A stretch of DNA of 64,000 bases, from IMG/VR virus record IMGVR_UViG_3300031973_001557, positions 1 through 64,000 of that record, one strand, 5' to 3'. Each line of letters starts with the position of its first letter. Within the stretch, counting starts at the first letter, position 1. This document shows, one piece after another, positions 1 through 64,000 of this stretch. The notes beneath the pieces were generated by a model. It had not been told where the DNA came from and did not search any database. It saw only the letters and a list, made by a program, of their open reading frames with translations. The stretch comes from a virus. Position numbers and translations under genes: made by a program.

Positions 1-1
1 A

Positions 2-2479
2 CATAAATCTAAAAGAGGTAATTATATAAATGATTTCTTTAGAGTAGTAGATTATAAAGTAGCTGAAGAAAGATTAGAGGAAGAAGAACTTCTAAACGAA
101 AGTTTATGGGCAAATATAAATGCTAAGAAAAAAAGAGGTGAAAAATCTTCACATAAAAACTCTAAAGCTTACAAAGCTGCAGTAAAATCTGGAGAAAAGT
201 TAAAAAAAAGTAAACTAAAAGAAGAAGATCCTAAAAAAGGTACTGGAAAAAAGCCTGAAGGATCTGGAAGACGTCTTTATACAGATGAAAACCCAAAAGA
301 TACAGTAAAAGTTAAGTTTAGAACTAAAGAAGATATAGTTGATACTCTAAATACAAAGACTTTTAAGTCTAAATCACATGCACGACAATCACAAGTTATT
401 AACTTAATACATCAAAGAGTACGAGCTGCATACCAAAATGCAAAAGATCCAGATACAAAGAGTAGATTAAAGAGAGCTTTCGATTATATTACTGATAGAA
501 AGGAAGCTTCTAAGGAAAAAACAAAAAGATTACAAAAGAACGAAGGTAAAAAAGGTGGTGGAAGAGGAAATGTTGGTTCTCGATATAGAGCTATAGAAAA
601 AAGAGGAAATAAATTTTATTATAGACAAGATGATCCATTAGGAGCAGGTGTAAGACAAGAATTTGGTCCATTTAAAACTAAAGCTGCTGCTTTAAGGAAA
701 ATGGGTGAATTTCCTCCTGCCACAAGCTACAGAGATATAACTGAAGGGGTAGATAATCAATTATTAACTGAATTTATAACATTTTGTTGTAAAAAACTTG
801 GTATTTCTGATAATTTTTTCGTATCTTTACATAGTAATAGGGATAAATTACAAACTTTAGCTCAATATAATCTAGTAGATAATTCTATAGATGTATATGT
901 TAAAGATAGACTAATGGCTGATATTTTAAGAAGTATAGCACACGAATTAGTACACCATCAACAACTAGAAAATGGTGATATTGATTTAAATAACATGCCA
1001 CAAGATATTGGAGGTACTATTGAGGATGAAGCTAATGCAGTAGCTGGTCAATTAGTTAAAGAGTTTGGTTATGATAATCCAGAAATCTTCGAAAATATAG
1101 ACCCAAAAGCTCAAAAAAAGCATCAAAAGAATCCAACAGCAGTTCCATTTGGTTCGGCATATTCTCCTGTTAAAGAAGATGGTAAGGAAGTATCTGATAA
1201 AAATATGGATGATTATAAAAAATCAAACATTAAAGAGGATAACGGTAAACCAAAAGCTATTTTTATGGCTGGTCCTGCCGGATCAGGTAAAACTTATATT
1301 TTAAATAAATTAGGAATAAAAGGATTTACTACAATTAATATAGATGATGAATTTGAAGAGCTTTTAAAGAAACAAATTGGTAAAAGTAGGTTTGCTGATA
1401 TGTCTCCTGAAGAACTTTCACAAGCTGCAAAGTTAATGGGTCAAGCTCGAAAAACAACTTCTGCTAAATTAGATAAAGCAAGAGAATCTTTAACTGATGT
1501 TATTATTGATGGAACTGGAGCAGCTTCTAATCCTATTCTTAAGAAGAAAAAACAATTTGAAGATCTAGGATATGAAACATTTATGATATTAATTTATGTT
1601 TCTCCTATTACTTCATTAATGAGAAATAAAGGTAGAGATAGAAGTTTACCACCAAGTGCTATTTTACAAACCTGGAAAGGAGTAGCACAAAATATGGAGA
1701 TTTATAAGAAAGAATTTGGAGATAATATCGTTCTAATTAATAACGATCCAGAAGATGCAGATAAAACATTTGATGATCCGCAAGAGATAATGAAACAATT
1801 TCCATCTCCAAAAGGTAAACCTAAAACTCCAGAAGAAATAGAAAAAGCTCGAGAAAAGAAAAAGAAACTAAATCAAGAGATACAAGATTTATTAAAAATA
1901 GAAAGAGAGTTTGATAATACAAAAGATGCTAAATCGAAAGTTATGAATTTTACAAAAGGTTTTATTAAAGAAGAAAAAGAAGGTAAGTTTAACATCTATT
2001 TAGATATGGATGGAGTAGTAGCTGACTTTGATCAACGATTTATAGATTTAAGTGGTATGCTACCAAAAGAGTTCGAAAATAAATTTGGTCGAAAAGAATT
2101 TTGGAACTTTATAGATGAAAAAAATAAATTAAAATTCTGGGTAGGAATACCAGAAATGTCAGATGCTAAGCAATTAGTAGATTATATTACTCCACACGGA
2201 TTTCAAATGTTAACAGCTCCTTCTATTAAAAAACAATCCTATTTAGGAAAAATGCTTTGGATTAAAAATCATGTAGGATCTTTATTTTCTTTTAAACCAT
2301 ATATTAATTTTAAGAAAGCAAAAGAAAAGCATAATGTTAAATCTAATTTAACTCCTAACGATATACTTATTGATGATAGAGAAGATACTATTGATAGATG
2401 GAATGCAGCAGGCGGCACCGGTGTACATCACACTTCAGCTTCCTCAACTATAAATAAATTAAAGAAATTAGGTATATGA
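2..2479 (+). CDS. Multi-enzyme virion-associated protein (HExxH, P-loop kinase, HAD phosphatase), 5' end outside window
   Basis: The frame is open from the first bases to the stop at 2479 (825 codons visible), so the ATG at 701 is internal and the true start lies upstream. Four parts can be seen. A basic, Lys-rich N-terminal part covers residues 1-230. A zinc-peptidase-like HELVH motif sits at about 314-318, with a downstream IEDEANA segment that could give the third ligand. A P-loop (GPAGSGKT, about 424-431) is followed by an IDD motif and the RSLPPSAILQTW segment, typical of zeta-toxin or polynucleotide-kinase-like kinases. A HAD phosphatase begins with DMDGVVADFD (about 668-677) and ends with an IDDRED motif. 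Kinase then HAD is also the domain order of T4 polynucleotide kinase-phosphatase, but the substrate is unknown. An LNES tetrapeptide at 31-34 could be a prohead-protease site. The stop overlaps the next start (ATGA). Confidence 0.85.
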   Translation, partial: HKSKRGNYINDFFRVVDYKVAEERLEEEELLNESLWANINAKKKRGEKSSHKNSKAYKAAVKSGEKLKKSKLKEEDPKKGTGKKPEGSGRRLYTDENPKDTVKVKFRTKEDIVDTLNTKTFKSKSHARQSQVINLIHQRVRAAYQNAKDPDTKSRLKRAFDYITDRKEASKEKTKRLQKNEGKKGGGRGNVGSRYRAIEKRGNKFYYRQDDPLGAGVRQEFGPFKTKAAALRKMGEFPPATSYRDITEGVDNQLLTEFITFCCKKLGISDNFFVSLHSNRDKLQTLAQYNLVDNSIDVYVKDRLMADILRSIAHELVHHQQLENGDIDLNNMPQDIGGTIEDEANAVAGQLVKEFGYDNPEIFENIDPKAQKKHQKNPTAVPFGSAYSPVKEDGKEVSDKNMDDYKKSNIKEDNGKPKAIFMAGPAGSGKTYILNKLGIKGFTTINIDDEFEELLKKQIGKSRFADMSPEELSQAAKLMGQARKTTSAKLDKARESLTDVIIDGTGAASNPILKKKKQFEDLGYETFMILIYVSPITSLMRNKGRDRSLPPSAILQTWKGVAQNMEIYKKEFGDNIVLINNDPEDADKTFDDPQEIMKQFPSPKGKPKTPEEIEKAREKKKKLNQEIQDLLKIEREFDNTKDAKSKVMNFTKGFIKEEKEGKFNIYLDMDGVVADFDQRFIDLSGMLPKEFENKFGRKEFWNFIDEKNKLKFWVGIPEMSDAKQLVDYITPHGFQMLTAPSIKKQSYLGKMLWIKNHVGSLFSFKPYINFKKAKEKHNVKSNLTPNDILIDDREDTIDRWNAAGGTGVHHTSASSTINKLKKLGI

Positions 2480-3048
2480 GAGATACAGTTTTAAAAAAAC
2501 AGTTTCAAGAAAAAGATATTAAAAGAATGCGTAACCTCATTAAAGGTGAGGGAAATAAAGCTACACAAATTCAATTAGGATATAAGAAAAAGCAAATTGA
2601 TAGAAAAGAAGGTGATGTTTGGGAAGAGGATGGTCGAAAATGGACTATAAAAAATGGTATAAAAAAGAATTTTACAAAAAATAGTTTAGCAAAAAAAATT
2701 AATGCACCTCTTTTTTGTCCATCTTGTAATAAAATTATGAATAAACAAACTGATCCTTTCTTTTATAGTATTAGACAAACATGCTCAGATTGTTTTTACG
2801 ATTGGCAAACAAATATGAAAGTACAGGGTAAGTGGGAAGAATACAAAAAAAATGTAAATAATAAAGATATTGATTACATGAAGCAGGAATTATCGCAATT
2901 TTTTGAAGCATTTACAACCTATTCAGATGAAAGCTATATAACGGAAGGAGGTGATGTAGAAAAATGGGTAGGAAAAACTAATACTGATGAAATGAAGAAA
3001 GGGTTAGATTATATGCTTAAAAAATTAGATGAGCTAAAGAAAGATTAA
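2476..3048 (+). CDS. Zinc-ribbon protein of unknown function
   Basis: This 190-residue protein starts in an ATGA overlap with the preceding gene, which implies translational coupling. The N-terminal half is Lys/Arg-rich. Residues about 75-115 hold two CxxC pairs (CPSC and CSDC, about 23 residues apart) separated by an aromatic stretch, the usual form of a treble-clef or zinc-ribbon fold. A YITEGGD stretch near residue 155 resembles the leader or cleavage tetrapeptides of neighbouring head genes. I do not recognise the family. The position, between a virion-type multi-enzyme protein and acidic head-region proteins, suggests a capsid-packaged or head-assembly accessory role. Nucleic-acid binding through the zinc ribbon is only an inference. 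Confidence 0.75.
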   Translation: MRDTVLKKQFQEKDIKRMRNLIKGEGNKATQIQLGYKKKQIDRKEGDVWEEDGRKWTIKNGIKKNFTKNSLAKKINAPLFCPSCNKIMNKQTDPFFYSIRQTCSDCFYDWQTNMKVQGKWEEYKKNVNNKDIDYMKQELSQFFEAFTTYSDESYITEGGDVEKWVGKTNTDEMKKGLDYMLKKLDELKKD

Positions 3049-3056
3049 ATTTCTTA

Positions 3057-3065
3057 TATTTATAA
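3057..3065 (+). promoter_or_regulatory. Late-motif TATTTATAA
   Basis: TATTTATAA lies 15 nt upstream of the ATG at 3081. It is one of a dozen related motifs found in gene gaps of the structural region and almost certainly functions in late expression. Its sequence is the reverse complement of the T4 late box TATAAATA plus one base, so its orientation is uncertain. Confidence 0.45.
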
Positions 3066-3080
3066 AAATAAATTTATACT

Positions 3081-3347
3081 ATGAGTAAACAGGAATTCAA
3101 CATTCATAACTGGAGATTTAAACAAGCTATCAAAGAAGCTGAAGAAGAAGAAACAGTTGAAAAAGAAGAAGAAACGGAAGAAGTTGAAACAGAAGCTGAT
3201 ACTGAAGAGGTAGCTGATGATGATGAATCAAGAGTTCCTTATAATAGATTATACAAACTATTAAGCAAAGGATTAGGAAAATCATTTACAGAACTATATC
3301 CTACACCGGATTATTTCTTTGATATTGCTAGTCAATTATTTAAATAA
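3081..3347 (+). CDS. Small acidic head-region protein
   Basis: This 88-residue protein begins with a FNIHNWRFKQAI segment, then an almost uninterrupted Glu/Asp/Thr/Val tract (residues about 20-50), then a short folded tail rich in Leu and Tyr. The N-terminal F-[ND]-[IL] start resembles those of the proteins at 4267 (DNFNIGKF) and 5205 (NSFDLKKY), which suggests a shared targeting segment. Its acidic, low-complexity middle is like T4 prohead-core or internal proteins. I know of no specific function. A TATTTATAA motif lies just upstream, so it may start a transcription unit of its own. Confidence 0.7.
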   Translation: MSKQEFNIHNWRFKQAIKEAEEEETVEKEEETEEVETEADTEEVADDDESRVPYNRLYKLLSKGLGKSFTELYPTPDYFFDIASQLFK

Positions 3348-3357
3348 AACAAATATT

Positions 3358-3522
3358 ATGAGCAAATTAGCTAAAATAAAAGAAGTTTTAACATCTGAAT
3401 ATTTTGTTGTTAGTGTAGCTGGTCTTACCGGAGCAGTCGTTTATTTCAAGGGTTTACCACTAATTGGAGGTATTGCAATTGGAGTTGCTGCAACTAAACT
3501 TTGGGAGGTTTTAAGAAAATAA
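3358..3522 (+). CDS. Small hydrophobic membrane-type protein
   Basis: The protein is 54 residues long from the ATG at 3358. An earlier in-frame start at 3319 overlaps the preceding gene and adds a 13-residue extension without A-rich leader context, so I prefer 3358. A charged helix (residues 1-14) is followed by about 30 hydrophobic, Gly/Ala/Val-rich residues (VVSVAGLTGAVVYF and GGIAIGVAATKL) that could form one long or two short membrane helices, ending in a Lys-rich tail. Size and topology would fit a holin-like or inner-membrane accessory protein, but nothing specific supports that. It is the last gene before a terminator. Confidence 0.6.
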   Translation: MSKLAKIKEVLTSEYFVVSVAGLTGAVVYFKGLPLIGGIAIGVAATKLWEVLRK

Positions 3523-3547
3523 TTTATGTTAATTATTATTAATTTAG

Positions 3548-3578
3548 CAGGTCGGTTGTAATATACCGGCCTGTTTTT
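3548..3578 (+). terminator. Rho-independent terminator
   Basis: A 9-bp stem (CAGGTCGGT with ACCGGCCTG, one G-T wobble) with an 8-nt loop (3557-3564) is followed by TTTTT. It lies in the 68-nt gap between the small hydrophobic protein and the Cys-rich protein and is one of the few GC-rich patches in the region. It separates two transcription units. Confidence 0.8.
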
Positions 3579-3590
3579 ATTTTAAATATT

Positions 3591-4262
3591 ATGAAACTAA
3601 TACAAGCATATAAACAAATAATAAGAGAAGATAAAACCTGCCCACCAGCTACTCAAGATTTAGATCTTAATCTAAAAAATCGTAATAAAGCTTTTAAAGA
3701 ATATAATTACGGTCCAGCAGATCCAAGATTAGATCTTAAATTAGATGTTGATGTATCATCTATTAAATTTGATAAAAATAGATTATATACAGATGCTCAA
3801 GGGGAAGATATTTTTTTAAGTGAAGATGAGTTAAAAGAAAAAGGTAATTATACCTATTGGAAAAAATTAGCTGATGTTTATAATCAAGAAAGTATAAACG
3901 AATCTTTACAAATGAGATGTGGTAATTGTGCTGCATTTGTTATTACTTCAGAAATGAAAGCTTGTATTGAAAAAGGTATATCTGATGTAGAATCTGCATT
4001 AACTGAAAAAGCAGGAGAATTAGGTTACTGTCAATTTTTAAAATTTAAATGCGCAGCTGCTCGAACCTGTCAATCATGGGTTGGTGGAGGACCAATTAAA
4101 GATGAAGAAGTTGAAGAACGCAAATTAACTAAAAAAGAAAAGAAGGGATTAAGAAAATTAGAAAAAGATATCCCAATGAAAAGTTTTAAAAAGCAGTATG
4201 GTAAAGATGCTGAAGATATTTATTATGGTACGCTAACTAATTTAGCAAAGAAAAAATATTAA
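3591..4262 (+). CDS. Cysteine-motif head-region protein
   Basis: This 223-residue protein has a hydrophilic N-terminal half and a compact Cys-rich block: C110, C113, C125, C147, C154 and C160, arranged as CGNC, an 11-residue spacer, C, then GYCQF, FKC and RTC before a Trp. Spacing and the surrounding Gly/aromatic residues recall small metal- or iron-sulfur-binding domains (a HiPIP-like arrangement is possible), but I cannot assign one. INES at 102-105 sits immediately before the Cys block, so prohead-protease cleavage there would release the Cys domain with a new N-terminus. The C-terminus is Lys/Glu-rich. It follows a terminator, so it should be transcribed from its own promoter. Function is unknown. 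Confidence 0.7.
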   Translation: MKLIQAYKQIIREDKTCPPATQDLDLNLKNRNKAFKEYNYGPADPRLDLKLDVDVSSIKFDKNRLYTDAQGEDIFLSEDELKEKGNYTYWKKLADVYNQESINESLQMRCGNCAAFVITSEMKACIEKGISDVESALTEKAGELGYCQFLKFKCAAARTCQSWVGGGPIKDEEVEERKLTKKEKKGLRKLEKDIPMKSFKKQYGKDAEDIYYGTLTNLAKKKY

Positions 4263-4266
4263 AAAA

Positions 4267-4770
4267 ATGGCACAAGATAACTTTAACATCGGTAAATTCT
4301 TAAAAGAATCAGTAAAAAACTCTTATACTAAACAAGTAGCAGGAGAAGAGAAAAAAGAATTATTAAATGAAAATTTCGTTGGTTTAGAACCTATTAATAC
4401 TATTCCTACTAGAAATAAAGAAGATTATGAATTAGCATTTTCTAAATTTTTAGGAGAAGAAAAAGAAGAAACTCACGAAGAAATGGAAGAAGATTTACAT
4501 GTAGTACCTGTTGGAGTAGATAATAAGATTGATCATTCTAATCATGGTATAGATGATGAAGGTAGAATGGCTAAATCTCAATTATATAAAATTGCTAAAT
4601 ATGCTTCTGAATTATATAAAATGATGGATGATAATACACAACTTGATGCATGGGTACAAGCTAAGCTTACAAAAGCATGTGATTACGTTGGTACTGTAAA
4701 ACATTATCTAGAAGGAGAGGAAGCAATTGATATGTTAGGAGAAGAAAAAGAAGATGAACATAAAGGATAG
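4267..4770 (+). CDS. Head-region protein with a shared GLxPI module
   Basis: The gene begins 4 nt after the previous stop and encodes 167 residues. It opens with a FNIGKFLKES segment and then an LNEN site at 33-36. The stretch 31-65, containing NENFVGLEPIN and ending FSKFLGEE, closely matches residues 51-84 of the protein at 13549 (NENVVGLQPIN ... FEKFLAEE). The middle is acidic and the C-terminal third is a helical region with Leu/Tyr/Lys. The shared module and possible protease site suggest a protein targeted to the prohead. I do not know its biochemical role. It overlaps the next gene by 17 nt. Confidence 0.7.
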   Translation: MAQDNFNIGKFLKESVKNSYTKQVAGEEKKELLNENFVGLEPINTIPTRNKEDYELAFSKFLGEEKEETHEEMEEDLHVVPVGVDNKIDHSNHGIDDEGRMAKSQLYKIAKYASELYKMMDDNTQLDAWVQAKLTKACDYVGTVKHYLEGEEAIDMLGEEKEDEHKG

Positions 4771-5203
4771 GATAAAGAATCTTGTTAAAGATGTATTTAA
4801 TCAGTTAGAAAAACCACAGTATAAACCAGCAGGTTTAGATGTTTTAACTGACTATCCTTCTTTATATGAAACTTTAAATGATCTTTTTGATAATCAATAT
4901 TTTAATTTTGTAAAAACTATTGATTGGGTATCTCCAATACCAACAACATTTAGAATAGTACTAGTTAATGGAGCTGAGTTTTATTTAATTTATTCTAAAA
5001 ATTCATGGATAGCCCAAGTTGCAGGTAAAAAATATTTTTTAATTAAATTACCTCAAAAACAAAGAGCAGTAAACGCTATATCAAGATTATTAAGACATTA
5101 TTATGTTGATGTTAATAATGAAGAAGATAGCGGAGGAGTAAGTATTGAACCACCAGCTGATGATACTCCAGCAGAGGAACCACCAGCTCCAGAAGAAGAG
5201 TAA
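4754..5203 (+). CDS. Hypothetical head-region protein with Pro/Glu tail
   Basis: A 149-residue protein whose start overlaps the end of the preceding gene by 17 nt. Residues 1-118 look like a folded alpha/beta domain with alternating hydrophobic strands (TFRIVLVNGAEFYLIY, KKYFLIKL) and a final helix. The last 30 residues are a flexible Asp/Glu/Pro tail (PPADDTPAEEPPAPEEE). I do not recognise the fold. Such acidic tails are common in phage proteins that bind other virion proteins or mimic DNA, but that is inference. Confidence 0.65.
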   Translation: MNIKDRIKNLVKDVFNQLEKPQYKPAGLDVLTDYPSLYETLNDLFDNQYFNFVKTIDWVSPIPTTFRIVLVNGAEFYLIYSKNSWIAQVAGKKYFLIKLPQKQRAVNAISRLLRHYYVDVNNEEDSGGVSIEPPADDTPAEEPPAPEEE

Positions 5204-5204
5204 T

Positions 5205-5558
5205 ATGAATAGCTTTGATTTAAAAAAATATCTATCTGAAAATAAACTTACTGAAGAACATTACTCAGTAAAAATACCACCTGCAATGATGCAAATAGCA
5301 TGTAGATGCTTAGATAAAGCTAATATTCCACATAGTGTAGATAATACTACTTCATCAGTTATATTTAATAACGAATCTGGAATGAAAAGGGGTAAAGATA
5401 TTTTTAATATGATTTATAGAGGAGTAGATCAATTTAATGAAGGTGTAGATATTGATGATAATGAAGCAGATTCTAGAGAAACTTCTGTAGATGATAATGA
5501 AACATATTCAGGTCAAAACAGAGATGAGACAGATAATATAGAAAAAATGGGCTTATAA
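5205..5558 (+). CDS. Small head-region protein with FDLKKYL leader
   Basis: I choose the ATG at 5205, two bases after the previous stop, giving 117 residues. A longer frame back to 5145 would overlap the previous gene heavily. The N-terminus, FDLKKYLSENKLTEEH, has an LSEN tetrapeptide at 10-13 and resembles leader segments seen across this block. Residues 25-70 form a short mixed domain (MMQIACRCLDKANIPH). The rest is acidic and repetitive (EADSRETSVDDNETYS), so probably disordered. It is plausibly a capsid-packaged protein; its activity is unknown. Confidence 0.65.
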   Translation: MNSFDLKKYLSENKLTEEHYSVKIPPAMMQIACRCLDKANIPHSVDNTTSSVIFNNESGMKRGKDIFNMIYRGVDQFNEGVDIDDNEADSRETSVDDNETYSGQNRDETDNIEKMGL

Positions 5559-5559
5559 T

Positions 5560-6816
5560 ATGGATCCTATAACAAGATTTTTAAATAAAGTTTCCCATAA
5601 ATTCCCAAAAGGGTATCCTGAACTTACAGAAGAAAAGGATATTCTTTTATTACAATCATTATTAGAAAATTTAGATTTAAAAGTAAATTTACAAGAATTA
5701 GTTAAGTTAGAATATGATATTCTTTCTGATAAGGCAAAAAAAATAGCTGAAGAATTAATTACATTACTAGGAATTACTAAAGAACAAATTAAACCAGCCT
5801 CTAAAAATAAAATTGTTATATATGATGATAACAGAGATGTTTTAATTGATAGAATTGAAGATTCTAATAAATACGGTCAAAGAAGACATCCTAGAAGTGG
5901 TAATTTTAAAATAGATGATGTATTTATTATTTTAAAACCAGGAGCTAAAGGAGGTGAATATTACGAATTAAAACCACAACAGCTAGGAATTACTTTAGAT
6001 GAAAAAATAACTCTTGATCAATTATTTAAAGAATTAGAACGAGGAGTAAAAGATAATAAAATAATGTCGGACACTCAGAAAAAAGTTCTTTTATATACTA
6101 TTAATAAGCAAGATAAACCAAGTAGTGAAGAAATAGAAGAAGCAATGTCAGCTCCTAGTTTTTATAATGAAGTATTAAAAAATTTAGGAGAGCCATTAGG
6201 GGCATTAGTATATGGTAAGTCAATAGGAGCTGAAGGAGTTGAATTTCCTGGAGCTGGAAATTATCCTTTAATTGATTATTTACTGTATCAAGGAGATGAT
6301 CAAATCCAAGTAAGTGCTAAAACTTCTAAAGGAATGGGTAATACGGTTAAGTTAAATGATCTTAAAAAAGTAGTTGAGAAAAAAGATGGTGAAATAGATG
6401 CTGATAAAATGTTAGTAATTGATGAAATAACAAAAGGATCAGTATTAGAGGGGCCCCTTAATTTGATAGAAAAAATAGGTAGCTCTACCTTAAAAAAACA
6501 ACTAAAAGAATTTTACGAAAAATATCCTGAATTTCCTAAAATTAATAATCCTTATGATAGGGAAGCTCATGCAGATAGAATTAGGTTAGAAAAAGCATTA
6601 ATTAAAGAATTAAATGCAGATCCAAAATATAATTACAACGATTTATTTAACGAATATGTAGCTGTAAGATATGTTAAATACAAACTAAATCAAAAAAATC
6701 TTGAAGATGGATTTGATATAATCGATGCAGGACAATTTAACGTAACACTAGCTTCTAAAAACAGTCCAGGTCATGATTCAGATAGAGTTGGTTTAGCAGT
6801 TAAAAAATTAAAATAA
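5560..6816 (+). CDS. Hypothetical protein, possible nuclease-like core
   Basis: A 418-residue protein starting 1 nt after the previous stop. Residues 1-60 are helical and Leu-rich. Residues about 85-125 carry an IYDDNRDVLIDRIED segment and a basic RRHPRSGNFKIDD stretch. A compact region near 220-260 reads GVEFPGAGNYPLIDYLL then DDQIQVSAKTSKG. An Asp in the first strand followed by Q-x-[SA]-K resembles a PD-(D/E)XK nuclease core, but with Gln in place of the usual acid the match is weak. The C-terminal half is charged and helical. I do not know the family, and a homology search or structural model would be needed to judge the nuclease idea. Confidence 0.65.
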   Translation: MDPITRFLNKVSHKFPKGYPELTEEKDILLLQSLLENLDLKVNLQELVKLEYDILSDKAKKIAEELITLLGITKEQIKPASKNKIVIYDDNRDVLIDRIEDSNKYGQRRHPRSGNFKIDDVFIILKPGAKGGEYYELKPQQLGITLDEKITLDQLFKELERGVKDNKIMSDTQKKVLLYTINKQDKPSSEEIEEAMSAPSFYNEVLKNLGEPLGALVYGKSIGAEGVEFPGAGNYPLIDYLLYQGDDQIQVSAKTSKGMGNTVKLNDLKKVVEKKDGEIDADKMLVIDEITKGSVLEGPLNLIEKIGSSTLKKQLKEFYEKYPEFPKINNPYDREAHADRIRLEKALIKELNADPKYNYNDLFNEYVAVRYVKYKLNQKNLEDGFDIIDAGQFNVTLASKNSPGHDSDRVGLAVKKLK

Positions 6817-6817
6817 T

Positions 6818-7411
6818 ATGTGTAAATGTGGATGTAATACATGCGATGATAATAAAGCTCCTATTATAAAAGAGGAGAAAAAAGGACTTTTATCTGAAGG
6901 TTTAAAGTATCATCTTGAATATAATATCCCATTATCGGAAAATATCTATCGTATAGGATCCGAAGAATATTGTAAATTATTTCAAGAAGCTCGTAAATTA
7001 TATACTAAAGGACTAATTGAAGTAAATGATAATGATAAGTGGTATCTAACTGAAAATGTTGGTGAATTAGCATATTTTAAAGGAAGAAAAGTTATATTAG
7101 ATACTCCATTTGAAATAAAAGAAGCTGAATATCAAGGTAAACAAGTTGATCTTAATAAACCTAAAAGAGGAGGCAGAAAAAAATTTTATGTTTATGTAAA
7201 AACTCCAACAGGAAGAATAAAAAAAGTTGAATTCGGTGGAACTACAGGATTAAAAGTTAAACTTAAAGATACAGCTAGAAGAAAAGCATTTGCTGATAGA
7301 CATAATTGTAAAGATAAAAAAGATAAAACTAAACCTGGCTATTGGTCTTGTAATCTACCAAGATATGCTCATCAGTTAGGATTAGGTAAAAACATGAATA
7401 CTTTTTGGTAA
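6818..7411 (+). CDS. Virion-type protein with N-terminal Cys cluster
   Basis: A 197-residue protein starting 1 nt after the previous stop. It opens with a dense Cys cluster, CKCGCNTC (residues 2-9), then a Lys/Glu linker with LSEG at 25-28. Cleavage there would remove the whole cluster. Residues 30-105 form a mixed domain. The C-terminal part holds a basic FYVYVKTPTGRIKKVEFGG strand region and a final conserved-looking block (FADRHNCKDKKDKTKPGYW then SCNLPRYAHQLG), a type I associate with marine phage virion proteins. The two Cys and the His in that block could bind a metal. Function is unknown. It shares a base with the next start. Confidence 0.7.
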   Translation: MCKCGCNTCDDNKAPIIKEEKKGLLSEGLKYHLEYNIPLSENIYRIGSEEYCKLFQEARKLYTKGLIEVNDNDKWYLTENVGELAYFKGRKVILDTPFEIKEAEYQGKQVDLNKPKRGGRKKFYVYVKTPTGRIKKVEFGGTTGLKVKLKDTARRKAFADRHNCKDKKDKTKPGYWSCNLPRYAHQLGLGKNMNTFW

Positions 7412-7959
7412 TGGATAGAATAGATAAATTAGTAGAGCAATATCTTAAAGAGCTTAAAGAAAAGACTGAAGTTAAGCAAGATAAGGATATTAAAGGTAGA
7501 AAAGGAACTCAACCTGCAAAATATCATAAAGGATTAAGCAAATCAACTAAAGCAAAAAGAGATGCTCAGTTTAAAAAGCAGGCTAAAATGTCAGATAAAG
7601 ATCCTAGCGCTTATAAAAAAGCACCAGGAGATGCTAGAGCAAAAACTAAACCATCACAATATACTAAGAAGTTTGAAAAAATGTTTGGTGAAATAAAACA
7701 AACATTAAATGAAGAAGATAAAGTTACAAAAGCTTTAAAAAATAAAGCAAAAAAAGCTAATGCTCCTTTAGGTGCTCTTAGAGCTATATACAATAAAGGA
7801 TTAGCCGCTTGGAAAACAGGTCATAGACCTGGTGCAGGAATGCATCAATGGGGAATGGCAAGAGTTAATTCTGTTTTAACTGGAGGAAAAGCAAGAAAAG
7901 TTGATGCTGCACAATGGAAAAAAATCCAAAAATACCGCAAAAACAAGAAAAAGAAGTAG
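7411..7959 (+). CDS. Basic head-region protein with GHRPG domain
   Basis: The protein has 182 residues from the ATG at 7411, which shares one base with the previous TAA. A TTG two codons upstream is less likely. It is very Lys-rich. Residues 28-85 contain AKYHKGLSKSTKAKR and SDKDPSAYKKAPGDARAKT, a disordered-looking cationic segment. LNEE at 99-102 separates it from a conserved-looking domain at 105-175 with RAIYNKGLAAWKTGHRPGAG and QWGMARVNS, a signature I have seen in proteins of large marine phages. The charge suggests binding to packaged DNA. The biochemical function is not known. Confidence 0.7.
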   Translation: MDRIDKLVEQYLKELKEKTEVKQDKDIKGRKGTQPAKYHKGLSKSTKAKRDAQFKKQAKMSDKDPSAYKKAPGDARAKTKPSQYTKKFEKMFGEIKQTLNEEDKVTKALKNKAKKANAPLGALRAIYNKGLAAWKTGHRPGAGMHQWGMARVNSVLTGGKARKVDAAQWKKIQKYRKNKKKK

Positions 7960-8219
7960 TTTTTACCGATAATTCTTATCAAGATTATTTTATTCGCACT
8001 ATTTCAAAAGATGTTGATATAATGTCCTTAATATGGCATAAAGATCAATACACAAGAGATATAGAAGTAATACAATCAAATAATTGGCAGTTTCAATTTG
8101 ATAATAAAGTACCTTTTAAGTTGGAAAATAATCAAAAATTTACTATCTTAAAGGAACGTATACATAGAGTAATTAAAGGTAAAGGTGATTTAATTTTAAA
8201 AATAAAGGAACAAAAATAA
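7914..8219 (+). CDS. Small cupin-like protein
   Basis: A 101-residue protein overlapping the preceding gene by 46 nt. An internal ATG at 8023 would drop the first 36 residues, but the segment FIRTISKDVD just before it looks like part of the domain, so I keep the long form with some doubt. The core (about 38-101) reads IWHKDQYTRDIEV, WQFQFDNKVPF and RIHRVIKGKGDLILKI: short beta-strands, His residues at the expected places and a terminal KG turn, as in small single-domain cupins carried by marine phages. The binding partner or ligand is unknown, and no catalytic role should be assumed. Confidence 0.6.
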   Translation: MEKNPKIPQKQEKEVVFTDNSYQDYFIRTISKDVDIMSLIWHKDQYTRDIEVIQSNNWQFQFDNKVPFKLENNQKFTILKERIHRVIKGKGDLILKIKEQK

Positions 8220-8226
8220 ATAAAGA

Positions 8227-8235
8227 TATTTATAA
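8227..8235 (+). promoter_or_regulatory. Late-motif TATTTATAA
   Basis: TATTTATAA ends only 3 nt before the ATG at 8239 and continues as TATTTATAAATA, so it also contains a forward T4-type TATAAATA. Such tight spacing is hard to reconcile with a normal -10 box for this start, unless the transcript is leaderless or serves the genes beyond. Confidence 0.4.
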
Positions 8236-8238
8236 ATA

Positions 8239-8907
8239 ATGCAACAACAACCACATAGATACGAAAAATTTAGAGTAATAAATACCATTTTAATAGTAGT
8301 ATTAATTATTGTTTTACTAATGAAAGGATGTGGGGATGGTAATGGAGGTCCTACTGAACCTGTTATTATTAGAGATACTACATCTGTGGTTACTTATGAT
8401 ACAGTTACTAATGAAACAGTTAGTTACGTACCTCAATATTATGAGAGAGAAACAATAAAATATATTCATGATACAATCACCCAGATTGAATATAAAATTG
8501 AGCCAACTGATACGTCTGCCATTCTAGAAGATTACTTTGCTAAGTATTATTATGTGGATACTGTAATTCATACCGATAGTATTACTTTCATTGTATACGA
8601 TACTATTACTCAAAATCAAATAGCAGGTAGATCTTCTAAGTATAATATTTTATATCCTACTATTACAAATACAATTACTGAAAAGCATTATATTAATGCA
8701 AGAGAGCTATATTTAGGATTTAATACAGGCTTTATAGTTAAACCCTTTAATTTAGCTAACGCTAATTTAGGAGTATTATTACGAACTAAAAGAAGATATA
8801 TTATAGGATTAAATGGAGGAGTTCAATTTAGTCATGATAATGGTAATTTTATAAATACTACACCTTATTTAGGAGTTAGTTATTATCAAAAACTTACAAA
8901 AAAATAG
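8239..8907 (+). CDS. Membrane-anchored protein with beta-rich C-terminus
   Basis: A 222-residue protein with a short positively charged N-terminus, a hydrophobic helix (about residues 15-29) and a Cys right after it (MKGCGDGNGG). This could be a signal-anchor or a non-classical lipoprotein signal; the Lys before GC departs from the standard lipobox. A Thr/Tyr-rich repetitive section follows (DTTSVVTYDTVTNETVSY). The last 70 residues alternate aromatic and polar residues (LYLGFNTGFIV, RRYIIGLNGGVQF, PYLGVSYYQKL) as in outer-membrane beta strands. It could be a lysis (spanin-like) or envelope protein. It sits directly before the terminase and shares a base with its start. Confidence 0.6.
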   Translation: MQQQPHRYEKFRVINTILIVVLIIVLLMKGCGDGNGGPTEPVIIRDTTSVVTYDTVTNETVSYVPQYYERETIKYIHDTITQIEYKIEPTDTSAILEDYFAKYYYVDTVIHTDSITFIVYDTITQNQIAGRSSKYNILYPTITNTITEKHYINARELYLGFNTGFIVKPFNLANANLGVLLRTKRRYIIGLNGGVQFSHDNGNFINTTPYLGVSYYQKLTKK

Positions 8908-10475
8908 TGTCGGATATTAAACAAATAATTAAGCAAGAATATATAAAGTGCGCAACTGATCCTGTACACTTTATGAAGAAGTATTGCTTTATCCAACACC
9001 CTCAAAGAGGTAAAATTAATTTTCATTTATATCCTTTTCAAGAAAGAGTAATGACATTATGGAAAGATAATCCATATTCTATTATTCTTAAATCAAGACA
9101 GTTAGGTATTTCAACATTAGGTGCAGGATATGCATTATGGTTAATGTCTTTCTTTGAAAATAAAAATGTATTAGCATTAGCAACAACCCAGGCAACAGCA
9201 CGTAACTTAGTTACTAAAGTGCAATTTATGTATAATAATTTACCTTCATGGTTAAAAGTTGATAATGTAGAAAATAATAAATTATCTTTAAGATTAAAGA
9301 ATGGTTCAAGAATTCAAGCTAAATCTTCTTCTCCAGATGCAGCTCGTTCAGAAGCAGTATCTCTATTGATTGTTGATGAGGCTGCATTTATTGATAATAT
9401 TGGTGAGACCTGGGCAGCAGCTCAACAAACACTAGCAACAGGTGGTGGTGCATTAGTTTTATCTACTCCATATGGTGTAGGAAATTGGTTTCATAAAATG
9501 TGGGTTAGTGCACAAGAAGGTACTAATAATTTTTTACCTATAAAATTACCCTGGGATGTACATCCAGAAAGAGATCAAGAATGGAGAGATAGACAAGATT
9601 TATTATTAGGAGATCCTAAAAAAGCTGCTCAAGAATGCGATTGTGATTTTAATACTTCCGGTGATACAGTCTTTCCAGCTAATCAATTAACTCATATTAC
9701 AGAAGAAACTACCGTAAACCCACAAGAAAAAAGAGGTATTGATAAATCATTATGGGTATGGGAGCCGGTAGATTATTCTAAAAATTATATAGTAGCTGCT
9801 GATGTAGCGAGAGGAGATGGTCAAGATTACTCAGCATTTCATATTATTGATATAGCTTCTAATACTCAGGTTGCTGAATATAAAGGTAAGTTACCAACAT
9901 TGGATTTTGGTAATTTATTAGTTTCTATTGCGACTGAGTATAATAATGCTTTATTAGTAGTAGAGAACTCAACTATTGGATGGGCAGTTATTCAAGCAAT
10001 CCAACAAAGAGGATATAGAAATTTATATCATTCACCGAAGGGAGGTAGCGTAACGGTTGAATCTTTCTTTTCTGAATGGTCCGATCATAGTAAGCTTACC
10101 CCTGGGTTCTCAATGAATCTAAAAACTAGACCATTAGCTATCTCTAAATTTTTAGAATTTGTTAACGATAGAAGTGTTACTATTAAATCTAAAAGATTAT
10201 TAGAGGAAATGAAAACATTTGTATGGAGAAATGGAAAAGCTGCTTCACAAGAAGGATATAATGATGACTTAGTTATGTCATTTGCTATTGCAATGTTTAT
10301 GAGAGATATATCACTAGCTTATAAGTCACAATCCACTGATATGTCAAAAACTTTATTAAACGGAATAGTTAACAGTAAAAATAACAATATTTATACAAAT
10401 AATAGTATGGTAAGAAATCCATACGAAGTAGATTTAGATAAAGACAAAGGTCACGATATAAAGTGGCTTTTATAA
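8907..10475 (+). CDS. Terminase large subunit (gp17-like)
   Basis: This is the ATP-driven DNA packaging motor and headful nuclease. The 522-residue protein starts with GTG at 8907, overlapping the previous TAG. An adenine-binding/linker region with IILKSRQLGIST gives the Walker A motif (T4 gp17 has SRQLGKT). LLIVDEAAFID is Walker B with the catalytic Glu. The C-terminal RNase H-like nuclease domain shows VAADVARGDGQDYS (first Asp), LLVVENSTIGW (Glu) and YNDDLVMSFAIA (last Asp). The length is somewhat shorter than T4 gp17 (610). I recognise no small terminase subunit in the window. The portal gene follows after 9 nt. Confidence 0.97.
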   Translation: MSDIKQIIKQEYIKCATDPVHFMKKYCFIQHPQRGKINFHLYPFQERVMTLWKDNPYSIILKSRQLGISTLGAGYALWLMSFFENKNVLALATTQATARNLVTKVQFMYNNLPSWLKVDNVENNKLSLRLKNGSRIQAKSSSPDAARSEAVSLLIVDEAAFIDNIGETWAAAQQTLATGGGALVLSTPYGVGNWFHKMWVSAQEGTNNFLPIKLPWDVHPERDQEWRDRQDLLLGDPKKAAQECDCDFNTSGDTVFPANQLTHITEETTVNPQEKRGIDKSLWVWEPVDYSKNYIVAADVARGDGQDYSAFHIIDIASNTQVAEYKGKLPTLDFGNLLVSIATEYNNALLVVENSTIGWAVIQAIQQRGYRNLYHSPKGGSVTVESFFSEWSDHSKLTPGFSMNLKTRPLAISKFLEFVNDRSVTIKSKRLLEEMKTFVWRNGKAASQEGYNDDLVMSFAIAMFMRDISLAYKSQSTDMSKTLLNGIVNSKNNNIYTNNSMVRNPYEVDLDKDKGHDIKWLL

Positions 10476-10484
10476 ATTTAAAAT

Positions 10485-12443
10485 ATGGCTGATATTAATA
10501 ATCCAATGCCACCATACGAAGATGGTAAGAATGAAGGTCAAATGGGACCTCAAACAGGTATTTTTGCAACTCTTAGAAGACTATTTTCTACTGATGTAGT
10601 AATTAGAAATGCAGGTGGTAAAGAATTAACTGTAGTTGATAGTGATCATATCCAATCATATGGTAAATATGATACTAATGCATTAGTTGATAGATTTAAT
10701 AGAATTTATACATCTGGTCCTACTTCATTATATGGATATCAAAGTAATTTTAATTATCAATTATTAAGACCACAATTATACTCTGAATATGATGTAATGG
10801 ATACTGATGCTATTATAGCTTCAGCCCTTGATATAGTAGCTGATGAATCAACTTTAAAAAATGATATGGGGGAGGTATTGCAAATACAATCTTCCGATGA
10901 TGATATTCAACAAATATTATATAACTTATTTTATGATATATTAAATATTGAATTTAATATGTGGCCATGGGTAAGAAATATGTGTAAATATGGAGACTTT
11001 TTTCTTAAATTAGAAATATCTGAAAAATATGGTGTATATAATGTTATACCATATTCAGCATTTCATATTGAAAGGCAAGAAGGATGGAATAGAGATAATC
11101 CATCAGAGGTAAGATTTAAGTATTTTCCACAAGGCATATCTCAAGGTCAAACAGGATACTATAATGTAATGGGAGCAGGATCAGAGGATAATAAAAACCA
11201 AATTATTCTCGATAACTATGAAGTAGCTCACTTTAGACTATTAACTGATACAAATTACTTACCATATGGTAGAAGTTATTTAGAACCTGGTCGCAAATTA
11301 TTCAAGCAATATACTTTAATGGAGGATGCAATGTTAATCCACCGTATAGTAAGAGCTCCTGAAAAAAGAATTTTTTATATTAATATTGGTAATATTGCTC
11401 CTAACGAAGTTGATAATTTCATGCAAAAAGTAGTTTCAAAAATAAAAAGAACTCCTTATATGGATGAACAAACTGGAGAATATAATCTAAAATACAATTT
11501 ACAAAATCAATTAGAAGATTTCTATATACCAGTGCGTGGTAATGATGCTGCTACAAAAATTGAAACAACTAAAGGTTTAGAATATGACGGTATTCAAGAT
11601 GTAGCTTATTTAAGAGAAAAATTATTTGCTGCATTAAAAGTTCCTAAAGCATTTATGGGTTATGATGAAAACTTAGATGGTAAAGCAACTTTAGCAGCAC
11701 AAGATATTAGATTTGCAAGAACAGTTGAAAGGATTCAAAGAATTATAGTGTCTGAACTATACAAAATAGCATTTGTTCATTTATATACATTAGGATATAG
11801 AGATGATAATTTAACTAATTTTAAATTATCTGCAACTACTCCATCAATTATTTATGATCAGGAAAGAGTTGCACTACTAAAAGAAAAAGTAGACTTAGCA
11901 AATCAAATAAAAGATAATAATCTATTACCAACTGATTGGATTTATGAAAATATATTCCATTTTGGAGAAGAAGAGTATCAAGAATATAGAGATTTACAAA
12001 TCGAAGATGCAAAGCGTAAGTTTAGATTATCTCAAGTAGAAGCAGAAGGTAATGATCCTGTTAAAACTGGTAAATCGTATGGTACTCCTCATGATTTAGC
12101 ATCATTATATGGTCCAGGAAGATATGGGCAAAAACAAGAAGTACCAAAAGGTTATGATGAAGAAAACCCAGAGGGTAGACCAAAAGAAAGAGCATCTACT
12201 ATAGGTACTCAAAATAATAACTTTGGTAGAGATCCGTTAGGAAGTGGAGGCGTTAAGAATGATGTAAATGATAATGGACGTATAAATCCTAATGCAAAGA
12301 AATTCAAATTTAGTCAAGCAGAAGCTAAAGTAAATAATTTATCTAACAATGGTTTATTTAATCGTTTAGATTCTAAAAAACGCGTAATCTTAAAAGAAGA
12401 AGATGGGTTATTAGATGAAAATAATATTTTAAATAACGATTAA
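10485..12443 (+). CDS. Portal protein (gp20-like)
   Basis: The dodecameric portal ring forms the DNA entry vertex, docks the terminase and nucleates prohead assembly. At 652 residues it is a little longer than T4 gp20 (524), mainly because of a hydrophilic C-terminal extension with Gly/Asn/Lys-rich segments (about 545-650). The core shows the usual features of T4-like portals: YQSNFNYQLLRPQLYSEYD, then DTDAIIASALDIVADESTLK, the YDGIQDVAYLREKLFAALKV region and a helical stem ending in REKLFAAL and ERIQRIIVSELYKIAF. It follows the terminase directly. Its last residues contain ILKEEDGLLDENN, which may be trimmed by the prohead protease. Confidence 0.96.
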   Translation: MADINNPMPPYEDGKNEGQMGPQTGIFATLRRLFSTDVVIRNAGGKELTVVDSDHIQSYGKYDTNALVDRFNRIYTSGPTSLYGYQSNFNYQLLRPQLYSEYDVMDTDAIIASALDIVADESTLKNDMGEVLQIQSSDDDIQQILYNLFYDILNIEFNMWPWVRNMCKYGDFFLKLEISEKYGVYNVIPYSAFHIERQEGWNRDNPSEVRFKYFPQGISQGQTGYYNVMGAGSEDNKNQIILDNYEVAHFRLLTDTNYLPYGRSYLEPGRKLFKQYTLMEDAMLIHRIVRAPEKRIFYINIGNIAPNEVDNFMQKVVSKIKRTPYMDEQTGEYNLKYNLQNQLEDFYIPVRGNDAATKIETTKGLEYDGIQDVAYLREKLFAALKVPKAFMGYDENLDGKATLAAQDIRFARTVERIQRIIVSELYKIAFVHLYTLGYRDDNLTNFKLSATTPSIIYDQERVALLKEKVDLANQIKDNNLLPTDWIYENIFHFGEEEYQEYRDLQIEDAKRKFRLSQVEAEGNDPVKTGKSYGTPHDLASLYGPGRYGQKQEVPKGYDEENPEGRPKERASTIGTQNNNFGRDPLGSGGVKNDVNDNGRINPNAKKFKFSQAEAKVNNLSNNGLFNRLDSKKRVILKEEDGLLDENNILNND

Positions 12444-12444
12444 A

Positions 12445-12453
12445 TATTTATAA
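12445..12453 (+). promoter_or_regulatory. Late-motif TATTTATAA
   Basis: TATTTATAA lies 15 nt upstream of the ATG at 12469, immediately after the portal stop codon. It belongs to the set of late motifs in structural-gene gaps. Confidence 0.45.
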
Positions 12454-12468
12454 TAATAAATAAATATA

Positions 12469-13311
12469 ATGGCTAAACATTCGAAGTATAAAAATACAGG
12501 TATAATTTTTGAATTACTTGTAAGGCAGCTTACCGAAGATACCATAAATCAGAGATCAAGCAAATGTCAATCTCTTATTAAAAAATATTTTAATAAATCT
12601 ACTTTACTTTCTGAGTATAAACTATATAAAAGAATAGTAGAAAAAAAAGAAGATACAGAGGCTAGAGCTAATTTAATAATTGAATCAACTATTAAATACT
12701 CTGAAAAAATTAATTTAGAAGAGAATCGAAAATTAAAATATAATTTAATTAAAGAAATCTCTAATCATTATGATGTAAAAGAATTTTTTAATCATAATAT
12801 TCCAAACTATAAACCGTATGCAGCTTTATATTGTTTAATGGAAGATAATAGATTAGATAATAGTGATTATGAAACTACTTTAAAGAATAAAATTACTTTA
12901 GTAGAACATATTACTCAAAAAACAGAAACTAAAAGAGTAAATAATCAATTATCTGATTTTTTAGCAGAAGATAAAGATACAAGAAAATTAGTTTATCAAG
13001 TACTTTTACAGGAATTTAATTCTAAATATGATGGTTTACTTGATACACAAAAACAAGCTTTAAGAGAAATTCTTAATAATATTGATAATAAAGAAAGATT
13101 AAAATCATTTTATAATTTAAAAATAAATGAAATTAAATCGGATCTTAAACAAGCTATTCCTAATATAACTGATAAAGTAATTAAAATTAAAGTTAATACT
13201 TTAGCTGATCTTTTAAAAGAGGCAAGAGTTTATAAGGAAGTTAATGACGAGTCAATAGCTAGACTTCTAAAATATTATGAATTACTTAAAGATATAGAGC
13301 ATGGAGTCTAA
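12469..13311 (+). CDS. Helical head-module protein, conserved in T4-like marine phages
   Basis: A 280-residue, almost wholly helical, Lys/Glu/Asn-rich protein with an N-terminus of the form AKHSKYKNTGIIFELLVRQ. I recall very similar N-termini in uncharacterised proteins next to the portal in marine T4-like phages. No catalytic motif is visible. Its place between portal and protease is where T4 carries the small prohead-core genes 67 and 68, so a core or assembly role is likely, but there is no sequence proof. It overlaps the next gene by 11 nt. Confidence 0.7.
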   Translation: MAKHSKYKNTGIIFELLVRQLTEDTINQRSSKCQSLIKKYFNKSTLLSEYKLYKRIVEKKEDTEARANLIIESTIKYSEKINLEENRKLKYNLIKEISNHYDVKEFFNHNIPNYKPYAALYCLMEDNRLDNSDYETTLKNKITLVEHITQKTETKRVNNQLSDFLAEDKDTRKLVYQVLLQEFNSKYDGLLDTQKQALREILNNIDNKERLKSFYNLKINEIKSDLKQAIPNITDKVIKIKVNTLADLLKEARVYKEVNDESIARLLKYYELLKDIEHGV

Positions 13312-13549
13312 ATTAAGAGAAAGAATTAGAGGCTTGATTAGATTAGATGAAGTATCTGCAACTGCTACAGGAGCCGGATCTTCCGCCTTTACAGCTAATG
13401 CTGGAACTGGTGCACAATATGCAACTCCACGAGCTTTTAGAAAAGATAAAGACGCTAAAGGAGCTGAACATATTTATTATTATAAATTAGGTTTTAAACC
13501 GGTGCCAAAAATTAAACCAAGGTCTTACGACATAAAAAAAATATATTAA
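13301..13549 (+). CDS. Small protein resembling the processed N-terminus of the capsid protein
   Basis: An 82-residue protein. Residues 1-16 are a charged helix ending in LDE. The next part contains SSAFTANAGTGAQY (27-40), nearly identical to GSAFTSNAGTGANW (69-82) of the major capsid protein at 16185, where the same stretch also follows a V-V-E site a few residues upstream. The C-terminal half is basic and aromatic (IYYYKLGFKPVPKIKP). If both are cut by the prohead protease, the mature protein would begin like the mature capsid protein. It may therefore occupy or compete for a capsid-protein site. The gene lies two genes upstream of the protease. Confidence 0.7.
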   Translation: MESKLRERIRGLIRLDEVSATATGAGSSAFTANAGTGAQYATPRAFRKDKDAKGAEHIYYYKLGFKPVPKIKPRSYDIKKIY

Positions 13550-14337
13550 TGAGCTCATTACAGAATCAATATAATAGTATAAAAAAAGGAAAAGGAAATA
13601 AAGATGGACTATTAAGAGAATCCAAAAGATTATTTCCAAATTATATTCCTAACTCTGCTAATTATAATCAAGCTATAGATATTTTAAAATCTAGACAAAT
13701 TATAAATGAAAACGTTGTAGGACTTCAACCTATTAATCAACTTCAACCTGCTAAAAAAGAAAACTTCGAAAAAGCATTCGAAAAATTTTTAGCAGAAGAA
13801 ACAGTAGATGCAAAAGCAACTGAAAGAAAACAATCTAAATTAGTGGATGAGCCTTTATCACATCAGTATCCATATCAAGAAAAAGATAGATTAGATAATC
13901 AAATATTTGATCAAATTATGTCTGGATATTATACTGAGATGAAAGATCCTAAAAATACTGATAAAACTGAAGAAGAATTAAAAGCAATTGTTCTTAAGAA
14001 TCTTGAAAAAGATCCATTATATTATACTAAAGAAGCACAATTTGGTATTAAAGGTCTCGGATATAGAGATGACGTACCTGGTGCAGGTTTAGTAAAAGAA
14101 CCAACTGGAAAGTATAAAGCTTCTGGATATGGTGATCTAAAAGAGAGTAAACAAGTAACTGAAGCTTCTTCAATGCCAAGCGAAGAATTATTATCTTTAT
14201 TAGATGATATGTTAGAAGATTTAGTTGATAATTCTGTTGACGCAGAACAAGCAGTAAAAAAAGTAATCAGTATGAATCCTGCACTTAAGCATTATGAAAC
14301 TGCACTTTTACAATTAGCTGAACCAAAATTCCCATGA
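13549..14337 (+). CDS. Head-module protein with leader and GLxPI module
   Basis: A 262-residue protein; its ATG shares a base with the previous TAA. Residues 1-50 (QYNSIKKGKGNKDGLLRESK then LFPNYIPNSANYNQAIDIL) look like a structured leader I associate with several proteins of marine T4-like phages. Residues 51-84 (INENVVGLQPIN ... FEKFLAEE) match the module in the protein at 4267. The middle is acidic and hydrophilic, and the last 60 residues are a Leu/Asp-rich helical segment (ELLSLLDDMLEDLVDN). LRES and INEN are candidate protease sites. A prohead core or internal protein is likely; function is not established. It overlaps the protease start by 4 nt. Confidence 0.7.
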   Translation: MSSLQNQYNSIKKGKGNKDGLLRESKRLFPNYIPNSANYNQAIDILKSRQIINENVVGLQPINQLQPAKKENFEKAFEKFLAEETVDAKATERKQSKLVDEPLSHQYPYQEKDRLDNQIFDQIMSGYYTEMKDPKNTDKTEEELKAIVLKNLEKDPLYYTKEAQFGIKGLGYRDDVPGAGLVKEPTGKYKASGYGDLKESKQVTEASSMPSEELLSLLDDMLEDLVDNSVDAEQAVKKVISMNPALKHYETALLQLAEPKFP

Positions 14338-14924
14338 AGCAAGTTTTAGTAGAAACGATTAATTTTTCACCTGTTAGAGCACTAACAGAGTCAAAATCTC
14401 ATAGAGGTAATCCTATAGTAGAAGGAATACTTGCTACAGTAGAGACTGTAAACGAGAACGGTCGTTTTTATAAAAAGTCTATTTGGGATAGAGAAGTAGA
14501 TAAATATAAAGTACTAATAGCGGAAAAAAGAGCATTAGGAGAATTAGATCATCCTGATTCTATGAATATAAATTTAAAAAATGTTTGTCATAATATTGTA
14601 GATTTATATTGGGATGGTAAAAATATAATGGGTAAATTAGAAATCTTACCAACACCATCAGGTCAAATAGTAAAAAATCTAATTGATAATGGAATTACTT
14701 TAGGAGTATCTTCTAGAGGAACAGGTACATTACAACAAAGAGATGGTGTAAATGAAGTACAAGATGACTTTGAGCTATTATGTTGGGACTTTGTATCTAC
14801 ACCATCTAATCCAGGATCATTTGTACATCCTATAAGAGAATCAAAAGAATTTAAATCTACTCCTATTACAATACATAATACTATTTCTGAACTATTATGT
14901 ATGCACGGTCAGTGCGAAATATAA
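14334..14924 (+). CDS. Prohead core protease (gp21-like)
   Basis: This serine protease matures the prohead by cutting scaffold, internal proteins and the capsid protein N-terminus. The 196-residue length is typical of the T4 gp21/S77 family. The catalytic His lies in GELDHPD and the Ser in ITLGVSSRGTG, followed by FELLCWDFVSTPSNPG, a recognisable block of the family. An N-terminal ALTES (L17-E19) may be a self-cleavage site. It starts inside the previous gene (ATGA overlap) and precedes the scaffold after a 112-nt leader. Confidence 0.95.
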   Translation: MKQVLVETINFSPVRALTESKSHRGNPIVEGILATVETVNENGRFYKKSIWDREVDKYKVLIAEKRALGELDHPDSMNINLKNVCHNIVDLYWDGKNIMGKLEILPTPSGQIVKNLIDNGITLGVSSRGTGTLQQRDGVNEVQDDFELLCWDFVSTPSNPGSFVHPIRESKEFKSTPITIHNTISELLCMHGQCEI

Positions 14925-14942
14925 TTTTTATATTTTTAACTA

Positions 14943-14951
14943 TATTTATAT
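14943..14951 (+). promoter_or_regulatory. Late-motif variant TATTTATAT
   Basis: TATTTATAT lies 85 nt upstream of the scaffold ATG at 15037, much further than other members of the set. It would give the scaffold transcript a long leader containing the hairpin at 14957-14974. Confidence 0.35.
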
Positions 14952-14956
14952 TATAT

Positions 14957-14974
14957 CACCATCCTAATATGGTG
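14957..14974 (+). other. Leader hairpin upstream of the scaffold gene
   Basis: CACCAT and ATGGTG form a perfect 6-bp stem with a 6-nt loop in the 112-nt gap between protease and scaffold. No T tract follows, so it is not a terminator. It may affect stability or translation of the scaffold message. Confidence 0.4.
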
Positions 14975-15036
14975 TAACTAATATTATATTAATACTATTA
15001 TATCTCTACTAGATATAGAATTTCAAAACATTTATT

Positions 15037-16167
15037 ATGGCAACATCTGATATGTTAAGACAAGCTATTGCTGATGCTAAAATTATTAAAGAGACAGCAA
15101 TTGCTAATGCTAAAAACGCATTAGAAGAGGCATTTACGCCTAAGTTAAAAGAACTTCTTTCTGAGAAAATTGAAGAAATGGATATGGAAGAAGAAATGGA
15201 TGAGGGTATGTATTCTGAAGAAGAAAAGATGCACGAAAAAGATATGCACGAAGGTGACATGGATGAAGAAATGCATAAAGAAGAAATGCATAAAGAAGAA
15301 ATGCATAAAGAAGAAACATCTGAACCTCATGGTAATATTGGTCAACATACCCCAGAAGGAGAACCTCTTGGTTTTCTAGAAGGAGATATGGAAGAAGAAA
15401 TGACTGAAGAAGATCTCGAAGAAATGCTTAAAGAGATGGAGAAAGAAATGCATGAAGGTGATATGGAAGAAGGTGAAAAGATGCATGAAAAAGATGACAT
15501 GCATGAAGAGAAAGATATGCACGAAGGTGACATGGATGAAGAAAAACATCACGAAGAAAAACATCACGAAGAAAAAATGCATGAAGAAATGGATGAAGAA
15601 AAACATCACGAAGAAAAAATGCATGAAGAAGTATCTGATGAAGATTTAATGGATCTTATTAAAGATGTAGTTAAATCTATGGCAGATGCAGGCGAGCTAG
15701 AAGGTGTAGAAGTTGAATTTGATGAAACTGAAGAAGAAGGTGAAGAAGAAGAAATGGAAGCACCAGAAACTGAAGAAGAAGAAACGGAAGAGCTTGCTGA
15801 AATGAGAAAAGAAAACGCTGAATTAAAAGAAGCTGTAGAGTTTCTAACAACTCAGCTTAATGAAATTAACGTACTTAATGCTAAATTACTTTACGTTAAC
15901 AAAATTTTCAAAGCTAAAAACTTGTCAGAAAGTAAAAAAGTTAAGCTATTATCTCAATTCGATGGAGCTAGTTCCATCAAAGAGGTGAAATTAGTTTATA
16001 ATACTGTAGTGGCAAATCTAGCAGAGGAAACTAAAGTTACTAAAAAGACGTCTTTGAAAGAAGGTGTAGGTAGAGCGTCAAAACCTAGCGGAGTTTCAAG
16101 TAGAAAGCCAATTGTAAATGTTGATCCAACAATTGCAAGGTTTCAAAAACTCGCAGGTATTAGATAA
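15037..16167 (+). CDS. Prohead core scaffolding protein (gp22-like), His/Met/Glu-rich
   Basis: This major scaffold fills the prohead and is degraded by the protease. The 376-residue length is longer than T4 gp22 (269) because residues about 50-205 are a low-complexity insert of Met-His-Glu-Glu-Lys repeats (HKEEMHKEEMHKEE, HEEKHHEEKMHEE). Residues 1-40 form a helix. The C-terminal part is the recognisable gp22-type helical region (NAELKEAVEFLTTQLNEINV then LLYVNKIFKAKNLSESKKVK) and ends in a basic tail, FQKLAGIR. LSES and LKEG are possible cleavage sites. Position between protease and capsid protein is exactly that of T4. The His/Met repeats suggest metal binding, but this is inference. Confidence 0.93.
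   Translation: MATSDMLRQAIADAKIIKETAIANAKNALEEAFTPKLKELLSEKIEEMDMEEEMDEGMYSEEEKMHEKDMHEGDMDEEMHKEEMHKEEMHKEETSEPHGNIGQHTPEGEPLGFLEGDMEEEMTEEDLEEMLKEMEKEMHEGDMEEGEKMHEKDDMHEEKDMHEGDMDEEKHHEEKHHEEKMHEEMDEEKHHEEKMHEEVSDEDLMDLIKDVVKSMADAGELEGVEVEFDETEEEGEEEEMEAPETEEEETEELAEMRKENAELKEAVEFLTTQLNEINVLNAKLLYVNKIFKAKNLSESKKVKLLSQFDGASSIKEVKLVYNTVVANLAEETKVTKKTSLKEGVGRASKPSGVSSRKPIVNVDPTIARFQKLAGIR
15271..15315 (+). repeat. Perfect 15-nt tandem repeat, three copies
   Basis: ATGCATAAAGAAGAA occurs three times in a row without a mismatch, encoding Met-His-Lys-Glu-Glu inside the scaffold. The unit keeps the frame, so copy-number change by slippage would lengthen or shorten the protein by five residues. 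Confidence 0.9.
15538..15630 (+). repeat. Imperfect 12-15-nt tandem repeats in the scaffold gene
   Basis: Units of the form GAAGAAAAACATCAC and GAAGAAAAAATGCAT alternate, encoding Glu-Glu-Lys-His-His and Glu-Glu-Lys-Met-His. With the copies at 15271 they show that the acidic His/Met-rich region grew by short in-frame duplications. Confidence 0.85.
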
Positions 16168-16184
16168 TTTTTTAACAAATAACA

Positions 16185-17897
16185 ATGGCAAATTTAATTA
16201 ACAACTTGTTAGAAAGCTCTGCTTCAGGATGGAAATCCATGCAGGGTGATGCGGCGCGCTTAGCCGGCAAGTGGGCTAAAACTGGTCTACTTGAAGGAAT
16301 TGAAGGCGAAGTAGAGCGCAATAATATGGCTATGATTCTTGAGAATCAGGCTAAACAACTCGTAGTTGAGCAATCATCTACACAAGGAGGTTCAGCATTT
16401 ACATCTAATGCAGGAACTGGTGCTAACTGGGCAGGAATTGCTCTTCCGTTAGTAAGAAAGGTATTCGGACAAATTTCTTCTAAAGAGTTTGTTTCCGTAC
16501 AACCTATGAACTTACCTTCAGGTCTTGTATTCTTTCTAGACTTCCAATATGGTGGTACAGGAGATGCAACAAATAAAACATTTACAGCTGGAGGTAATGT
16601 ATTCGAATCAGGATCTATGTATGGTCTTACTGATTCAGGAGGAGGTGATCCATCGGAAGGTCTTTATGGAGCAGGTAGATTTGGTTATTCATTAAACCAG
16701 TTCTCTTCTTCAAACTTGACTTTCCATTCTGGATCTACTTCAACTTATGCTGTTAATACAGCATCTCTTGCTGTTTGGGCTGACGTTCAGTATAATTCTG
16801 ATCTTTCAGCTTCAGTTGCAGCAGGTGAACTTACTAAGATTGTTGTAGATGCATCTGATTTAACTACTCCAGATCTTAGAGCAGTAAGATCATTTGTACT
16901 TACATCTGGTTCAAGCTTAACAAATATTGCTAATTCATTACCAAAGTATACTACTACTAGAGATAATGATACTAAAGTAGTATTTGTATTTGATAATCAG
17001 ATCCGTACGATTATGAAAGATACTCGTACTGATTATAACTGTTTCTTCTATAAGCAGCCTGAAGATAATTCAAGAGGTGATTTTGAAGATAATTCAGGTG
17101 CAGGTCGTCCTAATGCAAGAACACAAGCTACTGATGCATTAAATATTCCTCAAGTAGATGTGAAGCTTAAGTCTGAAGGTATTATTGCTAAGACTCGTAA
17201 GCTTAAAGCACAATGGACTCCTGAATTCGCTCAAGATTTGAATGCTTATCAAGCACTTGATGCAGAAGCTGAATTGACATCTATTATGTCTGAGTATATT
17301 GCACTTGAGATTGATCTTGAGATTCTTGATATGCTTATTGTAGATGCAACTGCTGCTGACGAGTATTGGTATGCTACTAATAACCGAGCTCTAAATTCAA
17401 CTAAAACTGGATACGATGATGCTGGATTTTATAATACTCAAGGTCAATGGTTCCAAACTTTAGGAACTAAGATGCAAAAAGTATCTAATAAAATCCATCA
17501 GAAAACGTTAAGAGGAGGAGCTAATTTTGTAGTAACTTCACCAACTGTAGCAACAATTCTTGAGTCTATCCCAGGATTTGCTTCTGCAGGTAATGGAGAT
17601 GCTGCTGCAGCTACTTATGCTTTCGGTATTCAAAAAGTGGGACAACTTAATAACAGATATACTGTTTATAAGAACCCATATATGAATGAAGGATTAATCT
17701 TAATGGGATATAGAGGATCTCAATTCCTTGAAACTGGTGCTACTTTTGCTCCATATATTCCATTGATCATGACTCCTTTAGTATACGATCCAGAAACCTT
17801 CACACCACGTAAAGGTCTATTGACTCGATATGCTAAGAAAATGATTCGTCCAGAATTTTATGGTCGTATCTTTGTCAACGACTTGAACGTACTTTAA
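16185..17897 (+). CDS. Major capsid protein (gp23-like)
   Basis: This HK97-fold protein builds the head. The 570-residue length is close to T4 gp23 (521). The N-terminal 62 residues form a helical pro-segment ending in LVVE, followed by QSSTQGGSAFTSNAGTGANW, so cleavage after E62 is likely (T4 cuts after E65). PLVRKVFGQISSKEFVSVQP and LPSGLVFFLDFQYGG form the start of the mature core. KLKAQWTPEFAQDLNAYQAL and the C-terminal MTPLVYDPETFTPRKGLLT with KKMIRPEFYGRI are classic for the family. Codon and base use is richer in C and G than in neighbouring genes, as for a highly expressed gene. A strong terminator follows. Confidence 0.97.
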   Translation: MANLINNLLESSASGWKSMQGDAARLAGKWAKTGLLEGIEGEVERNNMAMILENQAKQLVVEQSSTQGGSAFTSNAGTGANWAGIALPLVRKVFGQISSKEFVSVQPMNLPSGLVFFLDFQYGGTGDATNKTFTAGGNVFESGSMYGLTDSGGGDPSEGLYGAGRFGYSLNQFSSSNLTFHSGSTSTYAVNTASLAVWADVQYNSDLSASVAAGELTKIVVDASDLTTPDLRAVRSFVLTSGSSLTNIANSLPKYTTTRDNDTKVVFVFDNQIRTIMKDTRTDYNCFFYKQPEDNSRGDFEDNSGAGRPNARTQATDALNIPQVDVKLKSEGIIAKTRKLKAQWTPEFAQDLNAYQALDAEAELTSIMSEYIALEIDLEILDMLIVDATAADEYWYATNNRALNSTKTGYDDAGFYNTQGQWFQTLGTKMQKVSNKIHQKTLRGGANFVVTSPTVATILESIPGFASAGNGDAAAATYAFGIQKVGQLNNRYTVYKNPYMNEGLILMGYRGSQFLETGATFAPYIPLIMTPLVYDPETFTPRKGLLTRYAKKMIRPEFYGRIFVNDLNVL

Positions 17898-17922
17898 TAT
17901 AATCGTTTAAGTTAGGAAATTA

Positions 17923-17950
17923 GGGGGGACTTCGGTCCCCTCTTTTTTTT
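17923..17950 (+). terminator. Strong rho-independent terminator with UUCG loop
   Basis: GGGGAC, a TTCG tetraloop and GTCCCC form a perfect 6-bp core, extended to 8 bp by one wobble and one C-G pair, followed by eight T's. It lies 25 nt after the capsid-protein stop and closes the head operon. Confidence 0.95.
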
Positions 17951-17970
17951 GTATATAGGTTATACCTCTT

Positions 17971-18036
17971 ATGAGAATTTTTAATATTTTTTTATGTTCA
18001 TATCTTTTGCTATTAATCTATTTATTAATAACTTAA
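17971..18036 (+). CDS. Possible 21-residue hydrophobic peptide
   Basis: A short open frame between the capsid terminator and phoH starts ATG AGA and encodes a peptide with a charged N-terminus and a hydrophobic run (FLCSYLLLIYLLIT). It would be a single membrane helix. Only length and composition support it, and AT-rich spacers make such frames by chance, so confidence is low. Confidence 0.2.
   Translation: MRIFNIFLCSYLLLLIYLLIT
18019..18027 (+). promoter_or_regulatory. Late-motif variant TATTTATTA
   Basis: TATTTATTA lies 18 nt upstream of the phoH ATG and downstream of the capsid-gene terminator, as expected for a new transcription start. Confidence 0.45.
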
Positions 18037-18045
18037 CTGTTTTAA

Positions 18046-18711
18046 ATGAATACAAATAATAATAGTTCTCAAAAAAGGAAACCAAAGAATCCAATTAAAT
18101 TTAAACTACAACTTACTGAAGAACAAAAACTAGGAAAAGCTACTATCTTAGATAATAAGATTACAGTTGTTACAGGTAAAGCGGGATCTTCTAAAACTTT
18201 TTTATGTTGTAATGTAGCTTTAGATTTATTATTTACAAAGCAGATCGAAAAAATTGTTATTATGCGACCTATGGTTGGTACTGAAGATATAGGACATTTA
18301 CCTGGAGATATTAATGATAAAATGCAACCCTGGATGACTCCTATTATAGAAAATATGTATGATTTATATGATAAAACGAAAATAGAAAAAGAAATAGTAG
18401 AGGGTCGTATTCGAATTTTACCTTTACAATTTACACAAGGAGTAACATTTAGAAACTCTGCAGTAATAGTTGATGAAGCACAAAATTGTACAAAAGAACA
18501 ATTAAAAATGATTCTTACTAGAACTGGTATAGATTCTAAAATAATGATTGCAGGAGATCCTCAACAAATACAAATAAGAAGAAAATCAGATTCAGGATTA
18601 TCAAAATTAATAGATGTAGCAGAAAGAATTGATAAATTAGCTTTAATTCATTTAACTTCTAATTATAGAGATCCTATAGTAGAGCAAATTATAGATGAAT
18701 ACGATAATTAA
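18046..18711 (+). CDS. phoH: PhoH-like P-loop ATPase
   Basis: A 221-residue PhoH-family ATPase of a type common in marine phages; its role in infection is uncertain (RNA metabolism and phosphate stress have both been proposed for the family). VTGKAGSSKTFLCCN is the Walker A motif, AVIVDEAQNCTKEQLKM is Walker B, and IMIAGDPQQIQI and HLTSNYRDPIVEQII are the conserved downstream blocks of the helicase-like fold. The N-terminal 30 residues are a basic extension. It is transcribed after the capsid terminator, probably from the late motif just upstream. Confidence 0.95.
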   Translation: MNTNNNSSQKRKPKNPIKFKLQLTEEQKLGKATILDNKITVVTGKAGSSKTFLCCNVALDLLFTKQIEKIVIMRPMVGTEDIGHLPGDINDKMQPWMTPIIENMYDLYDKTKIEKEIVEGRIRILPLQFTQGVTFRNSAVIVDEAQNCTKEQLKMILTRTGIDSKIMIAGDPQQIQIRRKSDSGLSKLIDVAERIDKLALIHLTSNYRDPIVEQIIDEYDN

Positions 18712-18713
18712 GA

Positions 18714-18722
18714 TACTTATAA
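18714..18722 (+). promoter_or_regulatory. Late-motif variant TACTTATAA
   Basis: TACTTATAA lies 15 nt upstream of the ATG at 18738 and differs from the consensus at one position. It begins the adhesion-gene block. Confidence 0.35.
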
Positions 18723-18737
18723 TAATAAACTATAAGT

Positions 18738-19139
18738 ATGGCAGCAGGTAAATATAATTTTACAATTGAACAAGGAGCTACTACTAATTTTGAAATAGCT
18801 TATAAAGATTCTAATAATAATCCTATAGATCTAACAAGCTACTCAGGAAGATTACAAATTAGATCTAATTTTGCAGATGATTCTGGAACTATTTTTTTAA
18901 CTCTTTCTTCATCTAGAAATAGTGATGGTACAGGACTAAATTTTAGTGGATCTAATAGTATAACTCCACCAACTTCAGGTAGTATAGGTATTTTTATTGC
19001 TGCATGTACTAGCTCTACCTTAACATTTAATCAAGCTTTATATGATTTAGAAATATATAGTGGTAGTAGTGAATGTCCATTTACGGTTAGACTAATTCAA
19101 GGAACAGTAAAATTAAGTAAAGAAGTAACTAGAATATAA
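18738..19139 (+). CDS. Beta-sandwich fibre/baseplate-associated protein
   Basis: A 133-residue protein with a form common at the head of phage fibre operons: FTIEQGATTNFEIAYKDSN, then PIDLTSYSGRLQIRSNFAD and a final KLSKEV strand. This pattern predicts an immunoglobulin-like or BppU-N-like beta-sandwich that attaches a fibre or baseplate part to the virion. It is compact, without repeats or catalytic residues. It shares a base with the following repeat-rich fibre gene, so the two are probably made together and may bind each other. Confidence 0.7.
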   Translation: MAAGKYNFTIEQGATTNFEIAYKDSNNNPIDLTSYSGRLQIRSNFADDSGTIFLTLSSSRNSDGTGLNFSGSNSITPPTSGSIGIFIAACTSSTLTFNQALYDLEIYSGSSECPFTVRLIQGTVKLSKEVTRI

Positions 19140-20959
19140 TGTCTAATACAGTAAACGTAAATACTAATAATAATATAGTAACTGTTAATCAAGGGGCTAC
19201 TGAAATAATTTCAGTTTCTACACCTGGACCTAGAGGAGTTAACGGACCAGCAGGACCAGCAGGACCTACAGGAAGTATTGATTCTGGATCATTTGCTACT
19301 ACAGGTTCAAATGTGTTTATAGGAGATCAAACAATAACCGGGTCTTTATTAATATCAGGATCTTCTACTTTTACAAATATAGGTCCTGCTATATTTTCAG
19401 GATCTACTACTATAACAGGTAGTTTAAATATTACCGGATCATTAACAATATCTGGTTCAGGAGATATAATTACTAGTGAAGATACAGGATCATTTGTTAC
19501 TAATTCTCAGACTAGTTCGTTTGTAACTAACTCTCAAACAGGATCTTTTGCTACTACAGGGTCTAACTCATTTACTGGCAGTTTAGATGTAAGTGGAAGT
19601 TTAATCATAACAGGATCTATACTAATATCAGGTTCAGGAGATATTATTACGAGTAATGATACAGGTTCGTTTGTAACTAATTCTCAAACTGGGTCTTTTG
19701 TAACTAATTCTCAAACTGGGTCTTTTGCCACTACAGGCTCGAACTCATTTACTGGTAGTTTAGATATAAGTGGAAGTTTAACTATAACAGGATCATTAAC
19801 AGTTTCGGGTTCAGGAACTTTTAATAATATTGGTCCTTTTAATCAAACAGGTGAATCATCATTTATTGGTAATATAACATCATCCGGTAATATTAGTGCA
19901 AGTGGAGATATAATAGGTGATACTATTAAAACAAATACTATAGATTCTCTAGGAAGTGGTTTTGTTAGCATTGTACCCATATCAAGTAGTCAAATGAAAT
20001 TATCTGGTGTAGATGCTAACTCCGGTATATATTTTGCTAATCTTAGTGATAAACCTATTTTTCATACTTTTAATGATGTTTTAACTCTAGGCTCTCTTGT
20101 ACATCAAACACCTATCAAGTTACTATATGATGTAACTGCATCGGCAAACATAAGTGCAAGTGCAATTATACAAGCTGGAACAATTCAATCTAATGGTGTA
20201 TCAACAGCTAAAACAAGAGTAATTATTGACCCAGGAACTGGGAATGGAGCACAGTTGGAAATGTCATCAGCTGGAAATCTAGCAATAGCTACTGATGAAG
20301 GAGGTACACTAACATCTACTACTTTTCTTAGTAATAATGTTATAGCATCTAATAATATAAGTGCAAGTGGAGAAATGGCAGCCGATTCTTTTAGAATAGA
20401 AAATCGTGCATCAGGAGTTACTGCTGATTTAATAATAACAGGATCTACATTTGATGGAGATTCGAGAGATGTACAAATCATTTATCCTAGTCATGGATTA
20501 CATTTTAATAGTGATGCATCCCATAATCGCACATTAGCATTAGCAGGTCCTAATGTAGGAGTAAGAATACAACCAGATAGTAGCAAAGCAGCTTTAACTG
20601 TATCTGGTAGTATTAACTTAATAGATGGTCATATAACAGCATCTGGTAACATAAGTGCAAGCGGTGATATAATAGCTAATAAAGTAACAGCTGATGTAGT
20701 TGATACTAGCTTTGAAACATTTTTAAATTTTGAAGCCGCTACCGCATTTACATTTATTGCTCCATTTCCTATGACTATAAACTTTACAGGTTCATCTACA
20801 AGTTCAATGGATTTAGCAGGATTTGTAACAGCAAGTGCTAATACAAGTTCTTTTTCTTCTCAACAAGTTATACCAATAACATTAAATAGATTTGATAAAT
20901 TAAAAATAACTCCATCATCATCTGGTTTATTTACTCTAAGTGGTTCTAGAATAATATGA
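19139..20959 (+). CDS. Tail-fibre-like protein with collagen and TGS repeats
   Basis: A 606-residue adhesin-type protein. Residues about 30-45 form a short collagen-like Gly-X-Y stretch (GPRGVNGPAGPAGPTGS). Residues 50-250 are repeats such as TGSFVTNSQTGSFATTG and FTGSLDVSGSLTITGS, which predict a long trimeric beta-helical shaft. ASGNISASGDI modules follow near 255 and 505, interrupted by a more complex middle domain (about 270-500). The C-terminus (about 525-606) is compact. The gene overlaps the next by 4 nt. It probably forms a host-contact fibre; the receptor is unknown. Nearly identical DNA modules occur in the genes at 25837 and 27851. Confidence 0.8.
   Translation: MSNTVNVNTNNNIVTVNQGATEIISVSTPGPRGVNGPAGPAGPTGSIDSGSFATTGSNVFIGDQTITGSLLISGSSTFTNIGPAIFSGSTTITGSLNITGSLTISGSGDIITSEDTGSFVTNSQTSSFVTNSQTGSFATTGSNSFTGSLDVSGSLIITGSILISGSGDIITSNDTGSFVTNSQTGSFVTNSQTGSFATTGSNSFTGSLDISGSLTITGSLTVSGSGTFNNIGPFNQTGESSFIGNITSSGNISASGDIIGDTIKTNTIDSLGSGFVSIVPISSSQMKLSGVDANSGIYFANLSDKPIFHTFNDVLTLGSLVHQTPIKLLYDVTASANISASAIIQAGTIQSNGVSTAKTRVIIDPGTGNGAQLEMSSAGNLAIATDEGGTLTSTTFLSNNVIASNNISASGEMAADSFRIENRASGVTADLIITGSTFDGDSRDVQIIYPSHGLHFNSDASHNRTLALAGPNVGVRIQPDSSKAALTVSGSINLIDGHITASGNISASGDIIANKVTADVVDTSFETFLNFEAATAFTFIAPFPMTINFTGSSTSSMDLAGFVTASANTSSFSSQQVIPITLNRFDKLKITPSSSGLFTLSGSRII
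19877..19912 (+). repeat. ASGNISASGDI module, copy 1
   Basis: A 36-nt unit encoding TSSGNISASGDI within the fibre gene at 19139. Near-identical copies at 20636, 26002, 28130 and 28691 could support recombination among the fibre genes. Confidence 0.8.
20636..20671 (+). repeat. ASGNISASGDI module, copy 2
   Basis: A second copy in the same fibre gene, matching copy 1 at most positions. Confidence 0.8.
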
Positions 20960-23007
20960 TACAATACATAAATATACCCGCACCCTCAACTGGAGGAGGA
21001 TTTGATTTAACACTATCTCAATCAGTAACTAGAAGTGTATATCTATCTGGTTCAGCTACCTTTACAGCTACTACTGATACAGCAGGAGTAACTTTAACAA
21101 CAGCTGATTGGTATGATAATGGAAAATATATAGGATCAGGATTAACTTTACCATATACATCTAGCTACCTTCTCGGTGATGTTGAAATAAAATGTGTAGC
21201 TTCTGATGGTACCTCAGCTGCATCAGGTTCATTTACTCATGAAGTAGTAGGTATAATTTATGATGATGTAAGACCTGATTGGCCTGATATTAAATCTCTT
21301 GTTAGTGACGGAGATGAAAAAATTGTAATTCAATCAGCTGTTTTTGAAACAGGATCAAACTTTTTAGGATTTAGAGTACAAGGAGCTTATACTGTAGATT
21401 GGGGTGATGGAGTAACAGAAAATTTTGCTGATGATGCTGATTGTGGTCATTTTTATACTTCATCGGATTTTCCTGCATCTAGCGGTTCTTCAAGAGGATA
21501 CAAAGTAGCAACTGCAACTGTTACTCCTCAAGGAGGTCAACAATTAACTACATTTGAATTTGGTCCATTTGATCCACCATCACCAGCTGTTGCAGGTACA
21601 GTAAGTACAGCTTTAGATATTAGATTAGCTGGTGGTAACTTTACAAACGTTAGAGTAGAACAAGATGATCATATCCCAAGACCTATGCTTGAAAGAGTAG
21701 AATTTGTTGGTGATGGAGGAACTTTTGTAAATGCCGGTTTTGCAATTGCCTCAAATCCAGCACTCCTATACTTTAGAATGCCTAATCCTAATGCAACTAA
21801 TCTACACTTAGATGCAGATTTTGCTTCTAATAATTCATTGCGTGCATGTACAATCGGTGACAGAGAATATAGACAAGATGTTTCCTCTGCTACAGGTTTA
21901 AATAGCACTTTTTCAAATAATCACTCTATGTACCATTATGATGGTCCTTCAGGTAGCTTAAGTGCATCTTCTGCTGATTCTTTACAAAGTTGTTTTGCAA
22001 ATAATTATTCTTTAAGAAATGTAGGTAATATGGAGTTTACCTCATGTACATCTAATAATGCAACTTTTCAAAATTGTAATAATTTAGTAAAAATAGGTAA
22101 TCAAACGGTTAATGAAAATGGAAGAGCTAATTCAGATGGTAAATTTGCATTTCCTAATTCAACTTCCACAGTCAATATGTTCAAAAGCTGTATTCAATTA
22201 TCCTCTGACCTATTTCCACCTAATCTAGTATTTCCATCTGTTACTCAAGCAGATTCTATGTTTCAAGGATGCTCTTCATTAGAAGTATTTAGACCTAACC
22301 CTGAATTAATACCATCTGCTATTGATATGTTAAGTTTATTCCAATCATGTCAAAAATTAACAACATTAGGACCATTAAACACCTCAGCTAATCAAAGAGC
22401 AACCACAATGTTTAGATTCTGCAATAGTTTAAAAACTATAGAATCAATGTCATTTGCAAGTGTAGGAGCAAATAGTGCTGACTTAATGTTAGATGATGCT
22501 TTCGCTTTAGTAAATACTCCTGTTTTTGATTTTAATACTGCAACGGATTTATCTGATACATTTGAAACTTCTCAAATGCTACATAATGTAGGTGCTCCTC
22601 TTAGTATGAGTATGAATAATAATACTAATTGTGATGATTTATTTAAAAATTCTACATATATTCAACATATTTATATTACAGGATCTAATAATGTAACTAA
22701 TTGGAATGAAGCTTTTAGAGGCTGTGTAAATTTAGTAAAGTTAGAAGCAAATATGAGCTATACAGGAGCTTCCTTTACTGATACATTTGTTAGAGCCGAT
22801 TCATTATCAGTAGTAGATATTCCAGGTATTTCAAATAATGTTGACTTTAGTGATTGTCATAGTATGACTAAAGAAGTATTAGATGGATTATTTCAAAGTT
22901 TAGCCACAGTATCAGGAAAAACAATAGATGTGAGTGGTACTGTAGGAGCTTCTACTTGTAATACATCAATAGCAACCAGTAAAGGTTGGACAGTTACAAC
23001 ATCTTAA
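20956..23007 (+). CDS. BspA-like leucine-rich-repeat adhesin
   Basis: A 683-residue protein. Residues about 10-95 look like an immunoglobulin-like domain (ADWYDNGKYIGSGLTLPYTS). Residues 100-230 include VDWGDGVTENFADDADCGHF, a PKD-like or BspA-associated start. From about 310 to 670 there are repeats of the BspA/DUF285 type, each around 23-28 residues with S/N-x-x-x-[ML]-F-x-x-C-x-x-L, for example MFKSCIQLSSDLF, MFQGCSSLEVF and MFRFCNSLKTIESM. Such leucine-rich repeats bind surface proteins or glycans in bacteria and protists. This is probably the receptor-binding tip partner of the preceding fibre, with which it shares a 4-nt overlap. Confidence 0.8.
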   Translation: MIQYINIPAPSTGGGFDLTLSQSVTRSVYLSGSATFTATTDTAGVTLTTADWYDNGKYIGSGLTLPYTSSYLLGDVEIKCVASDGTSAASGSFTHEVVGIIYDDVRPDWPDIKSLVSDGDEKIVIQSAVFETGSNFLGFRVQGAYTVDWGDGVTENFADDADCGHFYTSSDFPASSGSSRGYKVATATVTPQGGQQLTTFEFGPFDPPSPAVAGTVSTALDIRLAGGNFTNVRVEQDDHIPRPMLERVEFVGDGGTFVNAGFAIASNPALLYFRMPNPNATNLHLDADFASNNSLRACTIGDREYRQDVSSATGLNSTFSNNHSMYHYDGPSGSLSASSADSLQSCFANNYSLRNVGNMEFTSCTSNNATFQNCNNLVKIGNQTVNENGRANSDGKFAFPNSTSTVNMFKSCIQLSSDLFPPNLVFPSVTQADSMFQGCSSLEVFRPNPELIPSAIDMLSLFQSCQKLTTLGPLNTSANQRATTMFRFCNSLKTIESMSFASVGANSADLMLDDAFALVNTPVFDFNTATDLSDTFETSQMLHNVGAPLSMSMNNNTNCDDLFKNSTYIQHIYITGSNNVTNWNEAFRGCVNLVKLEANMSYTGASFTDTFVRADSLSVVDIPGISNNVDFSDCHSMTKEVLDGLFQSLATVSGKTIDVSGTVGASTCNTSIATSKGWTVTTS

Positions 23008-23019
23008 AATAAAAAAATT

Positions 23020-23235
23020 ATGCCAAAGTTTTATTCAGGATCAGCTTATTATAACTACGATAGTACAGAAGACTATTGGTGGACCGGTCATACAATATAT
23101 GGACCTTACCAACAATGGGAACTAACAGTTACAAATCATGAAGATCATTCCTATCCTTTTAATGGATGGACATGGTACGATACTGCACCATCAGAATATG
23201 TTACTTGGTATAGTGCTTCTTATATAGATGAATAA
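23020..23235 (+). CDS. Small aromatic-rich protein in the adhesion block
   Basis: A 71-residue protein with a striking number of Trp and Tyr (AYYNYDSTEDYWWTGHTIYG, WTWYDTAPSEYVTWYSASY). It starts 12 nt after the preceding adhesin. I do not recognise it. Aromatic-rich small beta proteins can be carbohydrate-binding or fibre-capping units. The protein at 27537 occupies an analogous position and is similarly Tyr/Ser-rich. Confidence 0.55.
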   Translation: MPKFYSGSAYYNYDSTEDYWWTGHTIYGPYQQWELTVTNHEDHSYPFNGWTWYDTAPSEYVTWYSASYIDE

Positions 23236-23259
23236 GTAATTGATTAAAATTTAGCTAAC

Positions 23260-23268
23260 TATTTATAA
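23260..23268 (+). promoter_or_regulatory. Late-motif TATTTATAA
   Basis: TATTTATAA lies 11 nt upstream of the ATG of the neck gene at 23280, in a 44-nt gap that otherwise holds no recognisable feature. Confidence 0.45.
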
Positions 23269-23279
23269 AGAAAGATAGT

Positions 23280-24431
23280 ATGGCTAACATTCCTATATGG
23301 CCTGGTTCCTCATCCTTTGCGGCCGGCGAAACACCTTTTGGATTTTACGATTTAGATCCAGACTTTCAAACTGATGCTGATAAAGTAGCTACGTTTGTAA
23401 CTCGAAGATTAGGGTATCCTTTAATGGATGTTGAGCTTCAAGAAATTAGTATTTATGCAGCTTTCGAAGAAGCTGTAACTACCTATGGTAATGAATTATA
23501 TGCTTATAAAGTAAGAGAAAATTATTTATATACTGAAGGAAATTCTACGTCTATTACAGCAAATAATAAACTAGTCTCTCCGAATATGGGTACTACTATT
23601 CGACTCTCTCAGCAATATGGAGAAGAAGCAGGTATTGGTGGAGATGTAAAATTTCACACTGGTTCAATAGATTTAGTACGAGGAAAACAATATTATAATT
23701 TAGATGATTTTGCTACAAAAGAAGGATTACAAACATATGATTTAGAAATAAAAAGAGTTTATTATGAAGCTCCTCCTGCAGTAACAAGATTTTTCGATCC
23801 TTATGCAGGTTCAGGAACTGGTATGATAAATATGTTAGATTCATTTGGATTTGGTCAATTCTCTCCTGCTATTAATTTTTTATTAATGCCAGTATCATTT
23901 GATATGCAGAGAATACAAGCTATTGAATTTAACGATCAAGTAAGAAAATCGCAATATTCTTTTAATATAGTTGGTAATGAGTTACAGATATTTCCAATAC
24001 CTAATGGATCAGTTTCTAAATTATATTTAAAATACATAAAAAAATCAGATAGAAATAATCCATATAAAAACCCACAAGGGGAAGGTGTTATTACTGATGT
24101 ATCTAAAGTACCTTATCAAAACCCTGAATATACATTAATAAATTCTATAGGTAGAAAATGGATATTTGATTATTCTTTAGCATTATGTAAGGAAATGTTA
24201 GGATATATTAGAGGAAAATATCAAGTAGTACCAATACCTAATGCTGATACTACTTTAAATCACGGTGATTTAATTACAGCAGCTACAGCAGAAAAAAATG
24301 CTCTTGTAGAAAGATTAAGAGCATATTTTGAAGAAACTTCAAGAGAAAAATTATTAGAAAGAAAAAATTTAGAAGCAGATGCTATAAATAAAGATTTAGG
24401 ATATTCACCTTACGTAATTTATATAGGATAA
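23280..24431 (+). CDS. Neck protein (gp13-like)
   Basis: A 383-residue structural protein. The N-terminus (IPIWPGSSSFAAGETPFGFYD) and the block VTRRLGYPLMDVELQEISIYAAFEEAVTTYGNEL are typical of the neck or head-completion protein that marine T4-like phages carry in the position of gene 13. The C-terminal part has KRVYYEAPPAVTRFFDPYAG and a helical tail. It is longer than T4 gp13 (309). It should sit under the portal and help join the tail. The assignment rests on gene order and remembered family patterns, as identity with T4 itself is low. Confidence 0.75.
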   Translation: MANIPIWPGSSSFAAGETPFGFYDLDPDFQTDADKVATFVTRRLGYPLMDVELQEISIYAAFEEAVTTYGNELYAYKVRENYLYTEGNSTSITANNKLVSPNMGTTIRLSQQYGEEAGIGGDVKFHTGSIDLVRGKQYYNLDDFATKEGLQTYDLEIKRVYYEAPPAVTRFFDPYAGSGTGMINMLDSFGFGQFSPAINFLLMPVSFDMQRIQAIEFNDQVRKSQYSFNIVGNELQIFPIPNGSVSKLYLKYIKKSDRNNPYKNPQGEGVITDVSKVPYQNPEYTLINSIGRKWIFDYSLALCKEMLGYIRGKYQVVPIPNADTTLNHGDLITAATAEKNALVERLRAYFEETSREKLLERKNLEADAINKDLGYSPYVIYIG

Positions 24432-24432
24432 T

Positions 24433-24948
24433 ATGGCAATATTTGGTAGAGATAGAGATGTATCATTATTTCGTAACATTAATAAAGAATTACTTAGAGA
24501 TGTTATCACACAACAGTGTGCATATTATAAGTTTAGATTAGATGAAACAAAAGTTAATATTTACGGAGAATCAGCTGGAGTAAAATATTATAATGAACCA
24601 GTATTATTAAACTGTTTAATTAATAGATCTGATCAAGAATTTACTAGTGGTGATTTTGGAGTGGATCACAATCAAAATATAGAATTTTATTTTTATAGAC
24701 AATTTTTACAAGATGCTAATTTAGTAGTACAACCTGGAGATATTATTCAATATTATGAAGATTATTTTGAAGTACATGATGTGGTAGATAATCAATTATT
24801 TGTTGGTAAAGATCCATCTTTTCCTTATAATACTAATCCATGGAATCCAGGATTAGAAAATTTTGGTCAAAATGTATCCGTAATAGCTAAAACATTTTAT
24901 ATACCTGCTGATAAAGTACAAATAACATTAGAAAGAGGAAATGCCTGA
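24433..24948 (+). CDS. Neck / head-closure protein (gp14-like position)
   Basis: A 171-residue protein beginning 1 nt after the gp13-like stop. It opens with RDRDVSLFRNINKELLRDVI and has a beta-rich middle: VNIYGESAGVKYYNEPVLLNCLI, VDHNQNIEFYFYRQFL, then VVQPGDIIQYYEDYFEVHDV. This is the form of small head-closure (connector) proteins with an SH3-like barrel. T4 gp14 is larger (256), so homology is uncertain, and the name gp14-like rests on the order 13-14-15-18. It overlaps the next gene by 8 nt. Confidence 0.65.
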   Translation: MAIFGRDRDVSLFRNINKELLRDVITQQCAYYKFRLDETKVNIYGESAGVKYYNEPVLLNCLINRSDQEFTSGDFGVDHNQNIEFYFYRQFLQDANLVVQPGDIIQYYEDYFEVHDVVDNQLFVGKDPSFPYNTNPWNPGLENFGQNVSVIAKTFYIPADKVQITLERGNA

Positions 24949-25834
24949 TTATAGAAAACCAATACCGAAAACACAAAAAGAGATATCTAAAAATCTTCAA
25001 CAACCATATAATGATGGAGAAGGAAGATTTATAGGTCAAAATCCTAATTTTCCATCTAATCCTAACGAACTTGAATCAGGTAAAAACTTTAATAGAGCGG
25101 AAAAAACATCGTTTAAAAATGATACATCTAAAATACAAACTATTAGTATTCAAGACATTGATGAAGCTATAATGTATTATTTTGAAAACGTAATTAAACC
25201 AAGAGTAATTCAAAATGGTAATACAGTTAAAGTACCAATAATATATGGAGCTCCTGAGAGATGGAAATCTATACAAAAAGATGGATTTTATAGGGATAAA
25301 AAAGGTGCTATAATGTACCCACTAATTATGTTTAAAAGAACATCGGTACAAAAAAATAAAAATTTAACTAATAAATTAGATTCTAATAATCCTAATGTAT
25401 ATACTTTTACACAAGATAATTATACTCAAAGAAATTTTTATTCAAATTTTAATGTATTAAATAATAGAATACCACAAAAAGTTAAACGTGCAATAGTAGT
25501 TCCTGACTACGTAAAGTTAGTTTATCAATGTGCAATACAAACTTACTATGTAGAACAATTAAATAAAATAATTGAAGATATTAATTATGCTTCTTATTCA
25601 TATTGGGGAGACCAAGAAAGATTTAAATTTATATCAGCTATAGATAGCTTTGAAATAGTAACAGAATTAAATACAGGTCAAGAAAGGGCTGTAAAATCAA
25701 CCTTTCAATTAACTATGGATGGTTATTTAATACCTGATAATATACAAAAAGATACTGCTTCGATAAAAAAATATTCTGATAAATCCTCAGTTACATTTAA
25801 TATGGAAACTGTTAAAAATATAAATGAAATTTAG
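24941..25834 (+). CDS. Tail completion / sheath stabiliser (gp15-like)
   Basis: A 297-residue protein. The N-terminal 65 residues are basic and polar. The core (about 70-140) reads IDEAIMYYFENVIKPRVIQN, then VPIIYGAPERWKSIQKDGF and MYPLIMFKRTS, the pattern of T4 gp15 tail terminators, in which a helix is followed by a V-P-[IV]-x-Y-G strand. VVPDYVKLVYQCAIQTYYVE and FELTMDGYL-like strands follow. In T4, gp15 caps the tail tube and sheath before head joining. Assignment is from pattern and position between the neck genes and the sheath. Confidence 0.7.
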   Translation: MPDYRKPIPKTQKEISKNLQQPYNDGEGRFIGQNPNFPSNPNELESGKNFNRAEKTSFKNDTSKIQTISIQDIDEAIMYYFENVIKPRVIQNGNTVKVPIIYGAPERWKSIQKDGFYRDKKGAIMYPLIMFKRTSVQKNKNLTNKLDSNNPNVYTFTQDNYTQRNFYSNFNVLNNRIPQKVKRAIVVPDYVKLVYQCAIQTYYVEQLNKIIEDINYASYSYWGDQERFKFISAIDSFEIVTELNTGQERAVKSTFQLTMDGYLIPDNIQKDTASIKKYSDKSSVTFNMETVKNINEI

Positions 25835-25836
25835 TT

Positions 25837-26619
25837 ATGGCTCGAATAAAAGTTTCTAGACCTGCTATAATTGATACCCCTGCATCTTTTACTGATTTAA
25901 CAGCTACAGGTGATCTAACTATTTTAGGATCAGCATCATTTAGCGGATCATTTACTTTTTCAGGTAGTTTTGATGGAGGTAATGCTACTTTTAATAATAT
26001 TACAGCATCTGGTAATATAAGCGCAAGTAGTACTGGTTCATTTGCACATGTACAACTACCAGGACAAGGTAAAATAGCATTTGATAATACCAGTCCTTCA
26101 GACCAATTTATTACTGGGTATGATGATCTTATACAGATAGATGCTGATCAAAATTTAGATTTATTAGCACGCACTCATATAAAACATAATACACCATTAG
26201 TGATAAGTAGAACCAATGGAACTGTGTATAATTTTACTGGTTCTATGAATATAACTTCTAGTACCCCTGGGAGTCTTAACGCATCATTAAATGTAGAAGG
26301 ACCTATTACTTCATCTATACTAAAAGCTAATACTAGTACTCAATTAACATTAAGCTCTTCTTTTAGTACTACTTTAAATTTTAGTATTAATAGAATAATG
26401 ATAACTCATTCAGTACAACCATTAACAATGTCTATTGATTCAGATCTTGCTGTATTAGGAAATGTTATAATGACTGACATATCCGCCTCAGGTTTAGATT
26501 TACCTTCCTCAGATTTTAAAGTTTTAAATGGTACATTTGATACTACTAAAAGAAATTATGTGTATTATCATTATATAGGAAACGATACAGCATTAGTTAC
26601 AATTAATCAGGAGTCATAA
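25837..26619 (+). CDS. Short fibre-like protein with TGS/ASGNIS repeats
   Basis: A 260-residue protein. Residues 20-65 are fibre-type repeats (LGSASFSGSFTFSGSFDGG, ITASGNISASSTGSF), followed by a compact domain (about 65-130) and a beta-rich C-terminus (about 170-260). It shares a DNA module with the fibre genes at 19139 and 27851. The N-terminus (ARIKVSRPAIIDTPASF) differs from theirs and may be the attachment site. It shares a base with the next, lectin-like gene, so it is likely the shaft onto which that lectin is mounted. Confidence 0.75.
   Translation: MARIKVSRPAIIDTPASFTDLTATGDLTILGSASFSGSFTFSGSFDGGNATFNNITASGNISASSTGSFAHVQLPGQGKIAFDNTSPSDQFITGYDDLIQIDADQNLDLLARTHIKHNTPLVISRTNGTVYNFTGSMNITSSTPGSLNASLNVEGPITSSILKANTSTQLTLSSSFSTTLNFSINRIMITHSVQPLTMSIDSDLAVLGNVIMTDISASGLDLPSSDFKVLNGTFDTTKRNYVYYHYIGNDTALVTINQES
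26002..26031 (+). repeat. ASGNISAS module, copy 3 (shortened)
   Basis: Thirty nucleotides matching the 36-nt fibre module and then diverging. It encodes TASGNISASS. Confidence 0.75.
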
Positions 26620-27533
26620 TGTCAATGATAGCTGCATTTTTTAGTTCAACTGCTGCAGTAGCAGGACAAACTTTTTTATTAGATCAATTTGGAGATAATA
26701 TAAGAGTAGCTTATTCTGTTAGAAAACTATCTTCTACATATTCTGGTGCTGCAATGAGAGTCCGTGAAACTGGATTTAATACTGAAACTGATATTGGATT
26801 TGACTCAAATGGAGATTTAGACACAACAGCTTTATTAGCTCATTGTGCATCTAATGGAGAAGGAAGAATAGTTACATGGTATGATCAAAGCGGTAATGGG
26901 ATAGATGTTACTCAAGGAACTGCAGACAGACAACCAGTAATAGTAACAGGTAATGCGGTAGTTACAGTTAATGGTAAACCAGCAGGCTTTAGAGATACTA
27001 CTTCACATTTTTTAGAAAGTAGTGCTAATGCACAATTAGTAAATGCATCCGATGCCTCTAATACTTCAATTGGGGTAGTAAAATATTCATCAAGTTACAG
27101 AACGTGCGCTTTAGGACAGGATAAAGCAGGAACGAGTGGAAGAGTAGGACAATTTATTCGTAATGGACATACCAATAATGTAAATAAACTAAGAGTAGTA
27201 TATTTTACAAATAATGGGATTAGTTCATTCCTTATAGATACAGCAGCTAATTCAGCATATATTGGTAATCAAATACTTCAAGTTGGGTTCAGTGAAGGAA
27301 ATAGCACCAAAACAATAGGTATTCGATATAATGGTAGTCAAGTAGTTACATCTACAACATCCGGAACTATATTTAGTGGTGCTCTGCATGTTTTTCTATT
27401 TGATAATGGTAGAAATGCTCCTTCTGATGGTTCAGATCATCATATTCAAGAAATATTATCATACGATACTCTTAAATCAGATATAGCAGATATAGAAACT
27501 AATATTAATTCATACTTTTCAATATACTCATAA
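26619..27533 (+). CDS. Concanavalin-like lectin (arabinofuranosidase-B-type domain)
   Basis: A 304-residue protein. Residues about 25-110 read VAYSVRKLSSTYSGAAMRVR, then ETDIGFDSNGDLDTTALLAH and GRIVTWYDQSGNGIDVTQG, ending RQPVIVTG. This is the pattern of the N-terminal laminarinase/arabinofuranosidase-B-like concanavalin fold seen in glycan-binding surface proteins. The rest has beta strands typical of LamG-like lectins. No hydrolase active site can be claimed. It probably binds a host surface polysaccharide as part of the adhesion apparatus, and lies directly after a short fibre gene. Confidence 0.75.
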   Translation: MSMIAAFFSSTAAVAGQTFLLDQFGDNIRVAYSVRKLSSTYSGAAMRVRETGFNTETDIGFDSNGDLDTTALLAHCASNGEGRIVTWYDQSGNGIDVTQGTADRQPVIVTGNAVVTVNGKPAGFRDTTSHFLESSANAQLVNASDASNTSIGVVKYSSSYRTCALGQDKAGTSGRVGQFIRNGHTNNVNKLRVVYFTNNGISSFLIDTAANSAYIGNQILQVGFSEGNSTKTIGIRYNGSQVVTSTTSGTIFSGALHVFLFDNGRNAPSDGSDHHIQEILSYDTLKSDIADIETNINSYFSIYS

Positions 27534-27536
27534 ATT

Positions 27537-27824
27537 ATGCACATATATTACGAATATCCTAATTCATCCTCAGCCTATGAGGCATCATCTCAAATTTATG
27601 ATTTGAATACATCTTCTTTACAACCACATGGAACTTATTATGCATATAGTATTTGTACACAAACTGGAAGTGATCCGAGATGTTTAGTAATGTATACAGA
27701 TAATGAATATTTTGATACTGGTTCCGTATTTGATGGAGTATCTACTCTGACTAATCAACAAGCTATTGAACAAGGTTATTTTGTATCTGGTTCCCCTGCT
27801 TATGATGATGGAGGAATAGATTAA
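27537..27824 (+). CDS. Small Tyr/Ser-rich protein in the adhesion block
   Basis: A 95-residue protein starting 3 nt after the lectin gene. It is rich in Tyr, Ser, Gly and Asp (HIYYEYPNSSSAYEASSQIY), has two Cys (CTQTGSDPRC) and a short acidic end. I do not recognise it. Its position after an adhesin is like that of the aromatic-rich protein at 23020, so it may be a small capping or chaperone-like partner. Confidence 0.5.
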   Translation: MHIYYEYPNSSSAYEASSQIYDLNTSSLQPHGTYYAYSICTQTGSDPRCLVMYTDNEYFDTGSVFDGVSTLTNQQAIEQGYFVSGSPAYDDGGID

Positions 27825-27833
27825 TTTTATAAC

Positions 27834-27842
27834 TATTTATAA
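27834..27842 (+). promoter_or_regulatory. Late-motif TATTTATAA
   Basis: TATTTATAA lies 8 nt upstream of the ATG at 27851 and continues as TATTTATAAATA, which also contains the T4 late box in forward orientation. Confidence 0.45.
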
Positions 27843-27850
27843 ATAAAGTA

Positions 27851-29158
27851 ATGGCCAAACAATTATCAAAAACTGGTATACTTGATGGACAATTAGCAAC
27901 TGCTGCACAAGTAACACAATCCATAGATGCATTAACAGGCGCTGATGGATATGATATTACAATATCAGGATCTCTAACCGTAACAGGATCTACTGATTTA
28001 AATGGTAATTTAGCTATTACAGGATTTCCAAATGTTTCAGCATCTCTTGCAGCATCTGGTGTTGGTAATGGATTTCCATTTACTGGATCAGCTGAAATAA
28101 CAGGGTCTTTAAATATAGTAGGAAATATAACAGCATCTGGTAATATAAGTTCAAGTGGAGATATATTTGCTAATGATATTACCTTAGAAGCAAATGGTAT
28201 ATCTGATAAACCTAATGTAATATTACAAAGAGGTGCTATTCAAGGAATTACTCTTGAAATGGGTAGTGGTGGTAATGATAATGGTCTTCTTCGAGTTAAT
28301 AATACTTCTGGTTTACCTATGATAAGACTTGAAGGTGGAGGTAATAGCTTCTTTTCACAATCACTTAATGTAGGTGTACCATATTCGTATCCTGAACCCG
28401 TAGGTGGTACATTTACTGTAAGAGGTACTATAAGCTCGAGTGGAGCTATTAATACATTATCAGATATAACTTCATCAGGAAATATAGTATTTGCAGGTAA
28501 TATAAGTGGTAGTGGAACTAATTCTTCATATTTTGGAGATGAATATAATGCACATGGTGGAGATGGAAATTCAGGATTTACATTATTATCTTTAGGTAAT
28601 AAACCTAGTATCTTTGCTTCAGGAACCTCTGTTTTTGTAGGTAATTCAGCTAATACTACACAAACAGGCATAAATTTAGTAGGACAAGTAACAGCATCTG
28701 GTAATATAAGTGCAAGTGGAGACATAATTGGAAATAATGGATCTTTTTCTACATCCGTAACTACTCCAGAAATTTCTGGGAATACAGAAATTACAGGTGA
28801 TCTACAAGTAGTAAATATTACTGCAACTCATATCACAGCATCAGGTCATGGATTATTTCAAGCAGGTAAACCTATTATTACACATACAACACATTTATCT
28901 GCATCCATATCTCAAGCTGGATTTTATAATATAGTAGGAGGACAATTTACATGCTCTATTACAATATCAAGTGCACCTGTAGGAGCTGAATATGAATTTT
29001 TTCAAACTTCTTCTGCTGGAAACTTTTTCTTTCATACTGGATCAGGAATTACGTTAATATCTAAAAATAATAGCTTAAGACTAGCCCAACAAGGATCATC
29101 AGCAGTACTTAAAAAAGTAGCTACTGATACTTTCCATTTAATGGGTGATTTAACATAA
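27851..29158 (+). CDS. Tail-fibre-like protein with ASGNIS modules
   Basis: A 435-residue fibre-type protein. The N-terminus (AKQLSKTGILDGQLATAAQV) resembles attachment segments of phage fibres. Repeats of the form ISGSLTVTGSTDLNGNL and ASGNISSSGDI follow from about 35 to 110 and again at 195-225 and 280-330. The final 100 residues form a compact domain (HTTHLSASISQAGFYNIVGG, FFFHTGSGITLISKN) that looks like a trimerisation or knob domain. It is followed after 4 nt by a LamG-like lectin gene, as the shorter fibre at 25837 is followed by its own lectin. It is probably a host-range determinant. Confidence 0.8.
   Translation: MAKQLSKTGILDGQLATAAQVTQSIDALTGADGYDITISGSLTVTGSTDLNGNLAITGFPNVSASLAASGVGNGFPFTGSAEITGSLNIVGNITASGNISSSGDIFANDITLEANGISDKPNVILQRGAIQGITLEMGSGGNDNGLLRVNNTSGLPMIRLEGGGNSFFSQSLNVGVPYSYPEPVGGTFTVRGTISSSGAINTLSDITSSGNIVFAGNISGSGTNSSYFGDEYNAHGGDGNSGFTLLSLGNKPSIFASGTSVFVGNSANTTQTGINLVGQVTASGNISASGDIIGNNGSFSTSVTTPEISGNTEITGDLQVVNITATHITASGHGLFQAGKPIITHTTHLSASISQAGFYNIVGGQFTCSITISSAPVGAEYEFFQTSSAGNFFFHTGSGITLISKNNSLRLAQQGSSAVLKKVATDTFHLMGDLT
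28130..28165 (+). repeat. ASGNISSSGDI module, copy 4
   Basis: A 36-nt unit in the fibre gene at 27851, matching the consensus of the other copies with one substitution that changes Ala to Ser. Confidence 0.8.
28691..28726 (+). repeat. ASGNISASGDI module, copy 5
   Basis: A second copy in the gene at 27851, matching the consensus almost perfectly. Confidence 0.8.
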
Positions 29159-29162
29159 TTAA

Positions 29163-29864
29163 ATGAGTAAGATAGGCGCAATAGCACAATCAGATACTTC
29201 CATTATAACTGATGGGTTAATATATAATTTGGACTTTTCCAAGTTCTCGTGCTTTCCAAGAACAGGTACTACTGTTACAGATTTAGAAGAATCATTAACT
29301 GCAACTATTGCAAATGGAGCATCATTCACTTCCAATGATTTAGGAGCTTGTGATTTTGATGCTGTAGATGATCAAATTGCTATCAATCCTCCGCCTGGCA
29401 TACTTGAATCATATCCATTATCCATTGAAGTATGGTTCAAGTCTGGAAATAACAATACAGGTATAGTTTCAAAGGGTAGGACAAGAGGAAGTGCTAGTCA
29501 AAGAGATTTAGATATAACAGGTACTGGAACTGATATAAGATTTCTAATTAGTAATGGTTCAGGATATAATTTCATACTGGATGCTACTTATCCATCTTTA
29601 AATGTATGGCATCATTTAGTATGCATGTGGGATGGAACAACAACAACAAATGGCGCAAAAATGTATTTAGATGGCTCTTTATATGCTCAAGCAACTTCAA
29701 CGGGTACAAGTTTTGCTACAGGAGATGGTATATACATAGGCGGTAACAGATCAGGTTTCTTTTTTGATGGACCGATTGCTGTGACAAGATTCTATAACAA
29801 ATCTCTTTCAGCAGATGAAGTATCCATTAATTATAATGCGTTAAAAGAAAGATTTGGGCTATGA
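29163..29864 (+). CDS. LamG-like concanavalin lectin
   Basis: A 233-residue single-domain protein with the pattern of the Laminin-G_3/concanavalin family: LIYNLDFSKFSCFPRTGTTV near the start, then CDFDAVDDQIAI, YPLSIEVWFKSGNNNTGIV, WHHLVCMWDGTTTTNGAKMY, LDGSLYAQAT and the closing ITRFYNKSL-like strand (AVTRFYNKSLSADEVSINYN). These residues build the jelly-roll used for glycan or surface-protein binding. It probably decorates the fibre encoded just upstream. It overlaps the next gene by 4 nt. Confidence 0.85.
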   Translation: MSKIGAIAQSDTSIITDGLIYNLDFSKFSCFPRTGTTVTDLEESLTATIANGASFTSNDLGACDFDAVDDQIAINPPPGILESYPLSIEVWFKSGNNNTGIVSKGRTRGSASQRDLDITGTGTDIRFLISNGSGYNFILDATYPSLNVWHHLVCMWDGTTTTNGAKMYLDGSLYAQATSTGTSFATGDGIYIGGNRSGFFFDGPIAVTRFYNKSLSADEVSINYNALKERFGL

Positions 29865-30109
29865 GTAATACTAGAAAATATATTATATTTGATATTACTG
29901 AATTAAATACTATAGATTTTAATCAGGTATTAGAAACATCAAGTGACACTGTTATATATAATGTAGCTGAAACACAAACTATAGTAAAATATTTAGGTGA
30001 TATGCCATCCTCAGTACAATCTTTAACTACTAAAGAAGGACCATATACACATACACAAATTATGAATATTATAACAGGTTCTGCTTGGACCGATCCTAAT
30101 GCAGAATAA
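29861..30109 (+). CDS. Small hypothetical protein of the adhesion block
   Basis: An 82-residue protein starting in an ATGA overlap with the lectin gene. It begins KYIIFDITELNTIDFNQVL, an alpha/beta-looking start, and ends with a polar tail. No motif is recognised. Small proteins in this position are often fibre-assembly chaperones, but nothing in the sequence proves it. Confidence 0.55.
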   Translation: MSNTRKYIIFDITELNTIDFNQVLETSSDTVIYNVAETQTIVKYLGDMPSSVQSLTTKEGPYTHTQIMNIITGSAWTDPNAE

Positions 30110-30140
30110 TTAAATTTTGTAGTTTAATAAAAATATATTA

Positions 30141-30149
30141 TATTTATTA
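30141..30149 (+). promoter_or_regulatory. Late-motif variant TATTTATTA
   Basis: TATTTATTA lies 15 nt upstream of the ATG at 30165. Confidence 0.4.
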
Positions 30150-30164
30150 TAGTAAAAATAAGTC

Positions 30165-30422
30165 ATGATAAAACAAAAAAAAGTTACTAAACAAGAATTA
30201 GAATCTATTAATACTATTAAAGAACAACAAAATACTTTAATTAGTAATCTAGGATTAGCTGAATATCAGCTGAAGTTTTTAGAGCAACAAAAAAATGATT
30301 TAATGGTAGAATTATCTAAAACTGAAATAGAATTAGATAAACTATCAAATAATTTAAAAGAAAAATATGGAGATGTTTCTATTAATATGGAAACAGGTGA
30401 ATTTATTAACGAAAATAAATAG
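30165..30422 (+). CDS. Small coiled-coil protein
   Basis: An 85-residue protein that is almost entirely charged and helical. Heptad-like Leu/Ile spacing runs from about residue 8 to 67 (LESINTIKEQQNTLISNLGL, LKFLEQQKNDLMVELSKTEI), predicting a two-stranded coiled coil. The C-terminal 15 residues are polar. It stands alone between the adhesion block and the sheath, with its own late motif. Role unknown; a structural spacer or assembly helper is plausible. Confidence 0.6.
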   Translation: MIKQKKVTKQELESINTIKEQQNTLISNLGLAEYQLKFLEQQKNDLMVELSKTEIELDKLSNNLKEKYGDVSINMETGEFINENK

Positions 30423-30453
30423 ATATTTATATTTGATATAGATAAAAATAATA

Positions 30454-30471
30454 TACACTAAGTATAGTGTA
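30454..30471 (+). other. Hairpin in the leader of the sheath gene
   Basis: TACACTA and TAGTGTA form a perfect 7-bp stem with a 4-nt loop in the 114-nt gap before the sheath gene. No T tract follows, so it is not a typical terminator. The rest of the gap is AT-rich and carries the late motif at 30509. Confidence 0.4.
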
Positions 30472-30508
30472 AAGTTTCTTGAATAATTAGTTTTGTAAAT
30501 AAATAAGA

Positions 30509-30517
30509 TATTTATTA
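30509..30517 (+). promoter_or_regulatory. Late-motif variant TATTTATTA
   Basis: TATTTATTA lies 19 nt upstream of the sheath ATG at 30537, the longest spacing but one in the set. Confidence 0.45.
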
Positions 30518-30536
30518 TTATAGCAAAACAACAAAA

Positions 30537-32252
30537 ATGGCAGAGACATTATTATCACCAGGTGTATTAGCAAGAGAGAATGATCTTTCTTTTATTCAAC
30601 AACAACCTGTTCAAGCTGGAACAGCAATCCTTGGACCTACAGCTAGAGGCCCAGTTTTAAGACCAACCCTTGTTACATCATATTCTGATTTTAAAAATAG
30701 ATTTGGTACTACTGTAGAAAGTGGTAGTAACGAGTATACATATCTTACTTCTATTGCAGCTTATAATTTTTTCCAGCAAGGAGGTACTACATTATTAGTA
30801 ACTAGAGTTGCAACAGGATCACATACTCCTGCAACTAGTTCATTTGTTTCTTCAAGCTTACCTGCAACACCTAATGCTTTTATCTTAGAAACTTTAGCAG
30901 ATGGTACTGATCAAAATAGTGTAGGACCAACTGGTACTAATCAAACACTACTAAGCGGATCTGATGAAAATTTAAGATGGGAAATTGTTAATCCTAATAC
31001 TGCATCAGGTACTTTTACTCTCTTAATTAGAAGAGGAGATGATAGCATTAATGAAAAAGTTATTTTAGAAACTTTTACTGATCTTACTTTAGATCCGTTT
31101 TCAAATGACTTTATAACTAAACGTATAGGTGATTTAACATCTACTTTAAATACATCTGAAACACAATTCTTCCTACAGCAAACAGGTACGGAACCAAATA
31201 GATCTAGATATGTAAGAGTTAAAGAAGTAAATGCTCTTACCCCTAATTTCTTTGATAATGATGGAGTTGCTAAGCCTGCTTTAACAGGGTCTATTCCTAT
31301 TGCAGCTAGTGGTACTTTTGGTGCAGCTACTGGAGATTTATTCGGACCTAGAGCAGCTAATTTTTATACTGCTATTAATGCTACCGATACACAAGGACTA
31401 GTAGCTGAAAACTATGATCAAGCTATTAATCTTTTAAATAATAAAGATGAATATAGATATAATCTATTAGTAGCTCCAGGTCTTACACTACAAGATCACT
31501 CTTCGCAATTAACTACTATAGCTAACAATGCAAGATCAAGAGGTGATTTTATGTTAATTGCTGATCCTGTAAGATATAGTAGTACTATATTGAATGTAAT
31601 AACTCAAAGTACTGTACTTAATAATTCCTATTCTGCAGTGTACTGGCCATGGCTACAAGTAATAGATCCAGATAGAGGATCAACAGTATTTGTTCCACCA
31701 TCAACTATTCTTCCAGGTACTTTTGCATTTAATGATTCAGTTGCTGAACCATGGTTTGCACCAGCTGGTATTAACAGAGGTACTCTTAATGGTGTTATAA
31801 GAGCTGAAAGAAGATTAACTCAGAATAATAGAGATGAACTTTATGATAATAATGTTAATCCTATTGCTACTTTCCCTAACGCTGGTGTAGTTGTATTCGG
31901 ACAAAAGACTACTCAGAAAAAAGCCTCAGCATTAGATAGAGTAAATGTAAGAAGATTATTGATTGCACTTAAATCATTTATTTCTCAAGTAGCTGACAAT
32001 TTAGTATTCGAACAAAATACTATAGCAACAAGAAATAATTTCTTATCTCAAGTTAATCCATATTTAGCATCAGTACAAGAAAGACAGGGTCTTTTTGCTT
32101 TCAAAGTTGTAATGGATGAAACAAATAACACACCAGATGTTATAGATAGAAATCAATTAGTAGGACAAATATTCTTACAACCAACAAGAACAGCAGAATT
32201 TATTATTCTTGATTTCAATGTATTACCAACAGGAGCAGAGTTTCCAGAATAA
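30537..32252 (+). CDS. Tail sheath protein (gp18-like)
   Basis: This is the contractile sheath subunit. The 571-residue length lies between short sheath proteins and T4 gp18 (659). The N-terminus (LLSPGVLARENDLSFIQQQP) and GPTARGPVLRPTLVTSYSDF are typical. The central variable domain covers about 80-340. The conserved C-terminal core shows RYNLLVAPGLTLQDHSSQLT, YSAVYWPWLQVIDPDRGSTV, AGINRGTLNGVIRAERRLTQ, RDELYDNNVNPIATFPNAGV, FGQKTTQKKASALDRVNVRR and the terminal TAEFIILDFNVLPTGAEF. Gene order sheath, tube and gp26-like chaperone supports it. Confidence 0.97.
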   Translation: MAETLLSPGVLARENDLSFIQQQPVQAGTAILGPTARGPVLRPTLVTSYSDFKNRFGTTVESGSNEYTYLTSIAAYNFFQQGGTTLLVTRVATGSHTPATSSFVSSSLPATPNAFILETLADGTDQNSVGPTGTNQTLLSGSDENLRWEIVNPNTASGTFTLLIRRGDDSINEKVILETFTDLTLDPFSNDFITKRIGDLTSTLNTSETQFFLQQTGTEPNRSRYVRVKEVNALTPNFFDNDGVAKPALTGSIPIAASGTFGAATGDLFGPRAANFYTAINATDTQGLVAENYDQAINLLNNKDEYRYNLLVAPGLTLQDHSSQLTTIANNARSRGDFMLIADPVRYSSTILNVITQSTVLNNSYSAVYWPWLQVIDPDRGSTVFVPPSTILPGTFAFNDSVAEPWFAPAGINRGTLNGVIRAERRLTQNNRDELYDNNVNPIATFPNAGVVVFGQKTTQKKASALDRVNVRRLLIALKSFISQVADNLVFEQNTIATRNNFLSQVNPYLASVQERQGLFAFKVVMDETNNTPDVIDRNQLVGQIFLQPTRTAEFIILDFNVLPTGAEFPE

Positions 32253-32268
32253 AAAATAAGTTCTTAGA

Positions 32269-32277
32269 TATTTATAA
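32269..32277 (+). promoter_or_regulatory. Late-motif TATTTATAA
   Basis: TATTTATAA lies 20 nt upstream of the tube-protein ATG at 32298. Confidence 0.45.
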
Positions 32278-32297
32278 TAAAGATTAAAATATAAAAC

Positions 32298-32786
32298 ATG
32301 CCAGTACTAGATAGTAACGAAATATTTTTTACCGCGTTTGAACCTAAACAGAAGAATAGATTTATTATGTTTATGGATGGTTTTCCAACATTTATGGTTA
32401 AAGGTGTTGGAGCTATCACAGTTGAGAACGGAGAGGTAAAACTTAATCATATTAATGTATATAGAAAAGTTAAAGGAACAACTACATGGGGAGATGTTCA
32501 AATAACTCTATATGATCCGATTACACCATCAGGTGCTCAAGCTATTATGGAATGGGTTCGTTTACATCACGAATCAGTAACTGGTAGAGATGGATATTCT
32601 GATTTCTATAAAAAAGATTTAACATTTAACGTTCTTGGTCCTGTAGGAGATATTGTATCTGAATGGATTATGAAAGGTGCATTTATTAAAACAGCTAACT
32701 TTGGAGATTATAACTGGGGAGATGAAAATGCAGCTCAAGAACTTACAATGACAGTAGGAATGGATTACTGTGTATTAAACTTCTAA
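32298..32786 (+). CDS. Tail tube protein (gp19-like)
   Basis: The 162-residue tube subunit matches the length of T4 gp19 (163). FEPKQKNRFIMFMDGFPTFM, NHINVYRKVKGTTTWGDVQI, TLYDPITPSGAQAIMEWVRL and DLTFNVLGPVGDIVSEWIMK are diagnostic, and the final AQELTMTVGMDYCVLNF closes the beta-sandwich. It follows the sheath gene, and both are expected to be expressed at high level late in infection. Confidence 0.97.
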   Translation: MPVLDSNEIFFTAFEPKQKNRFIMFMDGFPTFMVKGVGAITVENGEVKLNHINVYRKVKGTTTWGDVQITLYDPITPSGAQAIMEWVRLHHESVTGRDGYSDFYKKDLTFNVLGPVGDIVSEWIMKGAFIKTANFGDYNWGDENAAQELTMTVGMDYCVLNF

Positions 32787-32831
32787 GATTAATTTAAAGG
32801 TTTTAAAAAATAGTTTTAAAAAATAAAATTT

Positions 32832-33560
32832 ATGGCAACAACTAAATTCCCGTCTGAGATCGTATCTCTTCCTTCTAAAGGTGTATTATATTCTAAAGAT
32901 TCTCTACTTGCTAAAGGAGAAATAGAGATGAAGTATATGACAGCTAAAGAAGAAGATATTCTTACCAATCAAACTTATATTGAAAAAGGTATTGTAATTG
33001 ATAAATTAATTAAATCCTTAATAGTATCAGATATTAACTATGATGATCTTTTAACAGGAGATAAGAATGGTATAATGATTGCTGCTCGAATTCTTTCATA
33101 TGGTAAAGAATATACTTTTACTATGAATGGAGAAGAATATACTGTTGATTTAACAGATTATAAAGAAAAAGACTTACATCCGGAAGTTAAAAAAGGTATT
33201 AATAATTTTTCATTTACTTTACCATATTCAAAAATACCTGTTACATTTAAGCTTTTAACTCACAAAGATGAACGAAATATTGAGCAGGAAATTAAATCTC
33301 TTAAAAGAATAAAATCTTCGGAAAGTTTTTTATTATCAACTAGATTAAAGCATATGATTACTTCAGTTGGAGATCAGGATGATAGTAAAACTATTAGAGA
33401 ATTTGTTGATAAAGAATTGCTTGCAATGGATGCTAGAGCATTAAGAAAATATGTAAAAGAGATAGCACCAGATATGGACTTATTTTTTTTTACAGAAGGA
33501 AGCGATAAACCTATCAGCCTCCCAATTACTATCCAGTTCTTTTATCCTGACGTCGAGTGA
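32832..33560 (+). CDS. Baseplate hub/tail assembly protein (gp26-like)
   Basis: A 242-residue protein related to the T4 gp26 (T4_baseplate) family. LPSKGVLYSKDSLLAKGEIE and MKYMTAKEEDILTNQTYIEK near the N-terminus are a strong signature. A beta-rich middle and a helical C-terminus follow, ending in a PITIQFFYPD segment of the type seen in homologues. It is thought to act as an assembly factor for the hub or tail. Nine consecutive T's at 33483-33491 encode Phe-Phe-Phe. A second frame overlapping the 3' end continues into a gp51-like sequence, as in phages whose tail-assembly chaperones are made by frameshift. Confidence 0.88.
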   Translation: MATTKFPSEIVSLPSKGVLYSKDSLLAKGEIEMKYMTAKEEDILTNQTYIEKGIVIDKLIKSLIVSDINYDDLLTGDKNGIMIAARILSYGKEYTFTMNGEEYTVDLTDYKEKDLHPEVKKGINNFSFTLPYSKIPVTFKLLTHKDERNIEQEIKSLKRIKSSESFLLSTRLKHMITSVGDQDDSKTIREFVDKELLAMDARALRKYVKEIAPDMDLFFFTEGSDKPISLPITIQFFYPDVE

Positions 33561-33831
33561 GGCATTAGAGTATAGAAAAAATCTTTTTACAGTTATACAT
33601 CAGATTGTATTTCATGGTAATGGTGGATACGATTTTGATACTGTATATAACTTACCTATGTGGTTAAGAAAATTTACTTATCATGAAATTAAAAATTATT
33701 ATGATAAGGAGAAAGAGCAATATCAAAAAGCTAGTAGGGGAAATAATACTACCACATTAGTTAATCCAGATGGGACTATAAATAAACAAGAGTTTAAAAA
33801 CGCTCAACCTCGTGCTCCAATTTATAAATAA
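33466..33831 (+). CDS. Overlapping gp51-like frame without a standard start; possible frameshift extension
   Basis: The +1 frame relative to the gp26-like gene is open from 33466 to the stop at 33829-33831 (121 codons). It has no ATG, GTG or TTG until an internal ATG at 33658, and that ATG lies inside the conserved-looking region. The peptide after the gp26-like stop reads ALEYRKNLFTVIHQIVFHGN, GGYDFDTVYNLPMWLRKFTY, then a Lys/Tyr helix, resembling T4 gp51-type hub assembly proteins (LPMWLR compares with MPIYLR). A shift by +1 or -2 on T9 (33483-33491), transcript slippage there, or a non-standard start such as CTG 33547 would express it. It fills almost all of the 295-nt gap before the tape measure. 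Confidence 0.75.
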   Translation, partial: HQIWTYFFLQKEAINLSASQLLSSSFILTSSEALEYRKNLFTVIHQIVFHGNGGYDFDTVYNLPMWLRKFTYHEIKNYYDKEKEQYQKASRGNNTTTLVNPDGTINKQEFKNAQPRAPIYK

Positions 33832-33844
33832 TTTATTTGCTAGA

Positions 33845-33853
33845 TATTTATTA
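33845..33853 (+). promoter_or_regulatory. Late-motif variant TATTTATTA
   Basis: TATTTATTA ends 2 nt before the ATG of the tape-measure gene at 33856. This is the closest spacing in the set and incompatible with a normal -10 position for that start. Confidence 0.4.
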
Positions 33854-33855
33854 TT

Positions 33856-36324
33856 ATGGCATTAACACCAGAACAACAAAAAGTATTAAATAAATTATTA
33901 GCTGAAGGTTTAATTACTCAAAAGCAAATTAATGATGTTGCTAAAGATACAGCAGCTACTAATCAACTTATTAATGATACTCTAGAAACACAGAGTAGAA
34001 TAAATCAATCAAATCTTGATACTCAATTTAAAGCTTATACTCAATCTGCAAGACTTACAGATGAAATTGAAGAGCAGTTAAATATACAAAGAAAAAGAAA
34101 TAAAGAAGAAAGAGAGTTAGCTAAACTTACTAATGATATTAGCTCAACATTAAATAAACAAATAAAAGATTTTAAGAGCGTAGATAAAATTAATGCTCAA
34201 ATATCAAAAAATACAGATCTACAAAAAAGAATTAAAACTGAAATAGCTAATGCTGATAGTAAATCAAAAGCTATTTTAGCTGAATATTCTAGTTTAGAGT
34301 CACAAATTACTGCTGAAGTTGAAAAACAAGATACCTTAACAGGTCAAGAGTTGATTGATAGTCAACAAAAATTAAGTAATTTATTAAATCAAGCAGATGT
34401 ATTAAAAGATAATTTAACTTCACAGCAATCAATATTAGTAGCATTAGATGAGCAAAGTACTGCTATAGATACTGCAAACCAAGCTTTAGAAGCTCAAAAA
34501 GATAATGTAAAAGATATAAATAAAAGGTTAGGATTATCAGGCGGAATAGTTAAAGGAGCAACTAAATTATTTAGAGGATTAGGTATAGATTCAGCAGCTG
34601 ATCAAATGGGTGGGTTAAATGAGGAGCTACAAACGATGGCCGAAGAAGGAGCTAGCTCAGGAGATATAATGAAAAAATCTTTTACTGGATCAACAGATGC
34701 CCTTAAAGAAGGCTTGAAAGATCCTTTAACACAAATAACTTTATTAGGAGCTGCTGGTATAGGTATTTTTAAAATGCTTTTAAATTTTGCGTTAGAAGCT
34801 GATAAAGGATTTGGTCAGATAGTTAAACAAACGGGATTACAGAATGATGCAGCATTAAAAGTAAGAGATAATATATCTCAACAAGCAGCAGCTACGGATA
34901 ATCTTTTTATAAATTCTAAAAATTTAACAGAATCATTTAATACTCTAACACAACAAACTGGAATGTTAGCTGATTTTGGAGGTCAAACATTAGAAACATT
35001 TACCTCTTTAAATAAACAGTTAGGATTATCAGAAAAAGGAGCTACTCAACTTACAATGCAAGCTAGAATGCAAGGTAAGAATACTGAACGAGTATTAGAA
35101 AATACCGTTGGAGTAGTAAATCAAATAAATAAACAAAATAAAAGTGCTTTAAGTGCTAAAGAAATATTAAACGATGTTGCTGAGGTTTCTGCAGATATAG
35201 CTGTATCTCTAGGTCAAAATCCAGAAGCAATTGCTGCTGCGGTAGCAGAAGCTAAACTATTAGGTTTAAATCTAGATGAAGTTGCGGGTATAGCAGATGG
35301 ATTACTTAATATACAAGGTTCCCTTCAAGCTGAAATGGAAGCAGAATTAATATTGGGTAAAAATTTAAACTTAGAAAAAGCAAGAAGTTTAGCTTTAGAT
35401 AATGATATGGCTGGATTAGCTGAAGAACTTCGTAATCAAGAAGAGATAATGCTAGCTTTTAGAACTGGAAATAGAATAGAGCAAGAAGCTGCCGCTAAAG
35501 CTTTAGGATTATCTAGAGAGCAAATGGGTCAAATAATTCAACAACAGGATTATTTAAATTTAAGTCAGGAAGAATATACAGCTGCATATGGTGAACAATC
35601 ATATGAACAAATGCAACAATTAGATGCTCAAGAAAAAATGAATGCATCAATGGAGCAATTTAAAATGGCTATGGCTGATGTTGCTGTACAAATGATTCCG
35701 ATTATAGAAGGTATTGCAAATTTTATATCAGGTTTAGCAAAAGCAAAAGGTGGAGCAGGAGCATTAGTAACAGTGTTAGGAGTAATCGCAAGTCTTTCAG
35801 TAGCAGCCTCTATTGCAAAAATTATTTCATCTTTTGCTCAAATACCAATGGGGGTTGGTATACCACTAGGTATAGCTGCTTCTATCAGTATGTTAGCATT
35901 AATTAGTTCTGCAAAAGCTAAAGTAGCTAAAGCAACTCAAGCAAAAGATTTAAGACAAAGATCAGGTCAAAAGGCAGTAATGTCTCAAACTTTAGGTGGA
36001 TTAGAACCAGTATTACCTGCACCTGAAGATGATATAGTAATGGGTCCAGGAATTTTAAATAAAGTTGAAAGAGCAGAAGCAATGGATAGAAATCCAAGAC
36101 CTGGAATAACAAACTCAGTATTAGAATCAAAAGCTCAAGCAAAAGAAAAAGTAATAGTTAATAATGATAACTCTGAATTAGTTAAACAAAATAGTGAAAT
36201 GATGGCAATGTTTAAATCTATGAATCAATCTTTAAACTCTATCAATAAAAAAGAATCGAATGTTTACCTTGGATCTGAACAAGTACAAAATAATCTTAAT
36301 AGATCTACTGCAGGATTAAGGTAA
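33856..36324 (+). CDS. Tape measure / tail length protein
   Basis: An 822-residue, mostly helical protein. Residues 1-240 are coiled-coil-like with many Gln/Asn/Lys/Glu. Hydrophobic segments occur near 290-310 (TLLGAAGIGIFKMLLNFALE) and 630-690 (GALVTVLGVIASLSVAASIA, IPLGIAASISMLALISSAKA), as in tape-measure proteins that cross the host membrane during DNA entry. The C-terminus is polar with Gln/Asn/Ser. It lies directly after the gp26/gp51-like pair, the canonical location. T4 uses gp29 (590 residues) as its tape measure, and this protein is its likely functional counterpart though not clearly homologous. Confidence 0.85.
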   Translation: MALTPEQQKVLNKLLAEGLITQKQINDVAKDTAATNQLINDTLETQSRINQSNLDTQFKAYTQSARLTDEIEEQLNIQRKRNKEERELAKLTNDISSTLNKQIKDFKSVDKINAQISKNTDLQKRIKTEIANADSKSKAILAEYSSLESQITAEVEKQDTLTGQELIDSQQKLSNLLNQADVLKDNLTSQQSILVALDEQSTAIDTANQALEAQKDNVKDINKRLGLSGGIVKGATKLFRGLGIDSAADQMGGLNEELQTMAEEGASSGDIMKKSFTGSTDALKEGLKDPLTQITLLGAAGIGIFKMLLNFALEADKGFGQIVKQTGLQNDAALKVRDNISQQAAATDNLFINSKNLTESFNTLTQQTGMLADFGGQTLETFTSLNKQLGLSEKGATQLTMQARMQGKNTERVLENTVGVVNQINKQNKSALSAKEILNDVAEVSADIAVSLGQNPEAIAAAVAEAKLLGLNLDEVAGIADGLLNIQGSLQAEMEAELILGKNLNLEKARSLALDNDMAGLAEELRNQEEIMLAFRTGNRIEQEAAAKALGLSREQMGQIIQQQDYLNLSQEEYTAAYGEQSYEQMQQLDAQEKMNASMEQFKMAMADVAVQMIPIIEGIANFISGLAKAKGGAGALVTVLGVIASLSVAASIAKIISSFAQIPMGVGIPLGIAASISMLALISSAKAKVAKATQAKDLRQRSGQKAVMSQTLGGLEPVLPAPEDDIVMGPGILNKVERAEAMDRNPRPGITNSVLESKAQAKEKVIVNNDNSELVKQNSEMMAMFKSMNQSLNSINKKESNVYLGSEQVQNNLNRSTAGLR

Positions 36325-36338
36325 TTTATAAATTATTA

Positions 36339-36347
36339 TATTTATAA
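36339..36347 (+). promoter_or_regulatory. Late-motif TATTTATAA
   Basis: TATTTATAA lies 9 nt upstream of the ATG at 36357. Confidence 0.45.
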
Positions 36348-36356
36348 TAAAATACA

Positions 36357-36701
36357 ATGGGATTAAAAGATAAACTTACAAACGAAGGCTCAAGCTTCTC
36401 ATATAATAATGGAGGAAATGCTGCAACATTAGATGGATCTTTAGATCAATCAAAATTACATGGTGATCCAAATGGAGGACCAGGTTACTCTTTAGATGGT
36501 AGTAGTTTTAATCAAGTAAATAACTCTTATCAACAATATCAAGATGGAGCTACTAATTTCTTACCACAACCATCTCAATTAGATACTAATGGTGTTACAC
36601 CAAGTGGACCTTTAAAAGCACCTAATACTATCTCAGTAAATAATACTTTTGCAAACGGTACATATAGAAATAATCTACCTGAAGGTGCTCAGACTTTTTA
36701 A
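36357..36701 (+). CDS. Gly/Asn-rich baseplate-region protein
   Basis: A 114-residue low-complexity protein rich in Gly, Asn, Ser and Pro (SSFSYNNGGNAATLDGSLDQ, KLHGDPNGGPGYSLDGSS). It lacks clear helices and is probably extended. It lies between the tape measure and a large baseplate protein, and begins after its own late motif. I know of no specific function; a small structural or linker protein of the baseplate is plausible. Expression context argues it is real. Confidence 0.6.
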   Translation: MGLKDKLTNEGSSFSYNNGGNAATLDGSLDQSKLHGDPNGGPGYSLDGSSFNQVNNSYQQYQDGATNFLPQPSQLDTNGVTPSGPLKAPNTISVNNTFANGTYRNNLPEGAQTF

Positions 36702-36712
36702 AATAGGTAAAA

Positions 36713-39610
36713 ATGAGCTTGTTAGGATCTTTCAAAGACGGTACTCAAACCGATCTTACATCTTTAAAGTATGGTAATGACCGAAAAGGTGGTGGATCTT
36801 CTAATGAACCATATATTTTTAATCCTATACTATCAAATGTAATACCAGGTACATTTAATAATTTATTACAACCTCTCCCTGTAGGTACTAATATAGATGG
36901 AATCGTTAGAGGTGGACTTGCTGGACCCTTACATGCAGCCGATGATGTAAAACGAATAAGCAGAAAACTATTTGATAATAAAAATATATCTGGTACTTTA
37001 TTTACAATAAAACAGCAAGTTTTATCTAAAATAGCTCCTCGCACCCAACATTCTAAAGGTCTATTAAATGAAGGTATTTATAGTCCATTAAATACTCTAG
37101 CCCAAGTAGGTGGAGGATTTTTAGGATTTCATACTGAAAAACAAGGACCTATTGTAGGAGTTACTAATCGATATTTAGACTCTGTAAAACCTACCTTAAA
37201 TATACCAACAACCCAATTAACTTCCATACCTGAAGGACCAGCATTACCAAACCAACCTACACCAGATATAGATAACGATGGTATTCCTGATACTATAGAT
37301 GTTAATTCCATTAATCCACCAACGATTGGAAGTAATAGTAGATTAGCGGGATTATTTTTTGTACATCAAGAAGGATTTCCTGTAAAAAATAAAGCATTAT
37401 TTCCATTTAAACTACACAATCCCCTAATTAATGTATATTCATATAGAGGTGGTCCAAGCTCAGTTTTAGGTTTAGGTAGGACTAATCTTAAATTTGCAAC
37501 TACTATAACGGGTGCTCCTATTAAAATTGAAAAATTTAATACTAATAGTTTTACTGATGGAGTTAACAAAAACTATATCGGATCAGGAGCTGAATATCGA
37601 TTAGCATTTTTATATAGACACCAATATAATACTTTTAATTATCGCGAAGATACTGGATTTTTTACAGGTAAATATTTTTTTAATTTAGCTAAAAAACAAG
37701 ATAATCAAACTTTATTAAAAACTGTACCACTTTCAAAACAAAAAAAATCATCCTTTAGCTTTAGATTACCATTTATTGAAAGTCCAAGATTCATAAATAG
37801 ATTAGTAAATTATTATGGAATATACTACAACAAGTATGTCCCAGGAGATCCTAATTCTATTCCAATTACAAGGATTGACACTGGAATTACAACCACTACT
37901 TTAGGTACTGATAAAAATAATCAAGTACCTTTAAGAACTGCAAATAGTAATCCAACTAAAGACTTTCAGTGGAATATTACTCAAATTAAAGGTGTTGAAA
38001 ATAACCAATCTATAAACGATAGTAGTATTTTAGAAAGTGCTCCTACAATACGAGAGAACTTTACTAGAAGAATTAATGCATATGCAAATTACGCTCCTTC
38101 ATATTCTCCTAACAATATAATTGATAATAGACTAGGTTTAGGAAATCCTGGAGGTCGTAATTCAAAAACTGCATATCAACAACCAGGAAGTGCAGTTCGG
38201 TATGATGATATAGATTTAACAATAAATACTCCTAATGATAATAATAGTACACGCACTAGAGAACAATTAAATGCTGCATTAGATAAATTAAATGCTCTTG
38301 GAGTGTATGGTCCTACTAGAGATATGGTAACTGGTCAAGTAGGAGGTAATTCTATTATACCTGTTGACGACTTAGTTAAATTTAATATAGGGGTAATATC
38401 AAATGGTAATGCAAGTAGATCTAGATTTTTACACTTTAGAGCCTTTTTAGGGGATATAACTGATGATTATTCTTCTAACTGGGATACTCATAATTATGTT
38501 GGTAGAGCAGAAAATTTTTATAATTATACCGGTCAGTTTGAAAGAAATATTTCTTTATCGTTTATAGTAGCAGCACAATCTAAAGCTGAACTTATTCCGA
38601 TGTATAAAAAATTAAACTTTTTAGCATCAGCTATGGCTGGAGATTATACAGGAGCAGGATATTTAGCTGGGAATTTAATGGAATTAACTATAGGTGGTTA
38701 TGTATATAGAACACCTGGATTTTTAAAAGGTATAACTTATACTCTAAAGCAAGGATATCCGTGGGAGATAGGTTTAACTAGAGGAGCAGGAGAAGGATTT
38801 GGTATTGATACTACTGTTAAAGAACTTTGTCATTATGTAGAAGTTTCAGGATTTAACTTTACTGTAATACACGACTTCCTACCAACATTAGCTAAAACTC
38901 CTGATATTACTACTAAAAGATTTATATCTTTACAAGATATTTATGGTAATAGCTATAATACTTTTGGTAATAGACCTGAGAATGAAATAGTTCAAGAAAA
39001 ATTAGCTGAGTTAGAAAGAAATAGTGAAACTAATACACCTGAAACTTTACCAGAAGATCCAGGAGATATTTTATTTGATCTTTCAGGACTAGGAGAAGAG
39101 TTACAACAAGCTGCATTTGTTGATGATGATGTAGTTATTACTACACCAACTAATAATGAAAATAATACATCACCTAATCCAGATATTCCTAAACCTAATG
39201 CATCAGCACAATCTACACGAGAACCTAGCGTTCAAGGAGGAGGATCAATAATTGATGCAAGAGAAAACGATATTGTTACTGTTGATGTTGGACAAGGCCC
39301 TCAGGAAGTTACAATAACGCAATTTTTTCCAGGTCTTGGTGTCTTTGGTACTGCAGCTGATGGTAGTGTAGTAGATTTAACTCCTTTCTTTGAACAAGAT
39401 CCTGATTTTGCAGATACTTTAGATGAAATAGTAGTAAAACCAAGAGAAGAGGCAGCTACTATAGAAATAGAGCCATTAAGCTTAACTGAAATAGCTGCTC
39501 CTATAAATACACCTGAAACTATAGAAAAAGTAGATGAAATACCTCTTGACTTTGGAGATGATTCAAAAGAGGCTAAAAATTATTCTGATTTCAGAGATAA
39601 ATTAAATTAA
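36713..39610 (+). CDS. Large baseplate / tube-initiator-type structural protein
   Basis: A 965-residue protein. Residues 1-330 are an extended, Gly/Pro/Asn-rich region including a DIDNDGIPDTIDVNS calcium-loop-like segment (about 185-197). Residues about 560-760 form the recognisable core: RFLHFRAFLGDITDDYSSNW, YVGRAENFYNYTGQFERNIS, then SFIVAAQSKAELIPMYKKLN and LMELTIGGYVYRTPGFLKGI, a pattern of T4-like baseplate proteins near the tube (gp54 or gp48 type). The C-terminal 200 residues are acidic and low-complexity. Gene order supports the baseplate role, but its exact counterpart in T4 is uncertain. Confidence 0.75.
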   Translation: MSLLGSFKDGTQTDLTSLKYGNDRKGGGSSNEPYIFNPILSNVIPGTFNNLLQPLPVGTNIDGIVRGGLAGPLHAADDVKRISRKLFDNKNISGTLFTIKQQVLSKIAPRTQHSKGLLNEGIYSPLNTLAQVGGGFLGFHTEKQGPIVGVTNRYLDSVKPTLNIPTTQLTSIPEGPALPNQPTPDIDNDGIPDTIDVNSINPPTIGSNSRLAGLFFVHQEGFPVKNKALFPFKLHNPLINVYSYRGGPSSVLGLGRTNLKFATTITGAPIKIEKFNTNSFTDGVNKNYIGSGAEYRLAFLYRHQYNTFNYREDTGFFTGKYFFNLAKKQDNQTLLKTVPLSKQKKSSFSFRLPFIESPRFINRLVNYYGIYYNKYVPGDPNSIPITRIDTGITTTTLGTDKNNQVPLRTANSNPTKDFQWNITQIKGVENNQSINDSSILESAPTIRENFTRRINAYANYAPSYSPNNIIDNRLGLGNPGGRNSKTAYQQPGSAVRYDDIDLTINTPNDNNSTRTREQLNAALDKLNALGVYGPTRDMVTGQVGGNSIIPVDDLVKFNIGVISNGNASRSRFLHFRAFLGDITDDYSSNWDTHNYVGRAENFYNYTGQFERNISLSFIVAAQSKAELIPMYKKLNFLASAMAGDYTGAGYLAGNLMELTIGGYVYRTPGFLKGITYTLKQGYPWEIGLTRGAGEGFGIDTTVKELCHYVEVSGFNFTVIHDFLPTLAKTPDITTKRFISLQDIYGNSYNTFGNRPENEIVQEKLAELERNSETNTPETLPEDPGDILFDLSGLGEELQQAAFVDDDVVITTPTNNENNTSPNPDIPKPNASAQSTREPSVQGGGSIIDARENDIVTVDVGQGPQEVTITQFFPGLGVFGTAADGSVVDLTPFFEQDPDFADTLDEIVVKPREEAATIEIEPLSLTEIAAPINTPETIEKVDEIPLDFGDDSKEAKNYSDFRDKLN

Positions 39611-39622
39611 TAAATTTTTAAT

Positions 39623-40000
39623 ATGGGTAGATATACTAGTGTAAAAGTAATGAATGATAGGGATTATAAAAAAGAATTATATGTTAATCAAAAATATCCT
39701 ATACCACCTTTAGATCCTAATGATATATATGTTTATGCTAATGAAACTGATAGATATGATATATTTGCTGATAAATTTTACGGTGATTCTACGTTATGGT
39801 ATATTATTTCTTTAGCTAATACTGAAAGTAATACCAATATGGCTTCTATATATCCACCAGTAGGTAAAAGAATTAGAATACCAATTGATTATGTTCAGTT
39901 TGAAAGTCTTTATATGCAAGGAAATCGACGTAGAGTATTTACTCAAGGTCTTAATTATAAAAACTTTAATACTGGATATGTAAGAAATATTTATAATTAA
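39623..40000 (+). CDS. LysM-like baseplate protein (gp53-type)
   Basis: A 125-residue protein with a single LysM-like unit: NDIYVYANETDRYDIFADKF, YGDSTLWYIISLANTESNTN and the closing GKRIRIPIDY. Such LysM-like domains occur in T4 gp53 and in tail X-type proteins, which lock wedges or bind hub components. The N-terminal 25 residues and basic C-terminus flank it. It lies between two large baseplate genes and is 5 nt from the next. Confidence 0.8.
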   Translation: MGRYTSVKVMNDRDYKKELYVNQKYPIPPLDPNDIYVYANETDRYDIFADKFYGDSTLWYIISLANTESNTNMASIYPPVGKRIRIPIDYVQFESLYMQGNRRRVFTQGLNYKNFNTGYVRNIYN

Positions 40001-40005
40001 ATCAA

Positions 40006-43000
40006 ATGCCACAAAGAACAGCTCATTCAGATAGTTTTAAGCATATAATTGGTCAAGGTTTTGCATTAGATGTACAAAAAGCATTAAATAATAAGCAAAG
40101 GTTAATGGCTATTAAAGGTGATGCTCATAATCAATATTTTAATAATAATAGTCCTTGGATAAAATTAGCATCATCAGTAAAAGTCCTTGCAGATAATAAT
40201 GGAAAAAATAAACTTATAAGCGCTGGCTTACCACCTAATACATTTTTAGGTAATAAACTAGCAACTAATTTTTATTTATTTTCTGAAATGAAAGCTGGTA
40301 GGGCTGAAAGAGAAACAGTAACTGTTGGGGATCTTTATAATGCTACACCTTCATTAATTCAAAAAGGAGCTGAATTTTTACTAGGAGAGGACATAACAAA
40401 TAAAATAAGTAATAGTGAGATAGGATTGTACTCACACGGTCCAACAACATTTTACAGTTCAGGTAAAAATGCAGGTATTGCTGGTAGACATGGAGGTAGC
40501 TTTACTAGTGCTTATGGATTCGGAGATTTAGAGTTTGGTATTAGACCACTACCAGGTATAACAGATTTACAAATTGAAACATTAGGAAATAATGGTAGTT
40601 TAAGAAAAGCAACTCTAAAAATAAAAGCATTTAATAAAATGCAATTTAATATAATTGAATTATTATATTTAAGATTAGGATTTCATGTATTAGTTGAATT
40701 TGGAAATAGACTTTATATAAAAAATAACTTATCGGTCGGTAATGTAGGTACGACTTTAATGGAACAAAAATGGTTTGGGGATGAAAACTTTGTAGATCTT
40801 AATGATCCTGGATTAATAGGTATAGGTCAACAAATAGCACAATTAAATGAAGATATTGTAATCCAAGGTGCTAATTTAGAAAGAGCACAAAGTGAGTTTG
40901 ATGCAGCCGAAAACTTGAGAAATGTAGCATCTGATGCAATAGATGAGTCATATAAAAAAGATTATGAAGCTGCCTTGAGATATGCACAGGAGGTTACTGC
41001 AGGAGAAGGACATTATCGATTATTATATAATTATAAAGATTCTGATGAACAACGATCAGCCGATTTAATAGAGTACTTAGAAATGAGAGTTGAAATGATG
41101 AAAGAAAACGATTGGCGGGAAAGTTCAATTGAGTATACATCAAGACAACTCGAAGCAGCTCAAGAATATAATACCTTACTTGTACAGGAAAGGAAAAATG
41201 AAGAGGAAGCTAAAATTGAAGCTGAAAAACTAGAAGAAGCACAAGAAGCAATAAATAATTTAAGTTCACAAATACAAGAATTACAAGAAGATATAGGAAC
41301 TGAAATAAACGATTATTTAGATGATCTTAATAAAGATATTAATAGTTTAAGAAAAACTTATAATTATGATTATGATGGATTTATTGGTAGAGTAACTAAT
41401 TTTGATTGGAATATTGATACCAATGGAGTATATAATATTACAGTAGAAGTATTTAGTGCCGGTGACGTACTACAATCATTAACAGTTAATGGTAAAAATA
41501 GTATTGTAGGACCATTTGAATCACAATCAGATTTAGATGGTAGTAATCCATTAAATGTAACCAAAGATAGTAGTGATCTTGTAACAGCTTTAAATAATTT
41601 AGCAACATTAGCTAGAGGATATACAGTACAAGATGAAGAAGAATTTGTAAGAAGTCAATTAAGTGCATATACATTAAGAGCCTTAACAGGAGATACTCAA
41701 GAAGGGGATCCAAGTGTAAATCTTGCTGAAGATACAACTCAAGGTTCTATCGAACAAGCTACTTTAATTGCAAAACAACCAGGCTTTTCTGGGAATAACT
41801 ACATGAGCGGATATGCTAGTTTTGGCGGCACAGAGGCAAAAAGATCTCCTATATTGTATACTAATAGAATACAAACTATAATAAAAATTATTGGTGGAAC
41901 TAGAGAAGAACAATTTGGGGAATTAGGCACTGCATCAGGAGGAGGCTTTTATACCACAGATCCAGGATTTGAAGTAGTAAAAGTAAAAAGTAACGGAAAT
42001 GGAGTAGCATCTAATTCATTTTATATTACTTTAAAATTTTATTTACAATTAATACAAGCAATTTGTTTACCAAAAAGTACACCACATGGTTCACTAGGAA
42101 CCCCTTTCATACGTATCTTAACTGAAAGAGGAAAATATTTATTTACTAGTCATAATATGTTGGCATCTAGTAAACCAAGTATATGTGTGGTTTCTACTGA
42201 ATTTGATATTGGAAGTCTCTTAGATAGTGCAGGAGGTAAATTATTTGTTCCACCATCTTCACCTAGAGCATTATCAATATTAAGTGATAAAGGATCAGGA
42301 AAGAATTTTTTTGCTGATTATCGAGTAATAAAAGATGATGTAGTATATGGTGATATTATGAATATCTATCTTAATATGGATTTTTTAGCTAAATCACTAT
42401 TAGAAGAAGATACTAACGATCTTGGTAATGTAAATTTTTTACAACATATATCTAGAATTTGCAAAGGAATAAACGATTCATTTGGCAATACTACCCAAAT
42501 AGATTTTAAAGTAGATGAAGATAGAAATGTATGTTATTTTGTAGATAAAAAATCTTTACCAAATTTAAACGGATTATTATCAGAGGCAAATAAACCAACT
42601 AATCCATATATTTTTAATATAAACGGATTTGCTAATGCTCAAGGCTTAGGTCTTGTTGGTAATATAGTAAGAAATTTTAACTTAAAATCTACAATACCTC
42701 CTGATTTAGCTACACTAATAACCGTAGGAGCTAATCAAGCAGGAAGTGGTGCTACAGGTGGATTTGATGGTACATCTTTTTCTAAATGGAATAGTGGATT
42801 AAGTGATAGAGTAGTACCAACTCGATTTATAGAAGGATTTAATCCTACCACTGGTAATTTAGCTACTATACAAAAGCGTAATAAAATTTATATAGAATAT
42901 TTATCAGCTTTAGAAAAACTATATAATGTTGAATTAGATGATGAAAAAGATGTTGATGTAACTGTATCATATAAAACTTTTTTATGGGCAGAATGGGGAC

Positions 43001-44268
43001 ACGAAGTATCTGCAATTGATATTGATACTGATAAAAATATTTACCAAGGAGTAAATTTAAACGTAGAAGCAGGTGTATCAGATATACAAAGAAGTGCTTT
43101 AGGAACTGCTTATGCTAAGATGGCTTTAGATGGACAAGTAGCTGCACCACTAGCTGGGTTTTTACCTATAGATTTAGCTTTAACTTTTAATGGAACTTCA
43201 GGTATGAAAATATTTGAAACTTATACTGTACCAGCTAAATTTCTCCCTGCCACATATCCTAATGTATTAAATTTTATAGCAAAAAAAATTACCCATAGTA
43301 TTAACGATAAAGGATGGTTAACTAAATTAAATAGCTTTAGTATACCAGTACCTCCAGATTCTGAAACTGCTAGAACATTTTTATCTAATCCTGGTAATTT
43401 AAGTTTAAATTATAAAGATTTTAATAATAATTCTTCTCCTACACCTCAGGGTGAATATAGCTCAACAACATCTAATACTACTGATAGGACTAGAGTTACT
43501 CGCGATAGAGCAAATAAAGGAGGAAGAATTGGATATACCGACTATACTTTACCTGATATATTTGTTTTTCCTATTGGAGGTATAAAATGGAATATAGGAT
43601 ATGATGCATTTGAAAAAATATATAGAAACGATACATCAGTAGTAGATCGAAGTCAGCCTGCATGGATTGGTCCTGCTGATATGCAACCAACTAAAATTAA
43701 GCATGTAAGTGATTTTCATATTGGAGGAGGCGATGCATCCCATAGAGCACATGGAGGTCATTTTGGAATAGATATATTTTGCCCTATAGGATCTGATGCT
43801 CCATTAGTAGCTTGCTCTCCTGGTAAAATTGTAGAAACTGGTTATAGTGGTGGGCCTGGTAATTATGTTAAACTAGTAGAACCTGATACTAATATTTGTT
43901 ATTTTTATATGCATTTAGAGGAACCATGCAAATTGGCTGTTGGTACACAAGTTGAAGCAGGTGATTTTTTAGGAAATGCAGGAAAAAGCGGATCTGCTGG
44001 AGGAGGATATGCTCACTTACATTTTAATGTACAAGTAGGAGCGGATGGGTATCATAGCAGATCTATTAATTCATTTTATTGGTTATTAATGTTAGATAAA
44101 AGAATACGTAAATTAAATTTACAAGTCGATAAAACTATGCTACAAAGTCAGATTGATGATAATAAAGATAAATTATTAGCTAGAAATAAAAGATTAACTG
44201 ATAAAGGTATGTATTGGTTTAAATATATATCACCCTTGGAGATACCGTCTAATTATAATGCCGCATAA
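40006..44268 (+). CDS. Baseplate hub protein with C-terminal M23 peptidase
   Basis: A very large 1420-residue protein. Residues 1-260 are a hub-like start (TDLQIETLGNNGSLRKATLK, IIELLYLRLGFHVLVEFGNR). Residues about 265-455 form a long coiled coil. IGRVTNFDWNIDTNGVYNIT and VEVFSAGDVLQSL follow, then a long middle with baseplate-hub strands. Residues about 1235-1350 are an M23 (lysostaphin-type) zinc endopeptidase: HFGIDIFCPIGSD (His and Asp ligands), YFYMHLEEP and AHLHFNVQVG (HxH). It should cut peptidoglycan cross-bridges during entry. T4 uses a lysozyme domain in gp5 for this. The hub and the enzyme are fused here in one chain. Confidence 0.85.
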   Translation: MPQRTAHSDSFKHIIGQGFALDVQKALNNKQRLMAIKGDAHNQYFNNNSPWIKLASSVKVLADNNGKNKLISAGLPPNTFLGNKLATNFYLFSEMKAGRAERETVTVGDLYNATPSLIQKGAEFLLGEDITNKISNSEIGLYSHGPTTFYSSGKNAGIAGRHGGSFTSAYGFGDLEFGIRPLPGITDLQIETLGNNGSLRKATLKIKAFNKMQFNIIELLYLRLGFHVLVEFGNRLYIKNNLSVGNVGTTLMEQKWFGDENFVDLNDPGLIGIGQQIAQLNEDIVIQGANLERAQSEFDAAENLRNVASDAIDESYKKDYEAALRYAQEVTAGEGHYRLLYNYKDSDEQRSADLIEYLEMRVEMMKENDWRESSIEYTSRQLEAAQEYNTLLVQERKNEEEAKIEAEKLEEAQEAINNLSSQIQELQEDIGTEINDYLDDLNKDINSLRKTYNYDYDGFIGRVTNFDWNIDTNGVYNITVEVFSAGDVLQSLTVNGKNSIVGPFESQSDLDGSNPLNVTKDSSDLVTALNNLATLARGYTVQDEEEFVRSQLSAYTLRALTGDTQEGDPSVNLAEDTTQGSIEQATLIAKQPGFSGNNYMSGYASFGGTEAKRSPILYTNRIQTIIKIIGGTREEQFGELGTASGGGFYTTDPGFEVVKVKSNGNGVASNSFYITLKFYLQLIQAICLPKSTPHGSLGTPFIRILTERGKYLFTSHNMLASSKPSICVVSTEFDIGSLLDSAGGKLFVPPSSPRALSILSDKGSGKNFFADYRVIKDDVVYGDIMNIYLNMDFLAKSLLEEDTNDLGNVNFLQHISRICKGINDSFGNTTQIDFKVDEDRNVCYFVDKKSLPNLNGLLSEANKPTNPYIFNINGFANAQGLGLVGNIVRNFNLKSTIPPDLATLITVGANQAGSGATGGFDGTSFSKWNSGLSDRVVPTRFIEGFNPTTGNLATIQKRNKIYIEYLSALEKLYNVELDDEKDVDVTVSYKTFLWAEWGHEVSAIDIDTDKNIYQGVNLNVEAGVSDIQRSALGTAYAKMALDGQVAAPLAGFLPIDLALTFNGTSGMKIFETYTVPAKFLPATYPNVLNFIAKKITHSINDKGWLTKLNSFSIPVPPDSETARTFLSNPGNLSLNYKDFNNNSSPTPQGEYSSTTSNTTDRTRVTRDRANKGGRIGYTDYTLPDIFVFPIGGIKWNIGYDAFEKIYRNDTSVVDRSQPAWIGPADMQPTKIKHVSDFHIGGGDASHRAHGGHFGIDIFCPIGSDAPLVACSPGKIVETGYSGGPGNYVKLVEPDTNICYFYMHLEEPCKLAVGTQVEAGDFLGNAGKSGSAGGGYAHLHFNVQVGADGYHSRSINSFYWLLMLDKRIRKLNLQVDKTMLQSQIDDNKDKLLARNKRLTDKGMYWFKYISPLEIPSNYNAA

Positions 44269-44278
44269 CTAAAAAAAT

Positions 44279-44995
44279 ATGAGTCAACAAATTATTTCAT
44301 ATGGCAGCATTGAAGAGCAAAATGATTATTACTATGTTAATAATAATAGTAATGATTATTTTTGTATAGCTTTTAGCGATTATAATACTAAAGCTGTTCG
44401 ATATTATAATGAATTTATAAAAAAGTATAATAATTTACCAAAGGATAAAGATGCTAGTATACAACATTTTAATACTATTCAAAATTGGTTAGTATTAAAT
44501 TATAATTATGCTTCTAACGGAAGCTTTTCAAACGTGCTTAAACAAATTAATAAAAGAGCACAAATATTATTATTATTTGGATGGGGTAGAGGAGCAAAAA
44601 ATTTATGGAAATATTTATTGTTAAATAAATTACCAATACTATTATTAGATCCAGAATTAAATGAACAAGATTTAGAATATTATAAATCAATGTCTAATAA
44701 GCAAAGAAATATGACTATTATTAATTGTAATAGTGATAATTGGAATAATAATAAACAAATACAAAGACAATTAAGAATATTAGAAAATAATTATCAAAAT
44801 TTTGATAATTCCTTAATAAAACAGCCCAATAATAACGGCCTATCAGCAACTCATAATTTAATCGGTCAACCATTATTTAATAATAATATAATCATAAAAG
44901 CTTATGATGCTGTATTGAATACATCTTACTATAGAGATAAAGTAAAAATTTATGATCTACAAGAAGATAGATATATAAGAAGATATAATATTTAA
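44279..44995 (+). CDS. Hypothetical protein at the end of the tail module
   Basis: A 238-residue protein with many Asn, Tyr and Lys residues. A segment RAQILLLFGWGRGAKNLWKY then LPILLLDPELNEQDLEYY looks like an alpha/beta domain with two beta strands, but the usual nucleotide-binding motif is absent. The last 60 residues are polar. I do not recognise it. It lies between the hub protein and another uncharacterised virion-region protein, each within 11 nt, so it is probably part of the tail operon. Confidence 0.65.
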   Translation: MSQQIISYGSIEEQNDYYYVNNNSNDYFCIAFSDYNTKAVRYYNEFIKKYNNLPKDKDASIQHFNTIQNWLVLNYNYASNGSFSNVLKQINKRAQILLLFGWGRGAKNLWKYLLLNKLPILLLDPELNEQDLEYYKSMSNKQRNMTIINCNSDNWNNNKQIQRQLRILENNYQNFDNSLIKQPNNNGLSATHNLIGQPLFNNNIIIKAYDAVLNTSYYRDKVKIYDLQEDRYIRRYNI

Positions 44996-44996
44996 A

Positions 44997-46067
44997 ATGA
45001 GATTACCAAAAAGTATAATAGAAGAAAATTTGCATACTAAAAACTTTGCTCCTTTATATACTGGAGCAGGGGAAAGATATCAAGGTCCTGTATTTAGACT
45101 TATTACAGGTGAATTATTTACTGGGGCTACTGTAGAAAATACAACCGCAAAATTATACTATAAAGATGGTGGATTACTTACAACCTCAGCAAAAGCTCCT
45201 AAAGATGATTTTCCACATGGTAAAACACAATATCTATTCACGGAACGTAATAATGAAGAATATTTTGCAAGTAAAAAAAGTACTAATAAAGGTGGATTTA
45301 TAAAAGATTATATTGATAATGAAGTATTTATTCCACATGAAAACACTTCTTCTCCTACATCATATGATTATTTAAAAGGTAATATGATAAGATTTATAGC
45401 TAAAAGTAATTATAATAACATATATTATTTTACTACATTAGATTCTTATAAAACATTTAAAAGTGAATTACAATCAAATAATAGAAAATATTTAAGCTTA
45501 TTTAATATAAAAAATACTATATGGTATATAAGAGCTAATTCTAGAGAAGATGTAATAAAAATAAATGAATACTATACTAATGAGCTAAAGAAAAATATAT
45601 CTTTTAGAGATATAAATAGATATATTAATGATACTAATTATGATGAATTCTATAGAGATAAAAATGAACAATTATACACAGCAGGTAACGAACTAATATA
45701 TGATAATGGTTTAAATTATAGAGGCCTTTATCATATACATCCTGATAAGGGTCCTATGGAAGGACCTATTCATACTTCAAATAGACATAAACAACTTTTT
45801 ATTAAAAATAGAAAAGGTAGCTTAGAAGCAGGAATTCAAAATTTAGCTAATGTTAAAGCATTAAATAAAATTTTAAAATTTTTAACTATTAATAATATAG
45901 GAGGTAAAAGTGGAAGCAGTCCCTCTACACAACAACTTATAGATAGTTATAGATCTCAAGAACAACAATTAAATACTCCAGTAACACCAGCACCACAAAT
46001 AACTCAACCAGCTCCCCCACCTGCTGGAGGCGGAGGAGGATCTTACAGTGGAGGAGGTGGTTATTAG
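44997..46067 (+). CDS. Virion-region protein with HIHPDKGPMEG motif and Gly-rich tail
   Basis: A 356-residue protein starting 1 nt after the previous stop. The N-terminus carries GPVFRLITGELFTGATVENT, a beta-rich start. Residues about 225-265 read EQLYTAGNELIYDNGLNYRG then LYHIHPDKGPMEGPIHTSNR, a motif recognisable in uncharacterised marine phage virion proteins. The last 50 residues are a disordered Gln/Pro segment ending in a Gly/Ser-rich tail. The His pair might suggest a JAMM-type peptidase, but the required S-x-x-D is missing. Function unknown; last gene of the tail block. Confidence 0.65.
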   Translation: MRLPKSIIEENLHTKNFAPLYTGAGERYQGPVFRLITGELFTGATVENTTAKLYYKDGGLLTTSAKAPKDDFPHGKTQYLFTERNNEEYFASKKSTNKGGFIKDYIDNEVFIPHENTSSPTSYDYLKGNMIRFIAKSNYNNIYYFTTLDSYKTFKSELQSNNRKYLSLFNIKNTIWYIRANSREDVIKINEYYTNELKKNISFRDINRYINDTNYDEFYRDKNEQLYTAGNELIYDNGLNYRGLYHIHPDKGPMEGPIHTSNRHKQLFIKNRKGSLEAGIQNLANVKALNKILKFLTINNIGGKSGSSPSTQQLIDSYRSQEQQLNTPVTPAPQITQPAPPPAGGGGGSYSGGGGY

Positions 46068-46070
46068 AGA

Positions 46071-46088
46071 TATTTTTCGTATCTTTAA
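46071..46088 (+). promoter_or_regulatory. Candidate middle promoter motif TATTTTTCGTATCTTTAA
   Basis: This 18-nt sequence lies 2 nt before the ATG of the PolA-like gene. It matches the sequence at 55906-55923 in 17 of 18 positions, including several bases unusual in this AT-rich background (CG). Its end, TATCTTTA, resembles the Bacteroidota -7 form TAnnTTTG. Confidence 0.4.
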
Positions 46089-46090
46089 GT

Positions 46091-47347
46091 ATGTACTGGT
46101 TAATAGAGAATAAAAAACAGTTTAATACTTTTAAAAATATAGTAAAAGATAATCTCTATATTGAAATAATACCTGACTTTTTTAATGAGCATCCCTGTCA
46201 ACAAAATATTGTTGGATATTATATTAGACCTATTACTGATAAAAAAGGATATATTTTACCTATAAATCATTACGAAACTGGTAATTTATTACAAAAAAAT
46301 ATTATTGATTTTCTTAAAGGAATATCTAAGTTTTACTGTTATGATAAAAAGAAACTATTACATAACTTTAAACATAGAAATCTATTTGATATACAAATAA
46401 ATTACAAAGAATTACAAATAGATTATCCATTAATTATACAAGATTTTCAAAGGAGAAAAATATCTAACTCAAACTGCTCTATAGTAAAGATATATGAGTA
46501 CTACGAAGCTAAGTATGAGGAGATTAGTGAGCATATTGATAATGATTATAATTCATTTTATAATAATAAAGTACCTCTAGTATTCTCAGTTATTGAGTCA
46601 AGTGGTATAAAAATAAATAAACAGTTATTTGAAAAACATTTTTATGAAAACGAAGAAGATTTTGTTTTTACTCAGTATAACTATACTACTATAACTACTC
46701 GACCATCTAATACATTTAAGAAAGTAAATTATGCAGCTCTAAATAAAGATAATGGCAGTAGGAGTTGTTTTATACCAAGAAATGATTATTTTGTAGAAAT
46801 AGATGTTTCATCTTATCATATACTTCTACTGTGTCAGTTACTTAAATATGAATTTGAGGTAGAAGATATACATGAATATTTTGCATCTGTATATCAAACA
46901 TCGTATGATAAAGCAAAACAATTAACTTTTCAACAAATATATGGAGGAATAAAATCTGAATACGAACATATACCTTTCTTTCAGAAAGTAAAAAACTATT
47001 CAAATAATCTATGGTCTGAATTTAATTCAAAAGGTTATATAGAATGCCCAATATCTAATTATAAATTTTCAAAGAAAGATCATCCGCAAATGAATTCATT
47101 AAAATTAATGAATTATTTATTGCAAAATTTGGAAACTTCAAATAATGTTCTTATCTTATATGATATCTTGAAACTATTGCGAGGTAAACAAACTAAGGTT
47201 GTTTTATATACCTATGATAGTATATTATTAGATGTAGATAAAAAAGAAGAGAAAATAGTAGAGAAAATTAAAGAAGTTTTTCGTATTTTTAATCTTAAAA
47301 TAAAATGTAAAAATGGTAAAAATTATGGTAATCTTGTAAAATGTTAA
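46091..47347 (+). CDS. Miniature family A DNA polymerase-like protein
   Basis: A 418-residue protein. Residues 1-100 look like a decayed 3'-5' exonuclease fold: YIEIIPDFF replaces the D-x-E motif, followed by VGYYIRPITDKKGYILPINH. The polymerase region shows TTRPSNTFKKVNYAAL (204-217), motif A EIDVSSYHILLLCQLL (catalytic D238; the usual motif A Glu is His243), motif B KAKQLTFQQIYGG (K276, F280, Y284, G285) and motif C YTYDSILLDV (D376). Both catalytic Asp residues are kept. It is much shorter than Klenow (605). It precedes gp32 and UvsX genes. A gap-filling or recombination-linked role is inferred; a family B polymerase gene also exists at 63162. Confidence 0.8.
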   Translation: MYWLIENKKQFNTFKNIVKDNLYIEIIPDFFNEHPCQQNIVGYYIRPITDKKGYILPINHYETGNLLQKNIIDFLKGISKFYCYDKKKLLHNFKHRNLFDIQINYKELQIDYPLIIQDFQRRKISNSNCSIVKIYEYYEAKYEEISEHIDNDYNSFYNNKVPLVFSVIESSGIKINKQLFEKHFYENEEDFVFTQYNYTTITTRPSNTFKKVNYAALNKDNGSRSCFIPRNDYFVEIDVSSYHILLLCQLLKYEFEVEDIHEYFASVYQTSYDKAKQLTFQQIYGGIKSEYEHIPFFQKVKNYSNNLWSEFNSKGYIECPISNYKFSKKDHPQMNSLKLMNYLLQNLETSNNVLILYDILKLLRGKQTKVVLYTYDSILLDVDKKEEKIVEKIKEVFRIFNLKIKCKNGKNYGNLVKC

Positions 47348-47351
47348 AGTT

Positions 47352-47819
47352 ATGGAGGAGAATTTAGTTATGGAGTCGCAAGTTGATATTTATAATCGAT
47401 ATGATTATGATAAAATCAACAGCGAAGTAGACGTGAATAATAAATTATTTTGTACATTCGTTACTCTTGAGGAATTAGAAGGAAAATTGAAAGATATTAC
47501 TTCTGAGTATGAAATTAAGTACAACAAGTTATTTGTATTATCTGTAGAAGATAGTGAAGAATATGTTATTACATATAATGTAGAAAATGCAAATATTAGT
47601 GCAATTCCTCACAATACTATTTTAGTGCATAGAAAAAAACATACAAATACTTTGTATACGATTAATGCATTAAATGAATTAATTAAAAAATTAAATGGTG
47701 GAGTAGTCGATACTAAATTTCCTATTGAATGGAACCACTATAGAAATACCATCATGCTAACTCAACAAGGTGGTTTAAAAATGTTAAAGACAAAAATATA
47801 TCAAATAATCGAGTTATAA
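47352..47819 (+). CDS. Conserved protein upstream of gp32
   Basis: A 155-residue protein starting 4 nt after the PolA-like gene. A central block CTFVTLEELEGKLKDITSEY, then EIKYNKLFVLSVEDSEEYVI and VHRKKHTNTLYTINALNELI is of a type I associate with an uncharacterised protein near gp32 in marine T4-like phages. No catalytic residues stand out. An alternative in-frame ATG at 47370 is possible. Gene position suggests a role in replication or recombination, perhaps as a gp32 partner, but no function is known. Confidence 0.7.
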   Translation: MEENLVMESQVDIYNRYDYDKINSEVDVNNKLFCTFVTLEELEGKLKDITSEYEIKYNKLFVLSVEDSEEYVITYNVENANISAIPHNTILVHRKKHTNTLYTINALNELIKKLNGGVVDTKFPIEWNHYRNTIMLTQQGGLKMLKTKIYQIIEL

Positions 47820-47849
47820 TAAATTGTTTCATCTTAAAAAGTTTTAAAA

Positions 47850-48695
47850 ATGGATTTAAACGCAATTCGTCAGAAACTGCAGTCTATGCAGAATCAAGGT
47901 AATGGTCAAGCCAATAATAATAATCGACCAAATTATTTCTGGAAACCTTCTGAAGGTAATTCCAAAGTTAGGATTCTTCCATCAGCATTTAATGCCGCAT
48001 CACCATTCTCAGAAATGAAAATGTATTATGGTATTGGATCTAAAATGATGGTATCACCATTAAACTGGGGAGAGAAAGATCCTATTGCTGAATTTGTAAA
48101 GCAGCTTCGTCAATCTAATAACTCTGAACATTGGAGATTAGCTAAAACTTTAGATCCTAAAGTTCGTATCTATGCTCCTGTAATCGTTCGAGGAGAAGAA
48201 AATGAAGGAGTTAAGCTATGGGGATTCGGTAAAATGGTATATGAATCTCTTCTACAATTAATCTTAGATGAAGAGGTAGGTGATTATACTGATGCATATA
48301 ATGGTCGTGATATTAAAATTAATGTAGTACGTGATCCTAATGGAGGATATCCTAAAACTACTGTACAACCTTCTATGAATCAGTCACCTGTTCATGAAGA
48401 TGCTAAATTAGCAGAAGAGTTTTTACGTACTCAACCTAACCCATTAGAAGTATTCAAACCACTTCCATTTGATACTATGAAGTTAAATCTTCAGAATTAT
48501 ATTAATCCGGACGGAGGAGACACAGAAGCCGATACTGTAGCTACACCAAGCAATGTAACTACAACAGCTCAACCATCAGCTTTTCCACCTCCACCACCTT
48601 CTAATCATTCAGAACCACCTGCCGTAAAGAAAAGTAAAGCAGATATGTTTGATGATTTATTTGAAGAAGAGTCTAAAGAAGAAGCTCCGTTTTAA
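47850..48695 (+). CDS. Single-stranded DNA-binding protein (gp32-like)
   Basis: A 281-residue gp32-type SSB. The N-terminus (DLNAIRQKLQSMQNQGN) is the cooperativity domain. The core shows FWKPSEGNSKVRILPSAFNA, YYGIGSKMMVSPLNWGEKDP and KVRIYAPVIVRGEENEGVKL, then LWGFGKMVYESLLQLILDEE, as in phage gp32 OB-folds. The acidic C-terminus (DMFDDLFEEESKEEAPF) is the protein-interaction tail. T4 gp32 has a Cys/His zinc site, and this protein has no Cys pair there, so it would be zinc-free. It is followed directly by UvsX. Confidence 0.93.
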   Translation: MDLNAIRQKLQSMQNQGNGQANNNNRPNYFWKPSEGNSKVRILPSAFNAASPFSEMKMYYGIGSKMMVSPLNWGEKDPIAEFVKQLRQSNNSEHWRLAKTLDPKVRIYAPVIVRGEENEGVKLWGFGKMVYESLLQLILDEEVGDYTDAYNGRDIKINVVRDPNGGYPKTTVQPSMNQSPVHEDAKLAEEFLRTQPNPLEVFKPLPFDTMKLNLQNYINPDGGDTEADTVATPSNVTTTAQPSAFPPPPPSNHSEPPAVKKSKADMFDDLFEEESKEEAPF

Positions 48696-48711
48696 TTAAT
48701 AATAGTATTTT

Positions 48712-49785
48712 ATGGCAAAAAGTAAAAAGTCTTTGTCCGAGGCCGTGTCTTCGGAGATCAAGTCGAAATTTGATTTAGGTAAGTTTAAACAAAAGAAAGG
48801 ATTAGCAGGAAATGTAAAGTTTAAAGAACAACAATGGATTCCTCTATCTGATGCTTACCAAGATATACTATCAGTACCTGGTATACCAATGGGACATATC
48901 GTTCTACTAAGAGGGCATTCCGATACTGGTAAAACAACAGCTCTACTCGAAGCAGCTGTATCAGCTCAAAAGCGAGGTATACTTCCTGTTATTATCGTAA
49001 CAGAAATGAAATGGAACTGGGAGCATGCTATGCAAATGGGACTAGAAGTAGAAACTGAAGTAGATGAAGAAACTGGTGAAGTAGTTGGTTACTCTGGAAA
49101 CTTTATCTATGTTGATAGAGAAACTCTAAATACTATTGAAGATGTAGCTGCATTCATTATGGATATTATCGATGAGCAGTCTAATGGTAACTTACCTTAT
49201 GATCTTCTTTTCCTATGGGATTCTATCGGAAGTATTCCTTGCGATCTTTCAGTACGCTCTAATAAGAATAATAACGAATGGAATGCAGGAGCAATGTCAA
49301 CTCAATTTGCAAATAATGTAAATCAGAAAATTGTTCTATCTCGTAAAGAGTCATCTAAATTTACTAATACTTTAGTTTGTATTAATAAGGTATGGGCTAT
49401 GAAGCCGGAATCACCAATGGGTCAACCTAAGCTTATGAATAAAGGAGGTTACTCGATGTGGTATGATGCAACATTCGTAGTTACTTTCGGTAATATTATG
49501 TCTGCTGGTACTTCTAAGATTAAAGCAATTAAAGATGGTAAGCAAGTAGAATTTGCTAAACGAGTAAACGTTCAGGTAGAAAAGAATCATATTAATGGTG
49601 TAACTACAAGAGGAAGAATTATTATGACTCCTCATGGATTTATCAAAGATACTCCTACAGCTCTAAATAACTATAAAAAAGCTAGAGCTCAAGAATGGTC
49701 TGATATTATGGGAGGTTCTACTTTTAATATCGTAGAAGAAGAGCACGATCTAACTGATATCTCAACTTACACACAAGAACCCTGA
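48712..49785 (+). CDS. uvsX: UvsX-like recombinase (RecA family)
   Basis: A 357-residue strand-exchange recombinase. Walker A is LLRGHSDTGKTTALLEAAVS. The Walker B region reads DLLFLWDSIGSIPCDLSVR, and the L2 region includes VCINKVWAMKPESPMGQPKL. The N-terminal basic segment and the acidic C-terminus (NIVEEEHDLTDIS) resemble UvsX. It coats ssDNA and drives recombination-dependent replication with gp32. Length is close to T4 UvsX (391). It sits 16 nt after gp32 and 5 nt before the RNase H gene. Confidence 0.95.
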   Translation: MAKSKKSLSEAVSSEIKSKFDLGKFKQKKGLAGNVKFKEQQWIPLSDAYQDILSVPGIPMGHIVLLRGHSDTGKTTALLEAAVSAQKRGILPVIIVTEMKWNWEHAMQMGLEVETEVDEETGEVVGYSGNFIYVDRETLNTIEDVAAFIMDIIDEQSNGNLPYDLLFLWDSIGSIPCDLSVRSNKNNNEWNAGAMSTQFANNVNQKIVLSRKESSKFTNTLVCINKVWAMKPESPMGQPKLMNKGGYSMWYDATFVVTFGNIMSAGTSKIKAIKDGKQVEFAKRVNVQVEKNHINGVTTRGRIIMTPHGFIKDTPTALNNYKKARAQEWSDIMGGSTFNIVEEEHDLTDISTYTQEP

Positions 49786-49790
49786 ATTAC

Positions 49791-50822
49791 ATGGAATACT
49801 TGGATATCTTAAATAACATTAACGAAGAGGATCAAGAAATTAGATTAAAACCTCATGATAGAGTTTTAATTATTGATGGCTTGAACTTATTCTTTCGTAA
49901 CTTTGCAACTATTAACTTAACTAATAATAATGGAGCACATATTGGAGGTCTAGGAGGATTTCTAAGATCAATGGGTACTTTGATTAATAAAGTACAACCA
50001 ACTTCAATATATGTTATTTTTGATGGTAAAGGTTCTACTGTAAATAGAAAGAATATAAATCCTGATTATAAAGCAAATAGAAATATCAATAGGATTACTA
50101 ATTGGGATTCATTTGATTCTTTAGAAGATGAGCATGAGTCTAAATTAGATCAACTATTAAGATTAGTTCAATATCTTAAATTACTACCAGTAAAAATATT
50201 ATCTTTTGATAAAGCAGAAGCTGATGATATTATATCAGTTTTATGTAATCAATTATCATACGATAAGAATAAATTATTCATAGTATCATCAGATAAAGAT
50301 TTCCTACAATTAGTAGATGATCATATTGTAGTGTATAGACCTACAGAGAAGAAGTTTTATACTTATGAAGATGTAGAAAGTTCATTTAATATTAAGCCGG
50401 AAAACTTTTTATTATATAAATGCTTACTCGGAGATAATTCCGATAATGTAAAAGGTATAAAAGGTCTCGGTAAAAAAACGCTAGCAAAGAGATTACCTGA
50501 ATTAGCCAATGAGGAAATACATTTAGGTAAGCTTCATAGTATATGTGAAGAGAAATTAACTACTAATATCTCATATGCTAGAATCTTAGATGATTTTAAT
50601 ACTATAGAAAAGAATTATAAGATAATGAATCTTAAAGATCCTATGGTCACCGAACAACAGATTCAGGGAGTAAAAGAAATAATTGCACATAAAGAATTAA
50701 ATTATTACCCTGATGAGTTTGAAAGTTTGCATAATGTTGATAAATTAGGTAATCTGATTAGGAATCCACAACATTGGTTTAATCAGTATTTTAATCAAAT
50801 TTATAAAATTAGTAAACAATGA
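49791..50822 (+). CDS. RNase H / 5'-3' exonuclease (FEN family, T4 Rnh-like)
   Basis: A 343-residue member of the flap-endonuclease family that removes RNA primers and 5' flaps. LIIDGLNLFFRNFATINL and YVIFDGKGSTVNRKNINPDY hold the first metal-binding Asp residues, DKAEADDIISVL and IVSSDKDFLQLVDDH the central ones, and LLGDNSDNVKGIKGLGKKTL the last ones followed by the helix-hairpin-helix. Length is close to T4 Rnh (305). It overlaps the helicase gene by 4 nt. Confidence 0.94.
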   Translation: MEYLDILNNINEEDQEIRLKPHDRVLIIDGLNLFFRNFATINLTNNNGAHIGGLGGFLRSMGTLINKVQPTSIYVIFDGKGSTVNRKNINPDYKANRNINRITNWDSFDSLEDEHESKLDQLLRLVQYLKLLPVKILSFDKAEADDIISVLCNQLSYDKNKLFIVSSDKDFLQLVDDHIVVYRPTEKKFYTYEDVESSFNIKPENFLLYKCLLGDNSDNVKGIKGLGKKTLAKRLPELANEEIHLGKLHSICEEKLTTNISYARILDDFNTIEKNYKIMNLKDPMVTEQQIQGVKEIIAHKELNYYPDEFESLHNVDKLGNLIRNPQHWFNQYFNQIYKISKQ

Positions 50823-52201
50823 CATTAAGTTCATTAAACGCATATGGAAAGGCTTTTCAGATAAAAGTAATTTCATCATTATTAACACATAAAAAATTCT
50901 TAGTAAATATCTTTGACGTTCTAATCGAAGATTATTTTGATAGCGATGCAAGTAAGTGGGTAATTAAGCAAATTGTTTCTTACTACGAAAAATACCACAC
51001 TACACCCACTATGGATGTACTAAAGGTAGAATTAAATAAGCTAGAAAATGATGTATTAAAATTAGCAGTAAAAGAATTATTAAGAGAAGCATACAAAGCA
51101 TCAGATGAAGATTTAGAATTCGTTCAAGAAGAGTTTTCTAAGTTCTGTCAGAATCAACAACTTAAAGCTGCTCTATTAGAATCAGTTGACTTACTTAAAA
51201 CAGGAGATTATGAATCTATTCAATTCCGGATTAAGAAAGCAATGGAAGCAGGAGGAGATAAGAACGTTGGTCATGAATATAATATTGATGTAGAATCTCG
51301 ATATAGAGAAGATAACAGAACAGTAGTACCAACTCCATGGCCTGTATTTAATGACCTATTACAGGGAGGATTAGGTAACGGCGACTTTGGATTAATCTTT
51401 GGTAATCCTGGTGGTGGTAAATCTTGGTTATTGGTAGCTTTAGGAGCTTATGCTGTAAAAGCAGGATATAATGTTTTGCATTATACTTTAGAATTAGGAG
51501 AGGGATATGTAGGAAAAAGATATGATGCTAGTTTAACAGGTATAAATGTATCTGAAATTAGTTCTAAAGAAAACGTAGCAAAAGTAACTGAAGAAGTAAA
51601 CCAACTACCAGGAAAATTAATTATAAAAGAATATTCACCAGGTATTGCTACCATTGATACTGTAAGAGCTCATATAGAAAAAGTAAAAAACCTCGGCACC
51701 GAACCTGACTTAATAATTATCGACTATGCTGACTTAATGGGGAGCAGAAAGAAAAGTAAAGAACGAAAAGATAGTATAGATGATATTTATCTTAATACCA
51801 AGGGACTTGCAAGAGAACTAAACTTACCTATTTGGTCAGTTTCTCAAGTTAACCGAGCTGGTGCGAAGGATGACATAATTGAAGGAGACAAAGCTGCTGG
51901 ATCATATGATAAGATTATGATTACAGACTTTGCCCTATCTTTGTCACGAAAAAGAGAAGATAAAGTAAATGGAACGGGTCGATTTCATTTGATTAAAAAT
52001 CGATATGGAATGGATGGAATGACCTATGGGGTGAAAGCGGACACCAATGTGGGAAGATTTGATGTATATGATTATGATGAAGATCAAGAATTGACACCAC
52101 GAACCCAACCGACAAGAAATGGAGATCTTGACAGTTATGATAAGAAAATATTAGCTAACGAATTTTTTAAACTTAAAACCAATGGGAATATTCCAACCTA
52201 G
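50819..52201 (+). CDS. Replicative DNA helicase (gp41, DnaB family)
   Basis: A 460-residue hexameric 5'-3' helicase. The N-terminal 150 residues are helical. Walker A is IFGNPGGGKSWLLVALGAYA, Walker B region DLIIIDYADLMGSRKKSKER, followed by the DnaB signature WSVSQVNRAGAKDDIIEGDK and DFALSLSRKREDKVNGTGR, with a HLIKNRYGMDGMTY arginine-finger region. Length matches T4 gp41 (475). It should act with a primase, which I do not see in this window. It overlaps the NrdB gene by 20 nt. Confidence 0.95.
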   Translation: MTLSSLNAYGKAFQIKVISSLLTHKKFLVNIFDVLIEDYFDSDASKWVIKQIVSYYEKYHTTPTMDVLKVELNKLENDVLKLAVKELLREAYKASDEDLEFVQEEFSKFCQNQQLKAALLESVDLLKTGDYESIQFRIKKAMEAGGDKNVGHEYNIDVESRYREDNRTVVPTPWPVFNDLLQGGLGNGDFGLIFGNPGGGKSWLLVALGAYAVKAGYNVLHYTLELGEGYVGKRYDASLTGINVSEISSKENVAKVTEEVNQLPGKLIIKEYSPGIATIDTVRAHIEKVKNLGTEPDLIIIDYADLMGSRKKSKERKDSIDDIYLNTKGLARELNLPIWSVSQVNRAGAKDDIIEGDKAAGSYDKIMITDFALSLSRKREDKVNGTGRFHLIKNRYGMDGMTYGVKADTNVGRFDVYDYDEDQELTPRTQPTRNGDLDSYDKKILANEFFKLKTNGNIPT

Positions 52202-53159
52202 ACCATTTTATAAACCATTTGAATATGGTGATATAACAAACCCTTTAATAGATGCAATGTGGGCATCACACTGGACAGTTAATGAATTTAATTTTACAAA
52301 AGATATACAAGACTTCAATACTAATTTAACTGAAAAAGAAAGACAGGTAGTCAAGCGTGCATTATTAATGATTTCTCAAGTAGAAGTATCAGTTAAAAGT
52401 TATTGGTCTAATGTTGGAAAACTTATACCTAAGCCAGAAATCTCAGAAATGGGATCAGTATTTGGTGGAGTAGAAGTTATACATTCAAGAGCTTATTCGG
52501 AAATTTTAACTAAGTTAGGATTAAACGACGAGTTTAGTACTTTGTTAGATACAGAAATTGTACAAAATAGAGTTAAGTATTTAACAAAATATAATGAAAA
52601 AAATTATGTAGATGATAGAAAAAATATCTATTATTCGTTAGCGTTATTTTCTTTATTTACTGAAAATGTATCTTTATTTTCTCAGTTTTATACTATTTTA
52701 GGATTTAACAGATATTATAATGTATTAAAAGATACTGCAAATGTTGTACAATATACATCAAAAGAAGAAAACTTACATGCAGCAGGTGGTATCGCTATAC
52801 TCAATAAAATTAAAGAAGAATATCCTGAAGTAGTTGATTATGCTATGGAGCTTAAAATATATGAAGAAGCTAAAGAAGCATATGATGCTGAATTAAGACT
52901 TATTGAATGGATATTAGATGGGTATGAAAATGAATTCTTATCTTATGATATATTAAAAACATATTTAGGAATTAGAATGAATGACTCATTAGAAAAGATA
53001 GGATTTGATAAAATGTTTGATGTAGATGAGAATCTAGCTGAAAAAACGTTATGGATGGAAGAGGAAATATATGTTCCTGCCTTAACAGATTTCTTTCATA
53101 AGAAACCTATTGATTATCAAAAAGCTATGAAAAGCTTTGATGCAGGTGAATTATTTTAA
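52182..53159 (+). CDS. nrdB: Ribonucleotide reductase small subunit (NrdB)
   Basis: A 325-residue class I small subunit that generates the radical for dNTP synthesis. The ligand Glu-x-x-His and radical Tyr are in EVIHSRAY, a Glu in LFTENVSLFSQF and the last pair in YTSKEENLHAAGG. A Glu in SQVEVSVKSYW probably serves as the first ligand in place of the E. coli Asp. The C-terminus (FDAGELF) fits the usual NrdA-docking tail. It comes before NrdA, the reverse of the T4 order, and begins inside the helicase gene. Confidence 0.95.
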   Translation: MGIFQPRPFYKPFEYGDITNPLIDAMWASHWTVNEFNFTKDIQDFNTNLTEKERQVVKRALLMISQVEVSVKSYWSNVGKLIPKPEISEMGSVFGGVEVIHSRAYSEILTKLGLNDEFSTLLDTEIVQNRVKYLTKYNEKNYVDDRKNIYYSLALFSLFTENVSLFSQFYTILGFNRYYNVLKDTANVVQYTSKEENLHAAGGIAILNKIKEEYPEVVDYAMELKIYEEAKEAYDAELRLIEWILDGYENEFLSYDILKTYLGIRMNDSLEKIGFDKMFDVDENLAEKTLWMEEEIYVPALTDFFHKKPIDYQKAMKSFDAGELF

Positions 53160-53175
53160 TTTGTAAAACGTAGGA

Positions 53176-54813
53176 ATGTATTGGTTAAATAAACAGTCTA
53201 GGACTTTCTTGGAAAGAGACTATCTTCTTCCAGGTGTAACAGCAGAGCAAAGAATTAAAGAAATCTGCGATCGAGCAGAAAAAATATTAGGTATAAAAGG
53301 ATTTTCGGATAAGTTTCATTCTTATGTTGAGAAAGGATGGTATAGTTTTTCATCACCAGTTTGGTCCAACTTTGGACTAGATAGAGGATTACCTATATCA
53401 TGCTTTGGAATTGATATTCAGGATGATATTATGGATATCTTACGAGCATCATCTGAAATAGGTGCTATGACGAGATATGGAGGAGGAACAGCAGGCTTTT
53501 TCGGTAAGATAAGACCAAGAGGATCTGAGATTAAAAATAATGGTAAGACATCAGGGGCAGTTCACTTTATGGAATTATTCCAAACTATTACTCAAGTTGT
53601 ATCTCAAGGCAGAATGAGAAGAGGATTCTTTGCAGCATACATGCCTATTGATCATGGAGATATAGAAGAGTTTTTAAATTGTCATACTGAAGGACATCCA
53701 ATCCAAGATTTAGCTTTTGCAGTAACTATTCCGGAAGGATGGATGCAATCTATGATTGATGGTGATAAAAATAAAAGAAAATTATGGGCTAAAGTTTTAC
53801 AAAGAAGAGCAGAAAAAGGATACCCATATATTTTCTTTGATGATAATGTAAATAATAATTTACCCCAAGCGTACGAAGATAAAGGATTAAAAATTAATCA
53901 TTCTCAGATGTGTTCAGAAATAATTGAATATACAGATGAAGAAAAATCTTTTGTATGTTGCTTATCTTCTTTAAATTTATTGCATTACGATGATTGGAAA
54001 GATACTGATGCAGTAGAGATGTTAACTTATTTCTTAGATGCTGTTTATACAGAATTTATTGATAAGACAGAAGGAATTCCATTTATGGAAAAAGCTCGTA
54101 AGTTTGCAATCGAGCATCGAAGTATTGGAGTAGGAGTATTAGGGTGGCATTCATACCTACAATCTATTATGATACCGTTTGAAAGTATGGAAGCTAAGCT
54201 ACTTAATACGCAGATCTTTAAATTAATTGATGAAAGAACTTTAAAGGCATCAAAAGAGTTAGCTAAACTATATGGAGAACCTAAAATGTTAGAAGGATAC
54301 GGAGAAAGATTTACTACAAGAGTAGCTCCCGCTCCTACAACTTCTTCTTCATTTATTTTAGGACAAGTATCTCCATCTATAGAACCTTTGTTCTCTAATT
54401 ACTTTGTTAAGGATCTAGCTAAAGGTAAATTTACTTATAAGAACCCTTATCTACAAAAGCTATTAAAGGATAAAGGAATGAATTCAAGTGAGGTTTGGAG
54501 GTCAATTATGTCAAAAGGAGGTTCGGTACAACACTTGGATTTCTTAACTGAAAGAGAAAAATTTGTATTTAAAACTTTTGGAGAAATTACCCCATTAGAG
54601 ATTATTCAACAGGCAGCAGGAAGACAGAAATATATTGATCAATCACAATCTTTGAACTTAGTTATCCATCCAGATGCAAGTCTAAAAGATGTAAATGCAT
54701 TATATATTGAAGCTTGGAAATTAGGATTAAAAACTCTATATTATCAAAGGTCTTCTAATCTAGCACAAGAAACTTCACGGAATATTATGGATTGTGCTAG
54801 TTGCCAAGCATAA
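53176..54813 (+). CDS. nrdA: Ribonucleotide reductase large subunit (NrdA), short form
   Basis: A 545-residue catalytic subunit, well below T4 NrdA (754), because the N-terminal ATP-cone regulatory domain is absent. LPISCFG gives the first redox Cys (C76), FVCCLSSLNLL the partner, and SQMCSEI the active-site Cys (C246) and Glu (E248). The Asn that normally precedes the Cys is Gln (Q244). The C-terminal DCASC provides the shuttle CxxC pair. Loss of the cone suggests that it escapes dATP inhibition, as is common in phages. It overlaps nothing and is followed by a membrane protein gene. Confidence 0.94.
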   Translation: MYWLNKQSRTFLERDYLLPGVTAEQRIKEICDRAEKILGIKGFSDKFHSYVEKGWYSFSSPVWSNFGLDRGLPISCFGIDIQDDIMDILRASSEIGAMTRYGGGTAGFFGKIRPRGSEIKNNGKTSGAVHFMELFQTITQVVSQGRMRRGFFAAYMPIDHGDIEEFLNCHTEGHPIQDLAFAVTIPEGWMQSMIDGDKNKRKLWAKVLQRRAEKGYPYIFFDDNVNNNLPQAYEDKGLKINHSQMCSEIIEYTDEEKSFVCCLSSLNLLHYDDWKDTDAVEMLTYFLDAVYTEFIDKTEGIPFMEKARKFAIEHRSIGVGVLGWHSYLQSIMIPFESMEAKLLNTQIFKLIDERTLKASKELAKLYGEPKMLEGYGERFTTRVAPAPTTSSSFILGQVSPSIEPLFSNYFVKDLAKGKFTYKNPYLQKLLKDKGMNSSEVWRSIMSKGGSVQHLDFLTEREKFVFKTFGEITPLEIIQQAAGRQKYIDQSQSLNLVIHPDASLKDVNALYIEAWKLGLKTLYYQRSSNLAQETSRNIMDCASCQA

Positions 54814-54821
54814 ACAATAGT

Positions 54822-55904
54822 ATGAGAAAATTATTTAACTTTTTAGGAAAAGCTATCTTTCCTACTCTGATTGCAGTAACCGCTTTAGCCATTTCAGGTT
54901 CAGCGGCTACTTTTTCAGTAATTGGATTATCAAAATTATTTGCTGGAGCTTCATTAGCTGTTATTATAATGACAGGAACTTTAGAAGCATCTAAATTAGT
55001 AGTAGCATCATTACTACATCAATATTGGTCTGACTTAAATAGATTACTTAAAATATATTTAACTTTAGCAGTTGTAATACTAATTATCATTACTTCAATG
55101 GGTATTTATGGTTATTTATCTGCTGCATATCAAGAAACAGCTAATAAAGAAGGTATCACTCAAAAAGAGTTAGCTATATATGATTCTAAGATAGAGAATT
55201 ATAAAAAACAAAAATCTTCAAGAGAACAAACAGCTAATTCCGTTCAAGAAAGAATCACTCAACTAAACGAAGGCATTAATAATATTGAATATAGTTGGGT
55301 AGATAGAGATGGAGCAGGAGATCAAAGAGAATTATTATCTACTCAATTAGAAATAGCTAATAAGGAATATCTAAGAGTTAGTAATGATATTTCAAAATTA
55401 GATTCTACTATTTTAGCATTAGAGAATGAAAGATTTGAAACTGAAATTAGCTCTGATGTAGCAGCCGAATTAGGACCTTTAAAATATATTAGTAAAATCT
55501 CAGGATGGGAGATGGATAAGACAGTTAATGTTCTTATCTTAATTATTGTATTTGTATTTGATCCTTTAGCTATATGTTTGGTACTTGCAGCTAATTTTGC
55601 GTTCGGAAAGGCATTTCCAAAAAAAAGAGAAAATATTTACGGTGAAAAGGTAGTTATAACTCAAACACCTATAGTTGAATTAGAAGCTGAACCAGAGGAT
55701 CTTCCAGATTTACAAGAAAATAAATTTAATCCTGAAAGAGAAAAAATTGAAAAAGAAATAGAAGAAATAGAAAATGAACAAATTAAATTAGCGCAAAGCA
55801 CGGCATCAGGTCGAGCTATTCACGCAGCTAGTGAAGAATTAAAAGAAAGGAAAAAAATTTTAAAAAAACAATTAAATAATGATGATAATAGTATTACTTA
55901 TTAA
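54822..55904 (+). CDS. Membrane protein with coiled-coil arm
   Basis: A 360-residue protein from the ATG at 54822. A TTG at 54801 inside nrdA is less likely. Three membrane segments are seen near the N-terminus (AIFPTLIAVTALAISGSAAT, LFAGASLAVIIMTGTLEASK, LTLAVVILIIITSMGIYGYL), then a long charged coiled coil (about 110-215), one more membrane segment (VNVLILIIVFVFDPLAICLV, about 240-260) and a Glu/Lys-rich cytoplasmic tail. I recall similar proteins beside nrd genes in marine T4-like phages. A role in membrane anchoring of replication or in lysis control is conceivable; none is demonstrated. Confidence 0.75.
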   Translation: MRKLFNFLGKAIFPTLIAVTALAISGSAATFSVIGLSKLFAGASLAVIIMTGTLEASKLVVASLLHQYWSDLNRLLKIYLTLAVVILIIITSMGIYGYLSAAYQETANKEGITQKELAIYDSKIENYKKQKSSREQTANSVQERITQLNEGINNIEYSWVDRDGAGDQRELLSTQLEIANKEYLRVSNDISKLDSTILALENERFETEISSDVAAELGPLKYISKISGWEMDKTVNVLILIIVFVFDPLAICLVLAANFAFGKAFPKKRENIYGEKVVITQTPIVELEAEPEDLPDLQENKFNPEREKIEKEIEEIENEQIKLAQSTASGRAIHAASEELKERKKILKKQLNNDDNSITY

Positions 55905-55905
55905 C

Positions 55906-55923
55906 TATTTTTCGTATATTTAA
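55906..55923 (+). promoter_or_regulatory. Candidate middle promoter motif TATTTTTCGTATATTTAA
   Basis: Matches the motif before the PolA-like gene at 46071 in 17 of 18 positions and lies 11 nt upstream of the ATG at 55935, right after the preceding stop. It would start transcription of the deazaguanine gene cluster. Confidence 0.45.
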
Positions 55924-55934
55924 TTAAAATAGTT

Positions 55935-56390
55935 ATGAGACATATTTACGATAGAGAAGTTATAGAAAAGAATCTAAAAAGATTAAAACCATTAAATTAT
56001 AATAGATTTATGTGGTGGCGTAGTCATACTAGAAAGAATAAGCTTCTAAGTAATTATGCACCTCTTATTCAAAGAATTAAGAATGGTGATTACGATCACA
56101 GTATTTACTTCTGGCAAGCTCAATTAGCTACTCTTAATTATAATGAAAGATATCAAGCTAATATTGGTAGTGGTCAAGGAGATGATAAACTAAGCTTAAT
56201 GGCTGAACGTTGTAAGAGATTATGGGAAGACTTTGAGAAAGATGAAGCAAAACTATTAGTTGAGATACGTAAGGAGTTTTGTAAACTATTTAGAATAAGT
56301 ATTAAAGCTTATGAAAGAGTAATGGATGAGTTTGATGGTACTTTAGAAGACCTTTACTATTATTGTGAAAAAAAATATAAGAATGACTAA
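55935..56390 (+). CDS. Hypothetical protein, first gene of the deazaguanine operon
   Basis: A 151-residue basic protein with RHIYDREVIEKNLKRLKPLN at the N-terminus, then NRFMWWRSHTRKNKLLSNY and an acidic helical C-terminus (DEFDGTLEDLYYYCEKKY). Strong Arg/Lys/Trp content suggests nucleic-acid binding, but no fold is recognised. It follows a candidate middle promoter and overlaps the next gene by 8 nt, so it belongs to the operon with the queuosine-type genes. Confidence 0.65.
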   Translation: MRHIYDREVIEKNLKRLKPLNYNRFMWWRSHTRKNKLLSNYAPLIQRIKNGDYDHSIYFWQAQLATLNYNERYQANIGSGQGDDKLSLMAERCKRLWEDFEKDEAKLLVEIRKEFCKLFRISIKAYERVMDEFDGTLEDLYYYCEKKYKND

Positions 56391-56580
56391 ATTAGGTATA
56401 AATAAAGGTCCACATAGAGAAGATAGAGTCTTACAGAATACATATTTCGAAGAAGAATTAAATATATTATTTTCTAGAATAAGAGATAATGGAGTTAATT
56501 TAACGAAAAATGATATGAAGTATTTAGAATATTTAGGTAATAAAACAGTTAATGATAATTTAAAACAAGAAAATGAGTAA
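56383..56580 (+). CDS. Small hypothetical protein before QueC
   Basis: A 65-residue charged helical protein from the ATG at 56383, overlapping the previous gene by 8 nt and the QueC gene by 8 nt. A GTG at 56365 is a weaker alternative start. It reads TKLGINKGPHREDRVLQNTY then a helical, acidic C-terminus. I know of no function. The double overlap argues that it is translated. Confidence 0.6.
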   Translation: MTKLGINKGPHREDRVLQNTYFEEELNILFSRIRDNGVNLTKNDMKYLEYLGNKTVNDNLKQENE

Positions 56581-57385
56581 AAATGTTGTAATTAGTCTTT
56601 CTGGAGGGATGGACTCCTCTACTTTATTAATCCATGCTTTAAAAGAAGGATTTAATGTAACTGCAGTATCTTTTGATTACGGTCAAAAGCATCGTGTAGA
56701 ACTTGAAAGAGCTCAGTCTTTAATTGATTATATTAATCTAACCAGATTGAATGAACCAAACATCAAGTATCAAGTAATTAAATTAGATGGTCTTCCAGAT
56801 CTACTTAACTCAGCTCTAGTATCAGGAGGAGAAGAAGTACCGGAAGGACATTATGCAGAAGAAAATATGAAAGCTACGGTAGTACCTAATCGTAATAAAA
56901 TCTTTTCTTCTATAACTCAAGCTATTGCTCTCTCAATGTATAAAGCAAATAATCTACCAACTTATATTGGAATGGGTATTCATGCAGGTGATCACGCAAT
57001 TTATCCCGACTGTAGAGAAGAATTTAGAGATGCAGATCTAGCTACTTTTAAATTAGGAAACTGGGATGCTGATAATATCGAATATTATACTCCGTTTATT
57101 AATGATGATAAGTATGGTATTTTACAAGCAGGAGAAGTTGCTTGTTTTGAATTAGGATTAGATTTTAATGAAGTATATTCTCGAACGAATACTTCATATA
57201 AACCTATTCAAATAGATAAAGAATGGTATTCTGATTATAAATCAGCTTCTTCTGTAGAACGTATCGAAGCATTTATTAAGTTAGGAAAAAAAGATCCTGT
57301 AAGATATGCTGACGAAACAGGAGTAGTACATTGGCAGAAAGCTAAAGCTCACGTACAAGAAGTATTATTAAATTATAATACATAA
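56573..57385 (+). CDS. queC: QueC-like 7-cyano-7-deazaguanine synthase lacking the zinc cysteines
   Basis: A 270-residue PP-loop amidotransferase-like enzyme. ISLSGGMDSSTLLIHALKEG (SGGMDSS 10-16) is the ATP-pyrophosphatase motif. FDYGQKHRVELERAQ and ATVVPNRNKIFSSITQAIAL are QueC-specific blocks, and GIHAGDHAIYPDCREEF is the substrate loop. In standard QueC, four Cys near the C-terminus bind zinc. The equivalent positions here are S208, D221, S224 and S227 (TSY and DYKSASSVER). It would convert carboxydeazaguanine to the amide and nitrile, or stop at the amide. It opens the operon's core with QueD downstream. Confidence 0.93.
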   Translation: MSKNVVISLSGGMDSSTLLIHALKEGFNVTAVSFDYGQKHRVELERAQSLIDYINLTRLNEPNIKYQVIKLDGLPDLLNSALVSGGEEVPEGHYAEENMKATVVPNRNKIFSSITQAIALSMYKANNLPTYIGMGIHAGDHAIYPDCREEFRDADLATFKLGNWDADNIEYYTPFINDDKYGILQAGEVACFELGLDFNEVYSRTNTSYKPIQIDKEWYSDYKSASSVERIEAFIKLGKKDPVRYADETGVVHWQKAKAHVQEVLLNYNT

Positions 57386-57390
57386 TATTA

Positions 57391-57534
57391 ATGAAAGAAT
57401 TTATATATCATATGCTAGGATTATGCGGGGAATCACATCCTTCCTTACTATCTTTACTTATGATAGGGATTACTCCATTTATTTTTATGTATAAAAAAAT
57501 AATAAATTATGTCAAAAAAATTTTTATCAAGTAA
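57391..57534 (+). CDS. Small membrane protein between queC and queD
   Basis: A 47-residue frame missed by length thresholds: KEFIYHMLGLCGESHPSLLS, then LLMIGITPFIFMYKKIINYV. It has an amphipathic N-terminus, a GLCGESHP block I recall from small phage proteins, one membrane helix and a Lys-rich tail. It starts 5 nt after the QueC stop and its end overlaps the QueD gene by 26 nt. Spacing and the distinctive N-terminus support that it is real. Confidence 0.6.
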   Translation: MKEFIYHMLGLCGESHPSLLSLLMIGITPFIFMYKKIINYVKKIFIK

Positions 57535-57979
57535 AATATATGATGGGTATTCTACTTGTTTTCGACAATGGAAAGCAACAGATACACACTGTCAATATTT
57601 ACATGGATACTCAGTATCTCTTAAAATAACATACGAAGGTGAACTCGATGATAAAAATTGGGTAGTAGATTTTGGCAGAGCTAAAAGATCCAATATAGAA
57701 ATCGACGGTATGAAAGTAAAAGAATGGTTATCATATATGTTAGATCATACTGTAATAGTAGCAGAGGATGACCCATTTTTAGAAGCTTTTAAACAAATGG
57801 ATAAAGTAGGAGCAGCTCGAGTAAGAGTTATTCCTGCTGTAGGAGCAGAAAAATTTGCTGAGTATTTTTATAATAAATTAAATGATTGGGTAAAAGAAGA
57901 TACTAATAATCGATGTAAAATAGTATCAGTAGAAGTTAGAGAACACGAAAAAAATAGTGCAATATATTATGGAGAATAA
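57509..57979 (+). CDS. queD: QueD-like 6-carboxytetrahydropterin synthase with altered zinc site
   Basis: A 156-residue T-fold enzyme. YDGYSTCFRQWKATDTHCQY then LHGYSVSLKITYEGEL is the start typical of phage QueD-like proteins. The catalytic Cys (C28), one His (H32), the DH pair (D79, H80) and Glu (E114 in VGAEKFAEY) are kept. Two of the usual three zinc His are not: the first aligns with F18 and the last (HGH) with Y34. NWVVDFGRAKR and MLDHTVIVAEDDPF are family blocks. It would turn dihydroneopterin triphosphate into carboxytetrahydropterin if active. Confidence 0.88.
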   Translation: MSKKFLSSKIYDGYSTCFRQWKATDTHCQYLHGYSVSLKITYEGELDDKNWVVDFGRAKRSNIEIDGMKVKEWLSYMLDHTVIVAEDDPFLEAFKQMDKVGAARVRVIPAVGAEKFAEYFYNKLNDWVKEDTNNRCKIVSVEVREHEKNSAIYYGE

Positions 57980-58787
57980 AATTAGAATAGCTCATGAAGC
58001 ACCTATGTCAATATTTGATAAGGTACAACAGCTAACAGATTACGATTATTGTTTAGTTCATTTAATGGATGAAATTCCGGAATATAAAGAAATATTTTTT
58101 AAAGCTAAAAAACAAGGCAGAGAAATTATTTTAGATAATAGTATTTTTGAATTAGGTAAATCATTTAATAATAAAAAATATTATCATTGGGTAACTGAAC
58201 TAGAACCAACATGGTATATTATTCCAGATGTATTAGAAGATTGCGATAAAACGATTGATAAAGCAAAAAGATGGCTATCAAAATATCCTGATATTAAAAG
58301 TAAATCTATTGGTGTAGTTCAAGGTAAAACATATGAAGAAATAGTTAAATGTTATAAATTTATGGTGGAGGAAGCTAAGGTAGATAAAGTAGCTATTTCA
58401 TTTGATTATTCATATTATTTAAATACTTACGAAAGTTTAGGATCAAATAAATATGAAAGATTTACAATTGGTAGAGCATGCTTAATAGATCAAATGATCG
58501 AGGACAAAGTTATTGACTATAGTATCCCAGTTCATCTATTAGGCTGCGGTTTACCACAAGAAGGAGCATTCTATAAAGAAGATCCTGAACGATACTTTTT
58601 TATAGATTCTGTAGATACATCTAATCCTATAGTGCATGGTATAAAAAATGTACAATATACAAAATATGGATTAAAAGATAAAGAATCACAAAAATTATTT
58701 ACTATGATAAATTATAAATTAAATTCTCAAATATGGGATTTAATAGAATATAATACTAAAGCATTTAAAAATTTATGGAATGCATAA
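57969..58787 (+). CDS. TGT/DpdA-like 7-deazaguanine DNA transglycosylase
   Basis: A 272-residue TIM-barrel protein from the ATG at 57969. A GTG at 57957 is an alternative. It resembles the transglycosylase family that exchanges guanine for deazaguanine: REIILDNSIFELG (D56, candidate nucleophile or binding Asp), YIIPDVLEDCDKTIDKAKRW (D87), SIGVVQGKTYEEIVKCYKF (VQG 117-119), KVAISFDYSYYL (D146) and VHLLGCGLPQEG (189-194). Tandem location with queC/D/E/F and folE2 suggests that the substrate is phage DNA (DpdA function) rather than tRNA. It overlaps queD by 11 nt and the formyltransferase gene by 8 nt. Confidence 0.83.
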   Translation: MENKIRIAHEAPMSIFDKVQQLTDYDYCLVHLMDEIPEYKEIFFKAKKQGREIILDNSIFELGKSFNNKKYYHWVTELEPTWYIIPDVLEDCDKTIDKAKRWLSKYPDIKSKSIGVVQGKTYEEIVKCYKFMVEEAKVDKVAISFDYSYYLNTYESLGSNKYERFTIGRACLIDQMIEDKVIDYSIPVHLLGCGLPQEGAFYKEDPERYFFIDSVDTSNPIVHGIKNVQYTKYGLKDKESQKLFTMINYKLNSQIWDLIEYNTKAFKNLWNA

Positions 58788-59331
58788 AAGATGGATCGCA
58801 ATGTTCTCGCAAACTGGAAGCGAGCTTATAGAAGTAATTAATGCTCTAGATAGAGAACCTGATATTATTATAACTAATAAAAGACCTGAACATTTAAGAA
58901 GTATTAATCAAGATTTATTAGATAGATGCAGAAATAAAATTTGTTATGTATCTAACAAACCAACACTAGAAGAATATTATGGAATATTTGAACGATTTGT
59001 TTTTAATCCTATTGTTACTCTCCACGGCTGGTTAAGAGTATTGCCGCCGGAAATATGTAGGAGTTATGAAATTTATAATGGTCACCCAGGAGATATAATT
59101 AAATATCCAAAATTAAAAGGAAAGGATCCACAGTTAAAAGCTTGGAAAAAAAATTATAAATTTATAGGAACAGTATTGCATAAGGTAATTGAACAGGTAG
59201 ATGAAGGAGAAATTATAGCTTATAAAAATAAAATTCCTACTAGAAATTTGGAACTTGATGATTATTTTCGTATATTAAGAAACGAGTCGATAGGCTTATG
59301 GATACAATTTTTGAATAAAAGGTTATACTAA
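58780..59331 (+). CDS. Formyltransferase-like protein (PurN/Fmt N-terminal fold)
   Basis: A 183-residue single-domain formyltransferase-like protein. VTLHGWLRVLPPEICRSYEI leads to YNGHPGDIIKYPKLKGKDPQ and HKVIEQVDEGEII. The triad residues N100, H102 and D141 match the Asn-His-Asp of 10-formyltetrahydrofolate-dependent transferases such as PurN. It lies between the transglycosylase and the kinase within the deazaguanine operon, so its acceptor is probably the aminomethyl group of preQ1, or preQ1 in DNA, rather than a purine precursor. Acceptor assignment is inference. Confidence 0.82.
   Translation: MHKRWIAMFSQTGSELIEVINALDREPDIIITNKRPEHLRSINQDLLDRCRNKICYVSNKPTLEEYYGIFERFVFNPIVTLHGWLRVLPPEICRSYEIYNGHPGDIIKYPKLKGKDPQLKAWKKNYKFIGTVLHKVIEQVDEGEIIAYKNKIPTRNLELDDYFRILRNESIGLWIQFLNKRLY
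59263..59279 (+). other. Sequence similar to the middle promoter motif, inside a coding region
   Basis: TATTTTCGTATATTAAG resembles the motifs at 46071 and 55906. It is coding here (Tyr-Phe-Arg-Ile) near the end of the formyltransferase gene, 51 nt before the next ATG, so it may be a coincidence of codon choice. Confidence 0.2.
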
Positions 59332-59885
59332 TGAAAATAGCATTTACAGGAGCTCAGGGAACGGGTAAATCTACTTTAGTTAATTATCTTGCAGATAATA
59401 ATGTTAAAGAAATAGAAGAATATACTTTTGTAAAAGAAGTAACAAGAAGAATACAAAGACAATTTAATCTTGATATTAATGAGAAAGGAGATCTGACTAC
59501 TCAGATACTAATTATTACAGATCATATTGTAAATTTACGTAAACCAAAAGTAGTAATGGATAGATGTATTTTAGATGCATTAGTCTATACTCGATGGTTA
59601 TGTGATTATAATCCTGGTATTCCTAACTGGGTTTATGATTATTGTGAAAATGTATTTAAAAGTTATATTAATCAATATGACATTATATTTTATTTAAAGC
59701 CTGAATTTGATCTGGTTAGTGATGGTGTGAGAAGTGATGATATAGACTTTAGAGATGATATAGCAGATTTATTTGAAACCTACATAAATAATTTTGGTGT
59801 AGAAGTTGTGGAATTAACAGGTACGGTAAAACAAAGAGTTAAACAAATTAAAAAAGCAATTAATGAGCACACAAAGTCAAATTAA
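59331..59885 (+). CDS. P-loop nucleotide kinase-like NTPase
   Basis: A 184-residue P-loop protein: KIAFTGAQGTGKSTLVNYLA is the Walker A motif and KVVMDRCILDALVYTRWLCD resembles the AAA_28/NadR-type nucleotide kinase family, with an IIFYLKPEFDLVSDGVRSD lid-like region. Possible substrates are a (deoxy)nucleotide or nucleoside. Its location inside the deazaguanine operon suggests that it serves nucleotide supply or salvage there, but it could be a general phage dNMP kinase. It overlaps the start of queF by 23 nt. Confidence 0.7.
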   Translation: MKIAFTGAQGTGKSTLVNYLADNNVKEIEEYTFVKEVTRRIQRQFNLDINEKGDLTTQILIITDHIVNLRKPKVVMDRCILDALVYTRWLCDYNPGIPNWVYDYCENVFKSYINQYDIIFYLKPEFDLVSDGVRSDDIDFRDDIADLFETYINNFGVEVVELTGTVKQRVKQIKKAINEHTKSN

Positions 59886-60780
59886 TGATATAGCGGGAAC
59901 GCTATTAGGTAAAAGAGGAGGAGAAGGTTATTCAACAACTTATGATTCTTCTTTATTAGTTCGTATTCCTAGATCTTTAAATCGAGAAACTTATCGAATT
60001 GATAATAAAAATCTTCCGTTTATAGGAGGAGATGTCTGGAACGCATACGAAGTATCAGCTATTACTAATACTGGAAGACCAGTATCAGGAGTAATGAAGA
60101 TATGGTGTGATGCAGATTCTAAATATCACGTTGAATCTAAGTCAATTAAACTATATCTTAATTCCTTTAATATGACTCCTTTTGGGGAAACAGGAGAAGA
60201 ATGTATTAAGATTATTGAGGATACCGTATCAGAAGATTTATCAACTTTATTAGAAACAGAAGTTGAATGTAAATTATTTACAAGAAATGATAGTCTTAAT
60301 TTTGATGTCTTTAGTGATTATGATGAACTAGAAGATTTAGTAGATTTAGATAAAGTAGATTATTCTAATGATAAATTAGAAAAATTAGATATTACCAAAG
60401 CATCGTTTAAAGATTTTAATCCTAGATTAAAAGTTCGTACTAATCTTTTAAGAAGTAATTGTCGAGTAACTAATCAACCAGACTGGGGTGACTTATTTAT
60501 TTTTATTAAAGGTAATGAGAAGGATAGTGTATTTACTCTAGATAGTCTAGCAAGCTATATTGTTTCTCATAGACAAGTTAATCACTTTCATGAAGAGATC
60601 GTAGAAATGATCTTTAAAAAATTATACGATGAATTTAATCCTAAAGAACTAATGGTATGTGCAATGTATACTCGAAGAGGAGGGATTGATATTAATCCTA
60701 TTCGATCTACTCATGAGCATTTAATTCCTGGTGCATTTAGAACTATGAATAGCTTAACTCAAAAAACATTACGTCAATAA
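59863..60780 (+). CDS. queF: QueF, NADPH-dependent preQ0 reductase
   Basis: A 305-residue two-domain (type II) QueF, close to E. coli QueF (282). YHVESKSIKLYLNSFNMTPF is the family's ESKSxKLYLNSF block. SNCRVTNQPDWGDLFIFIKG carries the catalytic Cys. SHRQVNHFHEEIVEMIFKKL has the FHE motif and RRGGIDINPIRS the closing block. It reduces the nitrile of preQ0 to the aminomethyl group of preQ1, which supplies an amine for the neighbouring formyltransferase. It shares its last base with the start of queE. Confidence 0.95.
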   Translation: MSTQSQINDIAGTLLGKRGGEGYSTTYDSSLLVRIPRSLNRETYRIDNKNLPFIGGDVWNAYEVSAITNTGRPVSGVMKIWCDADSKYHVESKSIKLYLNSFNMTPFGETGEECIKIIEDTVSEDLSTLLETEVECKLFTRNDSLNFDVFSDYDELEDLVDLDKVDYSNDKLEKLDITKASFKDFNPRLKVRTNLLRSNCRVTNQPDWGDLFIFIKGNEKDSVFTLDSLASYIVSHRQVNHFHEEIVEMIFKKLYDEFNPKELMVCAMYTRRGGIDINPIRSTHEHLIPGAFRTMNSLTQKTLRQ

Positions 60781-61556
60781 TGAAATGTAAAAGATTAAGA
60801 AGTTACGAAAAACCTTTACAGGTATTAGAGCTTTATACTGCAGTTCAATCTGAAGGTTCAAGACAAGGTTACCCTACTATTGTAGTTAGAACATCAGGAT
60901 GTACTCATAGATGCTTCTTTGGTGAAGGTGGATGGTGTGATAGTTGGTATACATCTATTCATCCGGAAAAAGGTACTTTCTGTTTTAATGACATTATCAA
61001 AATGTATGATGATAATCCTCATATAAAAGAGATGATGTTAACTGGGGGATCTCCTACTATGCACCCTGCTTTAGTAAATGAATTAACTCATTTTGCTCAT
61101 GAGCGAGGAATCTTTATTACTATTGAAACAGAAGGATCTCATTTTTTAGAAACTGATTATCCTATTAATCTATTATCTATTTCACCTAAATTTAGTAATT
61201 CTATTCCAGTAGTAGGAGCTAAAACACCGCTAGGAGAGATAGTAGATGAGAAGATGATCATCAAACATAACAGTAAACGATTGAATAAAGAAGCAATCAA
61301 AGCTTCTATTGAATATCATAATGATTATCATATTAAACCAGTATTAGATAAAGATTTAACTATTCTTCCGGAAGTAGAGGAGTTTGTTAAAGAGTTAGAG
61401 ATACCAGATGAAAAGATTTGGTGTATGCCTGCTGGAGATGATATTCCTGCTCTACAAGAATCCTATCCTGTAGTAATGAACTTTGTTAGAGATAGAGGAT
61501 GGAGATTTACAGGTAGAAGTCATATTATGGCTTTTGGTACAGAAAGATGTGTTTAA
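60780..61556 (+). CDS. queE: QueE-like 7-carboxy-7-deazaguanine synthase with CX3CX7C motif
   Basis: A 258-residue radical SAM enzyme. LQVLELYTAVQSEGSRQGYP is the typical QueE N-terminus. The iron-sulfur Cys residues are C41, C45 and C53 (SGCTHRCFFGEGGWCDSWYT), so the motif is CX3CX7C instead of CX3CX2C, with the usual WCDS at the third Cys. MLTGGSPTMHPALVNELTHF is the SAM-binding GGxP region, and ISIETEGSHF-like residues (ITIETEGSH) follow. It rearranges carboxytetrahydropterin to carboxydeazaguanine. It follows queF with a one-base overlap. Confidence 0.92.
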   Translation: MKCKRLRSYEKPLQVLELYTAVQSEGSRQGYPTIVVRTSGCTHRCFFGEGGWCDSWYTSIHPEKGTFCFNDIIKMYDDNPHIKEMMLTGGSPTMHPALVNELTHFAHERGIFITIETEGSHFLETDYPINLLSISPKFSNSIPVVGAKTPLGEIVDEKMIIKHNSKRLNKEAIKASIEYHNDYHIKPVLDKDLTILPEVEEFVKELEIPDEKIWCMPAGDDIPALQESYPVVMNFVRDRGWRFTGRSHIMAFGTERCV

Positions 61557-61572
61557 TATTTAAAATAAAATT

Positions 61573-62598
61573 ATGCAAGATAACAGAAATAAGGAAAAAA
61601 AATATGAGTGGATCGGAGATGTTAAATCTTATAAGGAACCGGAAGATAATGAATATTCGGTAAAATATAATGAACCGGATAGAGAATATGATGCTACTTA
61701 TAGACCTACAAAAGCTGATATCGAGACATTTCCTGATCTTCAAAATGGACCTTCATCTTTGATTCAAGGAAGTCCTGTAGAGATCCAACAAGTAGGTATT
61801 CATAATTTTAGATTACCTCTTAAGTATGAAAAGCGTGGAGGAGGGGATATTGAATTAGAAACTCGAGTAACCGGAACAGTATCCTTAGCAGCTCATAAGA
61901 AAGGAATTAATATGTCTCGTATTATGAGATCTTTCTATAAGTTTAAAGATGATTACGTATATGATAAGTTAGATGATATTCTAATGAAGTATAAAGATAA
62001 TCTAGATTCATTTGATGCTAAGATTGGATTACATTTTTCTTATCCTATTTTACAACCTTCTTTAAGATCAAATAATGCTGGTTATCAATATTATAATGTA
62101 ACTTTAGAAGGTAATATTGATTATACAGGTAATTTTAAAAAGATCTTACATTTTGATTTTGTTTATTCTTCTGCTTGTCCTTGTTCGTATGAATTAGCCG
62201 AGCATGCAAGAAAGTATAGAAATAAAGCAACAGTATCTCATTCTCAAAGATCGGTAGCTAGAATATCAATAGAGTTTGATAAAATTGTATGGATAGAAGA
62301 TCTACAAGAGATGTGTGCTAAAGCTCTTAAGACCGAAACTCAAGTAGTTGTAAAGAGAGAAGACGAAATGGCCTTTGCTGAACTTAATGGTTCTTATCTC
62401 AAATTTGTAGAAGATGCCGCTCGATTATTATACGAACAATTATCCGAAGATAAAAGAGTAAAAGATTTTAGAGTAATATGCTCTCATCAAGAGTCTCTAC
62501 ACTCTCACGATGCAATATCGGTTATAACAGCACCAAACAGCAAGTTTAGTCAAGATATATCACATGAGGTATGGTCCAGTTTAATTCATATTTCGTAA
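61573..62598 (+). CDS. folE2: FolE2-like GTP cyclohydrolase (GCYH-IB)
   Basis: A 341-residue protein. The first 60 residues are a charged extension. SPVEIQQVGIHNFRLPLKYE and GTVSLAAHKKGINMSRIMRS (102-120) are family blocks. YSSACPCSYELAEHARKYR (C202, C204) and TVSHSQRSVARISIEF match the Cys and HNQRS-type regions of type IB GTP cyclohydrolases. It would make dihydroneopterin triphosphate from GTP, the first step to 7-deazaguanines. It closes the pathway genes in this window, 16 nt after queE. Confidence 0.9.
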   Translation: MQDNRNKEKKYEWIGDVKSYKEPEDNEYSVKYNEPDREYDATYRPTKADIETFPDLQNGPSSLIQGSPVEIQQVGIHNFRLPLKYEKRGGGDIELETRVTGTVSLAAHKKGINMSRIMRSFYKFKDDYVYDKLDDILMKYKDNLDSFDAKIGLHFSYPILQPSLRSNNAGYQYYNVTLEGNIDYTGNFKKILHFDFVYSSACPCSYELAEHARKYRNKATVSHSQRSVARISIEFDKIVWIEDLQEMCAKALKTETQVVVKREDEMAFAELNGSYLKFVEDAARLLYEQLSEDKRVKDFRVICSHQESLHSHDAISVITAPNSKFSQDISHEVWSSLIHIS

Positions 62599-62671
62599 AA
62601 AAGATTTATTAAAAAGGTAGAAAAGTCGAAGAAAAATCGCTATCTTAAGAATATAATTAGAATAAATATAT

Positions 62672-63172
62672 ATGCAATATAAATATAGTAGAAGAGATGA
62701 TTATGTACCGTTTGTATCCGAGGTAGAACAATTTAATGAAGCCTTTAATAAGCCTAACAAGTATATTCCTAATGTTCCCGAAAAAGAACAATGGATGTTT
62801 GTGTATAACTTTATCTTAGAGGAGTTAAATGAGTATAAAGAAGCATGCGAGAGAGGGGATGTAGTAGAGGTCTTAGATGCATTAGCCGATATTACTTATG
62901 TTGCAACCGGAAATGGTGTAATGCTACATGGTCTTAAAGATCATTTTGAAGCAGCTTATGAAGAAGTACATCAATCAAATATGTCTAAGTTGTGTAAGAC
63001 TTTAGAGGAAGCCGAACAGACGCGCGACCTGCGGTCCGAACAACAAGGTGAACCATGTCATATTGAACAAAGAGATGATTACTGGGTAGTATTAAGAAGT
63101 AGTGATCGTAAGGTCATGAAGTCGGTTAACTATTTCCCACCAAATTTAAGCGCGATATTAAATGAGCAGTAA
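62672..63172 (+). CDS. MazG-like NTP pyrophosphohydrolase
   Basis: A 166-residue all-alpha NTP pyrophosphohydrolase-like protein. FILEELNEYKEACERGDVVE and VLDALADITYVATGNGVML provide the EExxE and ExxD metal-binding motifs of MazG/HisE-type enzymes. FEAAYEEVHQSNMSKLCKTL is the second conserved helix. The C-terminal part holds a small domain with a Gln/Asp-rich strand. It may clear non-canonical or host nucleotides during replication. It overlaps the DNA polymerase start by 11 nt. Confidence 0.8.
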   Translation: MQYKYSRRDDYVPFVSEVEQFNEAFNKPNKYIPNVPEKEQWMFVYNFILEELNEYKEACERGDVVEVLDALADITYVATGNGVMLHGLKDHFEAAYEEVHQSNMSKLCKTLEEAEQTRDLRSEQQGEPCHIEQRDDYWVVLRSSDRKVMKSVNYFPPNLSAILNEQ

Positions 63173-64000
63173 GGAGCAATTAGTACTACCTTACAAAAAG
63201 TGTTATGCAGAAAAAGGTAGAGGGAATAACTATACTATTCACTTATGGGATGATGGTGGATATAATCAATTAGATTGGCGTAATTATGCTTACAAAGAAT
63301 CTGATTATGGTGAGTATGAAGGTTTCCGAGGTGAGAAGTTAGATAAAGTGTATCAATGGGATTATGATGATAAGACTATTCATTATCATGATATGCAACC
63401 GGCTCAAAAGTTTCTGATCGAAACCTACGGTACTAATGATGAGCCTTCGACTTCACATAAAGAATTATTTTTCGATATTGAGATTGAGATTGGTGGACGA
63501 TTAACTCAAGAGTACATCCGTCAAGCTCCAATGCCTTGTACTTCTATTGCTTGGTATGATAAGTTTAGAGATAAGTGGGGTATCTTGATTTTAGATAAGC
63601 AAGGTAAAATGCAATACTCTGAAAAGGGTAATAAAGAGATTATACCTGTTCGTACAGAAAAAGAGTTACTTGCTAAATGGGTTGAACGTATTAGAGAAAT
63701 CGATCCAGATATCTTAATCGGATATAATAGTGATCATTTCGATATTCCTTATTTATATTTTCGTATCTGTAATGTATTAGGAGAGGAATGGGCTATGGCT
63801 ATGTCTCCTATTAATATTGCAAGAGATATATCTCAATGGTCTAGAGAACGTACTATTGAGTTTGCCGGTTTAGAAACTTTAGATTACTTACGACTACATA
63901 AGCAGTTCTCTATGAGAGAAGAACCTTCTTATAAGTTAGATGCTATTGGAGAGAAGTATGCTGGGTTAGGTAAGATTGAGTATGAAGGATCTCTTAATCG
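63162..64000 (+). CDS. DNA polymerase, family B (gp43-like), 3' end outside window
   Basis: The first 279 codons of a replicative polymerase, running off the window edge. The ATG at 63162 overlaps the preceding gene. The N-terminal and 3'-5' exonuclease domains are seen. KELFFDIEIEIGGRL is Exo I with D-x-E, and ILIGYNSDHFDIPYLYFRI is Exo II with N-x-x-F-D. The later polymerase motifs are outside. It is the main replicative polymerase, alongside the miniature PolA at 46091. Confidence 0.95.
   Translation, partial: MSSKEQLVLPYKKCYAEKGRGNNYTIHLWDDGGYNQLDWRNYAYKESDYGEYEGFRGEKLDKVYQWDYDDKTIHYHDMQPAQKFLIETYGTNDEPSTSHKELFFDIEIEIGGRLTQEYIRQAPMPCTSIAWYDKFRDKWGILILDKQGKMQYSEKGNKEIIPVRTEKELLAKWVERIREIDPDILIGYNSDHFDIPYLYFRICNVLGEEWAMAMSPINIARDISQWSRERTIEFAGLETLDYLRLHKQFSMREEPSYKLDAIGEKYAGLGKIEYEGSLN

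Follow-up and report, generated by a model that had tools for sequence, protein, structure and literature searches.

The window, a stretch of 64,000 nucleotides from a 72,415-base IMG/VR virus record, probably encodes a phage DNA hypermodification pathway that would place a formyl-preQ1-type base in the phage DNA, a reading to which we give a probability of about 0.8. The genes, folds, motifs and linkage were observed, and from them we infer the chemistry. FolE2, QueD, QueE and QueC would convert GTP to preQ0, which QueF would reduce to preQ1. A small DpdA3-type transglycosylase would put the 7-deazaguanine base into the phage DNA in exchange for guanine, and a DpdN-like enzyme would formylate the aminomethyl amine, with formyl-tetrahydrofolate as donor, either before or after insertion, giving 2'-deoxy-7-(formylaminomethyl)-7-deazaguanosine as the predicted end product. 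The modified base would likely confer resistance to host nucleases. A first-pass annotation had predicted a formyl-preQ1-type base, and this is supported at the level of sequence, in that the catalytic motifs are kept and QueF accompanies DpdN in all but one of 70 clusters of related loci (69). The gene cluster is compact and apparently able on its own to supply DNA with a formylated guanine analogue, and could be useful for enzyme discovery.

Cui et al. 2023 reportedly found fdPreQ1 (formylaminomethyl-deazaguanine) in phage DNA, together with the formyltransferase DpdN and the small transglycosylase DpdA3, and we therefore take the system in the window to be of an already known type. The text of papers citing Cui et al. 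2023 yielded no details of fdPreQ1 or DpdN. What our analysis adds to the first-pass annotation is the linkage of a kinase and the apparently exchangeable nature of the decorating enzyme.

Organization of the gene cluster

The terminase in the window's record indicates a tailed phage; the G+C content of the record is 25–33%, and a DNA-level search of the phage collection found no close relative of the window. The modification genes form a single plus-strand cluster of eight genes at positions 56573–62598, in the order QueC, QueD, DpdA-type transglycosylase, formyltransferase, kinase, QueF, QueE and FolE2. From QueD through QueE the genes overlap or abut, with spacings of -11, -8, -1, -23 and -1 bases. 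Seven of these genes (FolE2, QueD, QueE, QueC, QueF, the DpdA/TGT-like gene and the PurN-like gene) had been named in the first-pass annotation, and all are present on the plus strand where it had placed them; the kinase at 59331–59885, inside the cluster, had been overlooked. The HMM searches that the annotation proposed matched six of the seven in Pfam, PHROG or NCBIfam, and the transglycosylase was matched by fold and homology instead. Because the DpdA–formyltransferase–kinase–QueF block recurs across dozens of diverged viral contigs, we exclude chance as its origin.

Genes for preQ0 and preQ1 supply

The gene for QueC, the 7-cyano-7-deazaguanine (preQ0) synthase (270 aa, 56573–57385), matched Pfam QueC PF06508 (E 1.4e-37) and a PHROG QueC-like family (1.3e-44), and its product carries an SGGMDS PP-loop. 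QueE, a radical SAM 7-carboxy-7-deazaguanine synthase (258 aa, 60780–61556), matched a PHROG QueE-like family (2.9e-49) and NCBIfam Bsubt_queE (2e-14), and FolE2, a GTP cyclohydrolase IB (341 aa, 61573–62598), matched Pfam GCHY-1/FolE2 (9e-70) and, above its cutoff, NCBIfam FolE2 (E 1.8e-80). The role of the FolE2 slot is supported by a close relative (L006) in which, judged by eye, a GTP cyclohydrolase I-like ORF occupies that position. QueD, a phage-type 6-carboxytetrahydropterin synthase (156 aa, 57509–57979), matched PTPS (E 7.8e-16) and a PHROG QueD-like family (6e-42), with no match in the PDB at E 0.01. The motif of this phage subfamily, RQ...HC...HGY instead of the usual HGH pattern, is conserved among relatives, as is the QueE cluster motif CX3CX7C; since both are common to relatives, we ruled out that they represent gene defects.

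QueF, the NADPH-dependent preQ0 reductase that would yield preQ1 (305 aa, 59863–60780), is of the long two-domain type, with matches to QueF_N (1.4e-30) and QueF (5.6e-22). It aligns to 3bp1 over nearly its full length and retains the SNC...NQPDWG, ESKS and FHE motifs. Its score against TIGR03138, 243 bits, is below the curated threshold (293), and in phages QueF is hard to separate by sequence from the amidinotransferase QueF-L (PMC6884629). On the basis of its motifs and two-domain architecture, the protein is predicted to be a nitrile reductase.

The transglycosylase

The transglycosylase gene, recognized by homology, fold and invariant Asp, lies on the plus strand at 57969–58787 (ATG at 57969, with a GTG upstream at 57957) and encodes about 272 aa. 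It had no usable match in Pfam or NCBIfam, and the Pfam TGT model PF01702 matched nothing in the window's record and nine other records. The DpdA3 profile retrieved no TGT from PDB sequences, and a fold comparison was therefore made. An AlphaFold model built from 31 sequences, those of the window and of viral contigs, had a pLDDT of 93; in Foldseek it matched TGT best (E 2e-8), with a further match to 7ui4, a crystal structure of DpdA (E 6e-6, rmsd 3.8 A). Two residues, D60 and D220 (numbered from the GTG at 57957), were invariant in the 31 sequences, and, from the motifs D-x3-F and D-x3-P aligned by eye, we take them to be the counterparts of the catalytic Asp pair in TGT. The CxCxxC zinc motif is not conserved in the DpdA3 family, whose sole invariant Cys is C132.

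Over nearly its full length, the protein is 51.5% identical to the 'DNA guanine transglycosylase' of the Flavobacterium phage immuto and 40–42% identical to homologues in Campylobacter Firehammervirus phages, and the DpdA of one of the latter, CP220, nests in the tree among window-type loci. The clade of the window, CP220 and immuto enzymes is presumably the DpdA3 of Cui et al. 2023. In a set of 84,980 bacterial and archaeal species, the DpdA3 family was present on five contigs, all of them in MAGs or bins; this near-absence from cellular genomes fits phage DNA, and not tRNA, as the target. The DpdA/TGT-like call of the first-pass annotation is borne out by the TGT/DpdA fold, the two invariant Asp and the identity to the immuto enzyme, and these support the prediction of a DpdA3-type transglycosylase that acts on phage DNA. 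Separately, a Pelagibacter MAG contig (L168) carries at 5559–10655 a divergent DpdA3 beside QueD, QueC, QueE and a FolE-like ORF; DpdN, kinase and QueF were not found nearby, and this content would predict preQ0 or ADG, not formyl-preQ1.

The formyltransferase and its association with QueF

The DpdN-like formyltransferase (183 aa, 58780–59331) matched Formyl_trans_N (E 1.2e-6) and is 51.7% identical to its immuto counterpart. A profile of the family matches PurN structures with E values down to 8e-14, and N100, H102 and D141 are invariant in the family; by their motif (N-x-H...D) we take these residues to be the PurN catalytic triad. Against the NCBIfam PurN model the protein scored 37.6 bits, compared with a cutoff of 150.1. 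Because PurN-like folds formylate several amines, the substrate was deduced from gene context, and it is presumed to be the amine of preQ1 (or dpreQ1).

To describe this context, 222 DpdA-bearing loci were grouped at 85% identity into 92 clusters, 76 of which had enough flanking sequence; these are mostly viral contigs, although MAG contigs or phage records stand for a few of the clusters. DpdN was present in 70 of the 76, and in viral contigs it repeatedly adjoins DpdA and QueF. In 67 of the 70 DpdN clusters QueF lay within 5 kb, and in two more it was found elsewhere in the contig. Only six clusters were without DpdN, and four of these also had no QueF nearby. The association of DpdN with QueF gave a Fisher P of 4e-4 uncorrected and 6e-5 corrected, values that overstate independence because the clusters share ancestry. 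DpdN almost never occurs without QueF, as would be expected if it acts on the preQ1 amine made by QueF. One 41-kb contig (L068), which may be a fragment, has a DpdN homologue, and DpdA3, kinase and QueF were not detected there.

Comparison with known phage systems

Among the closest known systems is that of Flavobacterium phage vB_FspM_immuto (Immutovirus, MW353175-7), which has the same succession of DpdA, formyltransferase, kinase and QueF, and, like the window, QueD, QueE and MazG nearby. However, immuto has a FolE I and scattered Que genes with small ORFs between them, whereas in the window the operon is compact and includes FolE2, and the two have no similarity at the DNA level.

In the Campylobacter phages CP220 and CPt10, the small DpdA homologue is immediately followed by a homologue of the window's kinase (39–41% identity). 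The DNA of these phages contains dADG, with 100% of dG replaced (PMC8306585), as opposed to the formyl-preQ1 predicted for the window. Profile searches found neither DpdN nor QueF in CP220. The presence of QueF in DpdN phages, together with the absence of both genes from CP220, a phage with dADG, counts in favor of the formyl-preQ1 pathway. Directly 5' of the CP220 DpdA is a protein with HD and AAA domains (gp055; L003, 5886–6917), a candidate dNTP hydrolase. Phages with DpdA1 or DpdA2 (9g, CAjan, nt-1 and Dp-1) share with the window the preQ0 supply genes and the principle of a transglycosylase (PMC6884629). Other 7-deazaguanines are carried by 9g, Dp-1, nt-1 and HVTV-1 (PMC6884629, PMC8306585), and these four gave no match to the DpdN or DpdA3 profiles.

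The kinase and alternative explanations

Between the formyltransferase and QueF lies an AAA_28/NadR-RNK/dNMP-kinase-like P-loop kinase (184 aa, 59331–59885; AAA_28 E 5e-20). Its profile matches NadR, deoxynucleoside kinase and thymidylate kinase in the PDB, and fold comparison agrees. BLAST relatives among 50,697 phage records were found in Campylobacter phages and, weakly, in Streptomyces phages, and in no others; a profile search identified the immuto homologue. The kinase had no match in 9g, Dp-1 and HVTV-1 and a weak one in nt-1, and it does not accompany the divergent DpdA homologues of MA9V-3 and a further locus, L161. A role of the NadR-like kinase in NAD salvage is a further possibility; a CTP_transf_like partner, which would suit it, was not found in the window's record, and matches in other records were scattered. 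The linkage of the kinase to DpdA3 is nearly as tight as that of the remaining cassette genes: of 76 clusters, 64 have it no more than 5 kb from DpdA and 54 no more than 1.2 kb away. The kinase is probably part of the modification module. Its position beside DpdA3, also in phages in which all guanine is reported to be replaced, makes the mechanism of complete replacement directly testable.

This linkage raises an alternative in which the same product would arise at the nucleotide level: DpdA3 would act on a small dG nucleotide, exchanging its base; the kinase would phosphorylate the modified nucleotide and the polymerase would insert it, while MazG- or HD-type hydrolases would lower dGTP. Such a route could explain how DpdA3 phages come to have all of their G replaced. 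TGT-fold enzymes normally work on polynucleotides, however, and a search for dADG phosphates during infection by Campylobacter phages reportedly gave none. The resemblance of the kinase profile to both nucleoside and nucleotide kinases favors such a route, as do the kinase's presence in CP220, a phage without DpdN or QueF, and its failure to match 9g, Dp-1 and HVTV-1; but it is missing beside the divergent homologues in MA9V-3 and L161, and within 5 kb of DpdA in eight clusters with DpdN and QueF, all of them fragment contigs of at most 31 kb. Similarly, an HD-domain protein precedes DpdA in CP220, and MazG is found no more than 5 kb from DpdA in 25 clusters, yet this is only a third of the 76. 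A modified dGTP route has been proposed for Campylobacter phages (PMC6884629); in CP220 and CPt10 all dG is replaced (PMC8306585). This proposal, the full replacement and the kinase linkage make exchange at the nucleotide level a reasonable hypothesis, although we regard it, and the accompanying lowering of dGTP, as unlikely.

Two further explanations concern the target and the formyl group. The preQ1 pathway is common to tRNA queuosine synthesis, and the genes might raise queuosine or preQ1 in host tRNA and so aid translation, with the transglycosylase acting on tRNA. We know of no place for a formyltransferase in queuosine synthesis, and the unmatched Pfam TGT model, the unconserved zinc motif and the homologue in CP220, whose DNA is reported to be modified, also argue against a tRNA target. 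Such a role has been raised for phages without DpdA (PMC6884629), and we consider it scarcely credible here. Alternatively, the formyltransferase could be a true PurN, boosting purine synthesis and merely situated within the cluster, in which case the DNA base would be plain preQ1. PurN enzymes are its best structural relatives, and PHROGs includes a cyanophage PurN family; but the match to the PurN model falls far short of the cutoff, the gene is strongly tied to QueF and DpdA3, and two cassettes without it have other acyl-type enzymes in its place, making a true PurN very unlikely. The DNA-level formyl-preQ1 pathway is our preferred explanation.

Possibly exchangeable decorating enzymes

In one of these two cassettes (L089/L163, IMGVR_UViG_3300024264_002661), the kinase between DpdA and QueF (6123–7079) is extended at its C terminus, where GNAT is matched weakly (E 0.0023, below cutoff), and the product is possibly acetylated preQ1. 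In the other (L212), the space between DpdA and the kinase is taken up by an FkbH-GNAT protein, whose FkbH match is above cutoff (E 4e-44), together with a VOC/methylmalonyl-CoA-epimerase-like protein (6918–8812), with QueF adjacent. DpdN was not found elsewhere in these contigs (27 kb and 18 kb, respectively), both of which may be fragments. In the tree both stand beside DpdN-bearing relatives, which suggests two separate replacements of DpdN. Together, the two contigs point to DNA bases for which there may have been no search so far. One could speculate that DpdA3 and its partner kinase make a modified deoxynucleotide used by the phage polymerase, and that an exchangeable enzyme decorates it to give a range of so far undescribed acylated preQ1 bases; we hold this to be decidedly unlikely. 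The decorating enzyme would be a formyltransferase in most phages, a kinase-fused GNAT-like domain in L089/L163 and FkbH-GNAT plus VOC in L212, an assignment that we regard as equally speculative.

Neighboring genes

Next to the cassette, on the plus strand, is a MazG-like nucleotide pyrophosphohydrolase (166 aa, 62672–63172; PRA-PH E 1.2e-10, PHROG 3e-31), and 3' of it the window takes in the start of a family B DNA polymerase. The polymerase ORF (573 aa; record 63162–64883, L074 3163–4884) stops within the polymerase domain, matching positions 24–204 of 453; a second part was not found in the record, so that the gene may be split or truncated, or the assembly may have a gap. Elsewhere in the window, a single ORF at 701–2479 matches both ATPase/polynucleotide-kinase-like and 5'-3' deoxyribonucleotidase families.
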